Assembly: GCA_023131975.1 (NCBI GenBank)
Contig: JAGLYV010000099.1
Location: 1-58,443, forward strand
Direction of reading: 5' to 3'
DNA length: 58,443 nt
Source of the DNA: Candidatus Krumholzibacteriia bacterium
Lineage (GTDB): Bacteria > Krumholzibacteriota > Krumholzibacteriia > Krumholzibacteriales > Krumholzibacteriaceae
The notes under the pieces: generated by a model
Databases searched by the model: none
Seen by the model: the letters and a program-made list of their open reading frames with translations, nothing else
Told to the model about the DNA's origin: nothing
Part shown: positions 1-58,443 of the stretch, piece by piece
Layout: the number at the start of each line of letters is the position of its first letter
Numbering within the stretch: position 1 is the stretch's first letter
Made by a program: the position numbers and the translations under genes

Positions 1-141
1 AAGAGATACTACCGTCCCGAAAGAGTCAGGATATACAGGGAACTGAGCAGGATGATCAGGGAAGAGTTTCCGGAAGCACCCATCGAGTTGAGCATGGAGG
101 ACCGGGAAGTCTGGGAAGACGCCGGGGTCACTTTACCGTAG
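1..141 (+). CDS. C-terminal fragment of a spore photoproduct lyase-like radical SAM protein
   Basis: An open frame runs in from the left edge and stops with TAG at 139-141, giving the last 46 residues. The segment reads as Y-R-P-E-R, a helix with I-Y-R-E-L, then a short strand with S-M-E-D and a terminal E-V-W. This resembles the end of the spore photoproduct lyase (SPL) family, where a (C)MES-x-EVW segment closes the protein. Family members are radical SAM enzymes that repair thymine-dimer lesions, and SPL-like proteins occur in non-spore-formers. The radical SAM CxxxCxxC cluster motif lies outside the window, so the call rests on the tail only. The last 14 bases overlap the convergent phosphatase gene. 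Confidence 0.5.
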   Translation, partial: KRYYRPERVRIYRELSRMIREEFPEAPIELSMEDREVWEDAGVTLP

Positions 142-778
142 AGGGCATTCCATCAAAACCGAGACTCTCCTCGTCGAGATGCGAGGAATCACCGAGCGAC
201 CTCACCCGGGGACGGTACTCGAGCATTATCGTCGTCACCGAAGTGTTGGCCAGCGAAAAGGCCCAGATATCGTCAGGGTCCATCCCGAGTATGTGGGTAA
301 GCCATGCGCATATCACTCCACCATGGGCGATGATCAGAAGATCCCCCGTAGTCGCCTCTATGATCTGATCCATCCGCGTTCTCACCCGAAGATGAAAATC
401 GAGATACCTCTCGGCTCCCTCTATCTCCACTTCCGAAGGCCTTTCAAACCACTTTTCGACCTCTCCCGGCCGTTCCGCCTTGAGATCGCTGACCAGCCTG
501 CCTTCCCACTCTCCGAAGGCTATCTCTCGAAGCTCGTGGTCGTACTCGACGACTTCCCCATCCAGTGCGATTTCAGCAGTCTCTACGGCTCTCTGGATGT
601 CACTGCATATGACATGATCGAACCTCATCGCGCGAAGACGCTGCCCAAGCAGCCGGGACTGCACCCTGCCTCTCTCGCTCAGCCCCACATTGTGGGCATT
701 GCCCTGCACTTTCCTGATCCTGTTCCACTCGGATTCCCCATGCCTGACCAGATGTATTTTTCTCGGTCTTTCTTTCAT
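128..778 (-). CDS. Histidine phosphatase family protein (phosphoglycerate mutase-like)
   Basis: The 216-aa protein has the family RHG signature at residues 12-14 (LVRHGESEWN), so His13 should be the phospho-acceptor. The acidic EIAFGEWEG segment sits mid-protein, and a second catalytic His lies in LIIAHGG near residue 151. Length and motif order fit the cofactor-independent phosphatase branch (GpmB/CobC/PhoE-like) better than the longer glycolytic phosphoglycerate mutase. The substrate cannot be read from the sequence. No signal peptide is visible, so it should be cytoplasmic. The gene is convergent with the radical SAM fragment, overlapping by 14 bp, and divergent from the propeller gene at 956. 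No cobalamin genes lie nearby to support a CobC role. Confidence 0.85.
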   Translation of the reverse strand: MKERPRKIHLVRHGESEWNRIRKVQGNAHNVGLSERGRVQSRLLGQRLRAMRFDHVICSDIQRAVETAEIALDGEVVEYDHELREIAFGEWEGRLVSDLKAERPGEVEKWFERPSEVEIEGAERYLDFHLRVRTRMDQIIEATTGDLLIIAHGGVICAWLTHILGMDPDDIWAFSLANTSVTTIMLEYRPRVRSLGDSSHLDEESLGFDGMPSTVK

Positions 779-955
779 AGAAGAACTCTACCAGAGAGTG
801 TGATTTTTCTCAAGATACCTTGCTATCGGCACGACTTTTATTTAACCTAATCCTACCTGATAATGACGATTCCAGCCGGGTTGACCCGATATTACGAAAA
901 TCCGGCGCTCAACGAGTCCACCAGCCCCCGGGCTGTAGCGGGCAGGAGTAGAGAG

Positions 956-2854
956 ATGTCCAAAGCAACGACCATATCCCTGATAATAATTATAGTCATA
1001 ATTTCTTCTTACAACATCGAAGCTACCGAACTTCAATTGCTCTCGAGGTCCCTTCTCCAGAAGAGCCCCAGAGACGTGGCCAATACACCGCGGGGGCTGG
1101 TGCTGGCCACTGGCGGAGCGCTCGCCCTGGTCGGACCCGGCGACAGCGACGGATACTATACATTCATCCCGCTGGATGGAGAACCATACTCCCTTTCGAC
1201 CCGCGGAAACATCGTCTATGCCGCCGCGATGGGAAAAGGCCTCGTGACTGTAGATCTCGGTGATCCGGACGGCCCTGCCGTCAAAAACACATGGGCCTGC
1301 GATCAGGCCACTCAATGCTGTGTCTCTGACGAGACACTTCTTCTCTACGATATAAAAAAAGGCCTTGTCCTGTTTGATATAACAGACCCTCTTTCCCCAT
1401 CGTTCCTTTCGCGCGTACCAGCCGCTGGAAGACCATCCGACATGGTCTGTGTGGATAATATGCCGATCATCGTCTATCCCGACAGGGCAGTGCGGATGAA
1501 GGTCGACAGGGAAATGACCCTGATAGAGGATTCGACGATCGATCCCGGGCAACCGATCATCGCTTCCTCCGCCGGAGGAGGGGTACTCTTCCTTATTCTG
1601 GCAGATGGAACCGTTCTGGCCCTTGCCCCGGCATCACCCGTCACTGAAGGCCTGACGCTGGATCTGCCCGGTTCATCAAAAGCAATCGACATCTCAGTGA
1701 TCGACATTTCAGCATCGGGTGGCGAAGGACTGATCATGCTCGACTCCGGCGCCATCCTCCCCTTCACCTTTGAGGGAACGCGTATCGATATCGGGAAAAA
1801 GATTACTGCCGGATACGCCGATCATGAAGATGTCCCTCTGGTCAGGATGCCGCTTTCATCGAGGCTTCGCGGACGGAAAGAATCCGCCCGGTTTCCGGGA
1901 ACTTCCCTGGCCGCCGGCAGCGACCGTTTCGTGACATTCGACCCGAAAGAGGGCTTCTGGATCTATGATACGCGGACCCCTGGCAACGCTGAGTTCAACG
2001 GATTTATCGGAACAAAGGGATACGCCATCGATCTGGTCGCCAGCAAAGGATATCTCTACCTGGCTAACGGTCGCGACGGAGTAAGGACGGGTAAGATCCG
2101 GGATGACGGATCTATCGACTGGTGCGGACACATACAGACTCACGTCGCCCGCGATCTGGCCGTATCTGACAATATCCTCATACTGGCAGACGGAGGCGAC
2201 GGCCTGAAGACCTACGATATCAGCGACCCGCGCGCCCCCGAGTATCTCGGGCATATGGAATCACCTTTCTTCCTCTGCTCTATCGTAACATCGGGAGATT
2301 ACGCTTTCGTAGCCGGCGGATTGGGAGGCGCGGAAATAGTCGACATCTCCGACCCCCGCAAGCCCAGGCTCGTATGGAGAGATAAGTTCTCCGAGGTCCG
2401 GGGGATCTTCGCGGACGAGGAACGATTCTATCTTTCAGACGGCTTCGCCGGATTCAAGATATTCGAATTCGACGGAAAACAGCCCACTCTCCTGGCCTCG
2501 ATCGATACTCCGGGCTGGAACAGTGACATGTTCGCCGACGGCAGATACCTCTACATGGGTGAAGGCGGCTACGGGATCGCGGTCGTCGACATCAGCGACC
2601 CATCTGATCCTGTGATCACAGGGAAAGTAAACTTCCCATCGATAGCAAGAGAGATACACTACCTCGACGGGACCCTCTTTACGGCCTCCAACAAAAACGG
2701 TTTAAACGCGATAGATGTCAGCGATCCACGAGCGCCTTTTGTATCTGCCAACTTCCCGTCCGTCGACGATGGCAGAGGTGTATTTGCCGACAGCCGGTTC
2801 GTTTATTTTGCGAGCGGAGCGGGAGGGGTATATATTTTCAGATATCAAAAATGA
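956..2854 (+). CDS. Secreted LVIVD-repeat beta-propeller protein
   Basis: I chose ATG 956 because AGGAG lies 8 bases upstream (943-947) and the protein then begins with a hydrophobic signal segment (MSKATTISLIIIIV...). A longer frame opens at 863 but lacks a ribosome site and would bury the signal. The mature part of this 632-aa protein carries blades with the recurring motif [VI]-D-[IV]-S-D-P-x-x-P, at least four times in the second half (for example YDISDPRAP, VDISDPRKP, VDISDPSDP, IDVSDPRAP). These are LVIVD repeats, which fold as a propeller and are common on cell surfaces. No catalytic residues are recognisable, so the likely role is binding or envelope scaffolding. It precedes dsbD by 53 bp and may be co-transcribed with it. 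Confidence 0.8.
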   Translation: MSKATTISLIIIIVIISSYNIEATELQLLSRSLLQKSPRDVANTPRGLVLATGGALALVGPGDSDGYYTFIPLDGEPYSLSTRGNIVYAAAMGKGLVTVDLGDPDGPAVKNTWACDQATQCCVSDETLLLYDIKKGLVLFDITDPLSPSFLSRVPAAGRPSDMVCVDNMPIIVYPDRAVRMKVDREMTLIEDSTIDPGQPIIASSAGGGVLFLILADGTVLALAPASPVTEGLTLDLPGSSKAIDISVIDISASGGEGLIMLDSGAILPFTFEGTRIDIGKKITAGYADHEDVPLVRMPLSSRLRGRKESARFPGTSLAAGSDRFVTFDPKEGFWIYDTRTPGNAEFNGFIGTKGYAIDLVASKGYLYLANGRDGVRTGKIRDDGSIDWCGHIQTHVARDLAVSDNILILADGGDGLKTYDISDPRAPEYLGHMESPFFLCSIVTSGDYAFVAGGLGGAEIVDISDPRKPRLVWRDKFSEVRGIFADEERFYLSDGFAGFKIFEFDGKQPTLLASIDTPGWNSDMFADGRYLYMGEGGYGIAVVDISDPSDPVITGKVNFPSIAREIHYLDGTLFTASNKNGLNAIDVSDPRAPFVSANFPSVDDGRGVFADSRFVYFASGAGGVYIFRYQK

Positions 2855-2907
2855 TGATCAGCATCAACAATGACATGCATCTGCAACTGTGACTTGAGGA
2901 GAACAAG

Positions 2908-4767
2908 ATGATGAGACCAGGATTGATAAAACAGGCCGCGCTTCTCGCGATGACCGTGACGCTCATACTATCCACGGCCGTGGCTTCGTCCGGCGCGCAG
3001 GGGCTTTTCTCTCAGGCGGAAAACCTCGTGTCGTCAGAAGCGGTCGCTTCGCTCACGGTCTTTCATCCTGGTTCGATCGGCTATATAGCGGTAAAAGTGA
3101 TAGTCCTCGACGGATGGCATATCAATTCCAACACACCGCTCGACAAGTTCCTGATCCCGTCGGAGCTGGTGGTCCACGCTCCGGAGGGAATCGAACTGCT
3201 CGGGATCCTGTACCCCGAACCGGAACTCGGTCAGCTGCAGATGAGCGAATCGAAGATGTCCCTCTATCACGGCACGATCCTGCCGGGAGCGATCATCAGG
3301 ATAGACGGGGACCTGCCGCCGGGCGACTACGAGATCACCTGCGTGCTGAAATACCAGGGGTGCAACGACCTGACATGCCTCGAGCCTGCCTCATCCACAT
3401 CGAGGATCGTAATACACGTCGGGGAGCTCAGCGAGACTGCCGAGGCCGCGTGGCCAGAGATTTTTTCCGCCCCCCCATTCGTGGGTGACGATGGCCTGCC
3501 TGTGGCAATCGATGCTGACGGAACATCTACCGAAGGATCATTCGGTGATACCATACAGGAGAAAGGGTTCCTTCTCACATTCATCCTGATCTTCTTCGGT
3601 GGGCTGGCCCTGAACCTCACGCCCTGTATCTACCCGCTCATTCCCATCACCGTAAGTTATTTCGGTGGACAGGCCGGCGGCAAGACATCGAGGACATTCC
3701 TTCTCACGCTGATCTATGTATTCGGCATGTCTATCACATACAGCGTTCTCGGGATAATAGCAGCGATGACCGGAGCGCTCTTCGGTTCGGCCCTCCAGAA
3801 TCCGTTCGTCATCTTTTTCATCGTTGCTGTTTTTGTCGGACTGGCCACCTCCATGTTCGGGCTCTGGGAGATCAGGATGCCGACCTTCCTTGCCAGGAGA
3901 ACGGGGACCGCCAAAAAGGGCGGCTGGGGCGCCTTCTTCATGGGCCTCACGGTCGGAATCGTGGCAGCGCCCTGCATCGGCCCGTTCGTACTGGGCCTGC
4001 TCACCTACGTCGGTGAGATGGGAAACCCTGTGATGGGATTTCTCATGTTCTTCACCCTCGCCTGGGGCATGGGGATCCCCTTCATCATCCTCGGGACCAT
4101 CTCAGGTTCGATCTCAAAACTGCCGAGTTCGGGCAACTGGATGATCTGGGTCAAGAAGATCTTCGGATTCATACTTCTGCTGATGGCGCTGTACTTCGCG
4201 AGGCAGCTCATCACCAGCATCATCGCCGGAATCGGTTACGTGCTGATCCTGCTCATCGGCGGCCTGTTCCTCGGATGGATAGACAAGGTCCCCGGAATGG
4301 GACGAAAGTTCAACATCTTCAGAAAAGTCCTCGGTACAAGTCTGATCGCGGCAGCTGTCGTCATGGCACTGGTCCCAGGCGGACCGATCCGAAAGGGCGA
4401 AGAGAAGCCCGGCATCGTATGGCAGCCCTATACGGCCGAACTCCTCTCCTCATCGACCGGGTCGGGGCAGCCGGTGATGATCGATTTCTCTGCCGAGTGG
4501 TGCATCCCCTGCCACGAACTCGACCACCTGACATTCACCGATCCCGCGGTGATCGAGATGAGCGGAAACTTCACCAGGCTCAAGGTGGACCTCACCGGTT
4601 CTGGAGATGCAGAAAAAGCTATCAAGACCGAATACGGGATACGGGGAGTACCGACGATAGTCTTTTTCGACCGCACCGGGAATGAAGTCCGGGGCACCAG
4701 GATCACAGGGTTCGTAGGGCCGAAAGTGCTGCTGGAAGCCATGAAAAAAACTACCGGGACCGAATAG
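2908..4767 (+). CDS. dsbD: Thiol:disulfide interchange protein DsbD
   Basis: The 619-aa protein has the three-part DsbD layout. A signal peptide precedes a periplasmic alpha domain with the YQGC motif (Cys152 and Cys157). A membrane core follows with the paired cysteines in LTPC (Cys240) and AAPC (Cys356). The C-terminal thioredoxin-like domain has AEWCIPC (Cys532/Cys535). All six electron-relay cysteines are present. DsbD moves reducing power from cytoplasmic thioredoxin to periplasmic partners such as DsbC or cytochrome c maturation proteins. A GAGGAG site lies about 9 bases before the first of two adjacent ATGs (2908 or 2911). It lies between the propeller gene and a glycosyltransferase in an apparent operon. 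No dedicated partner thiol protein is adjacent. Confidence 0.95.
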   Translation: MMRPGLIKQAALLAMTVTLILSTAVASSGAQGLFSQAENLVSSEAVASLTVFHPGSIGYIAVKVIVLDGWHINSNTPLDKFLIPSELVVHAPEGIELLGILYPEPELGQLQMSESKMSLYHGTILPGAIIRIDGDLPPGDYEITCVLKYQGCNDLTCLEPASSTSRIVIHVGELSETAEAAWPEIFSAPPFVGDDGLPVAIDADGTSTEGSFGDTIQEKGFLLTFILIFFGGLALNLTPCIYPLIPITVSYFGGQAGGKTSRTFLLTLIYVFGMSITYSVLGIIAAMTGALFGSALQNPFVIFFIVAVFVGLATSMFGLWEIRMPTFLARRTGTAKKGGWGAFFMGLTVGIVAAPCIGPFVLGLLTYVGEMGNPVMGFLMFFTLAWGMGIPFIILGTISGSISKLPSSGNWMIWVKKIFGFILLLMALYFARQLITSIIAGIGYVLILLIGGLFLGWIDKVPGMGRKFNIFRKVLGTSLIAAAVVMALVPGGPIRKGEEKPGIVWQPYTAELLSSSTGSGQPVMIDFSAEWCIPCHELDHLTFTDPAVIEMSGNFTRLKVDLTGSGDAEKAIKTEYGIRGVPTIVFFDRTGNEVRGTRITGFVGPKVLLEAMKKTTGTE

Positions 4768-4776
4768 GAGGCGCGA

Positions 4777-6000
4777 TTGAAGGACAGACTTGAACGCATA
4801 CTCGTCCTTTCCATATGGGACGATATCTGGTCACTCGGCGAAGGGTGTGGAGTCCCCGACGAGATGCATTTCATCGACCGCCTGACCGAACGCGGAGTGA
4901 AGATCGACTATCTCATTCCGGAGCCTCCCCATGGGGGAGCCCCATACAAAAGGGATGGCCTCGAATATCACTTCTACCCGAACATATTTCGCTCGCACCA
5001 TCACCTTCCAGGCCCGGCCAGACGCCTGCTTCAGTCAGCCCGCTACTCCGCGACGATCATGCCTGTCCTCAGAAAACTGGTCGAGAGGACCGGACCCGAT
5101 CTCATTCTCGGCTATTCCAACTATACACTGAAGGCGATCAGCCGCATCGGACATGAAAAGAAGATCCCCACAGCCGCCAAACTGTTCGGAGTGATGTACC
5201 TGAACCACAGACATCTCCCCTGGTGGAAGTACTGGTGGTACAACTACGAACAGATACTCTCACTGCGCCGCGACATCGACCACTATGTCGTACTCAACGA
5301 CGGGACACAGGGCGACAGGGCACTGGCCCGTTACGGCGTGGACCCGAAAAAGATCAGCTTTCTGCCGAACGGGATGAATATGGAATGGGCCGACCTGGAC
5401 GTCGATGTCAACGAGGCCAGGAAAGAATTCGGCCTTCCGGAAGACAAGACCCTTCTTGTGACATTCTCAAGACTGGTAAGGTCCAAAAGAGTCGACCTCT
5501 TTCTCGAGGCGGCGGCCGCTATCGATCCTTCCCTTCTGGAGAAGACAGCCATCGTCATAGGCGGAGACGGGCCGGAAAGACGGTCGCTGGAAAGACGGGC
5601 AAAGGAACTCGGGCTTTCGGCGCGGGTCTATTTTCCCGGTGCTGTCAAGTATGACTCTGTTCCCCGACTTCTGAAAGCTTGCGACATATTCGTCGGCACG
5701 AACGAATTGACCAACATGTCGATGCCTCCGTGCGAGGCTCTGCTCTGCGGCATTCCCGTCGTCGCTTTCAACATCGCCGGCACCTCCGAAGCCGTGATAG
5801 ACGGCAGGACGGGACTTCTGACCCCGGTTGGCGATATCCCCACCCTGACATCGGCCATCGAGACCCTCCTGAAAGACCCCGGACACAGAAAGAGGTTGGG
5901 CGCCAACGCCAGCTCTTTCGCCGTCGAAAACTTCATGTCGTGGGAAGACAGGACCCTCAATGAGCTGAAGATACTCGAGTCCCTCGTTACAGACAGATGA
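4777..6000 (+). CDS. Family 4 glycosyltransferase (GT-B fold)
   Basis: The 407-aa protein begins at TTG 4777, set by a perfect AGGAGG at 4766-4771 that overlaps the dsbD stop; no ATG competes nearby. The C-terminal Rossmann half has GT4 signatures: a nucleotide-sugar loop VTFSRLVRSKR, the strand GGDGPERRSLE, and the acidic PPCEALLCGIPVVAF segment with the downstream glutamate in AGTSEAVIDG. No membrane segment is seen. GT4 enzymes are retaining transferases acting on polysaccharides, glycolipids or glycoproteins. Donor and acceptor are not predictable here, since no other glycan genes flank it. It shares tight spacing (9 bp) with dsbD, so the two are probably co-expressed. Confidence 0.9.
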   Translation: MKDRLERILVLSIWDDIWSLGEGCGVPDEMHFIDRLTERGVKIDYLIPEPPHGGAPYKRDGLEYHFYPNIFRSHHHLPGPARRLLQSARYSATIMPVLRKLVERTGPDLILGYSNYTLKAISRIGHEKKIPTAAKLFGVMYLNHRHLPWWKYWWYNYEQILSLRRDIDHYVVLNDGTQGDRALARYGVDPKKISFLPNGMNMEWADLDVDVNEARKEFGLPEDKTLLVTFSRLVRSKRVDLFLEAAAAIDPSLLEKTAIVIGGDGPERRSLERRAKELGLSARVYFPGAVKYDSVPRLLKACDIFVGTNELTNMSMPPCEALLCGIPVVAFNIAGTSEAVIDGRTGLLTPVGDIPTLTSAIETLLKDPGHRKRLGANASSFAVENFMSWEDRTLNELKILESLVTDR

Positions 6001-6318
6001 CGATACAGGCGGTCGCGGCCCGGACTGATGACGATTCCATATCGCATGCCTGAATCCGCATATATAAACGCCACGGGTTCTCACTCATGCAGGAATCCGT
6101 GGCGTCTCAGAAATATGGATGAGTCAATGGAAAGGTACCCGGGGACCAATTTTCACCCCGTTACATCCGGGGATCCCCATTACTACCGCCCCCATCACCT
6201 TCCCATCACATATAAAGTCTATCCCTGTTCTGGCTTTTGTCAACCCCCCTCCGGGCGGATATTTCACCGGGTATGTTTCAACCCTCCGGAGCGTCGCTGA
6301 CAGATCCTTTCCGGATCG
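6001..6318. other. Intergenic region between convergent GT4 and bioY genes
   Basis: This 318-bp stretch holds no convincing coding frame; the short frames in it lack ribosome sites. Its main feature is a long hairpin at 6068-6105, listed separately. A small dyad, GATCC/GGATC, lies near 6303-6317 just past the bioY stop. Both flanking genes end here, so termination signals for both strands are expected, but neither has a clear U-tract. Confidence 0.6.
6068..6105. terminator. Strong hairpin downstream of the GT4 gene, terminator-like without U-tract
   Basis: The arms ACGCCACGG (6068-6076) and CCGTGGCGT (6097-6105) pair perfectly, and the stem continues inward through a G-U wobble and TTC/GAA, for about 13 bp around a 12-base loop. 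It begins 68 bases after the GT4 stop. No T-run follows on either strand, so it may act in RNA processing or stability rather than intrinsic termination. A similar hairpin without a U-tract follows the gene that ends at 24320. Confidence 0.45.
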
Positions 6319-6879
6319 TTATCTCTTCCGCGCGATGACAGTCGCGGCCACGACCTTCAAGACGCCTCCCGCGACAAACGGAGTCACTCCAAGTGCCAGG
6401 GCCGTTCTGCCGGACATCCCTGTCATGGCGATCAGGTAGAGTGCGCCGGAGAGAAGTATCAGAACCGTTCCGCAGAGCGCTCCGGTAAAGATACCGGACA
6501 GGGTCCTGCCGGACTTCGCGCTGATCGCGCCCGCCACGAGCGCGGCAGCAGGGAAAGCCAGGAGGTAGCCGCCTGTGGGGCCGACCAGTACCAGCGGGCC
6601 AAAACTGAAGCCCGCGAAGACCGGTGCTCCGGCCGCTCCAAGCGACAGGTATCCGATCATGGCGTAGAAACCGTCACGTGGCCCCAGAACTATTCCTGCC
6701 AGGACTACAAACAAAGTCTGCATCGTCACGGGGACCGGCGTCCATGGAAGCCTTACAGCCAGCTGAGCTCCAATGGCAGCAAAAAGGATGAAGGCAAATA
6801 TACGCGCGGCCCGCCGCGCTCCACTGCCGACCAGGATTCCCGAAACGGCCCCTGTCATAATATGATTACCGGAATTCAC
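6319..6879 (-). CDS. bioY: Biotin transporter BioY (ECF S component)
   Basis: The 186-aa protein is almost all hydrophobic, with about six membrane segments, as expected for BioY. Family features are visible: the P-W-T-P-V-P-V-T-M-Q-T-L stretch near residues 50-60, GPRDGFYAMIGYLSLGAAGAPVFA after it, and the GPTGGYLLAFP loop in the middle. BioY binds biotin in the membrane and works alone or with the ECF energising module. No bioM/bioN (EcfA/EcfT) genes are nearby, so it is either solitary or uses a shared module. GAAAGGAG lies upstream of the start. A candidate promoter is listed at 6938-6966. I found no recognisable BirA-type operator upstream. Confidence 0.93.
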   Translation of the reverse strand: MNSGNHIMTGAVSGILVGSGARRAARIFAFILFAAIGAQLAVRLPWTPVPVTMQTLFVVLAGIVLGPRDGFYAMIGYLSLGAAGAPVFAGFSFGPLVLVGPTGGYLLAFPAAALVAGAISAKSGRTLSGIFTGALCGTVLILLSGALYLIAMTGMSGRTALALGVTPFVAGGVLKVVAATVIARKR

Positions 6880-6937
6880 GCCGGGCTCCTTTCAATTATC
6901 TATAAACAGAATCATCAGTATACGTCTCGTCCCGAAA

Positions 6938-6966
6938 AATCTACCCTTTCGGAGAGAAAAATTCAA
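6938..6966 (-). promoter_or_regulatory. Candidate sigma-70 promoter for bioY
   Basis: Read on the minus strand, TTGAAT (6961-6966) and TAGATT (6938-6943) are 17 bases apart, about 60 bases before the bioY start. Each hexamer matches the consensus at four of six positions. This is a plausible but unproven promoter. Confidence 0.3.
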
Positions 6967-7042
6967 GCAGAAGGTTGAAAAATCGTCCTTTCAGGATCAT
7001 CGATCGACCATCCTGCCTCTGACTCCTCAGTCTCTCGCCCAT

Positions 7043-7690
7043 TTAACTGCCCGGGCTCTTGCCCGTTGTATCATCCGGCCCGGCATCGACGATCTCCCCC
7101 ACCGAGATATTCCCGAGATAGTAATTAGCCGTCATCTGTATGTGCCCCGTCACATGTGCCTGAACCGCTTCATCGATCTCCCCGATATGGTAATCGGCCT
7201 TCAACGCGGCCAGGACACCGAAGAACTCAAAGAGAAGCATCCGGTGCGTCATCAGGAAAAAATAGTTGAACTCCAGTTTGTCCTGATAGTTGCCGGGGTC
7301 AGACGTTTTTACTTCGAGAAGTTCCTCAAACATTCCTCCCACGCCCTCAATGAAGACTTCCCTGTGCCGTTCAGCAGTGTTCGCCTTCACCCCGTTCTCC
7401 ATTTCAGTCAGCATGGGGCCGGGGCCATCGTCAAGCTGACCTGATTCGTTTATCTCTCCCAGCATCAATTCCAGCGCCGCCTCTCCCTCGATCACCAGCT
7501 CCTGCAGAAAAACGATATTTTTCTCAAGGGACAGGATATACATATCGGTATCCATACGTTCCTGCTTCTCTTTCAGCAGATTCCGCAGATTGGCCCTGAA
7601 CAGGTCCGGCTCTGGATAATGCTCTTTGACATGGGCTGAAAAGGTAGCCAGCACATCACTTATTCCGGCGCTTTTCCTTTCTTCCGTCAT
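7043..7690 (-). CDS. Hypothetical helical protein
   Basis: I do not recognise this 215-aa protein. It lacks a signal peptide and membrane segments and looks largely alpha-helical, with charged amphipathic stretches and a central acidic loop (near residues 95-105). The segment around residues 140-165 (NYFFLMTHRMLLFEFFGVLAAL) is the most hydrophobic and could be a buried helix hairpin. AGGAG-like bases (GAGAAG) precede the ATG. Its stop faces the bioY promoter region, and the lipoprotein gene ending at 7766 lies 75 bp upstream in the same direction, so co-transcription is possible. No catalytic motif is visible. Confidence 0.6.
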   Translation of the reverse strand: MTEERKSAGISDVLATFSAHVKEHYPEPDLFRANLRNLLKEKQERMDTDMYILSLEKNIVFLQELVIEGEAALELMLGEINESGQLDDGPGPMLTEMENGVKANTAERHREVFIEGVGGMFEELLEVKTSDPGNYQDKLEFNYFFLMTHRMLLFEFFGVLAALKADYHIGEIDEAVQAHVTGHIQMTANYYLGNISVGEIVDAGPDDTTGKSPGS

Positions 7691-7721
7691 ACTTCTCCTC
7701 TCACTCTTCTACCCGACAGAT

Positions 7722-7779
7722 CGGCTCACCCGGGCCTCGCCTGAAGGCACTGGGCCCCACCCGGCTCACCTGGGCCTCG
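7722..7779. repeat. Imperfect 18-bp direct repeat at the end of the lipoprotein gene
   Basis: The 18-base word CGGCTCACCCGGGCCTCG occurs at 7722-7739 and again, with one C-to-T change, at 7762-7779, a 40-bp period. The second copy covers the stop codon and last residues of the lipoprotein gene. It looks like a small local duplication that may have moved or duplicated the end of that gene. Confidence 0.5.
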
Positions 7780-9658
7780 GAGATGCCCTGTCCACTGAAA
7801 CCACAGTCCCGCACGGCATGGCTGCCGGCGGAGCTCCCTCCATCATCCCCGTGAGGATGGCACCGTCGTCCCCGAGAAGAGTCACCACCTTGCCTCTTAC
7901 GGTCATGGCTGTGAATATTCCCGGGAAATACGCGGAATCTCTGACGAACAGCCTCCCGCCGGAATCTATCCCTATATCCAGAAGCGTCCCCTCCCCGAGG
8001 TGAACGAGCAGTCTGTCATCCGTCAAGTCGGCATGTGCTTCTCCGGCACGAACCGCTCCGACCAGGACCACTTCGGTGGGAAATGCCAGACTCGACACCT
8101 CCTCACCCATGCGGGTATCGAAGACTCTCAGCGTATCGCCCGCCCCTTTTCTACCCCTCCCGAGCATTACCAGTCTGTGCCCGAATTCTCCCACGACCTC
8201 TATATCGAACCGGCCCGGCACCATATTCGAGGCAGGCTCAAACAGGCGCCTGCTCCCTTTTTTATATATCCTCAATTCATCGCCGGCAAATACGAAAAGC
8301 CTGCCGCTACCGTCGACTCCGATGTCCTCTACATCGTTACCGAGCTTCATATAACTGTCTTTTCCCCCTCTATCGAGAGGAATCTGGTGGCAGAAAGCAT
8401 CTGATGTGACGGCGAAGGCGGAGGGGGCCGATCCGGACTCTCCCCGCAGAAAGAACACCTTTTCCGTCTTCCTGTCGAACTCGACCGTGTTCATCAGCCG
8501 CGCGCCACCGTCAGCAAGATCTACGACCATGACTTTCGACCTGCGCGTAAAGTGGACCGCACAGACAGCCAGGCCGTCCATGACGGCCGCGCCGGAGATC
8601 TCGACCCCGTCACTGGAAAATTCTTTGATCACCGAAAACCCGCGGGATACGATCGCCGGCCCGCCCTGGTCAGATCGTCCAAAAACGAGGGTCCTGCCCT
8701 TCCTGCCGGGGATGAGCGCGAAAAACCTGCCCGCGGAGGGGAAAACCACCTGCGAGGAGGGCAGGGAATCATTCCGTACGAAAGACCCTGTTCCATCAGA
8801 CCCCGACGGCGCGGGAGAAGGCCTGCACGATAATATCAGATTTCCGTTCCAGTCCTCTTTCAGTCTGTATCTCAGGACAGTCGAGCTCTTCTTCTCACCC
8901 GAAAAATCGACTTTTCGGGAATCCTCCACTATGGCCATGACAGAGTCATACGGAATATCTTCCGGCCCGACTGTGAAATACAGATATCCTGAAGCCTCTT
9001 CGCCTGGAGACAGCGTCAACGGCTCGAACACTCCCCCGTACATCGCGGGCAGCAGCGAGGCCTCTACAAGCGGTTTGAACTCTCGCCGGGACCTGTACTC
9101 CTCCCAGGCATACCAGGCGCCGAGAGGGGGAAGGAGCGCTCCCGTTACCACATCCACGCCATCGGCTTTTCTATATGTTCTGCCCTCATCATCGTCCCGC
9201 ATGATCCGCACGACATCCAGAGGATGGACCGGTTCGAGAGTGTCGGTACCGGTAGAGAGAAGAAAACCGGAAAACTCGTCCCTGAGAGGCAGGCCATTTC
9301 TCGAATGCAACCGCAGTGGGACGGTATCGTTATTCCTGATTGTGACAAGTATTGGAAGTACGCCTCTTGCCGGAAGAAAAGCGTTGAACAGATCTTCTAT
9401 CTCATCCGGCTCGGAAAGGTAGACGGCCCCGGCCTGCAGGCCCATTCCCTGACCCGATCTCTCCTCCGGCAACTCTATGGAAGTAAAAAGCCCCTTATTG
9501 CACCCTCCCGCCAGGAAGATGAAAAGAAGAATGGCCGGCACTGAACGACAGGCCCTTCGGTAACCATCGCGCCCCTTATTCTTTGTTCTTCGGATACCTT
9601 TCGCCTGTCCGGTATTCATTGCCCAGCCGTTACTTTTCGTCTGTCCGAAGGTCATCAT
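7766..9658 (-). CDS. Large lipoprotein with a propeller-like C-terminal half
   Basis: The 630-aa protein has a basic N-region, a hydrophobic core and a lipobox-like LAGGC at Cys53, so it is probably a lipoprotein. AGGAGG at 9663-9668 sets the start at ATG 9658 or the adjacent ATG 9655; an in-frame ATG at 9619 would give a more usual signal length but has no ribosome site. After an N-terminal beta-rich domain (about residues 75-300), the C-terminal half has repeating beta segments ending in VFG, VYD-like or VFDT turns, consistent with a propeller. I do not recognise the family. The start overlaps the end of the activase gene by 29 bp, suggesting translational coupling, though a functional link is not obvious. 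Confidence 0.65.
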   Translation of the reverse strand: MMTFGQTKSNGWAMNTGQAKGIRRTKNKGRDGYRRACRSVPAILLFIFLAGGCNKGLFTSIELPEERSGQGMGLQAGAVYLSEPDEIEDLFNAFLPARGVLPILVTIRNNDTVPLRLHSRNGLPLRDEFSGFLLSTGTDTLEPVHPLDVVRIMRDDDEGRTYRKADGVDVVTGALLPPLGAWYAWEEYRSRREFKPLVEASLLPAMYGGVFEPLTLSPGEEASGYLYFTVGPEDIPYDSVMAIVEDSRKVDFSGEKKSSTVLRYRLKEDWNGNLILSCRPSPAPSGSDGTGSFVRNDSLPSSQVVFPSAGRFFALIPGRKGRTLVFGRSDQGGPAIVSRGFSVIKEFSSDGVEISGAAVMDGLAVCAVHFTRRSKVMVVDLADGGARLMNTVEFDRKTEKVFFLRGESGSAPSAFAVTSDAFCHQIPLDRGGKDSYMKLGNDVEDIGVDGSGRLFVFAGDELRIYKKGSRRLFEPASNMVPGRFDIEVVGEFGHRLVMLGRGRKGAGDTLRVFDTRMGEEVSSLAFPTEVVLVGAVRAGEAHADLTDDRLLVHLGEGTLLDIGIDSGGRLFVRDSAYFPGIFTAMTVRGKVVTLLGDDGAILTGMMEGAPPAAMPCGTVVSVDRASPRPR

Positions 9659-10328
9659 CGATCCTCCTGTCGCCGGCCCCGGGCTTCAATCCCTCGAGCG
9701 GAACGGTCCTGCCCAGGGGAATCGCCTTGCAATAAGATTCGAACGTGCCGAGGAAACAATAGTTGTCGCAAAAACCTCCTGAAAGATAAAGGACTTCCGG
9801 ACGGCCCGCGAAATTAAAGACGTTTCTGACCATACCGTGAATAAACCTCGCTACGCTCTCCCCCGCGGGCGTACCGGTGGATACAAGTTCCAGGACCTTC
9901 TCCATGCCGAATACTCCGCAGGTGACATTGATCCACTCTTTGCTGGGACCGAGGCTGGAAAAATCAATCTCGTAATAATTGCCCAGCAGTTCTATCGTCG
10001 CCCCGGTGGAACTGCCGCAGGCGAGATTCCAGTCAAGCTTTCTGACCTTCCTGTCCTCGAAGCGCACATACTTGATATCCCGTCCACCGACATCCACGAC
10101 CGAGAAATCCGGAACATCTACCAGGGCGAGCGCCCCCTCTGCCAGCGATATAAGTTCGTTACGGAATTCGGCGCACCTGCCTTTCGCGCTATGGCCGGTA
10201 GCCCTGTCAAAAAACAGTCCCTCTCGCGAGACCATCTCTCTGGTCTGGATGATCTCCAGCTCTTCGCTTTCCGTGTCGAATATCTTCGACCATGTACTTC
10301 CACAATCAGCGATCAGCAAATCATACAC
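9630..10328 (-). CDS. BadF/HgdC-type ASKHA activase (2-hydroxyacyl-CoA dehydratase activator-like ATPase)
   Basis: The 232-aa protein has the ASKHA fold marks of the BcrAD/BadFG family: a phosphate-1 loop DCGSTWSK (8-15), DVGGRD (79-84) and SGGF near 183. Two single cysteines fall where HgdC places the ligands of its bridging [4Fe-4S] cluster: Cys104 in NLACGSSTGA and Cys137 in INVTCGVFG. Known members use ATP to inject a low-potential electron into a dehydratase or reductase partner. No such target is encoded here; the adjacent Cys-rich gene is a candidate. The start is GTG 10328, but GGAG sits too close to it and fits TTG 10319 better. The end overlaps the lipoprotein gene by 29 bp. Confidence 0.78.
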   Translation of the reverse strand: MYDLLIADCGSTWSKIFDTESEELEIIQTREMVSREGLFFDRATGHSAKGRCAEFRNELISLAEGALALVDVPDFSVVDVGGRDIKYVRFEDRKVRKLDWNLACGSSTGATIELLGNYYEIDFSSLGPSKEWINVTCGVFGMEKVLELVSTGTPAGESVARFIHGMVRNVFNFAGRPEVLYLSGGFCDNYCFLGTFESYCKAIPLGRTVPLEGLKPGAGDRRIDDDLRTDEK

Positions 10329-10353
10329 TCCTGTGACAGCTTTATAAATATTT

Positions 10354-11100
10354 CTATGACAGCCTGATAAACGCTTCGACCTTCGCCAGGATCGAATCGT
10401 TGATCTCTCTGTGACAATCGACTTCTATCCCGCCGTATTTCTCGGCCAGATAATGGGCAAGATTCTGCTTGGCGCAGAAAGATTGAGTAAAAAATACCGT
10501 TGGCACATCGGGATCGACATAATATTCCAGGGCCAGGTCGGACGGACGACCAGCCTCCACACACCTTGTCCAGCCATAGATGTGCGTCGTCACCGGGAAA
10601 AGTCCCAGTATCCTGAAATCGTTCGGCGGCACACCCCAGAACCCATGTGTCGGGACACAGGGCGCGGGAGACCCAGCCACCGGAGAAGGGTCGGTCACGG
10701 TCGCCATGATCCTGTCGATCCGCTCCGCCAGGGGCCCGCTGGAGGTCGACCAGATAAGGGGTCGATCCTCGAACTCTTCCTCGGGAAATCTCGACTCAAT
10801 GATCTTGAACCCCATACCGTCCAGAAGAAACGCGATGTTACGCCCGCTGTCGCACTTGTCCTCACCGACACCGGCCACAATCACTTCGAGCCGGGCCAAC
10901 AGCCAGATGGCATTATTCATGATATTAGCTATGATCCTGCATGTAGTGGAAGGAAGCATCCCCGAATCGGGCGCTCCGTGATCGACGTCGAGGTCTACGC
11001 AGGGCAGGTCCGCTCCATATTTCGCCCTGGCCTCCGAGAAGAGTCTTCGCCTCGGGAAACCATAATATCCTATGAGTCTCGTATCACCTTCAGGAATCAT
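10354..11100 (-). CDS. Unrecognised Cys-rich protein paired with the activase
   Basis: I do not recognise this 248-aa protein with confidence. ATG 11100 is chosen because GGAG (11110-11113) lies 9 bases upstream; a TTG at 11109 overlaps that site. There is no signal peptide. At least six cysteines are spread along the chain, in LPCVDLD, STTCRII, EDKCDSG, APCVPTH, TQSFCAKQN and VDCHREI, which could hold a cluster or metal. A conserved-looking THGFWGVPPND loop lies near the centre. It lies 25 bp before the activase gene on the same strand, so the two probably act together: this protein could be the electron acceptor or the HgdB-like partner. That is inference from context only. Confidence 0.55.
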   Translation of the reverse strand: MIPEGDTRLIGYYGFPRRRLFSEARAKYGADLPCVDLDVDHGAPDSGMLPSTTCRIIANIMNNAIWLLARLEVIVAGVGEDKCDSGRNIAFLLDGMGFKIIESRFPEEEFEDRPLIWSTSSGPLAERIDRIMATVTDPSPVAGSPAPCVPTHGFWGVPPNDFRILGLFPVTTHIYGWTRCVEAGRPSDLALEYYVDPDVPTVFFTQSFCAKQNLAHYLAEKYGGIEVDCHREINDSILAKVEAFIRLS

Positions 11101-11142
11101 TCCCGGCAACTCCGATTTTTTGGAGGAAAACTATCCTGACGG

Positions 11143-11607
11143 TCAGATCTCCCCTTCCTCGATCTTTTTCATATAATCGAGTACTTCCTGGGGATCCCGG
11201 GCCTTAAGGAGTCTGCTTCGGAAATTGTCCAGTTTGATCATCTTTACGATCTTGGCGATCGCCTGTACGTGTGGCCCCGACTCGGTCTTGGGAGCGATCA
11301 GCATGAAAAAGAGATGCGAGGGTTTTCCGTCCTGCGAGTCGAAATCGACTCCATCTTTCGATATCCCGACGACCACACTGAGTTCGCTGACCGCGTCGCA
11401 CTTCGCGTGCGGGATAGCTACTCCCAGCTCGAGCCCGGTGCTTCCATCACGTTCCCTGGCCATCACGGCCTCGTAGATAGCATCGGCATCGTAGTCCGGG
11501 GAAGATTCTCCGAGGACTTCGGCGAGTTCCTCTATTACCTCGGTCTTGTTTTCAGCATCAAGATCTATCCTGATATTTTCCGGTCTGATATGATCAGTCA
11601 GCATCAT
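11143..11607 (-). CDS. PTS EIIA domain protein (PtsN/fructose type)
   Basis: The 154-aa protein is a single EIIA domain of the mannitol/fructose/nitrogen class. The phospho-acceptor His lies in AIPHAKCDAV, preceded by the typical RERDGSTGLELGVA loop. The rest of the domain (FFMLIAPKTESGPHVQAIAKI) follows in order. AGGAGG lies 8 bases before the first of two ATGs. No EIIB, EIIC, HPr or EI gene is nearby, so a regulatory role like PtsN is likelier than sugar uptake. It lies 111 bp downstream of the universal stress gene and 42 bp upstream of the Cys-rich gene on the same strand, so it may be read through from the V-ATPase operon. Confidence 0.9.
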   Translation of the reverse strand: MMLTDHIRPENIRIDLDAENKTEVIEELAEVLGESSPDYDADAIYEAVMARERDGSTGLELGVAIPHAKCDAVSELSVVVGISKDGVDFDSQDGKPSHLFFMLIAPKTESGPHVQAIAKIVKMIKLDNFRSRLLKARDPQEVLDYMKKIEEGEI

Positions 11608-11718
11608 TTTTCCACGCCTCCTGGTAGCGCTTTTCCACGCGTAGCAAGCAATGAGGAATAATAATTAACCACTTCCGCCTGCGCAAGGGTTCGCTTTTCT
11701 TTCATTCAGGGTACCGTC

Positions 11719-12207
11719 CTACTCCATAGCCTCGAACATCTTCTCGATCTTGTCTCTGCCGCGTACCACCATGACACAGCAACTGGCTTTCCTCAGTATC
11801 CGTTCACCCTCTTCGTAGAACGAATCTCTCAGGCTGAGCACCTCTCCGAGTTCGCCCTGGACAAGAAGATCCGCTCCGTATTCATCGACTTCCCGGGCGA
11901 CTTCCTCATGCACCACACCCTTGCGAAGCACCGTCTCGATCTTCAGCCCCTTGCGGTCGGCAAGCTTGCTGATGTAGTTAAGGTATCTCCGTCCGTCCTC
12001 CTCCAGGTCCCTCTCATAATCCATCTTCTCGACCTGGACAAACACCCTGGCCTTGAGAAGCTCATTCAGGAGATTCTCGTTCACCACATATATGACCTTC
12101 ATCATGGCCCCGTACGATTTGGCCATGGCAATAGCCATCTGCGCGGCCGTTATGGACGATTCGCTTCCGTCGACATACAGGAGTATTTTCCGCATCGGAT
12201 TGCTCAT
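11719..12207 (-). CDS. Universal stress protein (UspA family)
   Basis: The 162-aa protein has the UspA fold order: a first strand KILLYVDGSESS with the nucleotide-contacting Asp, a helix AAQMAIAMAKSYGA, and the C-terminal strand-loop LLVQGELGEVLSLRDSF. The usual G-2x-G-9x-G-[ST] loop is only partly kept, so ATP binding is uncertain. The start overlaps the stop of V-ATPase subunit D by 4 bp (ATGA), so it is translationally coupled to the ATPase. That links it to energy or ion-stress conditions. Usp proteins bind adenine nucleotides or partner membrane transporters, so a regulatory contact with the ATPase is possible but unproven. Confidence 0.9.
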   Translation of the reverse strand: MSNPMRKILLYVDGSESSITAAQMAIAMAKSYGAMMKVIYVVNENLLNELLKARVFVQVEKMDYERDLEEDGRRYLNYISKLADRKGLKIETVLRKGVVHEEVAREVDEYGADLLVQGELGEVLSLRDSFYEEGERILRKASCCVMVVRGRDKIEKMFEAME

Positions 12208-12842
12208 AGGGCTTCCCCTCTTTTCCTCGAGAGCTTGTCCTTCACCAGTTTGAGAACGAAGAATGCTTCTCTTTCGGATTCTTCGAGCGCCATTTCAATA
12301 TACTTCAACGTTTCTTCATAATCGGGAATGAATATCTTTTCGAGAGCGTTCACGCGCCTGATCGTTTTCGCGACTTCCCTGGACAGGCGCATAAGCGAGA
12401 TCCTCGCCTCGGCAAGCGTGCCGAGCAGGCGAAGGACCTCCCTGAATTTCTTTATGGCCTCGTCTATCCAGATACTGCTTTCCGCCGCCGCAAAGTAGGG
12501 AGACCTGTCATCTATAGCGACTTTTACTTTGGGCAATGAGACTCCCATCACTCTCTTTTCGGAAAACGATATGTCCGATTCGATGTTCATGCCGAGAGCA
12601 ATAAGATTCACTTCCCGGCGGCCCATCCTGAGAATGGCCTGATCCAGAGCACCGAACGCGTCTTTCAGCTGTGACTCCACTTTTTCCTGCGCCTCGACGG
12701 CCCTGTCGATAAGCCCCATCAACTCGACGACGAGGATCTTTCGCTTCTGGTCGAGAAGTTCGAACCCCTCGACCGCGAAACCAAGGTCCCTCTTGATCTT
12801 CATCAGGTTGGTCTTTGTCGGGGCCAGTTCGTATTTTGCCAT
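12204..12842 (-). CDS. atpD: V/A-type ATP synthase subunit D (central stalk)
   Basis: The 212-aa protein starts with APTKTNLMKIKRDLGFAVEGFELLDQKR, the hallmark of subunit D, and is a long antiparallel coiled coil at both ends with a short central globular part. Subunit D is the rotating shaft inside the A3B3 head, contacting F and C. Length matches bacterial and archaeal homologues (about 200-225). It is the last ATPase gene in this operon, 27 bp after subunit B, and its stop overlaps the Usp start. Symbol use varies between systems (ntpD, atpD). Confidence 0.95.
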   Translation of the reverse strand: MAKYELAPTKTNLMKIKRDLGFAVEGFELLDQKRKILVVELMGLIDRAVEAQEKVESQLKDAFGALDQAILRMGRREVNLIALGMNIESDISFSEKRVMGVSLPKVKVAIDDRSPYFAAAESSIWIDEAIKKFREVLRLLGTLAEARISLMRLSREVAKTIRRVNALEKIFIPDYEETLKYIEMALEESEREAFFVLKLVKDKLSRKRGEAL

Positions 12843-12869
12843 ATAAAGTCTACTTCCAGTAGTGCCGGG

Positions 12870-14261
12870 TTACTTTCCGTAATATTTACTCAACTCTTCC
12901 TCGGAGATCCTGTACAGCTCCTCCTTCGGAAGATGCGATATCACTTTCCATCCTATATCCAGGGTCTCGAAGATCGATCTGTTCTCATACTCTCCCTGGC
13001 TGAGAAATTCACGCTCGAACTTTTCGCCGAACTCGACGTAGATCTTGTCGAGGGGAGTAAGCTCTTCCTCACCGATGACAGCCGCCAGCGCGCGCACATC
13101 CTTTACGTGAGAATAGGCGGCAAAAAGCTGGCTCGCCACGTGGGCGTGGTCTTCCCTCGTCATCCCTTCACCGATACCGTCCTTCATCAACCTCGAAAGC
13201 GATGGCAGTCCGGCGATCGGGGGATAGATATTCCTCTGGTCGAGTTGTCTCTCGAGCACGATCTGTCCCTCCGTGATATACCCGGAAAGATCCGGCACAG
13301 GGTGGGAAATATCGTCGTTGGGCATCGTGAGGATAGGCATCTGCGTTATTGAGCCCTCAACCCCCCTTATCATACCCGCCCTTTCGTAGATCAGTGATAG
13401 ATCGCTGTAGAGATAACCTGGATAGCCTTTCCTGCTCGGTATCTCCTCGCGGATGGTAGAAATCTCCCTGAGCGACTCGCAGTAGTTCGTCATGTCGGTC
13501 AGGATCACCAGGACATGCATGTTCATGTCGAAGGCCAGATATTCCGCGGCGGTAAGAGCAGTCCTCGGGGTGACAAGCCTCTCTACCGATGGATCATCCG
13601 CCAGGTTGAGGAACAGGACCACCTTCTCGAGGACTCCGGACTCCTCGAAGTTCCGGATAAAATACTGTGCCACATCGTGTTTGATCCCCATCGCGGCAAA
13701 GACGACGGCGAACGATGTCTCTTCGCCGATGATCTTCGCCTGCCTGGTAATCTGCGCCACAAGACGGTTGTGCGGCAGGCCTGTGCCGGAAAACACCGGC
13801 AGTTTCTGTCCTCTCACGAGGGTGTTCATCCCGTCGATAGCCGATATCCCCGTCTGGATGAATTTCCTGGGGTATTCCCTTGCCGTGGGGTTTATCGGCA
13901 GGCCGTTCACGTCCATCGTCTTCTCCGCCCTGGGCGGAGGGCCTCCATCGATCGGCTGGCCGAGGCCATTGAAAACCCTTCCCATGATCTCCCCGCTGAC
14001 CGAAAAAGACAGCGGCTCTCCCTTGAAACGAACCTTCGTCTCGGGGATCGAAAGACCTGTAGTACCCTCGAAGACCTGTATTACGGCAGCCTTTTCGCTG
14101 CTCTCCAGAATCATGCCCAGCCTTACGTTGCCCTTCGAATCAATGACCTCGGCGAGTTCGTTATACCCGACGTTGTGGATACCCCTGACCGCGATAAGGG
14201 GGCCCGAGACCTGGCTGATACCTATGTACTCTCTGCCTTCGGCAAGATTTTTTTCCGTCAT
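12870..14261 (-). CDS. atpB: V/A-type ATP synthase subunit B (non-catalytic)
   Basis: The 463-aa protein matches subunit B end to end: a beta-barrel N-terminus with [28 protein letters not shown], a central nucleotide-like domain and a helical C-terminus. The P-loop position reads [11 protein letters not shown] without the GKT lysine, as expected for the non-catalytic subunit. The Arg finger region (near [15 protein letters not shown]) is present. It alternates with A in the head and helps form the ATP site. Its stop lies 27 bp before D, and its start is 97 bp after the A stop. No clear ribosome site precedes the ATG. Confidence 0.97.
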
Positions 14262-14358
14262 TTCATCACCGTTTCTCTGCCATTTTTCCAGTTCGAGCTC
14301 TCATCTATTGCCTGTTCGAACATCTGGACTTTTTTCTGTTCGAACTCCCGACTCTTTC

Positions 14359-16128
14359 CTACTCGAACATCTCGGCGATCCGCTCCATCGAACGGGTGAG
14401 CTTGTCCCTGAGTTCATCGATCTTCTCGATCTCGTCATTCGCTACCGCGAACTTCATCCTCATGATGTCCGAGACCACTTCCATCCTCTTGAGCTGATGG
14501 ATCGTGGCGCCCTTTTTGATGCTCTCCAGACCCTGATCGTAAAACTCCAGGATTATCTGGAGCATCTTGACCTGTTTCTCCGGCACACAATACATATCGA
14601 TCTGATCAAAGCTGTTCTGCTGAAGGAACGCGTTTTTGAACATCGTACATGTCTCTAGAATGATTCTCTGCGTGTCGGGAAGAACATCGGGCCCGACAAG
14701 CTTGACCACCTGCTGAAGTTTGGACTCCTGCTGAAGCAGGTCCATGATCCTTCGTCTCAGTTCGACCCATTCCCCTCCTGAATTTTCCTGCCACCACCCG
14801 CTGATCTCGTCGATATACTCGCTGTAGCTGTCGACCCAGGAAATCGCGGGGTAATGCCTCGCGTTGGCCAGTTGCCTGTCGAGGGCCCAGGTACAACGCA
14901 CGAAACGCTTCGAGTGCTGTGTGACCGGTTCGGAGAAATCTCCGCCCGGGGGCGAGACTGAACCGATGATAGTTATTGAACCATCGGCCCCACCGAGCGT
15001 TTGGACCATTCCCGCCCTCTCATAGAACTCTGCCAGCCTGGTAGGCAGATAGGCGGGGTACCCCTCATCGGCCGGCATCTCTTCCATACGCCCGGAGAGC
15101 TCCCTTAGAGCCTCTGCCCAGCGTGAGGTCGAGTCGGCCATGATCGCCACATGATATCCCTGGTCGCGGTAATATTCGGCGATCGTTATCCCTGTATATA
15201 TGGAAGCCTCGCGTGCCGCTACGGGCATGTTCGAGGTGTTGGCTATCATGATCGTACGCTCCATGAGCGGTCTTTTCGTCCTGGGATCTATAAGCTTCGG
15301 GAACTCGATAAGAACGTCTGTCATCTCGTTGCCACGCTCTCCACACCCGATATACACGATAAGATCCGCGTCGGACCACTTGGAAAGAGCGTGCTGGATC
15401 ATCGTCTTACCCGTACCAAAACCACCCGGCACGACCACCGTTCCTCCCTTTGCCACCGGGAAAAGTGTATCTATGACTCTCTGCCCCGATATCAGGGGAA
15501 TGCTGAGCGGTTTTCTGGCGGTCGACGGACGGCCACGGCGGACCGGCCATTTCTGGCTCATCCTGATCTCCACCTCTTCGCCCGACCCGTCCTCCACTTT
15601 CGCGACGACGTCCTCGACTGTATATTCGCCGGCGCCTGCCACCCACGTGATCTTCCCGGCGACTTCCGGCGGCACGAGTATCCGGTGCAGGATCAGTTCA
15701 GTCTCCTGTACGGTCCCTACAGTCTCCCCACCGGAGACATCCACGCCAGTCTCCATGACAGGGGTGAATCCCCATTTCTTCTCTTTGTCGAGAGAAGAGA
15801 CGTGGATCCCCTTCTGAATATACTGGCCCGAGGTATCCCTGATCACCTCGAGAGGCCGCTGGATGCCGTCGTAGATCGTACCGATGAGCCCGGGGCCAAG
15901 ATCTACCGACAACGGCACACCGGCACTGTAGATATCGGTACCGGGCGCCAGCCCGGTCGTATCCTCGTATACCTGTATGACCGCCCGCTCACCGTCGAGT
16001 TTCACGATCTCCCCGACCAGATGATCCTCCCCCACCTCGACGAGATCGAGCATCCTGGCCCTGTCGATCTCCCTGGCGTGGACGACCGGACCGATCACCT
16101 TGTCGACTTTTCCGATAATCTCAAGCAC
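14359..16128 (-). CDS. atpA: V/A-type ATP synthase subunit A (catalytic)
   Basis: This is the catalytic subunit, with P-loop GGFGTGKT at residues 235-242 and the bulge (non-homologous) domain before it, including the GLAPGTDIYSAG region near the N-terminus. GTG 16128 is preferred as start: it gives 589 aa, the usual family length, begins directly with the conserved LEIIGKVDKVIGP strand, and has GAGG about 9 bases upstream. A longer TTG frame from 16170 adds 14 atypical residues. With this start it overlaps the end of subunit E by 8 bp. ATP hydrolysis or synthesis occurs at the A-B interface. Confidence 0.96.
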   Translation of the reverse strand: MLEIIGKVDKVIGPVVHAREIDRARMLDLVEVGEDHLVGEIVKLDGERAVIQVYEDTTGLAPGTDIYSAGVPLSVDLGPGLIGTIYDGIQRPLEVIRDTSGQYIQKGIHVSSLDKEKKWGFTPVMETGVDVSGGETVGTVQETELILHRILVPPEVAGKITWVAGAGEYTVEDVVAKVEDGSGEEVEIRMSQKWPVRRGRPSTARKPLSIPLISGQRVIDTLFPVAKGGTVVVPGGFGTGKTMIQHALSKWSDADLIVYIGCGERGNEMTDVLIEFPKLIDPRTKRPLMERTIMIANTSNMPVAAREASIYTGITIAEYYRDQGYHVAIMADSTSRWAEALRELSGRMEEMPADEGYPAYLPTRLAEFYERAGMVQTLGGADGSITIIGSVSPPGGDFSEPVTQHSKRFVRCTWALDRQLANARHYPAISWVDSYSEYIDEISGWWQENSGGEWVELRRRIMDLLQQESKLQQVVKLVGPDVLPDTQRIILETCTMFKNAFLQQNSFDQIDMYCVPEKQVKMLQIILEFYDQGLESIKKGATIHQLKRMEVVSDIMRMKFAVANDEIEKIDELRDKLTRSMERIAEMFE

Positions 16129-16780
16129 TGCCCGATCCCTCACTTCCTTCGGATTCGAAGATTTCCTCAAAGATTATATTCCTTGTCCTGTCGCGAAGCC
16201 TGTATATCCTCGCTTCAAACGTGTTATCAAAGATCACCTTGCCTCCCGGCACACCTACCCTGGCGCCGCCGAGAGAGTTCTTTTCAAGAGACATGGCCTC
16301 GAGCCCCGTGATATCCCTCGATTCTGTGGCCATCGCTTCGCGGACCGCCCGGAAGACCTTTTCATCGAGAAGGCTGAGATCCCTCCTGTCGACATAGACC
16401 TGGAAAGAGTCGCCATCCAACCAGCGGATGGCCTCGGCTATCAGATCCGCGAGCAATTCCGGATATCCGGCTTCCGCCCTGGCATCCGCAAGTCCGCTTT
16501 CGACTTCTCTGTTGACCTTCGAGACGATCTCCTCGCGGGCTTTCAGCTTCGCTCTCTTCACCTCGATATTGACGCTTGAGAGAAGTCTTCTTCTCGCCAG
16601 ATCACCCTTTTCCTCGGCCTCCCTGAGTATCTTCCCCGCGATCTCGTCGGCCGAATTCCTGGCCTTCTCTAATATTTCAGAGGCCGTTCTTTCCGCCTTC
16701 TCGAGGATCGAGCTGATCTCCTTCTCTCCATCTTCCATTATCTGGTCGACTATCCTGTCGACTGATTCGTTATCGGCCAC
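16121..16780 (-). CDS. atpE: V/A-type ATP synthase subunit E (peripheral stalk)
   Basis: The 219-aa protein has the subunit E pattern: a long Lys/Glu/Ala-rich N-terminal coiled coil (IMEDGEKEISSILEKAERTA onward), then a globular C-terminal domain with GGARVGVPGGKVIFDNTFEARI near the end, the segment that binds the head. The start is GTG 16780 with GGGAG six bases upstream. It forms the peripheral stalk with G. It overlaps the A start by 8 bp and follows F by 34 bp. Confidence 0.92.
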   Translation of the reverse strand: MADNESVDRIVDQIMEDGEKEISSILEKAERTASEILEKARNSADEIAGKILREAEEKGDLARRRLLSSVNIEVKRAKLKAREEIVSKVNREVESGLADARAEAGYPELLADLIAEAIRWLDGDSFQVYVDRRDLSLLDEKVFRAVREAMATESRDITGLEAMSLEKNSLGGARVGVPGGKVIFDNTFEARIYRLRDRTRNIIFEEIFESEGSEGSGSA

Positions 16781-16814
16781 TTCCTTCTCCCTCTATTCGC
16801 CGCCTGTCGTTTTA

Positions 16815-17120
16815 CTAGACCTTCACACCCACAGCGGCGTTGACCATCTCTCTGATCGATATCCTGCCCTCGAGCGGACCTTTCCTGTCCGGAATCTCGA
16901 TTATCAACGGAAAAGAATGCTTGAAGACGAAATCCTCCATCTCTTCACGTATCTCGGAAGCAATACGCTCCGAGATCATGATGATCCCGATATCATCCGC
17001 TTCGAAAGCCTTCGTAAGCGCCTCGCGGGCCCCGTCGGCGTTCTCCACAACCTCGCCATCCAGGCCGACCAGCTTAAAACCGGTCACCGTGTTCTCATCT
17101 GCTATGACGTGGAACTTCAT
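16815..17120 (-). CDS. atpF: V/A-type ATP synthase subunit F (central stalk)
   Basis: The 101-aa protein begins KFHVIADENTVTGFKLVGLDG, the standard subunit F opening, followed by DDIGIIMISERIASEIRE and a C-terminal basic strand and helix. Its alternating alpha/beta fold sits on the D shaft. Length matches the family (about 100). It lies between K and E in the operon. A GAGG-AAAC-GGGAG run directly precedes the ATG. Confidence 0.93.
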   Translation of the reverse strand: MKFHVIADENTVTGFKLVGLDGEVVENADGAREALTKAFEADDIGIIMISERIASEIREEMEDFVFKHSFPLIIEIPDRKGPLEGRISIREMVNAAVGVKV

Positions 17121-17147
17121 CTCCCGTTTCCTCTGTCTCCTGTCCTG

Positions 17148-17561
<414 letters not shown>

Positions 17562-19580
17562 TTATCCTGTCTCCTTTCCCTTCGTGCTTTCCGGCCTCGA
17601 CCCGAGACCAATCGGTTTATAAGCTGTTCCGCCACCCATAAAAAACTTTCCGAAGAATTCGTAATATTCCAGACGGATGGCCTGTATCGTCACCACCAGC
17701 CCCTCGAGGGCGATGATGACAGCGTTACCCAGAATCAGTATCAATGCCGAGTAGAAGATTCCCCCGCTCTTGCCCTTGACCATATCGACAACGCTGAACA
17801 CGGCGATGAACAGTCCCGTGTGGGCGAGCGCGAAGGCGGCTACACGGATGAATGACACCGTGTTGCCGAGATACCCGGTAATGATCTCCATGACCTCTAT
17901 CACGGTCTCCATCAGATATGACATAAGACCCTTCTCGAACCTCACCCTGCGGTGCCCAAAAAGAGCTGCCAGCGGCTCGCGCAGAAAGAGAAGAAGGATC
18001 GGAAACCCTATTCCAAGCACCATCAGAATGACCGGTATCGGCCTGTTCCTCAGGAAGATCGAGACCGCGCCGATTCCGCACCAGTATATTATCGCGCTGA
18101 CGAGACCAGCCTGATCGAAGAAGGTCGACTTGAAGTCCCGGGCACGGATGGCGTTGACCACGTTGAGCAGTATCCCGATCGAGATGAAGACGATACCGAA
18201 ATACAGCGCCACCTTGAAAAAGTAGATCACATTGTGCATCGGTTTCATCCAGAGGCCGTGAAATAGTTCCTCGAGTCCGAATACACTTCCGTAAAGAATG
18301 CCGAAGACCATCGAGGAGAGTCCGCACCAGAATGCCAGCTTGCCGACAAGTGTCGTACCCTCGCTCCTCGGCTTCTTCGGTTTTTTGAATCCCAGCAACC
18401 ATCCGATCAGGGCCAGTACAGCCCCGTGACCTACGTCTCCGAACATCAGCCCGAACATCAACAGAAAACTGATCGCGACGAAGACTGTCGGATCGATAAA
18501 TGAATACTCAGGAAGGCCATAGCTGGAGACCAGCATTTCGAACGGCCGGAAGAAACCCGGATGCCTCAACATGACAGGCACCTTCACCTTTCCATCCCTG
18601 ACCTCGGTGATCTCCTCCGGAGGTATGACCTCGATGATGGCTCTTCCCCTGGCGGCCCGCATTATCTCGCTTTCCACCAGGCGCTTTCTGTCGCTCGGGA
18701 CCCAACCGGAGAATATGTATGTCTTTCTCGTTTTTTTCAGGTAGTTTTTCACACGTATCAGAAGCTCGGCCACCCTCAGTGACCTGTGGTAGTCGGTGAT
18801 CGCTGCCGAGTTCTTTTCCTTTATCTCGACGAGCTCCTGTTTCAAGTCGTCTACTTTGTCCCGGATCCCTTCGATCTTCTCCTCAAGCCCTTCGATGACT
18901 ATGGCCGACTCGTCCTTCGCGTCGCTTCCACCCGGCATTTCGATATCCTCGAATGCCGCCTCTCTCAATATCCTCTTCAGCTTGAGCCTGTCGGTCTTAA
19001 GTCCGATGACAAGGACGATATCATTAGTTTCCCGCGATGCCAGGGGGAAGACAACGGCCGCGAGCGGAGCTGTCTTCTCCTTGATATAGTCGAGGTGTTC
19101 ACTTCTTACCTGTCCGTACCTGATCTCAAGGAATGTATACGGCGTCTTCAGATCAGTCAGTCCGACCTCCGCCAGTGGTGATATCTCGTTGAATATCCCC
19201 TGCATCCTTTCCAGATGCACCTCGAGTTCTTTCTTTCGTTGTACCAGATCCACGACTCTCGCTTCGAGAGTCGAAAGCTCCTTGTCCATACCATCAAGGT
19301 CGCTGACGGATGTCTCGAGCAGGCTGCTGTCCCTCTCCTCGAGCGGCAGTTCCCTGATACCCAGATCTTTCATGAGACCGACGACCCTCTGGCCGAGACG
19401 GTCGATCTTGTCGCTGGCCTTCCCTGACTCGAAGGTGCCCAGCTGCTCCACCCAGGGTTGCTGGTCGTCGAGCCGCACGAGATGCAGGATACCAAGCCGG
19501 ACGATCGATCTGGCGACCTCGTCGACCTCGGTCTCGAAGACCATCACATTGATCTGATGCATTCGTTCAGGAGTAAACAT
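17562..19580 (-). CDS. atpI: V/A-type ATP synthase subunit I (stator, a-subunit)
   Basis: The 672-aa protein has the two-part layout of subunit I. A cytoplasmic coiled-coil arm (residues 1-340) includes an SGWVPSDRKRLVE strand. The C-terminal membrane domain has about seven helices, opening with MLVSSYGLPEYSFIDPT and LMFGLMFGDVGHG. The essential Arg helix should lie in the segment FIRVAAFALAHTGLF, where Arg is followed by the conserved FALAH. This subunit forms the ion half-channels against the K ring. Length matches the family (about 600-700). Confidence 0.95.
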   Translation of the reverse strand: MFTPERMHQINVMVFETEVDEVARSIVRLGILHLVRLDDQQPWVEQLGTFESGKASDKIDRLGQRVVGLMKDLGIRELPLEERDSSLLETSVSDLDGMDKELSTLEARVVDLVQRKKELEVHLERMQGIFNEISPLAEVGLTDLKTPYTFLEIRYGQVRSEHLDYIKEKTAPLAAVVFPLASRETNDIVLVIGLKTDRLKLKRILREAAFEDIEMPGGSDAKDESAIVIEGLEEKIEGIRDKVDDLKQELVEIKEKNSAAITDYHRSLRVAELLIRVKNYLKKTRKTYIFSGWVPSDRKRLVESEIMRAARGRAIIEVIPPEEITEVRDGKVKVPVMLRHPGFFRPFEMLVSSYGLPEYSFIDPTVFVAISFLLMFGLMFGDVGHGAVLALIGWLLGFKKPKKPRSEGTTLVGKLAFWCGLSSMVFGILYGSVFGLEELFHGLWMKPMHNVIYFFKVALYFGIVFISIGILLNVVNAIRARDFKSTFFDQAGLVSAIIYWCGIGAVSIFLRNRPIPVILMVLGIGFPILLLFLREPLAALFGHRRVRFEKGLMSYLMETVIEVMEIITGYLGNTVSFIRVAAFALAHTGLFIAVFSVVDMVKGKSGGIFYSALILILGNAVIIALEGLVVTIQAIRLEYYEFFGKFFMGGGTAYKPIGLGSRPESTKGKETG

Positions 19581-19605
19581 TCCACCATCTCCGCTTAGTG
19601 ACCGC

Positions 19606-20667
19606 CTAGAAAGAGACCCTGAGGTGGCTCTCTATCTCTCCGCGGTCCATCTTGTATATCTTGCCGTTCATTATCGTTATAATATTCCTTATCTCGGTCC
19701 GCTTTAGAATGAGATACGAGAGAACAGTCCCGATAGTAAAGGGAAATCCTCCAAGTGTCTTTCGAGCTTCGGTGATAAGGTAGTTCCACAGGATGATCTC
19801 GAGCAGGTAGAGTTTGCTCAACTGGTCGCCGCTGACAAGCAGTTCCGAAACGTTCGCGAAAGATTTTTCCAAAGCCACAGAGATCACTTCCTTGATGGAT
19901 TCGGCTTTGAACGCCTGACGGAGCCGGTCCCTGGTCATACGGTAACCACCGGGAATATTGTAATCCAGCAATTCACCTACAGGGATATCATAATAGAACT
20001 TCAGGCGCACCAGCCAACCCAGGTTCTTCTGGTCGATTTCGAGTCCGACGAGTTTTTTCGCTATCTCACGGTCCTTTTTGCCCAGAGCGGCGACCCTCGC
20101 CTTCAACCTTTCGTAATAATCTATCTCGAGATTTATCTCGATCGGGAACAGGGTACGGCGCTCGTTATAGTCGTCAAGCACCGCTTCGATCGCCTTCTGG
20201 AACGGACTCCCCGAAAGATACGATATGGCATCCTCGATCGAGGAAGCTTCGGAGATCGCCTGGTACGCGAGCGAATGGGGCAGATCCTTTCGGATCATAT
20301 ATTTCATTTCTTCCCCGTCGCGTCTTCCTTCCCGGATCCTCAGAGCGGTCTTGAGGTTCTCTATCTCATACTTCTCGAGGAAATGATTGATAAGGGCCTT
20401 TTCCTCTCCCTTTATGTCCTTGAGCAGTTCCCTGTGCCACTCGACTTCCTGCTCCAGCAGAAATTTTTCTCCGACCCTCGGATCGAACGAGATCTCCGGT
20501 TTCGAAAAGACCGGTTCGTAGATCGTACCACTGAGTGATGAGTAAAACTCTGCCAGGTCACGAGTCTCAGCCAGCCTGTTGATCGTCTCCAGCGTAAGAA
20601 GAGTGCTGAGCCTCGCTCTCACCTTCGCGTTGATAAGCGCATATCTGCTGACTGGTCCGAATATCAA
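19606..20667 (-). CDS. atpC: V/A-type ATP synthase subunit C (stalk-ring adaptor)
   Basis: The 353-aa, mostly helical protein matches AC39/subunit C, which plugs the central stalk onto the proteolipid ring. Typical features are the N-terminal YALINAKVRARLSTLL helix and repeated EIENLKTALRIREG and QKNLGWLVRLKFYYD segments. The start reads TTG at 20667, with GGAG five bases upstream and no nearby ATG. It follows G by 65 bp and precedes I by 25 bp. Confidence 0.92.
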   Translation of the reverse strand: MIFGPVSRYALINAKVRARLSTLLTLETINRLAETRDLAEFYSSLSGTIYEPVFSKPEISFDPRVGEKFLLEQEVEWHRELLKDIKGEEKALINHFLEKYEIENLKTALRIREGRRDGEEMKYMIRKDLPHSLAYQAISEASSIEDAISYLSGSPFQKAIEAVLDDYNERRTLFPIEINLEIDYYERLKARVAALGKKDREIAKKLVGLEIDQKNLGWLVRLKFYYDIPVGELLDYNIPGGYRMTRDRLRQAFKAESIKEVISVALEKSFANVSELLVSGDQLSKLYLLEIILWNYLITEARKTLGGFPFTIGTVLSYLILKRTEIRNIITIMNGKIYKMDRGEIESHLRVSF

Positions 20668-20732
20668 ATTCGCTCCAAAAGCGGTTGTGCCGCGCGGCCT
20701 GAAAAAAAAGCATTCTGATGAATGCCTGTATC

Positions 20733-21053
20733 TTATTCGTTTTCTTTCCCTGTCACGAGTCCGTGGATCCTTGTTACGGCCCTCGTTATCTCAGTACTTT
20801 TCTTCTGAAGAAGTTCCTCGCTGCCGCCACTGACCTTCGAGACCTGCAGCGCCCTTTCCCGTTCAGCTTCCATGCTGAGCTTCTCTACCAGCTCCTGCCC
20901 TTCATGGACAGCCTGCTGGCGACCCTGTTCGACGACCTCGCGGCTCTGCGTCTCCGCGCCGCGAACGACCTTCTGAGCCTTCGCTTTCGCTTCGTCGATC
21001 CGCCCGCGGATCTCCTTCTCGGTCTCCATGATCTTTTTAACTATTTCTTTCAA
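20733..21053 (-). CDS. V/A-type ATP synthase subunit G/H (peripheral stalk)
   Basis: The 106-aa protein is a single, highly charged coiled coil (EKEIRGRIDEAKAKAQKVV...), as expected for the G (also called H) partner of subunit E. The first codon is TTG 21053 with GGGAG upstream; an ATG 8 codons in is the alternative. It is the first gene of the operon, behind the promoter at 21128-21156, as is usual for this subunit in bacteria. The assignment rests on position and coiled-coil character, since this subunit is poorly conserved. Confidence 0.82.
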   Translation of the reverse strand: MKEIVKKIMETEKEIRGRIDEAKAKAQKVVRGAETQSREVVEQGRQQAVHEGQELVEKLSMEAERERALQVSKVSGGSEELLQKKSTEITRAVTRIHGLVTGKENE

Positions 21054-21127
21054 AGCTACTCCCTGGCAGTCCGACCCGGGCAGTACACATCGATCGATAC
21101 GAGAGTACCGATTCAGATTAATGCGGT

Positions 21128-21156
21128 AGTATAGCCATTAGGTCCGATAGTGTCAA
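21128..21156 (-). promoter_or_regulatory. Strong sigma-70 promoter of the V-ATPase operon
   Basis: On the minus strand, TTGACA (21151-21156) is a perfect -35 and TATACT (21128-21133) a near-perfect -10, with an ideal 17-base spacer. Transcription should start near 21121, leaving a leader of about 70 bases before subunit G. It is the best promoter match seen in this window. Confidence 0.8.
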
Positions 21157-21204
21157 TGAGGTTGGAGATTTTTCTAACCGTTCTCTTTCGGTCCTTTTTC
21201 CTAT

Positions 21205-21236
21205 AAAAAAGCCCCGGACCGTACGGCCCGGGGCTT
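21205..21236 (-). terminator. Intrinsic terminator of the secreted-protein gene at 21282
   Basis: AAGCCCCGG (21209-21217) pairs with CCGGGGCTT (21228-21236), and ACCGTACGG sits inside. On the minus strand the stem is followed directly by six T. It separates the small secreted-protein gene from the V-ATPase promoter 50 bp further on. Confidence 0.85.
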
Positions 21237-21281
21237 CCCGTTACAGGCATCGATCGCCTGCAAGATCCAAAACCACAGAGA

Positions 21282-21863
21282 CTACTTGTTCAAAGCCTTG
21301 ATGGCTCCCCAGGTGTGCGCGTCGTTGGCGACGGCACACTCGTGGACGATGACGCCGTTGATGATCTCAAAGTTGCATCCCATCACGTCGATCGATACCC
21401 ATTCGGGGTTGTAATCATAGATCGTAAAGTCATATATGACATGCTCGGTCCCGGCATAGACACCGCACAGATCGATGATGGTCTCGCGGATGATATAAAG
21501 CTCCTCGTCGCAACCCGGAAGCGGGGGCTCCGTGTCGCCGAGGCCCAGGGCTGAATACTCGGGAGTCGACCAGTTCACGGCGACAGTGATGTCGGTGGTG
21601 CAGAGAGGATCCATGGCTGACCAGTCAAACTCGATATGGATGATCTTGCCGCGGGTCTCATCGAAAGGATGATCGTAGAACCACTGGTTGATCCAGTTGG
21701 AAGGATAGACGTACCATTCTCCTCCGGCATAACCTGATCCGCCACCCTCGATGACGATTCCCGATCCGACAGTTATGAAGAAATCATCGATGATCTCCTG
21801 AGACGTCGCCGGGGCCGAAAAAAGAAGCAATCCAAGGGCTAGAAAAATAACAGTTTTCTTCAT
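21282..21863 (-). CDS. Small secreted protein of unknown function
   Basis: The 193-aa protein has a clear Sec signal (MKKTVIFLALGLLLFSAPATS) with a cleavage site near residue 21. The mature part is acidic, beta-rich and Trp/Tyr-rich, with four cysteines that could form two disulfides (Cys in LCTTD, PGCDEE, DLCGV, MGCNF, plus HECAV near the end makes five). I recognise no domain. CAGGAG lies 9 bases upstream of the ATG. The gene stands alone with its own terminator, and a 10-bp dyad sits 50-80 bp upstream. Confidence 0.75.
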   Translation of the reverse strand: MKKTVIFLALGLLLFSAPATSQEIIDDFFITVGSGIVIEGGGSGYAGGEWYVYPSNWINQWFYDHPFDETRGKIIHIEFDWSAMDPLCTTDITVAVNWSTPEYSALGLGDTEPPLPGCDEELYIIRETIIDLCGVYAGTEHVIYDFTIYDYNPEWVSIDVMGCNFEIINGVIVHECAVANDAHTWGAIKALNK

Positions 21864-22240
21864 TTCGCTACTCCTGATTCACGCGCAGATGTTTGAAAGG
21901 CTACTTCCCCTCCCTCAGAGATTCCGCACTAAATCTCTGAGCGCACCGTAAAGACCGATGTTCGGGGAAAGACGGCCAGGGCCGTCATAACGATTGCAAA
22001 GGGACTCTCCGGCCTCCTTTCGCACGAGTATCTGCAAAAACCGGATTTACCGCCATTCCTGATAATCATTCCCTCTTAATGGAATGGAGGCGATTATAGC
22101 ATAATATCACATCGGTTTTCAAGAAAAAACCCGGAGAACCGGTGCTGTATCGCATTATATAAGACCGGGTTAGTCTAATACATAAGTAGTAGTCCCTACA
22201 GGGATTACCTCACGTTTTCACCCTCATCCGCCCCTGCTTT
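21864..22240. other. Intergenic region with several dyads
   Basis: This 377-bp gap lies upstream of the secreted-protein gene and downstream of the TraB/GumN gene, both on the minus strand. No coding frame is supported. It holds the perfect dyad at 21914-21941 (separate entry), CATTCC/GGAATG at 22067-22086, an imperfect CGGTT/AACCG stem around 22112-22143, and GTAGTCCCT/AGGGATTAC at 22189-22208. On the minus strand TTTTTT follows the third, so it may be a weak terminator for the TraB/GumN gene. Confidence 0.5.
21914..21941. promoter_or_regulatory. Perfect 10-bp inverted repeat, candidate operator
   Basis: CTCAGAGATT (21914-21923) and AATCTCTGAG (21932-21941) form a perfect dyad with an 8-base gap, 51-78 bp upstream of the secreted-protein start. 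Size and position suit an operator for a dimeric regulator, but no regulator gene is adjacent. Confidence 0.4.
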
Positions 22241-23125
22241 TTACCTGACTTTTTTAATCTTATAACCCTTGTCCCGCAGCGCTTCGATGATACCATCGTC
22301 GCCGACGAGATGCGCCGATCCGACCAGGACAAATTCCTTTTCCGGCGTCGCGAACAGTTTTTCTATCTCGGGGAGCCACTTGTCGTTTCTGCCCTTGAAC
22401 AGATCCCTGTAGATGTCAGGAAATTTCTCCTTAACGTCATCTATCATCAACTCAGCCATCGCCTCATCATCGCCTTCCCGCCAGGCTTCGATCAGTTTTT
22501 CTATCTGCTGCCCCACCTCTTTCATATCCTCGATCGAATGCAGGACGAACTCGTCCTCATACCCGTCGCCCATCGACAGGAGATACCCCAGCTGCTCATC
22601 GATCGATTCAAGGGCGGCAAGTCCGCGGCCATCTGCCACAGCTCTGCCGTGATAGTGGATATCTACACCCTCCTGGCCTATCCCCTGCTTTTGAAGTTCG
22701 AGAGACATAAGGGATATCACCACAATCGACGGCCTGAGCTGATTCAGCATAGCCAGAGGCATTCCCGCGCTATCGCAATACGTACTCAACGCCTCGTAGG
22801 TAGATACTGAAAGCAGGTCGTCCAGCCCCTGCCCTTCAGGAAGCATCGCTTCAGCCATGATCCTCATCTGGATGTCTGGACTCTGAAGCTCGTCCATATC
22901 GGTCTCGAAGACCAGTATCTCGGAATCTTCATATGCCTTGTCGTACTCTTCAGGTAGAGGATAGTCGGATGCCCTGAGCATATGTATCGTGCCACCAAGA
23001 TAGACGACTGACTTGCCCTTACTGACCTTCCAGACGAGTCCCTCGGCAGATGCCGTGGAATATCCCACGGTGAAAAGGTAGAACACCATCACGATCACAA
23101 AAAAGGATGAAAAAGTCTTTTTCAT
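22241..23125 (-). CDS. TraB/GumN family secreted protein
   Basis: The 294-aa protein has a signal peptide (cleavage near residue 27) and then the TraB/GumN core: VVYLGGTIHML near residue 45, the VFETDMDE strand, a long helical middle, and the closing VLVGSAHLVGDDGIIEALRDKGY. The GTIH and SAH histidines are the family's putative metal ligands. The family is related to TIKI proteases and EreA-like hydrolases, but the bacterial substrate is generally unknown. It appears monocistronic with a candidate promoter at 23215-23244. Length matches the family (about 280-300). Confidence 0.88.
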   Translation of the reverse strand: MKKTFSSFFVIVMVFYLFTVGYSTASAEGLVWKVSKGKSVVYLGGTIHMLRASDYPLPEEYDKAYEDSEILVFETDMDELQSPDIQMRIMAEAMLPEGQGLDDLLSVSTYEALSTYCDSAGMPLAMLNQLRPSIVVISLMSLELQKQGIGQEGVDIHYHGRAVADGRGLAALESIDEQLGYLLSMGDGYEDEFVLHSIEDMKEVGQQIEKLIEAWREGDDEAMAELMIDDVKEKFPDIYRDLFKGRNDKWLPEIEKLFATPEKEFVLVGSAHLVGDDGIIEALRDKGYKIKKVR

Positions 23126-23438
23126 TTTACCCTCCCGGTTATCTTATTCTTCAATGACCTGACTTCCCGGATGTCCTCAGCATCAGGAATGACATAAACG
23201 ATTTCCCTGTGGGGATAGTAAGCTCTATGATGAACCATTTTCAAGCATATTGGTTGAAATCGGGAACAATCCTCCATGAGCATCGGAATGATACCTGGCA
23301 AGGCCCGCTCATAATAGGCTTGACCCGGCCGCGTTTTCTGCTAACCTTGCGGCATCGGCACACAATGAGGGTTTTGTGACCGGCAAAACAGTTCCTGCGC
23401 ATGTCACAAGACGCTTGTAAAATACAGAGGAGGTCCTC
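23126..23438. other. Divergent intergenic region between TraB/GumN and the charged secreted protein
   Basis: These 313 bases separate two divergently transcribed genes. The minus-strand promoter is listed separately. On the plus strand GAGGAGG (23428-23434) is the ribosome site of the next gene; TTGACC near 23321 is a possible -35 but no good -10 follows at 16-18 bases. No coding frame is supported. Confidence 0.5.
23215..23244 (-). promoter_or_regulatory. Candidate sigma-70 promoter of the TraB/GumN gene
   Basis: On the minus strand TTGAAA (23239-23244) and TACTAT (23215-23220) are 18 bases apart, about 90 bases before the start codon. Confidence 0.4.
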
Positions 23439-24320
23439 ATGAGAAGATTTTTGACGGCCAGGCCGGTTTTTATCCTGCTTGTCGCCGCGTTCGTTTTTGC
23501 TTTTTCCACTGAGGCTGTCGCGCAGGGAAAGGGCAAGGGAAAGAAAAAGTCAGCTAAAAAGACAAAGTCCACGGAGAAGGTCGAGAGCAGAAAAGCAATC
23601 GATGCCTCCGACTCTCTGCAGGCCGAAGAGCTGTCAGGCCGAAAAGGTAAAAGGAGAGGAGACTCTGACAAAACAGACAAGGACAGAAAGGGTAAGGACA
23701 GGGAAGATCAGCAGAAGGCTGGCAAAAAAAATAAATACCGCCCAAAGGGCCTGAAAAAGGCAGAGATGGAAGAATGGGCCGATGGGGTCCCTCCCGGCTG
23801 GTCCAAGGGCAATAAAGAGGGATGGGTCGATGGGATGCCCCCCGGTAAGTCAGGAAAGGGCGAAAGACGATACCCGGCAGGCTCGGGCGACTGGAACGAT
23901 GCCCGCAAGGAAGAATGGGACGGAGAGCTGGAAAAAGCCAAGGAACGCGTAAGGACAAGATCGCGCGAACGTCAGGATACCAATCAGGAGACAGAGAATA
24001 GCTCCGTCATATCCATCGAAGAAGCTGCCAGAAACGGTGTCCCTATAGAGACAGCCGAAAAAACGATAGACACAGCGGTCGATCGCGGAATGACGGGAGA
24101 AGAGATCGAGAAGATCACGCGGGCCATGACTTATGGATCTGACAAGAACGTGGATCAGACCAGGCTGGGTGACTTCGTTCAAAAGAAAATGACCGAAGGA
24201 GAGACTGGCGACGATATCGCGGTCTCGATATACGAAGAGATCGACAGCGGGACCCTCGAAAAGAAACCGGTCGAGGAAAAAAAGAAGTCCTGGTGGAGAC
24301 GGATGTTTAAGAAGGACTGA
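23439..24320 (+). CDS. Highly charged secreted protein with PPG-SKG motif
   Basis: The 293-aa protein starts with a signal peptide ending near residue 30 (AVAQG). Then comes a Lys/Glu/Asp-rich low-complexity stretch (30-105), a short repeat unit GVPPGWSKG / GMPPGKSGK (about 112-135), another charged segment, and a helical domain from about residue 190 whose subrepeat ENGVPIETAEKTID-like pattern suggests helix-turn-helix pairs. It ends with a basic tail (KKSWWRRMFKKD). Proteins with PPGW-x-KG motifs are widespread and uncharacterised. The composition suggests a periplasmic or cell-wall-associated linker protein. GAGGAGG lies 6 bases before the ATG. Confidence 0.7.
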   Translation: MRRFLTARPVFILLVAAFVFAFSTEAVAQGKGKGKKKSAKKTKSTEKVESRKAIDASDSLQAEELSGRKGKRRGDSDKTDKDRKGKDREDQQKAGKKNKYRPKGLKKAEMEEWADGVPPGWSKGNKEGWVDGMPPGKSGKGERRYPAGSGDWNDARKEEWDGELEKAKERVRTRSRERQDTNQETENSSVISIEEAARNGVPIETAEKTIDTAVDRGMTGEEIEKITRAMTYGSDKNVDQTRLGDFVQKKMTEGETGDDIAVSIYEEIDSGTLEKKPVEEKKKSWWRRMFKKD

Positions 24321-24376
24321 TGGAACAACCTGAAAGACTGACAATCAAATAGCCTTCGATTGAACAGCATTTACTT

Positions 24377-24406
24377 GCGAAGAGCGGGGCCTTCCCTGCT
24401 CTTCGC
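24377..24406 (+). terminator. 13-bp hairpin downstream of the charged secreted protein
   Basis: GCGAAGAGCGGGG (24377-24389) pairs with CCCTGCTCTTCGC (24394-24406) with one G-U pair and a CCTT loop. It begins 57 bases after the stop. There is no T-run after it, as with the hairpin after the GT4 gene, so the two may reflect the same local termination or mRNA-end style. Confidence 0.5.
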
Positions 24407-24424
24407 GGATTATTGGATACCTTA

Positions 24425-24583
24425 CTATGAATATTGCCGCTCTTTCTTCCTTACTACCCTATGGTGCCACATCCCCATCAGTACATAGACCACCATCATT
24501 GGATATGGAGAAGTTTCGGTAAGCAGATTGATCTCTCTGTCACCCACTATGATGAACAAACCTTCAAACGTACTATTTTTCAC
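24425..24583 (-). CDS. Small coupled ORF, 52 aa, unknown
   Basis: This short frame starts with GTG overlapping the stop of the small membrane protein (GTGA at 24580-24583) and runs 52 codons to TAG at 24425-24427. The product has a hydrophobic stretch (YPMMVVYVLMGMW) and a basic tail (HHRVVRKKERQ), consistent with a one-helix membrane peptide. The overlap is the typical translational-coupling arrangement, which is the main argument that it is real. No homologue is recognised, and chance cannot be excluded for so short a frame. Confidence 0.35.
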   Translation of the reverse strand: MKNSTFEGLFIIVGDREINLLTETSPYPMMVVYVLMGMWHHRVVRKKERQYS

Positions 24584-24837
24584 GAATCCGATTGATCAAG
24601 CGTCTGCCTGTCCGGTGCTCTCGATTCTCTGATGCTCTTTACAATCCCATAGATACCTAGAATAATAAATGCTATAGAGAAATACAAACGCACAGTCCCT
24701 GTTATCGCGGCAACGATGAAATATATGGTGCAAGCCAGATACAGGATCGACATTACTTTCCAGATTCTGAACTTTTTCGCGAAGAAACTCAGGACGAAAA
24801 GAAAGACAATTAACCCGATTGCAATAAAACTACTCAT
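24580..24837 (-). CDS. Small membrane protein, 85 aa
   Basis: ATG 24837 is chosen: GGAGG lies 8 bases upstream, and an upstream in-frame extension to 24942 lacks a ribosome site and overlaps the preceding gene. The protein has three hydrophobic segments (SSFIAIGLIVFLFVLSFF, MSILYLACTIYFIVAAI, RLYFSIAFIILGIYGIV) with short basic links and a polar tail. I recognise no family. It follows the Cys-rich lipoprotein gene by 16 bp, and its stop overlaps the small ORF at 24583, so a three-gene unit is likely. Its size would suit an accessory or immunity-type membrane protein, but nothing shows that directly. Confidence 0.6.
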   Translation of the reverse strand: MSSFIAIGLIVFLFVLSFFAKKFRIWKVMSILYLACTIYFIVAAITGTVRLYFSIAFIILGIYGIVKSIRESRAPDRQTLDQSDS

Positions 24838-24853
24838 AGTCGGCACCTCCCAA

Positions 24854-25483
24854 TCATTGCTGGCAGACTGTCGAGACCCATCCTCCGGTACAGAATTGGC
24901 ACAGCGCAACGACGGCACAGGCGAAATACAGTGGCGTTGCACCGAACACGGTACACCCTAAGAGTGATGCCGTGTAACTGACCCACTGGCACTTTACTCC
25001 CTTCTGCGCCAGATCAACTACCGGTATCCCATTTTCCCCATCACCGAGTATAATTGATTCCTTGTTTGTCACAAGTAGATTATCCCATTTTTCAGCAATA
25101 TCCTTGAATACACATGTCGGACATGGAGTCGCTCGATCCCCGGCCACATCCTGCAATTTGGGATACTTGTTCCTTATTTTCTCGCCCAGGTATACAATTT
25201 TGCTTCCTAGGTTCATCATTTCCTCCTCGGTGTATCCGAGGATTAAAGCAAATTTCTCTTCATCATTTCGCTCGACTATTTCGGCCATTTCCGTACCAGA
25301 CAAATTACTCTCAAGGGCTCTGCTTATCATTTCATCCCTGATTGATATCAACTCAAGAAAATCCTCGTCCTCCTTCAAACTTATTTCATCCAGTGTTGTG
25401 GGCTCGCCAACTATTTCTGTCTGGCTACATCCAAACATTAAGACGGAACACACGATGGCACTAATCGCCAATGATTTAAACAT
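24854..25483 (-). CDS. Lipoprotein with a Cys-rich hydrophobic C-terminus
   Basis: The start is ATG 25483, preceded by GGAGGAG; a longer frame to 25531 has no ribosome site and would bury the signal. The 209-aa protein opens with a signal and a lipobox-like FGC (Cys19). The middle is acidic and helical, with a CPTC pair near residue 121. The last 45 residues are unusual: hydrophobic and holding six cysteines (CQW, GCT, ACA, LCQ, FCT and VCQ contexts) plus a TGGW turn. Codon and base use are more AT-rich than in the surroundings, suggesting recent transfer. Function unknown; the tail is reminiscent of Cys-rich secreted peptides. Confidence 0.6.
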   Translation of the reverse strand: MFKSLAISAIVCSVLMFGCSQTEIVGEPTTLDEISLKEDEDFLELISIRDEMISRALESNLSGTEMAEIVERNDEEKFALILGYTEEEMMNLGSKIVYLGEKIRNKYPKLQDVAGDRATPCPTCVFKDIAEKWDNLLVTNKESIILGDGENGIPVVDLAQKGVKCQWVSYTASLLGCTVFGATPLYFACAVVALCQFCTGGWVSTVCQQ

Positions 25484-26071
25484 ATTATCTCCTCCAAGAT
25501 TGGAATTGTGTCTTTCAGATTTTTTCAGCATCTAACACATTCGTATTGCACCCTGCATGCCACTCAGATGAACCGGACTTTTTGCCGGTACCTGTTGAAT
25601 TGATGATACAATTGCAACTCCTTCGAAATAATGCTGTTCAGAAGAACGACATTAAATATTTGCAATGGATTTCATTATTAATCTATCACTGCCATCAGCA
25701 ATTACAGGCAGATCGGATGTGTATCGCGTGGAACACTTTTTGGAACACTTCTCCTGTAACTTGTTATGATTCAACTCGTAACAAAAGTGGAACACATGGA
25801 ACTATTGGAACACTTTTTTGGAACACATTGGCCCGGATACTGCAGCAACATACGGTCCATTCCATGAAAGATAGGCGTCACCTAGATTGCAGATCCACAA
25901 TTTACAATCCAACCGAAAATCTCCTTTATTAATCAGCCCCAATTGATATATTCTGTTCCCTGTATGGGGTTCATAAGCATTTGGGGGTCACCGGGCTGGG
26001 GGCACTGGACCATCGCCCCAATAAAAGGCATGCTGACTCTCTTCTACTCATTCCTCCGGGAGGACTCTGAG
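25484..26071. other. AT-rich non-coding region between the Cys-rich lipoprotein and mscS
   Basis: These 588 bases have no convincing gene; a 128-codon plus frame at 25546-25932 has no ribosome site and an implausible composition. The region contains the TGGAACAC repeat cluster (25729-25826, separate entry) and a TTGTTATG/CGTAACAA dyad near 25760-25783 within it. ACCGG/CCGGT flanks a short loop near 25570-25590. The sequence is more AT-rich than the flanking operons, marking the islet's edge. Confidence 0.55.
25729..25826. repeat. Cluster of five TGGAACAC repeats
   Basis: TGGAACAC occurs at 25729, 25741, 25788, 25806 and 25819, with a partial TGGAAC at 25797. The copies form two similar doublets, TGGAACAC-T4or5-TGGAACAC (25729-25748 and 25806-25826), with copy spacing of 12 and 13 bp. 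The doublets flank a TTGTTATG/CGTAACAA dyad. Possible readings are a protein-binding array, a recombination site or a remnant of a mobile-element end. Confidence 0.6.
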
Positions 26072-27127
26072 ATGCAGGAATTTCTCGGACATATATATTT
26101 CGGGAACACTATACTTGAATACCTCGTCTGCCTCGCCTTTTTTATCGGCGGTGTCCTGGTCGTCAAGCTATTCACCACGATAGTCATGAGCCGACTGAAG
26201 AAACTGGCCAGCCGCACGAAAACGGACCTAGACGATTTCCTGCTTCACGCTGTGGACACCAAGCTTTCCTCCCTCTTTTACATCGGGGTCCTCTACCTCA
26301 GCATACAGCGACTTACCCTCAACGATATGATGGCCAGAGGGACCTGGATCTTCTTCCTTCTTTTCCTCACTATCTTCGGGGTCCGCTTTCTTCTCAGCCT
26401 GGTCATATACATCCTCGATCTCTACTGGACCAGTAGAGACACGGAAGAATCGAAGAAAAAGGCGATCCGGGGCATTCTGACGATCTTCAAGTTCGCAGTC
26501 TGGGTAATCGCCGTCGTCATACTTCTGGACAACCTCGGCGTGCAGGTCTCAGGCCTTATCGCCGGCCTCGGTATCGGAGGCATCGCCATAGCCCTGGCCG
26601 CGCAGGCGGTACTGGGCGACCTTTTCAGCTATTTCACCATCTTTTTCGACAAACCGTTCGAGATCGGTGACTACATCATCATCGGCGATTTCATGGGAAC
26701 GGTGGAACATATCGGAATAAAGACTTCTCGCATCCGGTCACTCAGCGGTGAGGAGATCATCATATCCAACACGGACCTGACCAGCTCGCGCGTGCGTAAT
26801 TACAAAAGGATGGAAAAACGCAGGATACTGTTCAAGCTGGGCCTGGTCTACGACACCACAGCTGAGCAGCTCGAAGAAGCTACATCGCTCATAAAGGAGA
26901 TAATCGCGGCGACCGGGAATGCCGAGTTCGACAGATCCCACTTCTGCCAGTACGGAGATTTCAGTCTCGACATAGAGACTGTCTATTATGTCCTGACCAG
27001 GGATTATAATATCTACATGGATACTCAACAGGACATCAATCTCCGTATCAGGAAAGAATTCGAAAAACGCGGCCTCGAGTTCGCCTACCCCACACAGACT
27101 GTGATCGTGGAGAAGAATGAACCCTGA
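26072..27127 (+). CDS. MscS-type mechanosensitive channel
   Basis: ATG 26072 is chosen because GGGAGG lies about 9 bases upstream; the frame is open from 25943 but the extension looks non-coding. The 351-aa protein has four to five membrane helices and then the MscS pore helix, rich in Gly/Ala (LIAGLGIGGIAIALAAQAVLGD), followed by the beta domain (FDKPFEIGDYIIIGDFMGTVEHIG) with the SGEEIIISN strand, and the C-terminal alpha/beta cap. This fits the MscS/YbdG class of small channels that release solutes on hypo-osmotic shock. It lies 65 bp upstream of the kinase gene on the same strand. Confidence 0.92.
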   Translation: MQEFLGHIYFGNTILEYLVCLAFFIGGVLVVKLFTTIVMSRLKKLASRTKTDLDDFLLHAVDTKLSSLFYIGVLYLSIQRLTLNDMMARGTWIFFLLFLTIFGVRFLLSLVIYILDLYWTSRDTEESKKKAIRGILTIFKFAVWVIAVVILLDNLGVQVSGLIAGLGIGGIAIALAAQAVLGDLFSYFTIFFDKPFEIGDYIIIGDFMGTVEHIGIKTSRIRSLSGEEIIISNTDLTSSRVRNYKRMEKRRILFKLGLVYDTTAEQLEEATSLIKEIIAATGNAEFDRSHFCQYGDFSLDIETVYYVLTRDYNIYMDTQQDINLRIRKEFEKRGLEFAYPTQTVIVEKNEP

Positions 27128-27192
27128 TTTCTGTTGACACCTCCCGTTAAATCCAGTTTGATGAACGACATACAGCAAACGAAGGGTGCCAG

Positions 27193-28641
27193 ATGACCGA
27201 ACGGCAGATCGGGAATTACAAGATACTCAAACAGATAGGCGTCGGCGGCATGGCCAAGGTCTATCTGGCCGTTCACAAGGACGTCCCTAACCTCAAGTTA
27301 GTCCTGAAGATCCTTTCCAATTCCCAGCATGCCGAACGCTTCATGCAGGAAGCCGACAAGCTCGCGCTTCTCGATGGAAACCCCAACATATGCCAGATCC
27401 GCCATTTCTTCGACCATGAGGACGAGCTCGTGATCGCCATGGAGTATATCGACGGATCATCGCTCGAACAGATGATCGAGGAAAAGGACAGTTTTTCCAT
27501 CACCGAGTCTCTCAAGATAGTCACCGACCTTCTTGGCGGGCTTGCCCCCGCTCACTCGCAGAATATCTACCACCGCGACCTCAAGCCGGGCAATATCATG
27601 TTCGATGGAAAAGGGGTCCTGAAGATCATCGATTTCGGTATCGCGAAGGGCAAGACCGACCCCCAGATGACGATAGTAGGCACCGCGGCAGGGACTCCCG
27701 AGTATATGGCCCCGGAACAGTTCACCGGCGGTGAAGACCTTGATTATTCGAAATGCGATATCTACGCTGTAGGAACTATACTGTACAGACTTATTACAGG
27801 AGAACTTCCCTTCAAGGGCGCCAACGAATTCGTCCTTCGCGACGCGAAGATGTTCGAAGAGCCACCTGTCCCTTCCAGCCTTGCGGGCAACATATCCAAA
27901 GAACTCGATAAGGTTATACTTAAGGCTATAGACAAGGATCCCGGAGCGAGATTCTCGTCCATGGAAGAGATGCGTACGGAGCTTTTAAGGATATCAGCGC
28001 AGCAGGGTGGCGCCGCGGGTAGCTCTGTGGCAGAAACAATGGCTAATATCGTAACGGGAGCGGATACCGTGGGTATTCCTTCCTCTCCTTCGCGCCGAAA
28101 AAAATCCCGTGCCTCAAAAAAAAGCGGCGGCAGAGGCCGTAAAAGCAGCAGCGGGAAGGTAGTTGGAATAGTTATCGGTGCTGTTGTCATAATCGCGGCA
28201 GCGATCTTCGGGCTGAGGATGATGTCGGGCGGAGATGAGACTCTTTCAGGCGAGGGCCAGCCCGGCAGCAGCCATGAGATGGGATCGGCAACGTCAGATA
28301 CTACAATGTCCGGAGATAATGCCGCTTCTACCCTGCCGGTCTCGTCCGGCGGCGAGTCCGGAACAACAGTATCCACGACTGCCGACGAAAAACCTGCAGT
28401 GAGAAGAAAACCCCCCGTAGCGCCCGGAATCCTGCTGGTCACCTCCAGGCCCGGTTACGCGGCTGTCTACATCAATGGAAAACTACAGGACGAACCAACA
28501 CCGTTCAGATTCGAACGCCCGCCGGGCAGATACACCGTCAGGATAGTCAAGGTCGTGGGCGGACGGGAGCTGACCCATACCGAAACGGTCACCGTCACAA
28601 GTGGCAAGATGATAAAAGTATCGCACAATTTCGAGGAATAG
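27193..28641 (+). CDS. Ser/Thr protein kinase with membrane anchor and PEGA domain
   Basis: The 482-aa protein has an N-terminal Hanks-type kinase with IGVGGMAKVY (residues 15-24), Lys39 for ATP, HRDLKPGN (127-134) and DFG (147-149), then APE at 173-175. A basic, Ser-rich juxtamembrane stretch leads to a single helix (323-342). A low-complexity linker then connects to a PEGA domain (about 411-480), which begins PGILLVTSRPGYAAVYINGK. The kinase is thus cytoplasmic and the PEGA outside, as in PknB-like sensors, with PEGA probably binding envelope material. It heads a run of envelope genes to 33853 and could control their export or assembly. Confidence 0.93.
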   Translation: MTERQIGNYKILKQIGVGGMAKVYLAVHKDVPNLKLVLKILSNSQHAERFMQEADKLALLDGNPNICQIRHFFDHEDELVIAMEYIDGSSLEQMIEEKDSFSITESLKIVTDLLGGLAPAHSQNIYHRDLKPGNIMFDGKGVLKIIDFGIAKGKTDPQMTIVGTAAGTPEYMAPEQFTGGEDLDYSKCDIYAVGTILYRLITGELPFKGANEFVLRDAKMFEEPPVPSSLAGNISKELDKVILKAIDKDPGARFSSMEEMRTELLRISAQQGGAAGSSVAETMANIVTGADTVGIPSSPSRRKKSRASKKSGGRGRKSSSGKVVGIVIGAVVIIAAAIFGLRMMSGGDETLSGEGQPGSSHEMGSATSDTTMSGDNAASTLPVSSGGESGTTVSTTADEKPAVRRKPPVAPGILLVTSRPGYAAVYINGKLQDEPTPFRFERPPGRYTVRIVKVVGGRELTHTETVTVTSGKMIKVSHNFEE

Positions 28642-28686
28642 TTTAGAATCCTTCTATAAATTTCACCTAAAACCGGGAGGCGTATT

Positions 28687-29736
28687 ATGAGACGGTTTTT
28701 CCTGTTTTTCATCCCATTTTCTCTTCTGATCCTTCCCCCTCTATTTATCCTGGCACCGGCGTCAGACGCGCTGGCTTCGGATAGCAACGTCTCAGAAAAG
28801 CTCGCAGAGGCTGTAGATGTCTATCTCGACGGAGAATTCGAGGCGGGACTGGCGATTACGGACGAACTCTTGTCCATGCAGGACCTTACTGCTAATGACA
28901 AGATCGCGATCCTCGAAGTGAAAAGCATCATCACCTATGCTAAAGGACAGAAGTACAAGAATGAGGCCTATAGTTACCTCCAGAACATCTCACAGATCGG
29001 GCACTGTCTCATCAACCTGCCCAGGGAGATGTGGCCCAGCGAGCTGAGAGACAAATGGTACGAACTCTGCCAGAACAAAAACCTGCTTGTCTGCCCGGAT
29101 GATCGACCTCCCGAGATCAAAACGATCGCGATAATGGAGTTCGACAACTTCTCGATCGGCAAGTACAAGGAAGAACTGGGCGATATCAGCAAGGCCCTCG
29201 CCGATTTCTTCGAATACGACTTTTCGCGTTTTACCGACCTCAAAATAGTCGAACGTGACAAGCTCGATTACCTGCTCAGGGAGATCAAACTCTCCGAGGA
29301 GGGAAAGATCGATCAGGCGACGGCTGTCAGGGTCGGAAAGATGCTCGGTGCCCAGCTGATGGTGTTCGGCAGCATAGCGCAGGTCGACCGCAAGAACGCG
29401 AGAATGGTAGTGCGCGTCGTAAATGTGGAGACCTCCGAGATAATCACCTCGGCCGACATGGAAGGAAAACCGAATTTCGTCGAGATGGAAAAGGGACTCG
29501 TGAAAGCTATCGCGGAAAAGCTCGAACTGGTCGTCACGGACCAGATGAAAACCGCGATCGAGGAATCGGCCACTACCGATATGGACGCCGCAAAGCTCTA
29601 TTCCCTCGGGCTGAAGTACATGGACGACTATCAGTATGAAAAAGCCTATGAACACTTCCAGCAGGCCTACGAAAAGGACAACAGTTTCATCGAGGCAAAG
29701 AAAAAGATGGAGATATACAAACCTCTCGTTGGATGA
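28687..29736 (+). CDS. Secreted CsgG-like protein with C-terminal TPR
   Basis: The 349-aa protein has a signal peptide (to about residue 30), a helical N-terminal region, then a CsgG/LpoB-like domain (about 145-282). That domain opens with the strand KTIAIMEFDNFS, has LKIVERDKLDYLLREIKLSE and MLGAQLMVFGSIAQV, and continues as alternating strands. A TPR-like hairpin closes the protein (303-340). It has no lipobox, unlike its neighbour at 29842. GGGAGG precedes the ATG. CsgG proteins form outer-membrane export pores in curli systems, while other family members are periplasmic regulators; which applies here is unknown. No curlin-like gene is adjacent. Confidence 0.82.
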   Translation: MRRFFLFFIPFSLLILPPLFILAPASDALASDSNVSEKLAEAVDVYLDGEFEAGLAITDELLSMQDLTANDKIAILEVKSIITYAKGQKYKNEAYSYLQNISQIGHCLINLPREMWPSELRDKWYELCQNKNLLVCPDDRPPEIKTIAIMEFDNFSIGKYKEELGDISKALADFFEYDFSRFTDLKIVERDKLDYLLREIKLSEEGKIDQATAVRVGKMLGAQLMVFGSIAQVDRKNARMVVRVVNVETSEIITSADMEGKPNFVEMEKGLVKAIAEKLELVVTDQMKTAIEESATTDMDAAKLYSLGLKYMDDYQYEKAYEHFQQAYEKDNSFIEAKKKMEIYKPLVG

Positions 29737-29764
29737 GATAGCTCTGCGGTCATCAGGAGTAAAA

Positions 29765-29800
29765 GTGTCCTGAAGTCGCAGAAGATGAGCGTGTCCTGAA
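29765..29800. repeat. Direct repeat GTGTCCTGAA between the two CsgG-like genes
   Basis: GTGTCCTGAA occurs exactly at 29765-29774 and 29791-29800, 26 bp apart, in the only long gap (105 bp) of this operon. It may be a regulatory pair or a duplication scar. Confidence 0.35.
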
Positions 29801-29841
29801 ATCCCTTTCGGGGCCCGCCTGCTCTGAACGATAAGGAGAAC

Positions 29842-31158
29842 ATGATGTCGCGATCAATACCGGCGGTCCTTCTGATCTTTGCCCTGCTGATCACCGGCTG
29901 CACCCAGAGTTATTACCGGCAGGGCCTTGCCGCCAGCGAAGAGGGAGACAACGATGCCGCCCTCGACCTGCTCTACAAAGCTGTCGGAGAACGACCGGAC
30001 GACCACCGGGCATGGCGGGAGATCGGCATGGCCTGGTACAGGACAGAGGCGCTTGGAAAGGCAGAAGAGGCCTTTGCCACTTCCAACCGGATCAGCCCGA
30101 ACGCCCTTTCCAACCTCTACCTCGGCCTGATCTTTGAAAAGACCGATCAGATCGACAGGGCGATACGAGTCTACAGCGCGGCAGCCAATCTTCAGGGCGA
30201 TGGCAAGACTAAAGACATGATCGAAGGCAGGCTGAGCGTCCTTATCGACAAACGCCTTACGGATGAGGCGAGGCAGGCTGTCCTCAACGAGGATTCTCTC
30301 GATGTCGATTCACTCCCTGAAAACAGCATAGCCGTAATAAATTTCGACGGATCCAACCTTCCGTCAGACCTGCAGCCGATGGCTCTCGGCCTGGCTGAGT
30401 TCGTCGCGATGGACCTTGCCAAAGTCTCCGAACTCAAGGTGCTGGAGAGGATGAAGATCAACGTGATCCTCGACGAACTCCAGCTCAGCGAATCAAACTA
30501 TTCCAGTACCACCGTTGGCCCGAGAGTAGGAAAGCTTCTCGGAAGCAGCAGGATAGTCCTCGGATCGGTGAACAGCACCGGGGATGATGGATTCAGGGTA
30601 GATGGAAGACTGGTCAACACTGTCGATGGCAAAGCCAGCGGCACCCGGTCGGACGAAGGCAGCCTCGAAGAGTTCTTCCGTGTCGAAAAACAATTCGTCT
30701 TCGGCATCATCGACACACTGGGGATCGTGCTCAGCAAGGAGGAAAGAGACGCTATCGAGGAGGTCCCCACGGAATCCTTCCTCGCGTTCATGTCGTACAG
30801 CAAGGGCCTCTTCTATGAAAGACGGGGCATGCACAGCGACGCGGCAGGATCGTTCAGGGACGCTGGAAATGCTGACCCTGGATTCATACAGGCCACGAAC
30901 CTCGCGGGAAAGATGGAACACGCGTCTTCGGCCGGCACAAGCAGCTTCGAGACTGGCGTGACCGCCTCCATGACGAGAGAAGACTCCCCGGGCGATTTCG
31001 GCATTATTCAGTCGGCCAACCTCATCAACAGCAACTTCATCATGAACGCCACACTCTACTGGCCCCTGGGATTGTTGACGGCTCCTCCTCCCGGCGGAGG
31101 TCCGGCGTGGCACGGCTACGGGATAATCATCATAAGGGGGGATTTCGATGCGAACTAG
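29842..31158 (+). CDS. Lipoprotein with N-terminal TPRs and CsgG-like domain
   Basis: The 438-aa protein has a lipobox ending LITGC with Cys20, then TPR helices (about 25-140; REIGMAWYRTEALGKAEEAF and similar), followed by a CsgG-like domain (about 154-285) with SIAVINFDGSNLP, LKVLERMKINVILDELQLSE and LLGSSRIVLGSV. The tail is Gly/Pro-rich. AAGGAG lies before two ATGs (29842, 29845); the second has the better spacing. It shares the domain of the previous gene in reversed domain order (TPR first), suggesting an old duplication or a two-subunit pore. Its end overlaps the beta-barrel gene by 11 bp. Confidence 0.82.
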   Translation: MMSRSIPAVLLIFALLITGCTQSYYRQGLAASEEGDNDAALDLLYKAVGERPDDHRAWREIGMAWYRTEALGKAEEAFATSNRISPNALSNLYLGLIFEKTDQIDRAIRVYSAAANLQGDGKTKDMIEGRLSVLIDKRLTDEARQAVLNEDSLDVDSLPENSIAVINFDGSNLPSDLQPMALGLAEFVAMDLAKVSELKVLERMKINVILDELQLSESNYSSTTVGPRVGKLLGSSRIVLGSVNSTGDDGFRVDGRLVNTVDGKASGTRSDEGSLEEFFRVEKQFVFGIIDTLGIVLSKEERDAIEEVPTESFLAFMSYSKGLFYERRGMHSDAAGSFRDAGNADPGFIQATNLAGKMEHASSAGTSSFETGVTASMTREDSPGDFGIIQSANLINSNFIMNATLYWPLGLLTAPPPGGGPAWHGYGIIIIRGDFDAN

Positions 31159-32269
31159 AATCACCATATCGGTCATCCTCGCTTTGGTCCTGATCTCTTC
31201 TTCCACTGTACACGCCCAGATCATCTACGGACAGCCGGGCTCGGCAGGGCTCAAGTTCTATTACAGTTCATGGAATCTGGAGGATCAGGACGGCCTCACA
31301 CAGGACATCTCCCAGGGAACACTCGATCTATCTGGATTTATCCCTCTGAAAGAGAACCTCGAGGCCAGATACCAGATACTGTCCGGCTTCAACACTCTGG
31401 AGTACGGAGACGCGGAAGACGACCTCTCCGGCCTCGGAGACCTCAGGATCCAGATCTCACGGTCATTCTCCAGAGACAAATACCTCCTCTCCGCGGGAGT
31501 AAATCTTCCGACAGGCAGCAGGGAACTGAACGCCGAAGAAGAAAGACGGATCGTCGAATTCCTCTCCTACGATTTCCTTACCCTGCCGATGCGCAGGTTC
31601 GGAGAGGGATTGGGATTCAATATCCAGGCCGGCGCGGCGACCGAGCTGGGCCGGTTCAAATGCGGCCTCAGCGCCGTATATGATTTCCTCGGCTCCTACT
31701 CTCCCTATGAGGAAACGGGCGACTACGACCCCGGCGATGCCATCTCTGTAAACGCCACGGCGAACACGATGTCCGGAAAGGTAAGCTATACCGGCAATTT
31801 CGGCTTTTCGATCTTCGGCACCGACGCTCTGGAAGATGACGATATCTACAAACAGGCTCCCCAGTTCAATGCCCGGATCATGGCCGTCATCCCGGGTCAG
31901 AAATATACTACGACGATCGGTACAAGGTTGGTCATTCGCGGCCGCAACAAACGATACAGCCTGACAGAGGGAGTGATAGACAGCCAGCTGAAGAAGTACG
32001 GAGACGAGATAGGAGGATTTGTCCGCCTGTCCTTTACGGGCTGGAAGGCATGGAACATAGGTACAATGGCTGGGATCAGGCAGATCATGGCCAACGAAGA
32101 GGAGTTCGATGCATCTACGGTCTTCAATCTCGGCCTGGACCTTTCGAAGGCGATCAACGACCGGCTGACATTCGATACAGGAATGATCTATTACACAGGC
32201 TCCGCCGACGGTGGAGAAATCGATATGAGCGGCTTTCAGATGTCCGGTGGCATCAGCCTATCTTACTAG
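31148..32269 (+). CDS. Outer-membrane beta-barrel protein
   Basis: The 373-aa protein has a signal peptide (cleaved near AQIIYG, residue 24). The rest is a succession of amphipathic beta strands with aromatic girdles (for example GLKFYYSSWNL, NLEARYQILSGF, KYLLSAGVNLPTG, FNIQAGAATELG), ending in the aromatic ...GGISLSY, the usual C-terminal insertion signal for a barrel. About 14-16 strands would fit the length. No plug or catalytic motif is seen. It begins inside the upstream lipoprotein gene (11-bp overlap, GGGGGGA site), so the two are co-translated, and the barrel may be the outer-membrane partner of the CsgG-like proteins. Confidence 0.85.
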   Translation: MRTRITISVILALVLISSSTVHAQIIYGQPGSAGLKFYYSSWNLEDQDGLTQDISQGTLDLSGFIPLKENLEARYQILSGFNTLEYGDAEDDLSGLGDLRIQISRSFSRDKYLLSAGVNLPTGSRELNAEEERRIVEFLSYDFLTLPMRRFGEGLGFNIQAGAATELGRFKCGLSAVYDFLGSYSPYEETGDYDPGDAISVNATANTMSGKVSYTGNFGFSIFGTDALEDDDIYKQAPQFNARIMAVIPGQKYTTTIGTRLVIRGRNKRYSLTEGVIDSQLKKYGDEIGGFVRLSFTGWKAWNIGTMAGIRQIMANEEEFDASTVFNLGLDLSKAINDRLTFDTGMIYYTGSADGGEIDMSGFQMSGGISLSY

Positions 32270-32278
32270 GAGGAGTGA

Positions 32279-33853
32279 ATGATGTTAAGACAGGGTAAAT
32301 ACCGCGATACGACCGTCATCCTGCTCCTTCTCCTGCTGGCCATTACCACGGCCTGTTCGGAAAAGATAACTTCAGCCGGGGATCAGGAAATCGAACTCCA
32401 GATTCAGAGTTCTGTCGGCGCCTGGATGGATGTCACGCAGGCTTCGACCTTCACTCTGACAGTCACCGGCAATGGGATAATCACACCTCTCACTGCCGAG
32501 CTTGTTTATCACAACGGGTTCCTCATCGGCAACATCAAAGTACCGGCCGGGCCGGGAAGGCTCTTTGTCATCCGGGCCTACGACGATGAAGGCATATTGA
32601 TCTACTCCGGCAGGACTATCGCCGACGTCGTGGGCGGCGAAGAACTTGTTCTGGATATTGCCATGGTACCTGACGTGCCGATGATAAAATTATCGCCCCT
32701 ATATATCGAAACCCTGCAGGGAGACATCCTGGCGATAACGATAAGTGTGTTCAACCTCCCCGACATCGGCAGGATAAGGACGCGGCTTTCGAACCGCCGA
32801 CTGATAGGCACCTCTTTCATCCGTCATGAAAATCTCGCCATCAATCCCATACTCCTGAAGATCGCCCAGCCGGAAGTATGGGTAGATGAGGGAGGCAATC
32901 TCTTCATCGAGCTGGAGAGCAGAAATCTGGAACTGTACAGCATCGTAGACCAGGATGGCTACGCCGAGATCGCTACAGTCTATTATTATACCCATGTTTA
33001 TGAAGTGAGCCCCTTTGAGACCATTACCTTCTCCCCCGCCATAACCCTCATGGCGGACAGGAATGGAAATCTATTCCCGCAGGAGGTGATCGAGGGCATA
33101 CGCTCTGAAAACTCGGTCGCCATTCTCCACGATTTCTGGTCACGCAGGGTAGCTACTTACGACATGGGCATCGAGACAATAGGAAACCCTGTACCTGTTC
33201 TGGACGGCACTCAGAACGGGCTCGACGGGACAGCCACAGGCACATCGCTCACCGACGGCCACCTGGGCGAGGCCAGGTTCTTTAATGGAAACGGCGATTA
33301 TATCACTGTCCCCGACGACGACCTGCTGGATATTCAGGAAGGGATCACTCTCAGAATGTGGGTCCAGGTCGACCCATGGTCAGTCGGCTCTCCCCTACCG
33401 GGGGCTCCGGCGATGAACCCCCGAATGTCCATGGTGTGCAAAAGAGATCCCGAAGGCGCCATAAACTACGAGCTGGTGATGCTGGACGTTTCGACGGGTG
33501 ACGAGTATGTCGAACTTGAATTCAGGTATGGCAATTCTACAACCCACGTTTATAACGCTGTCCTTCCACTCAATCTGTTGGATGGCTGGGTCCAGGTCAT
33601 CTTCTCTTTCCGATTCGGCGACCCTGAATCGGCCATCATGGCAGCAGGATATGGAAGCCCCTCGGCGCTTGAGGGCGGGTGGATAGCCGGTGACGGACTC
33701 GAACTTCCGCCCGTTACGGGAGGCGATCTTCTCATCGGCAGAGACAATGCCGAAATGCCCTCGTATTTCGAGGGAAGTATGGACGAACTGAACATCATCG
33801 ATCACGCTATGAACATCGAGGTGATCAGACATTATTACACTTACTATTATTGA
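32279..33853 (+). CDS. Lipoprotein with LamG-like (concanavalin-fold) domain
   Basis: The 524-aa protein has a hydrophobic N-terminus with a lipobox-like TAC (Cys26). An Ig-like region (about 35-135) is followed by a segment (141-275) with the strand pattern and acidic turn (LMADRNGNLFP) seen in cohesin-like folds, a weak suggestion. The C-terminal half (about 300-515) is a LamG/concanavalin-like domain with the typical GEARFFNGNGDYITVPDDDLLDI opening. Such domains bind carbohydrates or proteins, so it is probably a surface adhesin or glycan-binding lipoprotein. It starts 9 bp after the barrel stop, at AGGAGG, and the operon ends here at the terminator 33922-33953. Confidence 0.8.
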   Translation: MMLRQGKYRDTTVILLLLLLAITTACSEKITSAGDQEIELQIQSSVGAWMDVTQASTFTLTVTGNGIITPLTAELVYHNGFLIGNIKVPAGPGRLFVIRAYDDEGILIYSGRTIADVVGGEELVLDIAMVPDVPMIKLSPLYIETLQGDILAITISVFNLPDIGRIRTRLSNRRLIGTSFIRHENLAINPILLKIAQPEVWVDEGGNLFIELESRNLELYSIVDQDGYAEIATVYYYTHVYEVSPFETITFSPAITLMADRNGNLFPQEVIEGIRSENSVAILHDFWSRRVATYDMGIETIGNPVPVLDGTQNGLDGTATGTSLTDGHLGEARFFNGNGDYITVPDDDLLDIQEGITLRMWVQVDPWSVGSPLPGAPAMNPRMSMVCKRDPEGAINYELVMLDVSTGDEYVELEFRYGNSTTHVYNAVLPLNLLDGWVQVIFSFRFGDPESAIMAAGYGSPSALEGGWIAGDGLELPPVTGGDLLIGRDNAEMPSYFEGSMDELNIIDHAMNIEVIRHYYTYYY

Positions 33854-33921
33854 TGGTATCCGGGGCTGCCCCCGAAAGGTGGCCCCACCGGACGTTGAAG
33901 GGACATCAATAGATCCCTGAT

Positions 33922-33953
33922 AAAAAAAGAGTCCCCAATGGGACTCTTTTTTT
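33922..33953. terminator. Bidirectional intrinsic terminator
   Basis: AGAGTCCC (33928-33935) pairs with GGGACTCT (33940-33947), with a run of seven A on the left and seven T on the right. It terminates the envelope operon on the plus strand and the type VI locus (through the gene ending at 34012) on the minus strand. Confidence 0.92.
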
Positions 33954-34011
33954 CTGTCTCGATGAACCGAAACAATCTCACCGCATCGAAACAATTAACC
34001 CGATTTTATGA

Positions 34012-34521
34012 TCAGTCACTCCTCAGAATGATCGTCTCCCCGATCGTTGCGGGATATTCCAGCATCGTATCGATAGCACCCTGCTGACCCTTGATGAACA
34101 GGCCCGCGATAAAGAGCCATGAAAGGAACTTTCTGCCCTTACCCTCGTGGGCGGCGACACCTGCCAACTTTATCATCTCACCGCTGGCAGTGGCGTAGGC
34201 CCCCTTGGAAGCCAGATCCACAAAAGCGATCTTTATCATCCCCGGTTTTCCGGGCCGTGACGCGGAGACCGCTTCCTCTACTTTCGCCGTGCCTTCCGCT
34301 CCCGCCTCGACGATCGTCTTTCCACCGATCTTTATATCCTCGGCGAGGTATATCGCTATCGTGACTCCTGCCTGCAGCTTTCCGGAATCGACCATCATCG
34401 CGGGATCAAATTTCACCTTGATCTCTGTTTCTTCAGGAAGGACTACCTTGCCGGCGAAAGATGCCGCGGGAACCACAAATACCATGAGAGCTACGAGCCC
34501 TGTGATAACCAGTTTTTTCAT
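34012..34521 (-). CDS. Small secreted protein of unknown function
   Basis: The 169-aa protein has a signal peptide (cleaved near residue 23, FAGKVV). The mature part opens with a strand pair (ETEIKVKFDPAMMVDSGKLQAG) and contains alternating strands with a hydrophobic helix near residue 130 (SWLFIAGLFIKGQQG). No family is recognised. It is the last gene of the type VI locus on this strand, 59 bp after the GTPase gene, with the bidirectional terminator just beyond. It may be a periplasmic accessory of the secretion system or an unrelated passenger. Confidence 0.65.
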   Translation of the reverse strand: MKKLVITGLVALMVFVVPAASFAGKVVLPEETEIKVKFDPAMMVDSGKLQAGVTIAIYLAEDIKIGGKTIVEAGAEGTAKVEEAVSASRPGKPGMIKIAFVDLASKGAYATASGEMIKLAGVAAHEGKGRKFLSWLFIAGLFIKGQQGAIDTMLEYPATIGETIILRSD

Positions 34522-34580
34522 CGCAGATCCTTTCTATTGGTACTTTTTATCTCTATCCCTGTTTTACGGTTCCAGTTTTT

Positions 34581-36794
34581 CTACTTCAGCTTTGGCAGGC
34601 GTTCCTTCAGTCCGCCTTTGAAACTGAGTACTATCGTCTTATTGATATTCGGAAAAGTGATACTCCCCTCAGCTTCGAAAATCGCATACTTGTCCTGGAA
34701 TACTCTCCTGTCGCTCGGTTTTTTACCCCAATTGCACTCATGTTTCAGTTCGTCAATAGCTATATGGATGTCGTCCCCGGGCTTCCATTTGAGTTTGATC
34801 TCGTCGCCTTCGAGCAACTGGGTCTCGTTCGACCAGGATGGGTTACCCCCCGATCCTGTCACCTCTATGTGCAGATGCCCCATATCGGGCACGGTCTGAA
34901 GGACGCAGGTGTATGTCCTCCTCTTGTTCCACTTCTTCGCTTCGGCCAAAAAGGCATCTATCGCGGAGATCTGTGCCGAGTTCGTACTCGCGGAGAGTTT
35001 ACCTCTGATCGCCCCGAGCTTGCCTGGAACCTCTCCCAATACATAGGCGGGATCGGATGACCCGTTCACCTTCTCCTTGATCTGATTGTACTCGTTCAGG
35101 TTCGAACGGGTAGAACGGACCGTAGGAGCCGGACCGGGAACAGGAATGTCGAGGACTCCGAGAAGAACGCTACCCAGCCTTTTTTCCGCCTCGCTGTAGT
35201 TCTGCGCGTTCTCCAGGTTAAAATTGACCTGGTAATTTATCTTCTCCAGCACCGATGTATCGGCCGGATTCTTTACATATTTTGTGAACAGATCCCAATA
35301 ATAGAACACCCTGTCGGAACGCATATAGAGTACCGAAGTCTTCTCACCCACATGCATCTTCTCCAGGCTGCCGACAAGCCTTTTGTGGGTATTGTTCAGA
35401 ATCAGACTGTCGAGCCCCTGATCGTACTTGGGCTGAAGCTTCGGGTCGGAGATAACGTCCGCAAACCCGGTTATGATACTGTCCAGCTTGGCCACAGCCG
35501 GCCCGAGACTGAATTCGCTGTAGACATCCCTCATCCTCGAGGATGTAAGGCGATATTCGGTGAACATCTTTCTGACCAGCATCTTGTTGCCGTAACGGTT
35601 GTATGCCCTGATGATATCACTGCGCTGCGCGTCGGAAGTATTCAGGATATTGCCGTCGACAGAGTTCAGGACACTGTTCTCTACCCTGTAGGCGGAGCGA
35701 AGGAACCCCCCGAAATGAAAGAGATAGGGTAAAGAGAAAAGAAGTATCCAGATAATCGAAGCCACGGAGACATACCCCGCTATCTTCCGCATCACATTCA
35801 GCCTCTGGCTCCGTACTATAGAGTTCAGAATCCAGTAAAAAGGCCTGGTCACTCCACACGGATTGACCTTCTCCGGTGGCGCGTATATCGAACGTCCGAC
35901 ATCCACGCCGATTTTTTCCGGTCTGTTTCCGGTGCTCGACACGAAGAATATCTGAAAATCGAGCGTCCTGCCGACAACGATCCTGATAAACTCGCGGAGC
36001 TTTACCAGGATATTCCTGACCGAAGTGGCCCATTCCCTGTTTTCGGAAAGACTCTCAAAATCGAGGACCTTCTCGAGGAATTTTTCGTAATCTTCCGCGA
36101 TCACTTGCTCGTCCTCAGGCTGGACCAGCACCGTCTGGTCCTCGCCGCTGTATCCGGGAAGTATGTCGGACTTCGTGATAACGAGACCGACCGGGATCGG
36201 CAGACGCGACCTGAGCGGAACGATCCTCTCGAGAATATTAATGAATGTGGACGCCCTCGCCTGGACCTCAGGATCAGCACCCAGAATCTTCGGGTCAAAA
36301 AAGAAGAGAAGCCCGTCCGCCTCGACCATGAAATCCCTTATCTTCTCCGCATCGTCCGAATGCTCGGAGATCGACGCCGCGCGGCCACTGTAATCGTAAG
36401 AGACTACCGGGATCTTCGTGTTGCCATCCAGGATCGCCGTGAACTGAAGGATGATATCCTTTTCGGTCGGGTCGGGGAATTTCTTGGGGACAGGCCGGGC
36501 AGCGATCGTACCTGTACCGGAGCTGTCGCAATCGACCCCCTTGATGGCCATATCGTTCTTGAAGAACTCGCTGGCCGTCGCGTTATCCCTCACCGATATA
36601 TGAAAATCGTTAGTCGACTTGCTCTGTGTGTATAGTGATGTAAAAAAGACAGTCTTTCCGGTGTTCTCGTGCCCGAAGATCCCCACCCTGATGCCTTCCG
36701 GCCACTTGACGGGCGCGGCGACAGATCCGCCTTTGGACTTCTTTACTTTCTTCGAGCCCTTCTTTGCAAACTTGAATATTTTCGCGAAACCCAT
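34581..36794 (-). CDS. Membrane GTPase, candidate TssM-like component of the type VI system
   Basis: The 737-aa protein has an N-terminal GTPase-type domain: basic leader, P-loop GHENTGKT (41-48), a DYSGR switch-like motif (134-138), TKSD base motif (207-210) and FVSSTG (284-289). One membrane helix follows (338-360). The periplasmic part (361-737) is helical, then beta-rich near the end. TssM/IcmF proteins also join a cytoplasmic NTPase to a periplasmic domain, but they are about 1100-1200 aa with two N-terminal helices before the NTPase; those helices and the long C-terminus are absent here. It is 15 bp after the tail-anchored gene, after tssK. Divergent TssM or an unrelated replacement: both fit. 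Confidence 0.7.
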   Translation of the reverse strand: MGFAKIFKFAKKGSKKVKKSKGGSVAAPVKWPEGIRVGIFGHENTGKTVFFTSLYTQSKSTNDFHISVRDNATASEFFKNDMAIKGVDCDSSGTGTIAARPVPKKFPDPTEKDIILQFTAILDGNTKIPVVSYDYSGRAASISEHSDDAEKIRDFMVEADGLLFFFDPKILGADPEVQARASTFINILERIVPLRSRLPIPVGLVITKSDILPGYSGEDQTVLVQPEDEQVIAEDYEKFLEKVLDFESLSENREWATSVRNILVKLREFIRIVVGRTLDFQIFFVSSTGNRPEKIGVDVGRSIYAPPEKVNPCGVTRPFYWILNSIVRSQRLNVMRKIAGYVSVASIIWILLFSLPYLFHFGGFLRSAYRVENSVLNSVDGNILNTSDAQRSDIIRAYNRYGNKMLVRKMFTEYRLTSSRMRDVYSEFSLGPAVAKLDSIITGFADVISDPKLQPKYDQGLDSLILNNTHKRLVGSLEKMHVGEKTSVLYMRSDRVFYYWDLFTKYVKNPADTSVLEKINYQVNFNLENAQNYSEAEKRLGSVLLGVLDIPVPGPAPTVRSTRSNLNEYNQIKEKVNGSSDPAYVLGEVPGKLGAIRGKLSASTNSAQISAIDAFLAEAKKWNKRRTYTCVLQTVPDMGHLHIEVTGSGGNPSWSNETQLLEGDEIKLKWKPGDDIHIAIDELKHECNWGKKPSDRRVFQDKYAIFEAEGSITFPNINKTIVLSFKGGLKERLPKLK

Positions 36795-36809
36795 TTTTCT
36801 CCCGTTGCG

Positions 36810-37739
36810 CTATCTGCCCGTGGCATCCATGGTCTCTTCGACACGCTGTTCAAACTCCGCCAACCTGCTTTGCGAATAACTCATCCACTTCTTCGGCACG
36901 AGGAACGCGAGAAGAATGAACAACACCATGATCAGTCCATAGAACATATATCCCGAATATCGCTGGGCCAGTGCCAGCCTCACGTAGTTAAAACTGGAAA
37001 AGAACCCCTTGAGCTTGCCCCATGCCTCGCTGAGAGATTCCTTTAACCGATCCATAAACGATTCTTCTATAAGGTAATTCCACTCTCTCAGGTAACTTTC
37101 GGGAAGGGAGCCTTCGTGCTTGAGCTTGTCGAAGACACCCGTATTCCTCATGTGATGTTCGAGCGAGTCCCTGTCGTTGGCCACCCCGTCACCCAGCTCG
37201 GCCCTTCTCATGTGAAGAGTGAGCAGTTTCTGATAGACGGGCATCCCCTTGAAGTCTTCGAAGTTGACTTCCTTCGCGGAACTGCTTCCGAACGTCCTTA
37301 TGAAACGTCCGATCTCCTTGAGGAAGAAATGATTCAGCTTGAAATTGTTGTTGAGGCTGCCTTCCCTCGTAAGAAGGGGCATGAGGAATGTCTCGAAATA
37401 GGCGACGTCCCGTTTGACATTTCTGAACTCCCGGCAATACATGTAAGCCCTGTTCGACTGACCGTCTGTGTCAGCGACCGATTCGAAGAAAGATATGATG
37501 ATCTGAACGGTCAACTGACGCAGGTCTGAACTGTTCAGTGGCCGCTGCTTTATCTTCTCCAGAAAGACCCGGTCTACCTCGACCGCCTTGTCCCTCTGCT
37601 CCCTCAAAGCCTGGAATACCGCGCAGACCCCGTTGTATGTCTGAAAGAACGCTTCCGCCTCAAAAGTGGAATAGTCGCTCTCGTAATCCTTCAGGTATTT
37701 GAAGAGGTCCTCAATATATGTCGTTATGCTCTGTCCCAT
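36810..37739 (-). CDS. Tail-anchored helical protein in TssL position
   Basis: The 309-aa protein is almost all helical and cytoplasmic, with a single C-terminal membrane helix (263-282) followed by a short tail of about 27 residues. TssL/DotU has the same architecture (a hooked helical cytoplasmic domain and one C-terminal helix), but sequence similarity is not obvious by eye. It lies directly between tssK and the membrane GTPase with 16-bp and 15-bp spacers, so the three are co-transcribed. The order matches the tssK-tssL-tssM order of many type VI loci, which supports a TssL-like role by position and topology. Confidence 0.6.
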   Translation of the reverse strand: MGQSITTYIEDLFKYLKDYESDYSTFEAEAFFQTYNGVCAVFQALREQRDKAVEVDRVFLEKIKQRPLNSSDLRQLTVQIIISFFESVADTDGQSNRAYMYCREFRNVKRDVAYFETFLMPLLTREGSLNNNFKLNHFFLKEIGRFIRTFGSSSAKEVNFEDFKGMPVYQKLLTLHMRRAELGDGVANDRDSLEHHMRNTGVFDKLKHEGSLPESYLREWNYLIEESFMDRLKESLSEAWGKLKGFFSSFNYVRLALAQRYSGYMFYGLIMVLFILLAFLVPKKWMSYSQSRLAEFEQRVEETMDATGR

Positions 37740-37755
37740 TTCACCATACCTTCTA

Positions 37756-39207
37756 TCACACGACGTACAGGATAAGATCCGATTTGCTCAGTCCCGACAG
37801 CTTCTGAGGCTCCGGGCACCCCCGGAATATGAATGTCACCTGCCTGACGGATGCCGACTGAAGCATGTCCATCGGGTGCAGGACGACCTTGTTGCTGTAA
37901 CTGGTAATGTCCACTTCGACAGGATCGGTCTCGCCAAGGCCCCGGGCCTCGTTCACGCCGAGACGTACCTGCATCGAGCGCCACTGGCTGTCGGAGAAAA
38001 GATTCTTGTCGATCAGGGTCACCGTATCGTTCACGGGACAGGGTTCGGCCAGCTCCATTACCAGGTAACTGAGCTCCCCGACCTCTTCCAGCCTGCTCAC
38101 AGCCAGATCGCAGTTTTTGTATGTCTTTCCCTGGTAGGTAATCGTCTCGGTGGCAACGGCCTGATCGCTGAGCTGGTCGAGGCGCGTCTGCGAGAGGAAG
38201 GCCATCAGGGCCCTCATCACACCGAGGATACCGTCTACCATCCGTATCGACCCGGCTATATCCCTGTGGTTGTATTCAGAGAGAAGAAAGGCATCGATCG
38301 ACGACAGATATGTCCCGATGTCGGTCCCTGCCTCTTTCGTAAAGAATTTCTCGTTGAGATAGTCCTTCAGCGCGGGCTGCAGGTTGAGCAGAGACGAAGT
38401 AACACGGAAAAGCTTCCTGAAGTGAGCCATGAAGGCACCGGGATGCGGCGCGTTGCGACCCACCGTAAGATCGTCCAGGTGTGAGGACATGTGAGATACG
38501 AGAAAATGCGTCGTCTCCCTGAAGGCGCTCTGGAGCTTCGTCGATGCTCCTTCGAGTCCCTGGTCGGAAGAAGCCGCCAGATAAGCGTTTATCGAAAGCT
38601 TGAGAAGGTTCTCCACCCTGTTCCTGTAATCTATCGCTATCGCGTAAAGCCGGTCGTCAGCATTTATACTGACGCAGGGAGGGAAATAGTCATCGGCCGG
38701 CGAGACCTCGCTGCCATTGATGACAAGCAGCCCTATCTGGATATACATCGATTCGGGAAGATTCGGCGCCTGCCCGAGGAAAACACTGTAGGCAGGGATC
38801 TCATAGGGAATCCTCGGCACCTCTTCCGCGGGATCGGGCGACCCGACCTGGACTTTCTCCCCCGGTGTCACACCTATGAATACCGGGACCCTCGTCTCGT
38901 TGACATCGGCTTCCGCCTTGAGAACAGCGCCCTCGCTCGTCACTTCGCTGTATTCCACGGCCATTCCGCAGGGAAGGAGAGCCTGACAGTGACTGACTTC
39001 GACCTTCAACCTGTTGCCGCTGAGGCTCGCGTTCATCTTCAGCGGGGGCTGGGCAGCATCTTTTTTGACAAGCCCGAAGTTATCTCCCGCGCCTGTCGAA
39101 TGCCAGCGTACCAGCTCCTCGAAATATCTCTCCTGATCTCTCAGGTGACCCATCGAGAGAAGCATCCCGTCCTGCCAGTTCATCGATTGCAGTTTGAAAC
39201 CGTCCAT
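37756..39207 (-). CDS. tssK: Type VI secretion baseplate protein TssK
   Basis: The 483-aa protein starts with the family opening, W-Q-D-G-M-L-L-S-M-G-H-L-R-D-Q-E-R (residues 11-27), and has the three-part layout: a shoulder-like beta domain, a helical middle with FRETTHFLVSHMSSHLDDL near residue 235, and a C-terminal head binding the membrane. Length is close to the family (about 440-480). GAGG lies 7 bases before the ATG. TssK links the baseplate to the membrane complex, so the two downstream proteins are its probable partners. Confidence 0.9.
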   Translation of the reverse strand: MDGFKLQSMNWQDGMLLSMGHLRDQERYFEELVRWHSTGAGDNFGLVKKDAAQPPLKMNASLSGNRLKVEVSHCQALLPCGMAVEYSEVTSEGAVLKAEADVNETRVPVFIGVTPGEKVQVGSPDPAEEVPRIPYEIPAYSVFLGQAPNLPESMYIQIGLLVINGSEVSPADDYFPPCVSINADDRLYAIAIDYRNRVENLLKLSINAYLAASSDQGLEGASTKLQSAFRETTHFLVSHMSSHLDDLTVGRNAPHPGAFMAHFRKLFRVTSSLLNLQPALKDYLNEKFFTKEAGTDIGTYLSSIDAFLLSEYNHRDIAGSIRMVDGILGVMRALMAFLSQTRLDQLSDQAVATETITYQGKTYKNCDLAVSRLEEVGELSYLVMELAEPCPVNDTVTLIDKNLFSDSQWRSMQVRLGVNEARGLGETDPVEVDITSYSNKVVLHPMDMLQSASVRQVTFIFRGCPEPQKLSGLSKSDLILYVV

Positions 39208-39297
39208 CGTCCTACCTCGCAGAATTCTGCCTTGTAAAATCCATAAGACTCTATTGTTAAACAGCTTTCCTTGTCAAGACATACATCAGGCGATCGG

Positions 39298-40278
39298 TCA
39301 GAGGTATGTCGAATATCCCAGGTGACCCATAGTCCTTTCTGTGTGTACACGTGTTTTTTTATCGTGTGCCTGAGTTCCCTCGCCGTGTAGCGGAGGCCTC
39401 TCTCCATGCACCTGCCGATTCATCTTCTTTTCGACCTTGACCGATATTTTATAATCAAGGTCCCCCGGCATACAGAAGTCGAGGAATCTCTCCACCCGCC
39501 TTCGGACCTTTCCACCGGAAAGCAGCTCTCCCACCCTGTCCTTTGGAACTCCGGCAAATGACACCTCGTAGGTCGAGTCGCATTCCTCAAACTCGCTGCC
39601 GATGATCGTCTCGCAACCGAGGCGACCGGTCCTCGAACCGAGCCTGTACCTTATCTCCGAAGGAATCTCCGCCTTCGCCCTTACATTCTCCTTCATACTG
39701 ACCTCGAAGCCGGTCAACCTCTCCAGCACGGCGGATACCGCGGCGGGATTACCTCCCCAGCTGTGAAGCGAGGGGAGTATCGCCGCGATGAACATCATGT
39801 CACTGCCGCTTTTTACTCCATCATCGGAGTCAAACTCAAAAAGAGCCATAAACCGTCTAAGATGCTCCTCGTCCATGACCCCGAAACTGTTCTTCAGCGA
39901 ATGCATCCGCATCGCGGCCTCGTACCGGATCGTGGCCGCGTCGAAGGGAGCCATCAGGCATCGAGCCTCATCCTCCCATGTATTGTCAGTATCACGTATT
40001 CCCTGAAGTCCGTAGAAAAACTGGTACGGCATGAAATCGATGGCCGACTCGCATCCCACCTCGAGAGTCACCATCGTCCCACGGGTGAGCACAGCTCCTG
40101 GCTCCGGCTCCTGCGACCTGATCTCTCCGCGGTAGTTCTCGTAGATGCCGGCAGCCTTCATATGGATATTATCAAGGGAAATATCCATACTCTGGAGAAG
40201 ATTTATAGCCGTCAGATAATGAAACCTGAATCTCCGGCTTGTAAAATCGGGCATCTTCATGTCGACGCGGGATGTCAT
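39298..40278 (-). CDS. tssG: Type VI secretion baseplate protein TssG with PASTA-like insert
   Basis: The 326-aa protein begins like TssG (RRFRFHYLTAINLLQ) and continues with the FMPYQFFYGLQGI region. Between them, residues 20-75 read as a PASTA-like module: A-x3-L, then a G-x-I-x3-QEPEPG pattern (51-61) and RGTMVTLEVG (66-75), the usual strand ending. The C-terminal part holds a conserved FCMPGDLDYKI strand and ends in a short basic tail. Start overlaps the tssF stop by 4 bp (ATGA), so they are coupled. TssG forms the baseplate wedge with TssF and TssE. A PASTA-like domain in TssG is not something I know of in other systems. Confidence 0.85.
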   Translation of the reverse strand: MTSRVDMKMPDFTSRRFRFHYLTAINLLQSMDISLDNIHMKAAGIYENYRGEIRSQEPEPGAVLTRGTMVTLEVGCESAIDFMPYQFFYGLQGIRDTDNTWEDEARCLMAPFDAATIRYEAAMRMHSLKNSFGVMDEEHLRRFMALFEFDSDDGVKSGSDMMFIAAILPSLHSWGGNPAAVSAVLERLTGFEVSMKENVRAKAEIPSEIRYRLGSRTGRLGCETIIGSEFEECDSTYEVSFAGVPKDRVGELLSGGKVRRRVERFLDFCMPGDLDYKISVKVEKKMNRQVHGERPPLHGEGTQAHDKKTRVHTERTMGHLGYSTYL

Positions 40279-41942
40279 GTCTTTATCATCTCCAGTTTAA
40301 ACTGGCTGTTTATCGATGTACGAGCCTTGAGAAACGAACCGAGACGGGTTTTCAGCAGTTCGATCTCGTCATCCGAGTAGAACCGCTTGCCATCTACCGT
40401 CACATTGACGACAACGCATTTTCTCACACCACCGCCGGTGCGCATGACACCTCTCTCGCATCCGGCCTGGACTATCCTCTCGTCGAAAGTCCTTACCCAG
40501 CTAGTCAACTGATCAAACGACATCGCGCGGTCACGCCCGCGAAGACGCGAGGATATCTCGGTGGTCACCTGCTGCTGCGTCTTGGCCGGGATGGCTCCGC
40601 TGACCGGTATCACATTCTTCAGCGATACGATCCCCGGATGGTTTTCGTAGAGTTCGGTGATCTTTCCTGCCGAGATCCCGTTCGCCTCTGTGCCCGATGT
40701 TATAGAATAATTGACCGTTATCGAGTCGGGAGGAAGCTCGATCTCACCCGAAAAATCAAACCACAGGGTGAGGCGCCCGTTCTGTTCGATCATATTATAG
40801 AATCTATCTCCTCCCGAAGAGAGGGCTTCATGCTGAGCCACATAACTTTTTCCACTCGAATCAGTCACCGAGATTATCTCCATTACGCTGTCCGGGTCGT
40901 CGGGGACCTCGATCTCTATGAGCCTGTTACCTCCGGTATGCTTGAAAAGGGTCTGTTCGTACCTGTTGACCGCGATAAAGCAATCGAGATCGATCCTCAC
41001 CGGCGATTGAAGGACCGCCCTGTCTCCACCCGCGGGCAGGACTATCTTTACCCAGAACAGTTCGCCGCTGTTTTCAGGCAGGGACACCCCGGCATCAGAA
41101 GCCATCCTCGTAAAACCGCTGTCCGGCTCGCCCCTTCTCCAGGGGGTTATGAACTCCTCGGGAATAACCACAAAACTGTTCTCCAGGGGATTGAACAGAT
41201 CGCTGCTGCGCCTGAGGCCACCCCAGTCGATCGTCTCTTCTCCTGCCGTGAAAATATCGTCGATACTGCCTGAAAGTCCCGGGCAGAAGCTGCCGTCCGC
41301 GTAAAACGATCCATCGATGCACGGAGACCACCGGGCCCATCTGAGCTGCTTTAAAGCCTCCTCACTCCCCCTGAGAAACAACATCGCCCCGGTAAAATCC
41401 TCTACCTGTCCTCCATGCTCGACCGCCATATAGAGCACCGCTTCACCCTCTGAATATGCCGCCGGTTGCATCCTCGCCGAGATCTGTGTGCTGCCGGCCT
41501 GCGCAGGCGATATATCGCGAATATTTCCTCCAGCTACGAAATAGAGATTCTTTACCTTCGCGCTGAGAAGCTTTTCATTCCTCAGTGATGAGAAAAAGAA
41601 GGTCTTCCCCGCTTCGCGTTCCTCCTTGTAGAAGAATCTCGTCCGGGGATCGACATAGATCACCGGGTCGGAAGGCTCGGCCTGGATAACGGTGAATGCC
41701 GGCACGGGCCACCTGAGGCTTTCGGGACAGAGCGACCGCAGCAGCGCGTTCGAAGCCTTTGTCCATGTATCCACGATCCTGCCGTCGATCGAGGAAAGCT
41801 GGCTTGAATACAGCTTCAGCATGATCCGCAGTATGGGATCCATCCTGTCGGGTGATTCAGGAATATCAGCGTTCCAGGAACGAAGCTCCCTGTGCATACC
41901 CTGAAATATCTCTTCGGCGGTCTTCGATTTTTCACTGTTCAT
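40275..41942 (-). CDS. tssF: Type VI secretion baseplate protein TssF
   Basis: The 555-aa protein matches TssF in order: MDPILRIMLKLYSSQLSSIDGRI near the N-terminus, LCPESLRWPVPAFTVIQAEPSD with the domain switch, a beta-rich middle, and the C-terminal FDQLTSWVRTFDERIVQAGCERG segment. ATG 41942 is preferred, one base after the tssE stop; a TTG nine codons earlier overlaps tssE and lacks a ribosome site. Two TssF with one TssG and two TssE build the wedge. Length is close to Bacteroidota TssF; Proteobacterial forms are usually somewhat longer. Confidence 0.9.
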   Translation of the reverse strand: MNSEKSKTAEEIFQGMHRELRSWNADIPESPDRMDPILRIMLKLYSSQLSSIDGRIVDTWTKASNALLRSLCPESLRWPVPAFTVIQAEPSDPVIYVDPRTRFFYKEEREAGKTFFFSSLRNEKLLSAKVKNLYFVAGGNIRDISPAQAGSTQISARMQPAAYSEGEAVLYMAVEHGGQVEDFTGAMLFLRGSEEALKQLRWARWSPCIDGSFYADGSFCPGLSGSIDDIFTAGEETIDWGGLRRSSDLFNPLENSFVVIPEEFITPWRRGEPDSGFTRMASDAGVSLPENSGELFWVKIVLPAGGDRAVLQSPVRIDLDCFIAVNRYEQTLFKHTGGNRLIEIEVPDDPDSVMEIISVTDSSGKSYVAQHEALSSGGDRFYNMIEQNGRLTLWFDFSGEIELPPDSITVNYSITSGTEANGISAGKITELYENHPGIVSLKNVIPVSGAIPAKTQQQVTTEISSRLRGRDRAMSFDQLTSWVRTFDERIVQAGCERGVMRTGGGVRKCVVVNVTVDGKRFYSDDEIELLKTRLGSFLKARTSINSQFKLEMIKT

Positions 41943-41943
41943 A

Positions 41944-42318
41944 TCAACCGACGTTGAAGGTCTCTTCAAACCTCTTCTCGTCTTTTTCCTCCCGGTAGTT
42001 TCCGATCACCTTCACAGCCACACCCAGTGGGTGGTTCGGTCCCGACTCGATATTCATCAATGACACTGACACATTGTACAGCCGCGGCTCAAACTTGTTG
42101 ATCGCGTTACGGACACTCCCCTGCACGTCAGATCTGTTTACCATGAATAGATCGGAATATTCCCTGTCCCACAGGTCGCACCCGAATTCCTCGTCGAAAG
42201 GCAGTGTACCCTTGCGCGTGCTGAGGATGAGTCCGATGGAATTGGAAACGGAATCGTAAAGGTCTGTCTTTTTCAGGTACCCCTTGCGAAGGGCGAATGG
42301 CAACGATAGATACTCCAT
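41944..42318 (-). CDS. tssE: Type VI secretion baseplate protein TssE (gp25-like)
   Basis: The 124-aa protein has the gp25 (GPW) core: SVSNSIGLILSTRKGTLPFDEEFGCDLWDREYS, and the invariant EPR at residues 77-79 (NKFEPRLYNV). It polymerises the sheath from the baseplate. Length is usual for TssE. It lies 30 bp after vgrG and 1 bp before tssF. The ATG has GGGATGATG as a weak ribosome site. Confidence 0.92.
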   Translation of the reverse strand: MEYLSLPFALRKGYLKKTDLYDSVSNSIGLILSTRKGTLPFDEEFGCDLWDREYSDLFMVNRSDVQGSVRNAINKFEPRLYNVSVSLMNIESGPNHPLGVAVKVIGNYREEKDEKRFEETFNVG

Positions 42319-42347
42319 ACATCATCCCTGGTTAAGATCGATCATAC

Positions 42348-44162
42348 CTAGTTGAGATTGATCATGCCGCCCTTGACATTTACCTGGGCCGCTCCCTCGA
42401 TGTCGTTATTCGCTCCAGCCCCCGACTTTATGTTGACGCTGGCCTTCATCTCAATATTGGTGCCCTCTATCATCACATCGCCACCGGCTTTAAGGGTGAT
42501 ACCCTCATCCATGTCGACAGTGAGATTGGCTCCCTTGAGAGTGATGTCTCCCTTGCTGGTTATGGATATCGAAGGGCCTGACATATCGAGGACTATCTGG
42601 TTGTCGCCGTCCTTCTGGGAGATGGTTATCGCCTCTTCGCCATCCTTGTCGTTGAAGACGATCTTGTTACCGCTCCGGGTCATGAACATCTTGATGTCGT
42701 TGTCGCTGGAGATGGCCTCCTGCATAGGGGCATTCTCCTTGTTGTACATGCAACCCAGCACGACGGGGTAATTGGTATTGCCGTGCTCATAACCTATCAG
42801 CACTTCGTCGTCCAGCTCGGGAAGGATATACCAACCCCGGTCCGCCCCCGCGTGCGGCACCATCATCCTGACCCAGGAGGTCTGTTCGGAATCGAGCCAG
42901 GGATAACTGACCTTTATCCTGCCCAGGTTTTCAGGATCCACCAGATCCACGACTCTGGCAACGTGCATACCGGGCATCGTCTTTTTCTTCTTCTCTACGA
43001 CAGCCTCAATGCTGTTCGCGTCTTCACGCTGCGCGCTACCCCCACTGGCGTCCTGCTGTGCCTCGCCAATCCCAAGTTCCTTCTTCGCCAATACGGAACC
43101 GGGATAGGCGATATCGAGGGGAGTGCAGACGAATGTGTTGTGGTATTTGCCACTTTCATCGAATATATGCCGCGTACCGATCACCCAGTACTGTCCATCG
43201 AGCTTGTCCATCCCATTGATCTGAACACAGCTTCCGACCGCAACCTCGGGGACGATGGACTGACCGTTACATCTGATCATACCGCCCATCGCCTTGCGGC
43301 GTTCGTTCTTCAGCACCCTGTCGAGGGACTGCGCGTCATTCACCATCTTTGGCGCTGCGGAAAATCCTGATTTCCCATATATCTTTTTTGATGCCTCGGG
43401 AGATTTTTTCGAGATGTCGGACAGGACCGCCTCCTGCGAGATCGACTGGCTGTCCTGCGAGTATGTCTTCTTCTGTTCGTAATTGTATACATCGGACTGG
43501 AATTCCGCCGGAGCGGTCCCCAACCCCACCTTCAACGCGCCGAGATCCTCCCGCCACTTCAGTTCGACGGTGTTGCTGCCCGTGGCTGGCGACATATTGA
43601 AGTCGCGTCCCGAGTACCAGGCAAACATCCCCGAGCCAGTGGCCAGGCGCATGATGTAGTCGAAGTCTGACTCACGGTACTGGGTATCGAACTTGTATTT
43701 GCCCGTCGTCGACTCTATGGTGCCGACGGTGACCTGATAGTTTCCCAGAAGGCCGCTGACTATGTCACTGGCGCTCTTTTCGTGGTAATGGGCATTCTTT
43801 ATGGCCCCGTCCATAGCTATCGTCGGCGACGCCGCGTGTATCCTTACCATATTCAGCCCATCGATGCTGTTCTCCAGCTGTACATCCGTGATGACACCGA
43901 TGAATTCGAGAGCCCGTGCCTCATCGACCACACTACCACTGGGCTTGATGTTCAGAGTGATATTGCTTCCGAGATATTTCGCGTAATCGCCGGGATCGTC
44001 AAAATCCTTGTCTGATGCCTTTTTGCCCACCTGCTGGATCTGTATAACGAGCTGGTGGTGAGAATCGATGAACTGATCGAGCCTCACGCTCGATATATTG
44101 AACCTGATCTCCTCGTTGTCCACTCTGATCAGACATTCGGCAGGAGTTTCCAATAGAGCCAT
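42348..44162 (-). CDS. vgrG: Type VI secretion spike protein VgrG (TssI)
   Basis: ATG 44162 is chosen with GGAG six bases upstream; a TTG at 44207 gives 15 extra residues without a ribosome site. The 604-aa protein has the gp27-like part (1-380), then an OB-fold (gp5) segment (about 395-475) with GRIKVSYPWLD, GWYILPELDDEVLIGYEHGN and PVVLGCMYN, and a C-terminal triple-stranded needle with repeated D-I-x-L-x and I-x-I-x strands. It ends with the needle and no effector domain. It sits between hcp and tssE. The overall look fits the compact VgrG of Bacteroidota-type systems. Confidence 0.95.
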   Translation of the reverse strand: MALLETPAECLIRVDNEEIRFNISSVRLDQFIDSHHQLVIQIQQVGKKASDKDFDDPGDYAKYLGSNITLNIKPSGSVVDEARALEFIGVITDVQLENSIDGLNMVRIHAASPTIAMDGAIKNAHYHEKSASDIVSGLLGNYQVTVGTIESTTGKYKFDTQYRESDFDYIMRLATGSGMFAWYSGRDFNMSPATGSNTVELKWREDLGALKVGLGTAPAEFQSDVYNYEQKKTYSQDSQSISQEAVLSDISKKSPEASKKIYGKSGFSAAPKMVNDAQSLDRVLKNERRKAMGGMIRCNGQSIVPEVAVGSCVQINGMDKLDGQYWVIGTRHIFDESGKYHNTFVCTPLDIAYPGSVLAKKELGIGEAQQDASGGSAQREDANSIEAVVEKKKKTMPGMHVARVVDLVDPENLGRIKVSYPWLDSEQTSWVRMMVPHAGADRGWYILPELDDEVLIGYEHGNTNYPVVLGCMYNKENAPMQEAISSDNDIKMFMTRSGNKIVFNDKDGEEAITISQKDGDNQIVLDMSGPSISITSKGDITLKGANLTVDMDEGITLKAGGDVMIEGTNIEMKASVNIKSGAGANNDIEGAAQVNVKGGMINLN

Positions 44163-44276
44163 ATCGCACTCCCCGGCATAAGCAGGCCAGTCCCGGCCCG
44201 GCGACAACCGGACCAGGACCTGCGACCCGATTTTCGGTCAATAACAGATTTTCTTTAGCGGCACAGCCGCCCTGTT

Positions 44277-44681
44277 TTATTCCTGCCAGAGATTGTCGAT
44301 CTCTGCGTCGTTTATCGACAGCTTCTCGCAGGAGATCTCGAATTCTTCCCATAACTGTTCGTCAGGATTATTCTTGATATGAGGCACATGCTCCTGATAC
44401 GCAGTGATGAAGCCGTTTTCCCAGGTAAGTTCCTTCATCGTGGCATCATCGGGATTCCTGAAGGTGACCTTGCCGTTCTTCCAGTTCGGTTTTGACGAGT
44501 CCATCGCCCAACGAGCTATATCTACGGTCTCGTCCGATTCTCTTCTGACCGTGATGACCCCGGCATGCGCGCGGTCCGCGGGGCGTCCCGTCTCGTCCTT
44601 GGCTGTATAGAGAACGTAGCTCACCGAGTAGACATTCTTGAATACGACACCATCGATCTCGAGTGCTGGTCTTCTTGCCAT
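44277..44681 (-). CDS. hcp: Type VI secretion tube protein Hcp (TssD), Bacteroidota-like
   Basis: The 134-aa protein has the TssD pattern: strand VYSVSYVLYTAKDETGRPADR (residues 17-37), AGVITVRRES strand, ARWAMD helix (56-61), and a C-terminal strand set ending LSINDAEIDNLW. The D-x-TGRP-xx-R motif after the first strands is typical of TssD from Bacteroidota-type (subtype iii) systems rather than of classical Hcp. It forms hexamer rings stacked inside the sheath and is usually the most abundant product. GGAG lies 9 bases before the ATG. Between tssC and vgrG. Confidence 0.93.
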   Translation of the reverse strand: MARRPALEIDGVVFKNVYSVSYVLYTAKDETGRPADRAHAGVITVRRESDETVDIARWAMDSSKPNWKNGKVTFRNPDDATMKELTWENGFITAYQEHVPHIKNNPDEQLWEEFEISCEKLSINDAEIDNLWQE

Positions 44682-44756
44682 CTTCTACAACTCCTTCCAA
44701 CCGGCCTGCCGGGCACGGTTTTCGATAAACATCCTCAGTTTAAACATCCCTTACGT

Positions 44757-46181
44757 TTAAACATCCTTCACTTTCGTCTGATCGTCATCGTTCCATGCCG
44801 CAAACTCGATATTGAAAGTCCTCGCCGGATATTTCGGATTGAGCGAGACCTTGATATCGACTTCCTGTTTCTTGCGCATCTCTTCATCGGCGAAGATCTC
44901 GACCTTGAAGTCTTCCAGGATGTTGTCGCCACCCGAGATAGCCTTCATGAACTTGTCGATATCACGCCTCAGAGCGTCGATGAACTTCTGATCGATCACT
45001 GAAAACGTCTGTTTGTTCAGGTAATTGCGAAGGGTCTTGTAAACGTAGTCATAGGTCCGACGGATCGAATAGATGTTGAACGTCTCCTTGGTGGACATCG
45101 TCGAAGAACCCATTGCTACGACAGCACCTTCGAAATTGACCATGGTGTTGACGCCCTTCTCGTTGATCTTGCTGGCGTCAGGCTGGTTCGCCCTGAACTT
45201 GATATACTTCGACTCGGCGATCTTGCCGTACTTGAATCCGGCCGAAGGCTGCTGCATCCCGGCCGTCGTATCGCCCTGGTACATCTTGCCCGCTACCAGG
45301 GAGGAAGGCGGGATCCACATATCGCCGTCCTCGTACTGATTAGCCTCGCGGCCCATCACGTAGTTAGCGAAGATCGAGATGTACTGCTTGTAGTCGTCTA
45401 TGCCGGCGAGGCTCGCGTAGGCGGGATCCTCCAGCATGTCCATCACCTCTTCGAACTTCTCGAAATCGGGAAGGTCGGAGATGACATGAAGCTTGTTCGG
45501 CAGGCCGATCTGACGGGCTACCGAATCGATGTTCTCGACCGAACCGAGCCATCCGGGGATGACCGCCATCGAGAAACATTCCTTGATCGACCACTCACGG
45601 TAAAGATCCGATATCGCCTTGCCGAGTTCCTCGAACTTTTCCTTGTCGTCCGGATCCATCAGCTCTTCGGCGCTGACATTGGCGAACCAGGCGTTCACCT
45701 TTTCGTCAGGTTCCTGCTGCGCGTTGGCAAAAAACTTGTCTATGGAGCGATAGGTGGTCTCGATCTCCCTGCCGGAGCGCATGACCCTCTTCATGTTCTT
45801 GTCAAGATTCGCCTCGAGCTTGGTCATCTTCTCGTTGATGACTTTCCGCGTAGCATCGGTGTCATCGCCCTCGGACAACGCCTCGACCCAAAGCTTCAGC
45901 CTCTCGGCCAGCAGCTTTCTCTGCTTGGCGAAATCCTTCTTGGTCAGGAATTCCTTCCTCTGAAAGTCCTTCTTCGGATCGAGCCATTCGACACCCCTGA
46001 CGAGGTCCCCGTCGGCCGTCTTGAAGGAGGGGAGCAGTTTTGCCAGATCTTCGAACTTTCCAAACTTCTCACTCAGGAGCTCGGCGAACTCATCATCCGA
46101 GAGGGTTTCGCCTGCCGCGGCAGGCTTCGCCTCCGCTGCTTCCTGCTTCTGAGGCTGCATTTCTTTTTCTTCGTCACCCAT
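44757..46181 (-). CDS. tssC: Type VI secretion sheath large subunit TssC
   Basis: The 474-aa protein starts with a Glu/Gln/Ala-rich leader, then a helical region (about 25-160), a middle with the insertion-like VNAWFANVSAEELMDPDDKEKF stretch, and the sheath core: MVNFEGAVVAMGSSTMSTKE, RRTYDYVYKTLRNYL and the strand EVDIKVSLNPKYPARTFNIEF near the end. The closing DQTKVKDV is unusual. It pairs with TssB (next upstream, 18 bp apart). Overall divergence from Proteobacterial TssC is considerable but the fold landmarks and context are clear. GAGGAG lies 8 bases before the ATG. Confidence 0.9.
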   Translation of the reverse strand: MGDEEKEMQPQKQEAAEAKPAAAGETLSDDEFAELLSEKFGKFEDLAKLLPSFKTADGDLVRGVEWLDPKKDFQRKEFLTKKDFAKQRKLLAERLKLWVEALSEGDDTDATRKVINEKMTKLEANLDKNMKRVMRSGREIETTYRSIDKFFANAQQEPDEKVNAWFANVSAEELMDPDDKEKFEELGKAISDLYREWSIKECFSMAVIPGWLGSVENIDSVARQIGLPNKLHVISDLPDFEKFEEVMDMLEDPAYASLAGIDDYKQYISIFANYVMGREANQYEDGDMWIPPSSLVAGKMYQGDTTAGMQQPSAGFKYGKIAESKYIKFRANQPDASKINEKGVNTMVNFEGAVVAMGSSTMSTKETFNIYSIRRTYDYVYKTLRNYLNKQTFSVIDQKFIDALRRDIDKFMKAISGGDNILEDFKVEIFADEEMRKKQEVDIKVSLNPKYPARTFNIEFAAWNDDDQTKVKDV

Positions 46182-46199
46182 TCGTATCTCTCCTCGTCT

Positions 46200-46640
46200 T
46201 TATTCGGTTAACAGATCGATATAGTACTGTGCCGCTTTCAAAAGAGCTGCTTTCTTCTCCGCGTCTGAAAGAGTCTTTTTGAGGGCATTGTTCTTCTTGA
46301 GCTGCTTGTCGAGATCAGCGAGGATCTCCTTGCTGTAATAAGTCGTCGACAGATGGTCGTTGTTCTCGATCAGTTCCTTCGGCGTGAAATCCTTCATCGC
46401 CTTGATCTGAAAATCGGCGTTGATCGGTTCACCTTCCGTCGATTCCATCTCGCATTCGAACGAGGGACGGAATTTCTCGAATACTTCCTTCAAATTGTTG
46501 CACCTCACCGGCTCGGGGCCGGCGTCTTCATCGGTGTTCAGCTTTGCCACATAGAGAAGTTTGTTCGATGGTAGGAGCTCTACCGGGATCGAGTCGTCTT
46601 TCTTGACCCGCTCGGTCGCCCCGAGTATGAATTTCGCCAT
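46200..46640 (-). CDS. tssB: Type VI secretion sheath small subunit TssB
   Basis: ATG 46640 is chosen over a TTG one codon earlier because AGGAGG lies 5 bases upstream. The 146-aa protein retains the TssB marks: a first strand VELLPSNKLLYVAKL, the RCNNLKEVFEKFRPSFE segment, and IKAMKDFTPKELIENNDHLS, the conserved (F-x-DF-P-x-x-[VL]) region. The C-terminal half is a Lys-rich helix. It is shorter than the usual 160-170 aa. It dimerises with TssC to form sheath units, the substrate of the ClpV ATPase, and is 26 bp after tssH. Confidence 0.88.
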   Translation of the reverse strand: MAKFILGATERVKKDDSIPVELLPSNKLLYVAKLNTDEDAGPEPVRCNNLKEVFEKFRPSFECEMESTEGEPINADFQIKAMKDFTPKELIENNDHLSTTYYSKEILADLDKQLKKNNALKKTLSDAEKKAALLKAAQYYIDLLTE

Positions 46641-46666
46641 CAAATCCTCCTTGTTGAATGATTCCT

Positions 46667-49195
46667 TCAGTCACTTTTGACTACGGTAAACGAGTAGTCA
46701 TCGTCCTTCAAGTCTATCCGGACCTCGTTGCCCGGTTTGACGGAGCCGGTGATGATCTCTACCGACAATTTATTGATTATCTGCTTTTCAATTATTCTCT
46801 GGATCGGCCTCGCCCCCAGTTCGACGGTATATCCCTCCCGTGCCAGCTTCGCCTGTGCTTCAGCGGACAGTGTCGCCGAAATATTCTGGTCCTCCAGCAG
46901 GATGCAGAGCTGTTTGAACTCCAGGCCGGCTATCTTTTCCACCTGTTCCTGCGTGAACGGACGGAATACGATGATCTCACTTAGTCGGTTGAGCAGTTCC
47001 GGCCTGAACTTGCCGAACAGGAATTCGCGTATCTCGTCCATATCCGGTTCCCGGCCCTCACGATCCGCCTCGAGAATTTTATCAGCAGCATAATTGGAAG
47101 TCAATACAACTATTGTATTTGAGAAATCGACCGTCCGCCCCTGGCCGTCAGTCAATCTACCGTCGTCGAGAAGCTGAAGGAGGACGTTAAAGACATCCGG
47201 ATGTGCCTTCTCCACCTCATCGAACAGGACGATGGAAAAGGGCTTCTTGCGGACAGCCTCGGTCAGCAGGCCACCTGCCTCGTATCCGACGTATCCGGGA
47301 GGAGCTCCTATCAGCTTGGCCACCGAGTGGGTCTCCATGAACTCTGACATGTCCATCCTTACCATCGCGTTTTTGTCGTCGAAGAGGAACCCGGCAAGAA
47401 GCTTGGGCAGGTATGTCTTTCCGGTACCTGTCGGCCCGAGGAAGAGAAACGACCCTACCGGCCTGTTGGGCAACTTCAGCCCCGCCCGCGATTTGCGTAT
47501 CGCGTTGCAGACAGCCTTGATAGCGTTCTTCTGACCTATGATCTTCTCTGAGAGATGATCCTCCATATTCAGCAGGCGGTCCTTCTCTGCCGTCATCATC
47601 TTCGAAACGGGAATACCCGTCCTGCGAGCTATCACCGCCCCGATGTCGCTTTCATGGATCACCGGATCGAGTTCTTCGACCACTTTCTTCAGTTCGGAGA
47701 AGAGGTCTTTCTTCTCCTTCAGTATGGCTTCGAAATTCTCTTTCTTTATTCTTTCAAAGGGCGGGCTGGCGTGGGTCTCCCTGTCCAGCCTGTGGCCCCA
47801 GTATTTCTGTAGAGTGTCGACATCCTTGATGAGCGAATCGTATGCTTCGGCCAGTCCCTCACCCTTCTTGCTCTTTGCCAGTTTCTCGACCTCGCCGAAC
47901 AGCGGCTCGGCAATGCCTATCTTCTCGCCGGCAAGTTCCTTCTTCACGGCAAACTCCGAGGCTGCCTCGTCGATGATATCGAGGGCGATATCGGGAAGGT
48001 TCCTCTCGGAAAGATAGCGCTGGGCCAGTTTTACAGAGGCGACACGCGCTTCTTTTGTAAAGGTGACGCCGTGATGTTCGGCATACTTACTCTCGACTCC
48101 GTTCACGATCTCGACAGCTTCATCAAACCGTGGCTGCCCGACCTTTACCTTCTCAAAGCGGCGGACCAGGGCCTTGTCCTTCTCGAGGTATTTCGTATAC
48201 TCCTCCTCGGTCGTCGCGCCGATCAGGCGCAACTGCCCTCTCGCCAGAGCTGGCTTGATGAGGTTTGCCGCGTCCATGCCTCCGCCTGAACCGGAGCCGC
48301 ATATGGTATGTATCTCATCTATAAAAAGGATGACCTTGCCGGCACCCTTTATGACCTCGCTGATAAGAGCCTTGAAACGCTCTTCAAACTCACCCTTGTA
48401 CTTCGCTCCCGCGATCAGGGCCCCCATGTCGACTTCGAGCACCTTTGCGTCCTGCAACGACTTCGGTACTTTCTTGTCGATGATAGCCTTGGCGAAACCC
48501 TCTATGATAGCTGACTTTCCCACACCTGCCCCACCGACCAGGATCGGCGAGTTCTTCCTGCGCCTGAGCAGGATCTGGACGGTCTGCTGGAGCTCGTCCT
48601 CCCTGCCTATCATCGGGTCGAAGTTTCCTGCCGCCGCCTGGTTCGTCATATCGGAGGTATACTTGAGGCTTCCCGCGATCTGCTCGGCCGTCTTCTCCCC
48701 CGCCGCGCTTTCCGCGGCGCCACCCTTTTTGTCAGAGGGAGCCGTTATCTCCTCCACAGCCTTGATCTCGGCGATGGCCCTGTAAATATCCTCTTTCGTA
48801 AATTCGACCTTGTCCCGAACGTATCCGGAAAGGGCCGAACGGGGATCGAATATCGCGATCAGGATATGTTCCGGCTCGACGAGCGCGTCGTACAGCTTTG
48901 CCTTCTCATCGAGGGCATTGTTGAGTACGGTCTGGACTGCCGGAGAGACCGCCGCCTTCTCCCTGCCTGTCGACTTGGATGCCTGATCTTTCAGGTAGAT
49001 ATCGACGATCGATTCGACGAACGAGGCAGGCTTGCCGAGCTGGTTGAGTATCGACTCCACTTCGGTCGCCTCGTGCCTCACGACCGCCATGAGCAGATGC
49101 TCCACATCTATCTCGACATGCTTGAAGCTGACCGCTATCTCCTGCGCGTTTTTTATCACAGACCTGGAATCATACGAGTAACTGGAAATATCCAT
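46667..49195 (-). CDS. tssH: Sheath-disassembly ATPase TssH (ClpV)
   Basis: The 842-aa AAA+ protein has a Clp N-domain (1-150), a first AAA domain with Walker A GGAGVGKS (221-228) and Walker B ILFIDEIHT, a middle coiled coil, and a second AAA domain with Walker A GPTGTGKT (587-594) and LNRLSEIIVFRP sensor region. The residues after the second P-loop are YLPK rather than the common ELCK/ELAK. It recycles contracted TssBC sheaths. Only a ClpV role fits the context; ClpB itself is usually elsewhere. Promoter at 49290-49318 lies just upstream. Confidence 0.93.
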   Translation of the reverse strand: MDISSYSYDSRSVIKNAQEIAVSFKHVEIDVEHLLMAVVRHEATEVESILNQLGKPASFVESIVDIYLKDQASKSTGREKAAVSPAVQTVLNNALDEKAKLYDALVEPEHILIAIFDPRSALSGYVRDKVEFTKEDIYRAIAEIKAVEEITAPSDKKGGAAESAAGEKTAEQIAGSLKYTSDMTNQAAAGNFDPMIGREDELQQTVQILLRRRKNSPILVGGAGVGKSAIIEGFAKAIIDKKVPKSLQDAKVLEVDMGALIAGAKYKGEFEERFKALISEVIKGAGKVILFIDEIHTICGSGSGGGMDAANLIKPALARGQLRLIGATTEEEYTKYLEKDKALVRRFEKVKVGQPRFDEAVEIVNGVESKYAEHHGVTFTKEARVASVKLAQRYLSERNLPDIALDIIDEAASEFAVKKELAGEKIGIAEPLFGEVEKLAKSKKGEGLAEAYDSLIKDVDTLQKYWGHRLDRETHASPPFERIKKENFEAILKEKKDLFSELKKVVEELDPVIHESDIGAVIARRTGIPVSKMMTAEKDRLLNMEDHLSEKIIGQKNAIKAVCNAIRKSRAGLKLPNRPVGSFLFLGPTGTGKTYLPKLLAGFLFDDKNAMVRMDMSEFMETHSVAKLIGAPPGYVGYEAGGLLTEAVRKKPFSIVLFDEVEKAHPDVFNVLLQLLDDGRLTDGQGRTVDFSNTIVVLTSNYAADKILEADREGREPDMDEIREFLFGKFRPELLNRLSEIIVFRPFTQEQVEKIAGLEFKQLCILLEDQNISATLSAEAQAKLAREGYTVELGARPIQRIIEKQIINKLSVEIITGSVKPGNEVRIDLKDDDYSFTVVKSD

Positions 49196-49289
49196 AATGA
49201 AGGACTTCTCCTTTTAGGGCTGTTGATCCGTTTCGATCTGACTGCTGTACTTGTAACGACTGTATTTTTTGCTATTCCACTATAGGTCG

Positions 49290-49318
49290 ACTTTAGATTT
49301 CATCACTCCATAAGTCAA
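49290..49318 (-). promoter_or_regulatory. Candidate sigma-70 promoter for the tssH-B-C-hcp operon
   Basis: On the minus strand TTGACT (49313-49318) and TAAAGT (49290-49295) are 17 bases apart, 95 bases before the tssH start. It lies in the 185-bp gap after the lipoprotein gene, the largest gap inside the locus, so structural and effector parts may be transcribed separately. Confidence 0.5.
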
Positions 49319-49380
49319 GGGGAAATATCTCCCGTTCACCCACCTATCTCCGCATGATTCCGGCTGTTAGCCTGACCAGA

Positions 49381-50385
49381 TCACTCGCCCGGCCCTGCCG
49401 ACGGGAAACCTTCGATCCACAGGAACGGAGGTCTTTCACTCTTCCATCTGACACCGAATGTGTCCTCACAGAACTTCTCGATCACTTCGTAGTCCGCGTC
49501 GCTGCTCACCGCGTTGTCGAAAAGAAAGAGTTTGTCCGGATAATTATACCTGAGTGCCTCCACAAGGAATATTCTCAGAGACCTGACCGAGACATTCGGA
49601 TTCTCTATGACGAGATCTGTACGCATCTCGCCCGCGACGGCCGTAAGTGCGGTCTGTGTACCGATATATCCGAGCAACTTCGCCAGACGAGACTTCTCCT
49701 TCGGATCGGTCTCTGCCATAAAACGGTCAGTGAATTCCTTCTCGATCTCCCTGTTACCGAGCGCCGCCGCCGCGACCCGTGTCTCAGCCTCTTTCGCCCA
49801 TCCAGGGTTTTCCATCAGCAGATCGACCGTCTCGGCCGCCTCGGTCAATTTGGCTTTCGCGATCACCAGAAGCAGCACCTGGTCAGGAAAAAGTCTCAGA
49901 TTGTCAGCCAGCTGCTTGCCAAAACCCTTCAGCAAGACCGCGGGCACGTTCCGCAGCAGATATTCGAGGCAGATATCCCTCGCCGGCGTCTGCCGGGAGA
50001 GTACGTCGCCTGCCAGCATCGCGACCACCGACCTGTCCCGGATCAATTCGCCGCCCTTACTGTACAATGGATCCACCCGTTTCCCGAGATCCGCCAGCAG
50101 ATGGCATATCTGTTCGCGGACATGCTCCTCTTCGCGGGTGAGGCCTCTGCTCAATTCTTCAAGGACCACGGCGTCGGGACGGCCTTCTGTCATATACCTG
50201 CCGGCGTCACCGCCGAACTCACCGCCTTCTCTGAACCTTCCGATCTCTTCCTGTATCTCAGTCAACTTTCCGTTCTCCTTCCCCGATCCGCAACCGCAGA
50301 TGCCGGCGGCCATCCCTGTGATCAGTACCGCCGCGACACAAAACGCGGCAAAACACCTTTTAACCGTATTGCAATTCTTATTCAT
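49381..50385 (-). CDS. Helical-repeat lipoprotein upstream of tssH
   Basis: ATG 50385 is chosen with AGGA 9 bases upstream; a TTG 15 codons earlier is without a site. The 334-aa protein has a signal and a lipobox-like ICGC, then helical pairs of HEAT-like type (REEEHVREQICHLLADLG, VAMLAGDVLSRQ, AEETVDLLMENP, IEKEFTDRFM) across the whole chain, ending in a C-terminal domain with a FCEDTFGVRW segment. No family is recognised. As an outer-membrane-type lipoprotein between the effector module and the core operon, it could hold the place of TssJ/TssQ, or protect against the neighbouring protease. It ends 185 bp before tssH. Confidence 0.6.
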   Translation of the reverse strand: MNKNCNTVKRCFAAFCVAAVLITGMAAGICGCGSGKENGKLTEIQEEIGRFREGGEFGGDAGRYMTEGRPDAVVLEELSRGLTREEEHVREQICHLLADLGKRVDPLYSKGGELIRDRSVVAMLAGDVLSRQTPARDICLEYLLRNVPAVLLKGFGKQLADNLRLFPDQVLLLVIAKAKLTEAAETVDLLMENPGWAKEAETRVAAAALGNREIEKEFTDRFMAETDPKEKSRLAKLLGYIGTQTALTAVAGEMRTDLVIENPNVSVRSLRIFLVEALRYNYPDKLFLFDNAVSSDADYEVIEKFCEDTFGVRWKSERPPFLWIEGFPSAGPGE

Positions 50386-50441
50386 AGCTCTAATCCTTGT
50401 ACAGGTCATCCAATCACACAAGTCATCCAATCACGAGATAC

Positions 50442-52094
50442 CTAGGTCCTGTCTATCGTATCCCACTGGTTCTCGTTCCCTCCAGGCGGGTCGTAATGTC
50501 TGGGCAACTCCTTGAAACGTATCCTCGTGTCGGTGCTGCCAGTATGAAAATTCATCACGCATTCGAGTTTTTCGACATCCAGCAACTCGAGAAGTTCGTG
50601 CCCGAATTCGTGACCGATCACCTTGTTGACATGTGCTTCGGTATCGGTGTCTTCCTGGACCCAGGCCGGATTGCCGCTCAGTCCCCCCAGGGGCCACCAG
50701 ATACCCTCGGTAATCGGATGGGCGCTGCCCAGGGCGCTGCCCAGGGTGATGACCCTGGTGGTAGTATTTGTAGCCGTAATCGTTATCGTCTCGTAATTAC
50801 CCGGTCCACCGAACCGGTATTCTCTTGGAGTGAGATAGGCCATCGTCCGCGCGGACAGGTGCGACCCCATCGTTATCGTCGTGGCTCCCGCCGCCGCGGC
50901 CGTTCCCAGGTTGAAAAGCCAGGCCAGCTTTTTCACTATCACTATCTTTTTGCCCGTACCGGTGAGAGCATCCGTTACCAACTGTTGACCGGCCGAGACC
51001 CTTCCCGCCTCGAGGACCAGAGCACCGGCGCCGCCTGGATCAAAATTGACGTCGAGCGCTCCTCCGTCGCTGCTGTAGTCTGTCAGCCTGATCGTCGCGA
51101 CGGCCTGCTTGTAGAATCCCCTGAGAGCTGTCTGGGTGTTGGCAACGCTGAAGCTCGGCCTGCTCAGCCTGGTCGAGGCAGAACTGCTGTCCCAGACCTT
51201 GGCGACCTTCGCGGTATATGACTTCTCCGCGTAAACGTTGACCGCCAGGCTGGCGCATATCGGGCCGTCATCGGTGTTTGCCCTGGCATGTATCAGCGTC
51301 TCCGCCCTGGTCTTGTTTTTCCCATCGATGTACATGGTGAATGTCATCGGAGGCACGCCGTCGAGGACAGCCTCGGCAGTCGTGTCATCGTCGGAAGTAA
51401 AATGAATATTCCCCGGACTGCAACCTCCCGCAACAGTGACCTGCACCCTGGTCCTCGTATTCTTCTTTACCGAGATATGCGGAGTCTCTCCGTCCGGCGT
51501 GGGGTCGTCCATATCGGTACCCATCCCGTCGAAGGCGTATCCCTGGATCGAAGATGCGGCGAATGTCACCGAGAAGACGGTGACCCTGGTGACCGCCGAT
51601 GGCATCGGCTCTCCCCCTTCGGGTGTGAAACGCACCTCGATCGCCTCATCCAGGCCTCTTGCGCTTACATCGTCGCCCGCTGTAATCGTAACGGTATCGG
51701 TAGTCTCATCGGTGAGCGTTATCTTTGAGCTGGAAGTGGCCCATAACCAGGCGCCGTCAGCGCCATCGTCGTGTACCGCTCTCATGCGGACCGATCCACC
51801 CACAAGGATTATCAGGGGCGGACGCGCGGTCCCATCTTCCGCCCTTATCCTGTATGGAGGGGGCGCGGTGAATTCGGCCGTCCCCCCACTCGGCGCGGGA
51901 GCGACATTACCCTCTGCTCCGGGGATGTAGACCCTGTCCCCCGGCATGAGTCTGTCCGGGCCACTGCGCGTATCGCGAAGCTCTTCGTTGTTGTCATCAT
52001 CCCATATCGCCTGCCAGCCGCCCTCCACCCTGTAGGTCCGGGCAAGTGCCGAAAGCGTGTCCCCACTTCTCACTGTATATTCGAACCCGGGCAA
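50442..52094 (-). CDS. LysM protein with C-terminal HExxH metallopeptidase motif, candidate effector
   Basis: The start is TTG 52094, set by AGGAGG (52103-52108) 8 bases upstream. The 550-aa protein opens with a LysM-like module (YTVRSGDTLSALARTYRV ... MPGDRVYIPG, residues 6-58) for peptidoglycan or baseplate contact. A long Ig-like middle follows (about 80-440). The C-terminus has HEFGHELLELLDVEKLECVMNF: His495, Glu496 and His499 of the zinc motif, then Cys512 and a Met-turn-like Met514, resembling archaemetzincin-type spacing but without the usual HxxGxxH. No signal peptide is present, as expected for type VI cargo. It lies between the HEAT-like lipoprotein and the Ig-like gene. Confidence 0.7.
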   Translation of the reverse strand: MPGFEYTVRSGDTLSALARTYRVEGGWQAIWDDDNNEELRDTRSGPDRLMPGDRVYIPGAEGNVAPAPSGGTAEFTAPPPYRIRAEDGTARPPLIILVGGSVRMRAVHDDGADGAWLWATSSSKITLTDETTDTVTITAGDDVSARGLDEAIEVRFTPEGGEPMPSAVTRVTVFSVTFAASSIQGYAFDGMGTDMDDPTPDGETPHISVKKNTRTRVQVTVAGGCSPGNIHFTSDDDTTAEAVLDGVPPMTFTMYIDGKNKTRAETLIHARANTDDGPICASLAVNVYAEKSYTAKVAKVWDSSSASTRLSRPSFSVANTQTALRGFYKQAVATIRLTDYSSDGGALDVNFDPGGAGALVLEAGRVSAGQQLVTDALTGTGKKIVIVKKLAWLFNLGTAAAAGATTITMGSHLSARTMAYLTPREYRFGGPGNYETITITATNTTTRVITLGSALGSAHPITEGIWWPLGGLSGNPAWVQEDTDTEAHVNKVIGHEFGHELLELLDVEKLECVMNFHTGSTDTRIRFKELPRHYDPPGGNENQWDTIDRT

Positions 52095-52109
52095 ACCCTG
52101 ATCCTCCTG

Positions 52110-53054
52110 TTACCTGGCTACCTGATCTGCTACACGGTCTTCTTCCTGCTCGATCCTGTCCTCCGGTAAATCGATCTGCATCATATCGGGGAACTCGATT
52201 TTGATATGCCCGGGAGGGATACCTTCTTCAATTGCTTTTCCCTCAGCATCCAGACTCCCTTCCCTCGTAGATCCATCGGGCAGGTGCACAACATAACGCT
52301 CGTCCGCCTTCGGAACACCGCCGGCATCCCTGAGCACGATCTCGATATAATCCTTAAACGTCAAGAGCCCCGACTCCTGCTCAGTACCGGCTCTGAATCC
52401 TTTAATATCTATCACGAAAAAATACTCGGGAGGATTGTAGCTCGCGCCATACCTGTCCACTTCCTCACTCGTAGGCAATTCGTCGACATCCTCGTGGTAT
52501 TCGTACTCCCACTCGATCTCGAGCTTCATATCCTTTATCTCAGCGGGAATCTCCACGATCTTGTCGTGCGCTCCATCGTTGTCGTATTCGAGTATTGTGA
52601 CAAGGGCCTCCGTACCAGCCTCGACCTTCTCCACATCGGCGGTGAGTTTGAGGACGTCACCCCTTCGAGCCTCCTGCGCGCTCCAGGCCATATTGGTGAT
52701 CAGCGGGGCGGGGTAGACGGGGATCCGGCTCGACTCCCCATCGATGCTGTTCGCCGAGAGCTTTACTTCAAAATAGATCTCATCGCCCGGCTCCACATCT
52801 TCCGGGATGTCGAGAATACCGATAAACTTGTTAGCATTGATAACGCTCTTGACCTTGCCGAGATCTTTCCCGCCCTCGCTCTTTCCCGAGACTTCGATCT
52901 TCGCCCCGTTGCCTACAAATACCGTTCCGACCTCAAACTTTGCCGACCCACCGGAAAAAGCGGAACCCTGGGCCCAGTCGGCGTAGATCAGGGCCGAGTC
53001 CAGCTTGATCTCCTCCTCGGAATCGATCGGTTTTTTGAATTCAGATTCAGGCAT
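52110..53054 (-). CDS. Ig-like protein with a shared C-terminal PDG domain (adaptor or effector part)
   Basis: The 314-aa protein has no signal. The N-terminal two thirds are beta-rich Ig-like units, with the SAQEARRGDVLKLTADV stretch near residue 125. The C-terminal domain (228-290) has the pattern F-x-D-Y-I-E-I-V-L ... Y-V-V-H-LPDGS-x-R-x-G-x-LD-x-x-G-x-A and an IPPGHIKIEFPD end. The same pattern occurs in the partial gene at 58209. Similar modules are seen in proteins encoded beside VgrG genes, so this may be a docking or carrier domain. It begins 9 bases after GGGAG and is 15 bp before the LysM gene (start codon to stop), suggesting co-expression. Confidence 0.7.
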   Translation of the reverse strand: MPESEFKKPIDSEEEIKLDSALIYADWAQGSAFSGGSAKFEVGTVFVGNGAKIEVSGKSEGGKDLGKVKSVINANKFIGILDIPEDVEPGDEIYFEVKLSANSIDGESSRIPVYPAPLITNMAWSAQEARRGDVLKLTADVEKVEAGTEALVTILEYDNDGAHDKIVEIPAEIKDMKLEIEWEYEYHEDVDELPTSEEVDRYGASYNPPEYFFVIDIKGFRAGTEQESGLLTFKDYIEIVLRDAGGVPKADERYVVHLPDGSTREGSLDAEGKAIEEGIPPGHIKIEFPDMMQIDLPEDRIEQEEDRVADQVAR

Positions 53055-53117
53055 CGACCGTATCTCCCCACATTCGCGTCACATCAATTCCCAACCTTAC
53101 GCAAGTTTACACTTACA

Positions 53118-53561
53118 TCAATCTTCCTGCACCTCGTACGTCCCGGGCAGCAGCTTCTCTATCACTTTCTTCACCTGCTCACCAAGCATTTTGTACGATT
53201 GTTTTGAAAACTCTATCTCAAACGCATATCCATAATCCCCGCGAAGCACAAAGAAATGCTTCTTGAACAATTTCACTCCATCCACCGGGATCCACCGGTA
53301 GACGAATTCGTATGAGGGGTAACATCCCGCTATCGTCGTCTCCTCATCCTTCAGGACCTCCACCCCCTGGAAAGCTTTCAATACTGGCTCGGTCCTGACC
53401 CGGGCAAATTCCGCGATATCATCCTGCTGAAGATGACGGTCGATGACCAGCATCAACTGGTGGTCCTTCTCATCGATCTTCGGCCCTCTGAAATAGTAGA
53501 CGGTCTGGTCTTCCCAACCACCCGGTAGATCAAAATGAAATCTGTTTTTGTCGTCACTCAT
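53118..53561 (-). CDS. DUF1795 (DcrB/Eag-like) protein, candidate effector chaperone
   Basis: The 147-aa protein fits the DUF1795 fold: a first strand FHFDLPGGWEDQTVYYFRGP, ...LMLVIDRHL, a helix IAEFARVRTEPVLKAFQGV, the strands ETTIAGCYPSYEFVYRW and KHFFVLRGDYGYAFEIEFS, and a terminal helix. The order and length match Eag chaperones, which hold the transmembrane segments of type VI effectors before export. In this locus it sits among cargo-like genes, which supports an Eag role. A membrane-spanning effector partner has not been found in the window. Confidence 0.75.
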   Translation of the reverse strand: MSDDKNRFHFDLPGGWEDQTVYYFRGPKIDEKDHQLMLVIDRHLQQDDIAEFARVRTEPVLKAFQGVEVLKDEETTIAGCYPSYEFVYRWIPVDGVKLFKKHFFVLRGDYGYAFEIEFSKQSYKMLGEQVKKVIEKLLPGTYEVQED

Positions 53562-53570
53562 GATATTTCC

Positions 53571-54794
53571 TTATCTTACCCGTAACAGTCTATCCGCCGT
53601 CAACAGCAACATCGTCCCATCACCCATCCCGACGGGGGGAGCCACTATCGGTTCTTCAAATTCCACATCGAAAACCTGTTTCCCATCAATGTCCGTACCT
53701 ATCAGCCGCTTTCCCGATACAAGCACTATCATACCGCCTTCAAAGGCTGTCCCGAAGGAAAATCCCCCTTCCTCAAGGGATGTCGTCCAGGCAAGTTCTC
53801 CGTCTCTGACGGCAAAGACTTCCGGCCCTGAGATGAGCCAGACCGTCCCGTCCGGGCCGACAATCGGCGGCTGGAAACGTGAAAGCCTCTTTCCCTCCGG
53901 CAGGCCCCATCTCCACATGATCTCACCGACCGGGATATTTCCGGTCCCGGATGACATGGCGATGACCTCATGACCTTTGTCACCGGTTCCCGTAATGTAA
54001 ATGGTCCCGTCAGGACCGGCGCTCGCCAGGCCGGGCTCTACGAACGGTATCTCGACACGGGTTTTCTCGTCTCCCGAAGCTGTATCCACAAAATATATCA
54101 TCCCGGCGAAGATCACTGCCTGCTCAAGTTCCTTCAGATAAAGTGGCGGCATCACCTGGGAACCTTCTACTTCACAGGTCCATTCACTGAGCCTGTTGCC
54201 ATGAGTCGTCCTCTTGATCATAACCTTTCGGGGCAGCTCCTCGGCGCCGCCGGTGAACTGGATCACCGACAGATGGTCCTTCCTGCCTACCGACAAAAGC
54301 GATACCGGATAATCGTCGTTGATCGGTCCGGGAAAATAACTGCTACTGACCTTCGACTCACCAAGAACGTCGACAGCGGACAGACGGTAGTGTTCATCCT
54401 GATAGTAGATCAGCGAATCGGCGATCGCTATCGGCGAGCCGGCGAGCTTCTCGTGACTCCACTGGAATACCCCTGAACCGAGATAAACAGAAAATCCACC
54501 GGACGAGACGACGACACCACGACCGTCGAAAAGATAAAGCGCTTCAGGCGCCCCCACGCCAGCAGAGAGCCCTTTCGACCAGAGGATCTCTCCTGAGCAA
54601 CCGACTCTGACGTTCTGATAGCTGCTTCGCCTATGATCGGCGAACCTTGTGGAATATCCGGAATCATCCATTTTGATTTCTCCTTTATCGGCCGCCGGGC
54701 GGCAGAACGTCAGGGCCGGGATCAGGACAAGGGCCAGAACGGTCATTCCCCGTCTCATCCATCGCTTAGCCATGTATCGATCATCTCCGGCCAT
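53571..54794 (-). CDS. PQQ-like propeller lipoprotein
   Basis: ATG 54794 has GAGG seven bases upstream and clears the upstream gene by 37 bp; ATG 54773 gives a more canonical signal (MAKRWMRRGMTVLALVL) and is also possible. The lipobox-like LTFC gives a lipid-anchored Cys. The mature part has a PQQ-like propeller: repeated GPDGTIYITGTG, GPDGTVWLISGP and VFAVRDGELAW, MIVLVSGKRLIGTD strands. No enzyme residues are seen. It lies between the Eag-like gene (9 bp) and the metzincin gene. A periplasmic lipoprotein next to a protease-like effector is a usual place for an immunity protein. Confidence 0.7.
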   Translation of the reverse strand: MAGDDRYMAKRWMRRGMTVLALVLIPALTFCRPAADKGEIKMDDSGYSTRFADHRRSSYQNVRVGCSGEILWSKGLSAGVGAPEALYLFDGRGVVVSSGGFSVYLGSGVFQWSHEKLAGSPIAIADSLIYYQDEHYRLSAVDVLGESKVSSSYFPGPINDDYPVSLLSVGRKDHLSVIQFTGGAEELPRKVMIKRTTHGNRLSEWTCEVEGSQVMPPLYLKELEQAVIFAGMIYFVDTASGDEKTRVEIPFVEPGLASAGPDGTIYITGTGDKGHEVIAMSSGTGNIPVGEIMWRWGLPEGKRLSRFQPPIVGPDGTVWLISGPEVFAVRDGELAWTTSLEEGGFSFGTAFEGGMIVLVSGKRLIGTDIDGKQVFDVEFEEPIVAPPVGMGDGTMLLLTADRLLRVR

Positions 54795-54831
54795 TTCAAA
54801 TCCTCGATCCATCATGAAAGACCCAAAAACA

Positions 54832-57800
54832 TTACAGGTCTTCGATCGTAAACGTATCGTTCGCCCTCGTGGCATGTCCTATCCAGTCCTTGATCGGGTC
54901 AAGTTCCGCCTTGGTCAGATCTGTCACTCCGGCGAACTGCCCGAAGAAATGCCTGATGAGCTTTTTGTTATCGACATTGTCGTCTACCTCGATTTTCGAC
55001 TTGTTCAAAGCGTCCGGGGTGAATCCGCTGTTTCCGTTCTTCTTCACATTTATGGTGAAGTTCGTGCCCGCCGGCGCGGCGCCACCCCCCTTGTAGTGAG
55101 GCAGGACATACATGTAGACCTTCTTGAAGACATGGTCTACGGTATTGGCCTTCAGCCAGTACTTCTTGCCAAGCATGATCTTCAGATCGGAATCGAGCGC
55201 CTGCACCCAGTCGACCATCTCGTTGACGGCCCAGTTCGCCGTATCGTTCGCAAACGTCACATGGATGTTCGGCCTGACTACCATTATGCCGGTAAATTTC
55301 TGTCCGCTCTTCAGGGTGTTGGCAAACTCCCCGTCGCCGAGCTTGTAGACAATCAGCCTCCCCAATACTCCCGCGCTATACGTGCAGTCATCATCGTAGA
55401 CAGGATCGTATATGTTCCTGTAGTCGTTTCCTGTCAGGTCAAATATGAGGTCGTCAAAACCGGCGCCCCGCAAAGTCATCTTGAACTTCGTGCTGTCGAG
55501 CATGCTCTCCAGCGCTCCGCCGATACCGCCCGCGTCGTTGATCCAGTTCGCGTAGAGCCAGAAATGGTGCATCCGCGTGCCCCGGTTCTTGTTCATCAGG
55601 GTGAGCATATCGCCGGAGTACGGCACCCCGGGATAGTACTGGACATACTGGGGCAACCCTACGAGTGAATCCGCCGTTCGGGCATATTCATCGTCGAGGC
55701 CCAGGGCGTGGCCTATCTCGTGAGCACCGGTGGTAGGATTGAATGTGTTGCCGTCATAGTCAGCCACCGCGTTGTTAGGATCGTTGACCACAAACCGGTC
55801 CGGCTCGTCCCTGTACGAACTGTGCCTTAAAGTAGCCGTATTAAAACCCATTGAGCTCGTGTTCGTGTCATCCACCAGGGACACCATGCACATGTGCGCG
55901 CCTCCCCGCTTGTACGTGGAGCCTCCCACTTTGTAGTCCTGTTTCGCCTCAAAGAGGGGAAAGGTCCGGATTACGATATCTTTCGGGCCGCTGAGCATTT
56001 CGTAGCTGTATTTTTTCAGCCCGATCCTGTCCATCGCGTGCTTCATACCCTGCTCGATATAGTTTTTCTTGTCCTGCGCAACACCGCCCCTGCCGCCATC
56101 CACGGTGAACCTGCAGTTCCAGTACAGTATCAGTCCGCTCTGGACCTTTCCATCATGGATCCCCCAGTCGTGGTGATACTGCAAACGGTAGTTCCCCGCC
56201 TCATCACATACATAGGCGCTCGTCTTGTCGCCCGCGTCCCACCCGCTGAACGACTTCTTCCCGCTGCATGCCGTATCGTTCAATCGAGCCGCGCGGGCAC
56301 CCATGATATGTCCCTTGTTGAACCTGAAGTCGGCATACCATTCCGTCCGCCTGTCGTATATATCGTAGAACTCCCCACAAAATACAGCCACCCTGCAGGG
56401 CCTGTGCAGTGTGTCGCTCGCGTCGTGGAGAGAGTCATAGATCAGATTTTTTTTGAATCCTCCCTTGATGTCGGTGAAGTACGCCTCCTTCGCCATCGGC
56501 TTGTCGAGCTTGATCTCGAATCCATTCGCGGCATCCGGATAGAGAAGGGCGATCCTTGAATATTTCGAAAGGTTCACGACAGAGACATTATCCTTTTTTT
56601 TATCACGAAGCCCCTGCCTCCCCGTGTTACCTGTCAGTACTATGTCGTCGAGCGAAAAGATCATCGGCTTGGATGAATCCGGCATTTTCGTGCCATATGG
56701 CTTGAATTTCTTCTGTTTCATGATCTTCTGGTATGTGTCGCCCGTAGAGTATTTCCCGAACCGCGCCCAGTAGTTCAACGAGCACCATTTCTTTGGCAGA
56801 TCGTGATATTTCAGCCTGTCGGCTGGCGTAAGGGCCGCGATCTCAACATCGGTCTTCAGGACCAGTATCGGATCGCTGCCTGTCGCCTCGGTGAATATCC
56901 AGTATTTCTTCGTGGCGTCCGCAGCATCCACCGAGCCGAACCACATCGAAAGGTTTGTCCTGTTCTTGTCGTCCGGTATCTTCACCGTGTAGACCCCGTC
57001 GTTATAATCGGTAACGGCATCTATAGGCACCTTCGTATTCGTCACCGAGTTCCAATACGCCATATCGATTTTCAGGCCGGCGGGAACGGGAACGATATCG
57101 TTCTTTATCCTGTCATAGTAAACGAACTTGATATGGTAGAGGACAAGATCGAGATTACGGTGGTCTATGTAGGTCGTTTTCAGATGATACTTGTAGAAGA
57201 TCGGGCATTGCACGGCAGTATGGGCCGCATCGGTTACAGCCGGACAGATGATGCGCATCTTCTTCGAGACGATCTTGCCGGGTAAGGCTTTCCTGTTGAA
57301 AAAGATTATCTCCACTCCCCGTCCCGGCTCGGGTTCGTAGTTCGACTTGGGCTTGTCCTTCAGGGTCTTGAGCGGCACAGACTCTCCACAACTGACAAAC
57401 GGTTTTTTGTCGTCGCAGAACTTCAGTATGTTTTTCCGCTTCGATGCCAGCTCGGTCTTCTTTTTGAGGCCAAGGGTCCTTGATACAGCGTTTTCGTAGA
57501 GGATATAAACGGCCTTCCACATCTCTTCGGGCCAGCGGTTTGACGCGTCATCCTTGACCTTCTTGATCACCACCGAAAGCTTCAGCGATTCGACTTTTCG
57601 GATCTTCGCGTATTTATTAAATCCAATTATGAAATTACGTGTCGCCTTGTCAGCTTTGTCGTTCCATTTGTCATCTATGTCACCGGGGTCAAGGACCCCT
57701 ATCTGGTCCTTCGCCGTACCGAAATAGACTCCCTTGTTCAGGTGGATATATTTCAGGATCAGCTTAAAGTCCAGCACACTGTGCTTTTCGAATACCGCTT

Positions 57801-58161
57801 TCGCCCAGTCGTCTTTCTTCCCCGCAAGAAGCGCGTAGACCGCCTTCGCCCTGAGCCCGGAGAGAACAAAGCGCCCGGGCACATCCCCACCCTCGTCGGC
57901 ATCTGAATGACCCGATATGACTACCCGGAGACGGCCGTCTTCCTGGCAATGTTTGAACACTGTCGCCAGCGATTTTATCCCGATTATGTCGAGCGCCGCC
58001 TGGTCGATCTTCGCCTTCTCACTTGAGTCGGGAAGCTTGACAGGGAAAAAGAGAGCGCTGTCTTTATTAAAAAAGTAGTGGCTGAGCTTGATGATATCGA
58101 CCTTGCTCCTATACCATGAGAAATAGTTCTTCCTGTTGGTCGATATCTTGTTTCCGGCCAT
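54832..58161 (-). CDS. OmpA-domain metzincin-like metallopeptidase, candidate type VI effector
   Basis: The 1109-aa protein has an N-terminal OmpA-like peptidoglycan-binding region (about 34-115), with a GHSDADE core (84-90) and LSGLRAKAV. After a long, mostly beta and helical middle of unknown fold comes the zinc motif HEIGHALGLDDEY (His814, Glu815, His818, third ligand Asp824) and a Met-turn-like LTLMNKN (Met856), a metzincin arrangement of the Asp-ligand type. Cysteines are frequent in the middle (DTACSGKK, YVCDEAG, WNCRF). It has no signal peptide. Its position in the type VI cluster suggests cargo delivered to a cell wall target. AGGTTACTGCT precedes the ATG, with no strong site. Confidence 0.72.
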   Translation of the reverse strand: MAGNKISTNRKNYFSWYRSKVDIIKLSHYFFNKDSALFFPVKLPDSSEKAKIDQAALDIIGIKSLATVFKHCQEDGRLRVVISGHSDADEGGDVPGRFVLSGLRAKAVYALLAGKKDDWAKAVFEKHSVLDFKLILKYIHLNKGVYFGTAKDQIGVLDPGDIDDKWNDKADKATRNFIIGFNKYAKIRKVESLKLSVVIKKVKDDASNRWPEEMWKAVYILYENAVSRTLGLKKKTELASKRKNILKFCDDKKPFVSCGESVPLKTLKDKPKSNYEPEPGRGVEIIFFNRKALPGKIVSKKMRIICPAVTDAAHTAVQCPIFYKYHLKTTYIDHRNLDLVLYHIKFVYYDRIKNDIVPVPAGLKIDMAYWNSVTNTKVPIDAVTDYNDGVYTVKIPDDKNRTNLSMWFGSVDAADATKKYWIFTEATGSDPILVLKTDVEIAALTPADRLKYHDLPKKWCSLNYWARFGKYSTGDTYQKIMKQKKFKPYGTKMPDSSKPMIFSLDDIVLTGNTGRQGLRDKKKDNVSVVNLSKYSRIALLYPDAANGFEIKLDKPMAKEAYFTDIKGGFKKNLIYDSLHDASDTLHRPCRVAVFCGEFYDIYDRRTEWYADFRFNKGHIMGARAARLNDTACSGKKSFSGWDAGDKTSAYVCDEAGNYRLQYHHDWGIHDGKVQSGLILYWNCRFTVDGGRGGVAQDKKNYIEQGMKHAMDRIGLKKYSYEMLSGPKDIVIRTFPLFEAKQDYKVGGSTYKRGGAHMCMVSLVDDTNTSSMGFNTATLRHSSYRDEPDRFVVNDPNNAVADYDGNTFNPTTGAHEIGHALGLDDEYARTADSLVGLPQYVQYYPGVPYSGDMLTLMNKNRGTRMHHFWLYANWINDAGGIGGALESMLDSTKFKMTLRGAGFDDLIFDLTGNDYRNIYDPVYDDDCTYSAGVLGRLIVYKLGDGEFANTLKSGQKFTGIMVVRPNIHVTFANDTANWAVNEMVDWVQALDSDLKIMLGKKYWLKANTVDHVFKKVYMYVLPHYKGGGAAPAGTNFTINVKKNGNSGFTPDALNKSKIEVDDNVDNKKLIRHFFGQFAGVTDLTKAELDPIKDWIGHATRANDTFTIEDL

Positions 58162-58208
58162 AGCAGTAACCTGTCAGGATTATAGGTCAACAAGGCATCT
58201 ATCGTACT

Positions 58209-58443
58209 TCAGCTTCCGCTGGAGCGGATGTCGTACTCCACCCTCACATTCCCCGGGGGAACATTCTCCACCTTCGCGTATCCGTTGTCGTCCAGTTTTC
58301 CGCTTCTTATCGAGCCGTCGGGGAGAAAGAGCTTATATGCCGCTCCCGCAACAGCCTTTCCCTCATCGTTTTTCAATTCGAGCTCGAGCCAGTCCTTGTA
58401 CCGGAGAAGGCCCGATCGCTGCTTTATGCCCGCAGTCTCGACG
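58209..58443 (-). CDS. C-terminal fragment with the shared PDG domain
   Basis: An open frame comes in from the right edge and stops with TGA at 58209-58211; its start lies outside. The visible 77 residues read ...L-R-Y-K-D-W-L-E-L-E-L, then KLFLPDGSIRSGKLDDNG and a VPPGNVRVEY end. This matches the C-terminus of the gene at 52110 in order and spacing (LPDGS, G-x-LD, PPG). The product is therefore probably another carrier or effector of the same type. It lies 47 bp upstream of the metzincin gene, which it may feed in the same operon. Confidence 0.7.
   Translation of the reverse strand, partial: VETAGIKQRSGLLRYKDWLELELKNDEGKAVAGAAYKLFLPDGSIRSGKLDDNGYAKVENVPPGNVRVEYDIRSSGS

Follow-up and report, generated by a model that had tools for sequence, protein, structure and literature searches.

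A predicted PASTA-fold domain forms the N-terminus of a divergent TssG in Krumholzibacteriota and Zixibacteriota

A divergent group of TssG proteins, which are wedge components of the type VI secretion system (T6SS) baseplate, carries a PASTA domain as its N-terminus. We analyzed one member in a 58,443-nucleotide stretch of contig JAGLYV010000099.1 from a Candidatus Krumholzibacteriia bacterium (assembly GCA_023131975.1), here called the window. The PASTA-like segment of this protein is real. A search of openly licensed papers found none that joins TssG and PASTA, nor any relevant one on PASTA domains in baseplates or type VI secretion. One paper places a PASTA-domain protein inside a Salmonella T6SS island and lists it as not T6SS linked. 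PASTA is usually taken to indicate a wall-binding module outside the cytoplasm, and a whole lineage of cytoplasmic baseplate proteins that carries it suggests that the fold also serves assembly. Furthermore, PASTA-type TssG identifies a T6SS subtype that occurs in two phyla and draws attention to the least understood part of TssG, its N-terminal ~120 residues.

A PASTA domain in a bona fide TssG

The open reading frame studied here is TssG by profile match and by fold. Pfam T6SS_TssG (PF06996) matched residues 136-288 (E 1.5e-15; 57.7 bits against a cut-off of 24.6), covering only profile positions 133-285, and the top Foldseek matches of the predicted structure were 6n38_G and 6giy_C, both solved T6SS TssG chains. 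The gene shares a T6SS operon with tssE, tssF, and tssK (Table 1), and its ATG overlaps the tssF stop codon. The whole row encodes TssB, TssC, Hcp, VgrG, TssE, TssF, TssG, TssK, a TssL-like protein, and a TssM-like protein with a GTPase domain; the order TssB-C-Hcp-VgrG-E-F-G-K was also found in Zixibacteriota. The window copy of tssF had no Pfam or NCBIfam match.

Table 1. Coordinates of tssG, its parts, and its neighbors in the window
Feature	Positions	Strand	Description and basis
tssG	39298..40278	-	326 aa, T6SS baseplate wedge protein; Pfam, Foldseek, place in an operon syntenic in two phyla
Leader MTSRVDMK	40255..40278	-	8 residues ahead of the PASTA domain; sequence reading
PASTA-fold domain (predicted)	40054..40254	-	TssG residues 9-75; family profiles, profile comparison, model, PDB matches
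Linker	39982..40053	-	TssG residues 76-99, conserved SAxDxMPYQFFYGL, leading into the core helix; consensus and column conservation
TssG body	39415..39981	-	TssG residues 100-288, core-bundle helix 100-131 and C-terminal wedge domain; Pfam, model, fold search
tssF	40275..41969	-	Wedge partner of TssG; assigned by size, order, and synteny
tssE	41944..42318	-	gp25-like; Pfam GPW_gp25, E 4.5e-14
tssK	37756..39207	-	NCBIfam VI_chp_4, E 1.3e-10, under that profile's cut-off

Two other genes in the T6SS gene row were noted. The first (50442-52094, minus strand) encodes a 550-residue protein that matches LysM at its N-terminus (E 2e-4, above the cut-off) and has an HEFGH zinc-peptidase-like motif; it is possibly a wall-directed T6SS effector. 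The second (53118-53561, minus strand) encodes a DcrB-family protein (E 1.7e-5, just below the cut-off), which resembles Eag-type effector chaperones.

Against the window protein alone, the PASTA profile (PF03793) matched residues 48-74 with E 0.0081 and 16.5 bits, below the Pfam gathering cut-off of 23.2 bits. Taken by itself, such a score would fit a chance resemblance, with a Q.P.PG turn falling within an ordinary helix-strand segment. However, the HMM search proposed in a preliminary description of this DNA, which fell short on the single sequence, succeeded across the family. All nine members of a first family alignment matched PASTA (best 4e-6). In a larger alignment, 58 of 59 did so (E<=1; best 5.3e-7). 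Relatives from the same family are Candidatus Krumholzibacteriia metagenome-assembled genomes (MAGs). Three relatives exceeded the cut-off (L014 with 25.0 bits, L010 with 23.7, and L003 with 23.4 with neighbors), and two others remained below it (L015 and L016).

We also compared a profile of 66 TssG N-terminal domains (one pair duplicate) with a profile built from the PASTA domains of proteins other than TssG in the same genomes. The two aligned with a probability of 94.5% and a score of 39.1, compared with no more than 18.5 for 100 column-shuffled control profiles. Individually, all 66 domains scored at least 6.4 bits, whereas the best of 1320 shuffled sequences reached 6.1. Structural matches to PASTA were likewise limited to PASTA-type TssG. 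The family-wide, shuffled, and canonical TssG controls lead us to reject a chance match, which we consider extremely improbable.

The domain begins at residue 9 with MPDF, which corresponds to the "VPDV" strand of PASTA; we therefore place the domain at residues 9-75. The preliminary description had assigned it to residues 20-75. That segment maps to 40221-40054, reads as quoted, and is a genuine match, but it omits the first part of the domain.

Predicted structure agreed with the profiles. The whole-protein model was moderate (mean pLDDT 59, built from 9 sequences), with block means of 61-88 in the PASTA domain except for 51 at residues 41-50. In this model, residues 9-75 are predicted to adopt the PASTA fold, a helix (21-30) on a three-stranded sheet (38-43, 52-57, and 70-75). 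Foldseek matched the PASTA structures 5nod and 5e0y, both with a probability of 1.00, the latter with a TM score of 0.82 (by target length) and an rmsd of 1.9 Å over 72 columns. Among viral structures, the fold search matched proteins of phage tails and baseplates, and a single PASTA protein ranked low in the results. Profiles, predicted structure, and fold search thus all bear out the claim that a real TssG contains a PASTA-fold domain.

Canonical TssG and the distribution of the PASTA-type form

Canonical TssG proteins, which match the Pfam profile over its full length, occur in both phyla too and served as the control. None of 15 had a PASTA match, even at E 10. A canonical TssG modeled in the identical way had significant PDB matches to TssG only, and PASTA entries were absent among its 50 best PDB matches. 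In profile comparison, the canonical N-terminal part matched PASTA with a probability of 0.1%. Therefore, the PASTA domain is not the ordinary TssG fold. The preliminary description had raised the possibility that the segment is simply the N-terminal fold of every TssG; the canonical model and its PDB search reject this, and canonical TssG proteins of the same phyla lack PASTA.

The same description regarded the domain as an insertion that follows the usual TssG N-terminus and precedes FMPYQFFYG, a view that we could not uphold. Only the leader of 8 residues, short and not conserved among relatives, precedes the domain, and a full-length profile alignment of PASTA-type with canonical TssG (E 1.2e-17) sets the domain against the canonical N-terminal subdomain. 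Therefore, the PASTA domain is no insertion but the N-terminus itself, where canonical TssG carries another small alpha/beta domain. The first ~100 positions of that canonical subdomain (TssG profile 1-130) were unmatched in every PASTA-type TssG.

The canonical subdomain is also predicted to be alpha-beta-beta-beta, so a very old common origin with the PASTA domain is possible, and the latter could be a diverged form of the canonical domain rather than a replacement. On that account, the alpha-beta-beta-beta domains at the N-terminus of all TssG proteins derive from one PASTA-like ancestor, whose signature is recognizable only in Krumholzibacteriota and Zixibacteriota. The shared prediction at the same place is consistent with it, as is a weak helix similarity between PASTA-type and canonical N-termini in profile comparison. 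When a Bacteroidota TssG is aligned with the PASTA-TssG profile, the two also stay in register across the domain (probability 96% over 281 columns), and related TssG proteins in the Zixibacteriota survey carry a non-PASTA segment at the same position. However, neither Pfam, Foldseek, nor profile comparison finds PASTA in canonical TssG, and the degenerate N-termini also align with PASTA without significance. We consider a single PASTA-like ancestor rather unlikely and prefer replacement of the canonical domain.

Contrary to a first impression, the domain is not peculiar to the window genome. In the phylum of the window, 10 of 80 genomes have PASTA-type TssG and 7 have full-length canonical TssG. 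In the phylum of the Zixibacteriota survey, a TssG match was found in 69 of 133 genomes (non-canonical in 60, canonical in 10, and both in one). We read all 60 non-canonical TssG proteins, and all but five carry the MPDF...Q.P.PG domain. As a rule, the divergent TssG proteins of Krumholzibacteriota and Zixibacteriota have the PASTA domain, within a syntenic T6SS operon. A scan of viral contigs turned up no relative, and a plasmid search with a PASTA-type TssG returned only one annotated TssG, a weak match over the C-terminal part.

The five exceptions (L079, L099, L107, L110, and L111) have a non-PASTA segment at the same position, perhaps a PASTA domain that has decayed. A quick tree built from the TssG body places them on one side of a branch with a support of 84, under the 95 mark, and canonical TssG on one side of another branch with a support of 99. 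The survey genome with both a canonical and a PASTA-type TssG (G165; L059 and L104) may contain two kinds of T6SS coexisting in one cell, or it may be a mixed MAG.

Proposed role in the baseplate wedge

The preliminary description suggested a protein-protein contact, and this is still the most plausible role. We think that the PASTA domain is probably a cytoplasmic structural module that replaces the canonical alpha/beta domain and fixes the wedge to a neighbor, rather than one that binds peptidoglycan. In enteroaggregative Escherichia coli (EAEC), TssG was modeled from residue 122, with no model assigned to the N-terminal ~120 residues, and the first modeled TssG helices combine with two TssF chains into a stem of three helices (PMC6300606). 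This stem (TssG residues 122-177 plus TssF) touches TssC of the sheath, and TssK attaches not to the N-terminus of TssG but to two loops in its C-terminal domain (PMC6300606). The PASTA domain of the window protein ends 24 residues before the counterpart of the stem helix (window residues 100-131).

Because of this spacing, and because TssK binds C-terminal loops, we infer that the PASTA domain packs where the TssF2-TssG stem ends, at a distance from TssK, and is in fixed contact with another protein of the baseplate or sheath. By alignment, it stands directly before the long helix that joins two TssF helices in solved T6SS baseplates as the wedge stem facing the sheath; the role of the stem is taken from the EAEC structure. 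The domain may fix the wedge to a neighbor such as TssE, the next wedge, or the first ring of the sheath, and so would take over the function of the small alpha/beta domain that canonical TssG has at this place. A direct contact with TssK, as the preliminary description suggested, is not favored, given where TssK binds TssG in EAEC (PMC6300606).

Sequence conservation is consistent with a contact of this kind. In four pairs, the dN/dS of the PASTA domain was 0.11-0.27, which indicates purifying selection. Conservation is strong in the ENYKGE loop and the Q.P.PG turn, which fit a fixed protein contact. G44, N48, Y49, G51, E52, Q56, and P58 are invariant or nearly so and are likely the contact and turn residues.

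A different role would be to bind peptidoglycan fragments or a PASTA-kinase partner, which would couple T6SS assembly to the state of the cell wall. Kinase PASTA domains bind muropeptides, and a Ser/Thr kinase gene lies in the window (27193-28641, plus strand), beyond the T6SS genes and on the opposite strand; its product has a PEGA domain at the C-terminal end. However, this kinase has PEGA, not PASTA, and lies ~6 kb past the end of the T6SS operon. TssG is also cytoplasmic, and only 8 residues precede the domain, which leaves no space for a signal peptide. Therefore, peptidoglycan binding is unlikely, and we give coupling to the wall or to a kinase very little credence beside a structural contact in the wedge.

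Comparison with known systems

The TssG domain shares its fold and length with the PASTA domains (PF03793) of PknB, StkP, PrkC, PBP2x, and PBP1. It also shares the VPDV start, the A..L helix, the G.I..Q.P.PG turn, and the terminal strand. However, kinase and penicillin-binding protein PASTA domains are tandem copies outside the membrane, whereas that of TssG is single, N-terminal, and part of a cytoplasmic protein. Its conserved ENY(K/R)GE loop is also unusual compared with known PASTA domains. The usual PASTA setting (extracellular, in a kinase or penicillin-binding protein, and binding peptidoglycan) is typical of known members but not required for the fold family; the domain described here differs from it in belonging to a cytoplasmic baseplate protein. 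Canonical TssG, from EAEC (6n38 and 6giy) or from other Krumholzibacteriota genomes, has the core helix and C-terminal wedge domain in common with the window protein but differs in an N-terminal subdomain that is non-PASTA by sequence and fold.

Two Bacteroidota TssG proteins are closer to the window type than to the canonical type. That of Hymenobacter volaticus matched the window-type profile with 96% versus 8% for the canonical profile, and that of Bacteroides finegoldii with 41% versus 0.1%. Both belong to T6SSiii clusters on plasmids and have a segment in the PASTA position that lacks the PASTA signature. TssC (PF17541) and Hcp/TssD (PF17642) of the window are also of the Pfam types of Bacteroidota T6SSiii. 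The membrane complex of T6SSiii consists of TssN, TssO, TssP, TssQ, and TssR; the window open reading frames scanned had no TssN, TssO, or TssR family match and instead included the TssL-like/TssM-like pair. The TssM-like membrane protein (34581-36794, minus strand) adjoins the TssL-like protein, and its N-terminal part matches Double-GTPase 2 (E 1.6e-7). This pair, together with TssC and Hcp of the Bacteroidota type, makes a mixed T6SS build.

A further likeness, and a precedent for the proposed structural role, is with phage baseplates. In phage A-1(L), the wedge helical bundle surrounds a LysM domain like that of T4 gp53 (PMC10966104). In T4 gp53 and A-1(L) gp16, this fold, which is known for wall binding, serves as a structural part of a contractile baseplate that is assembled in the cytoplasm, beside the wedge helical bundle (PMC10966104). 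No gp53-like gene was recognized in the window operon. The phage LysM domain differs from the PASTA domain of TssG in being an unrelated fold and a separate protein, whereas PASTA is fused to the wedge protein. We tentatively raise the possibility, which we think is less probable than not by some way, that the PASTA-TssG fusion is the same joint as the phage LysM protein (gp53), with two unrelated wall-binding folds recruited to it independently.
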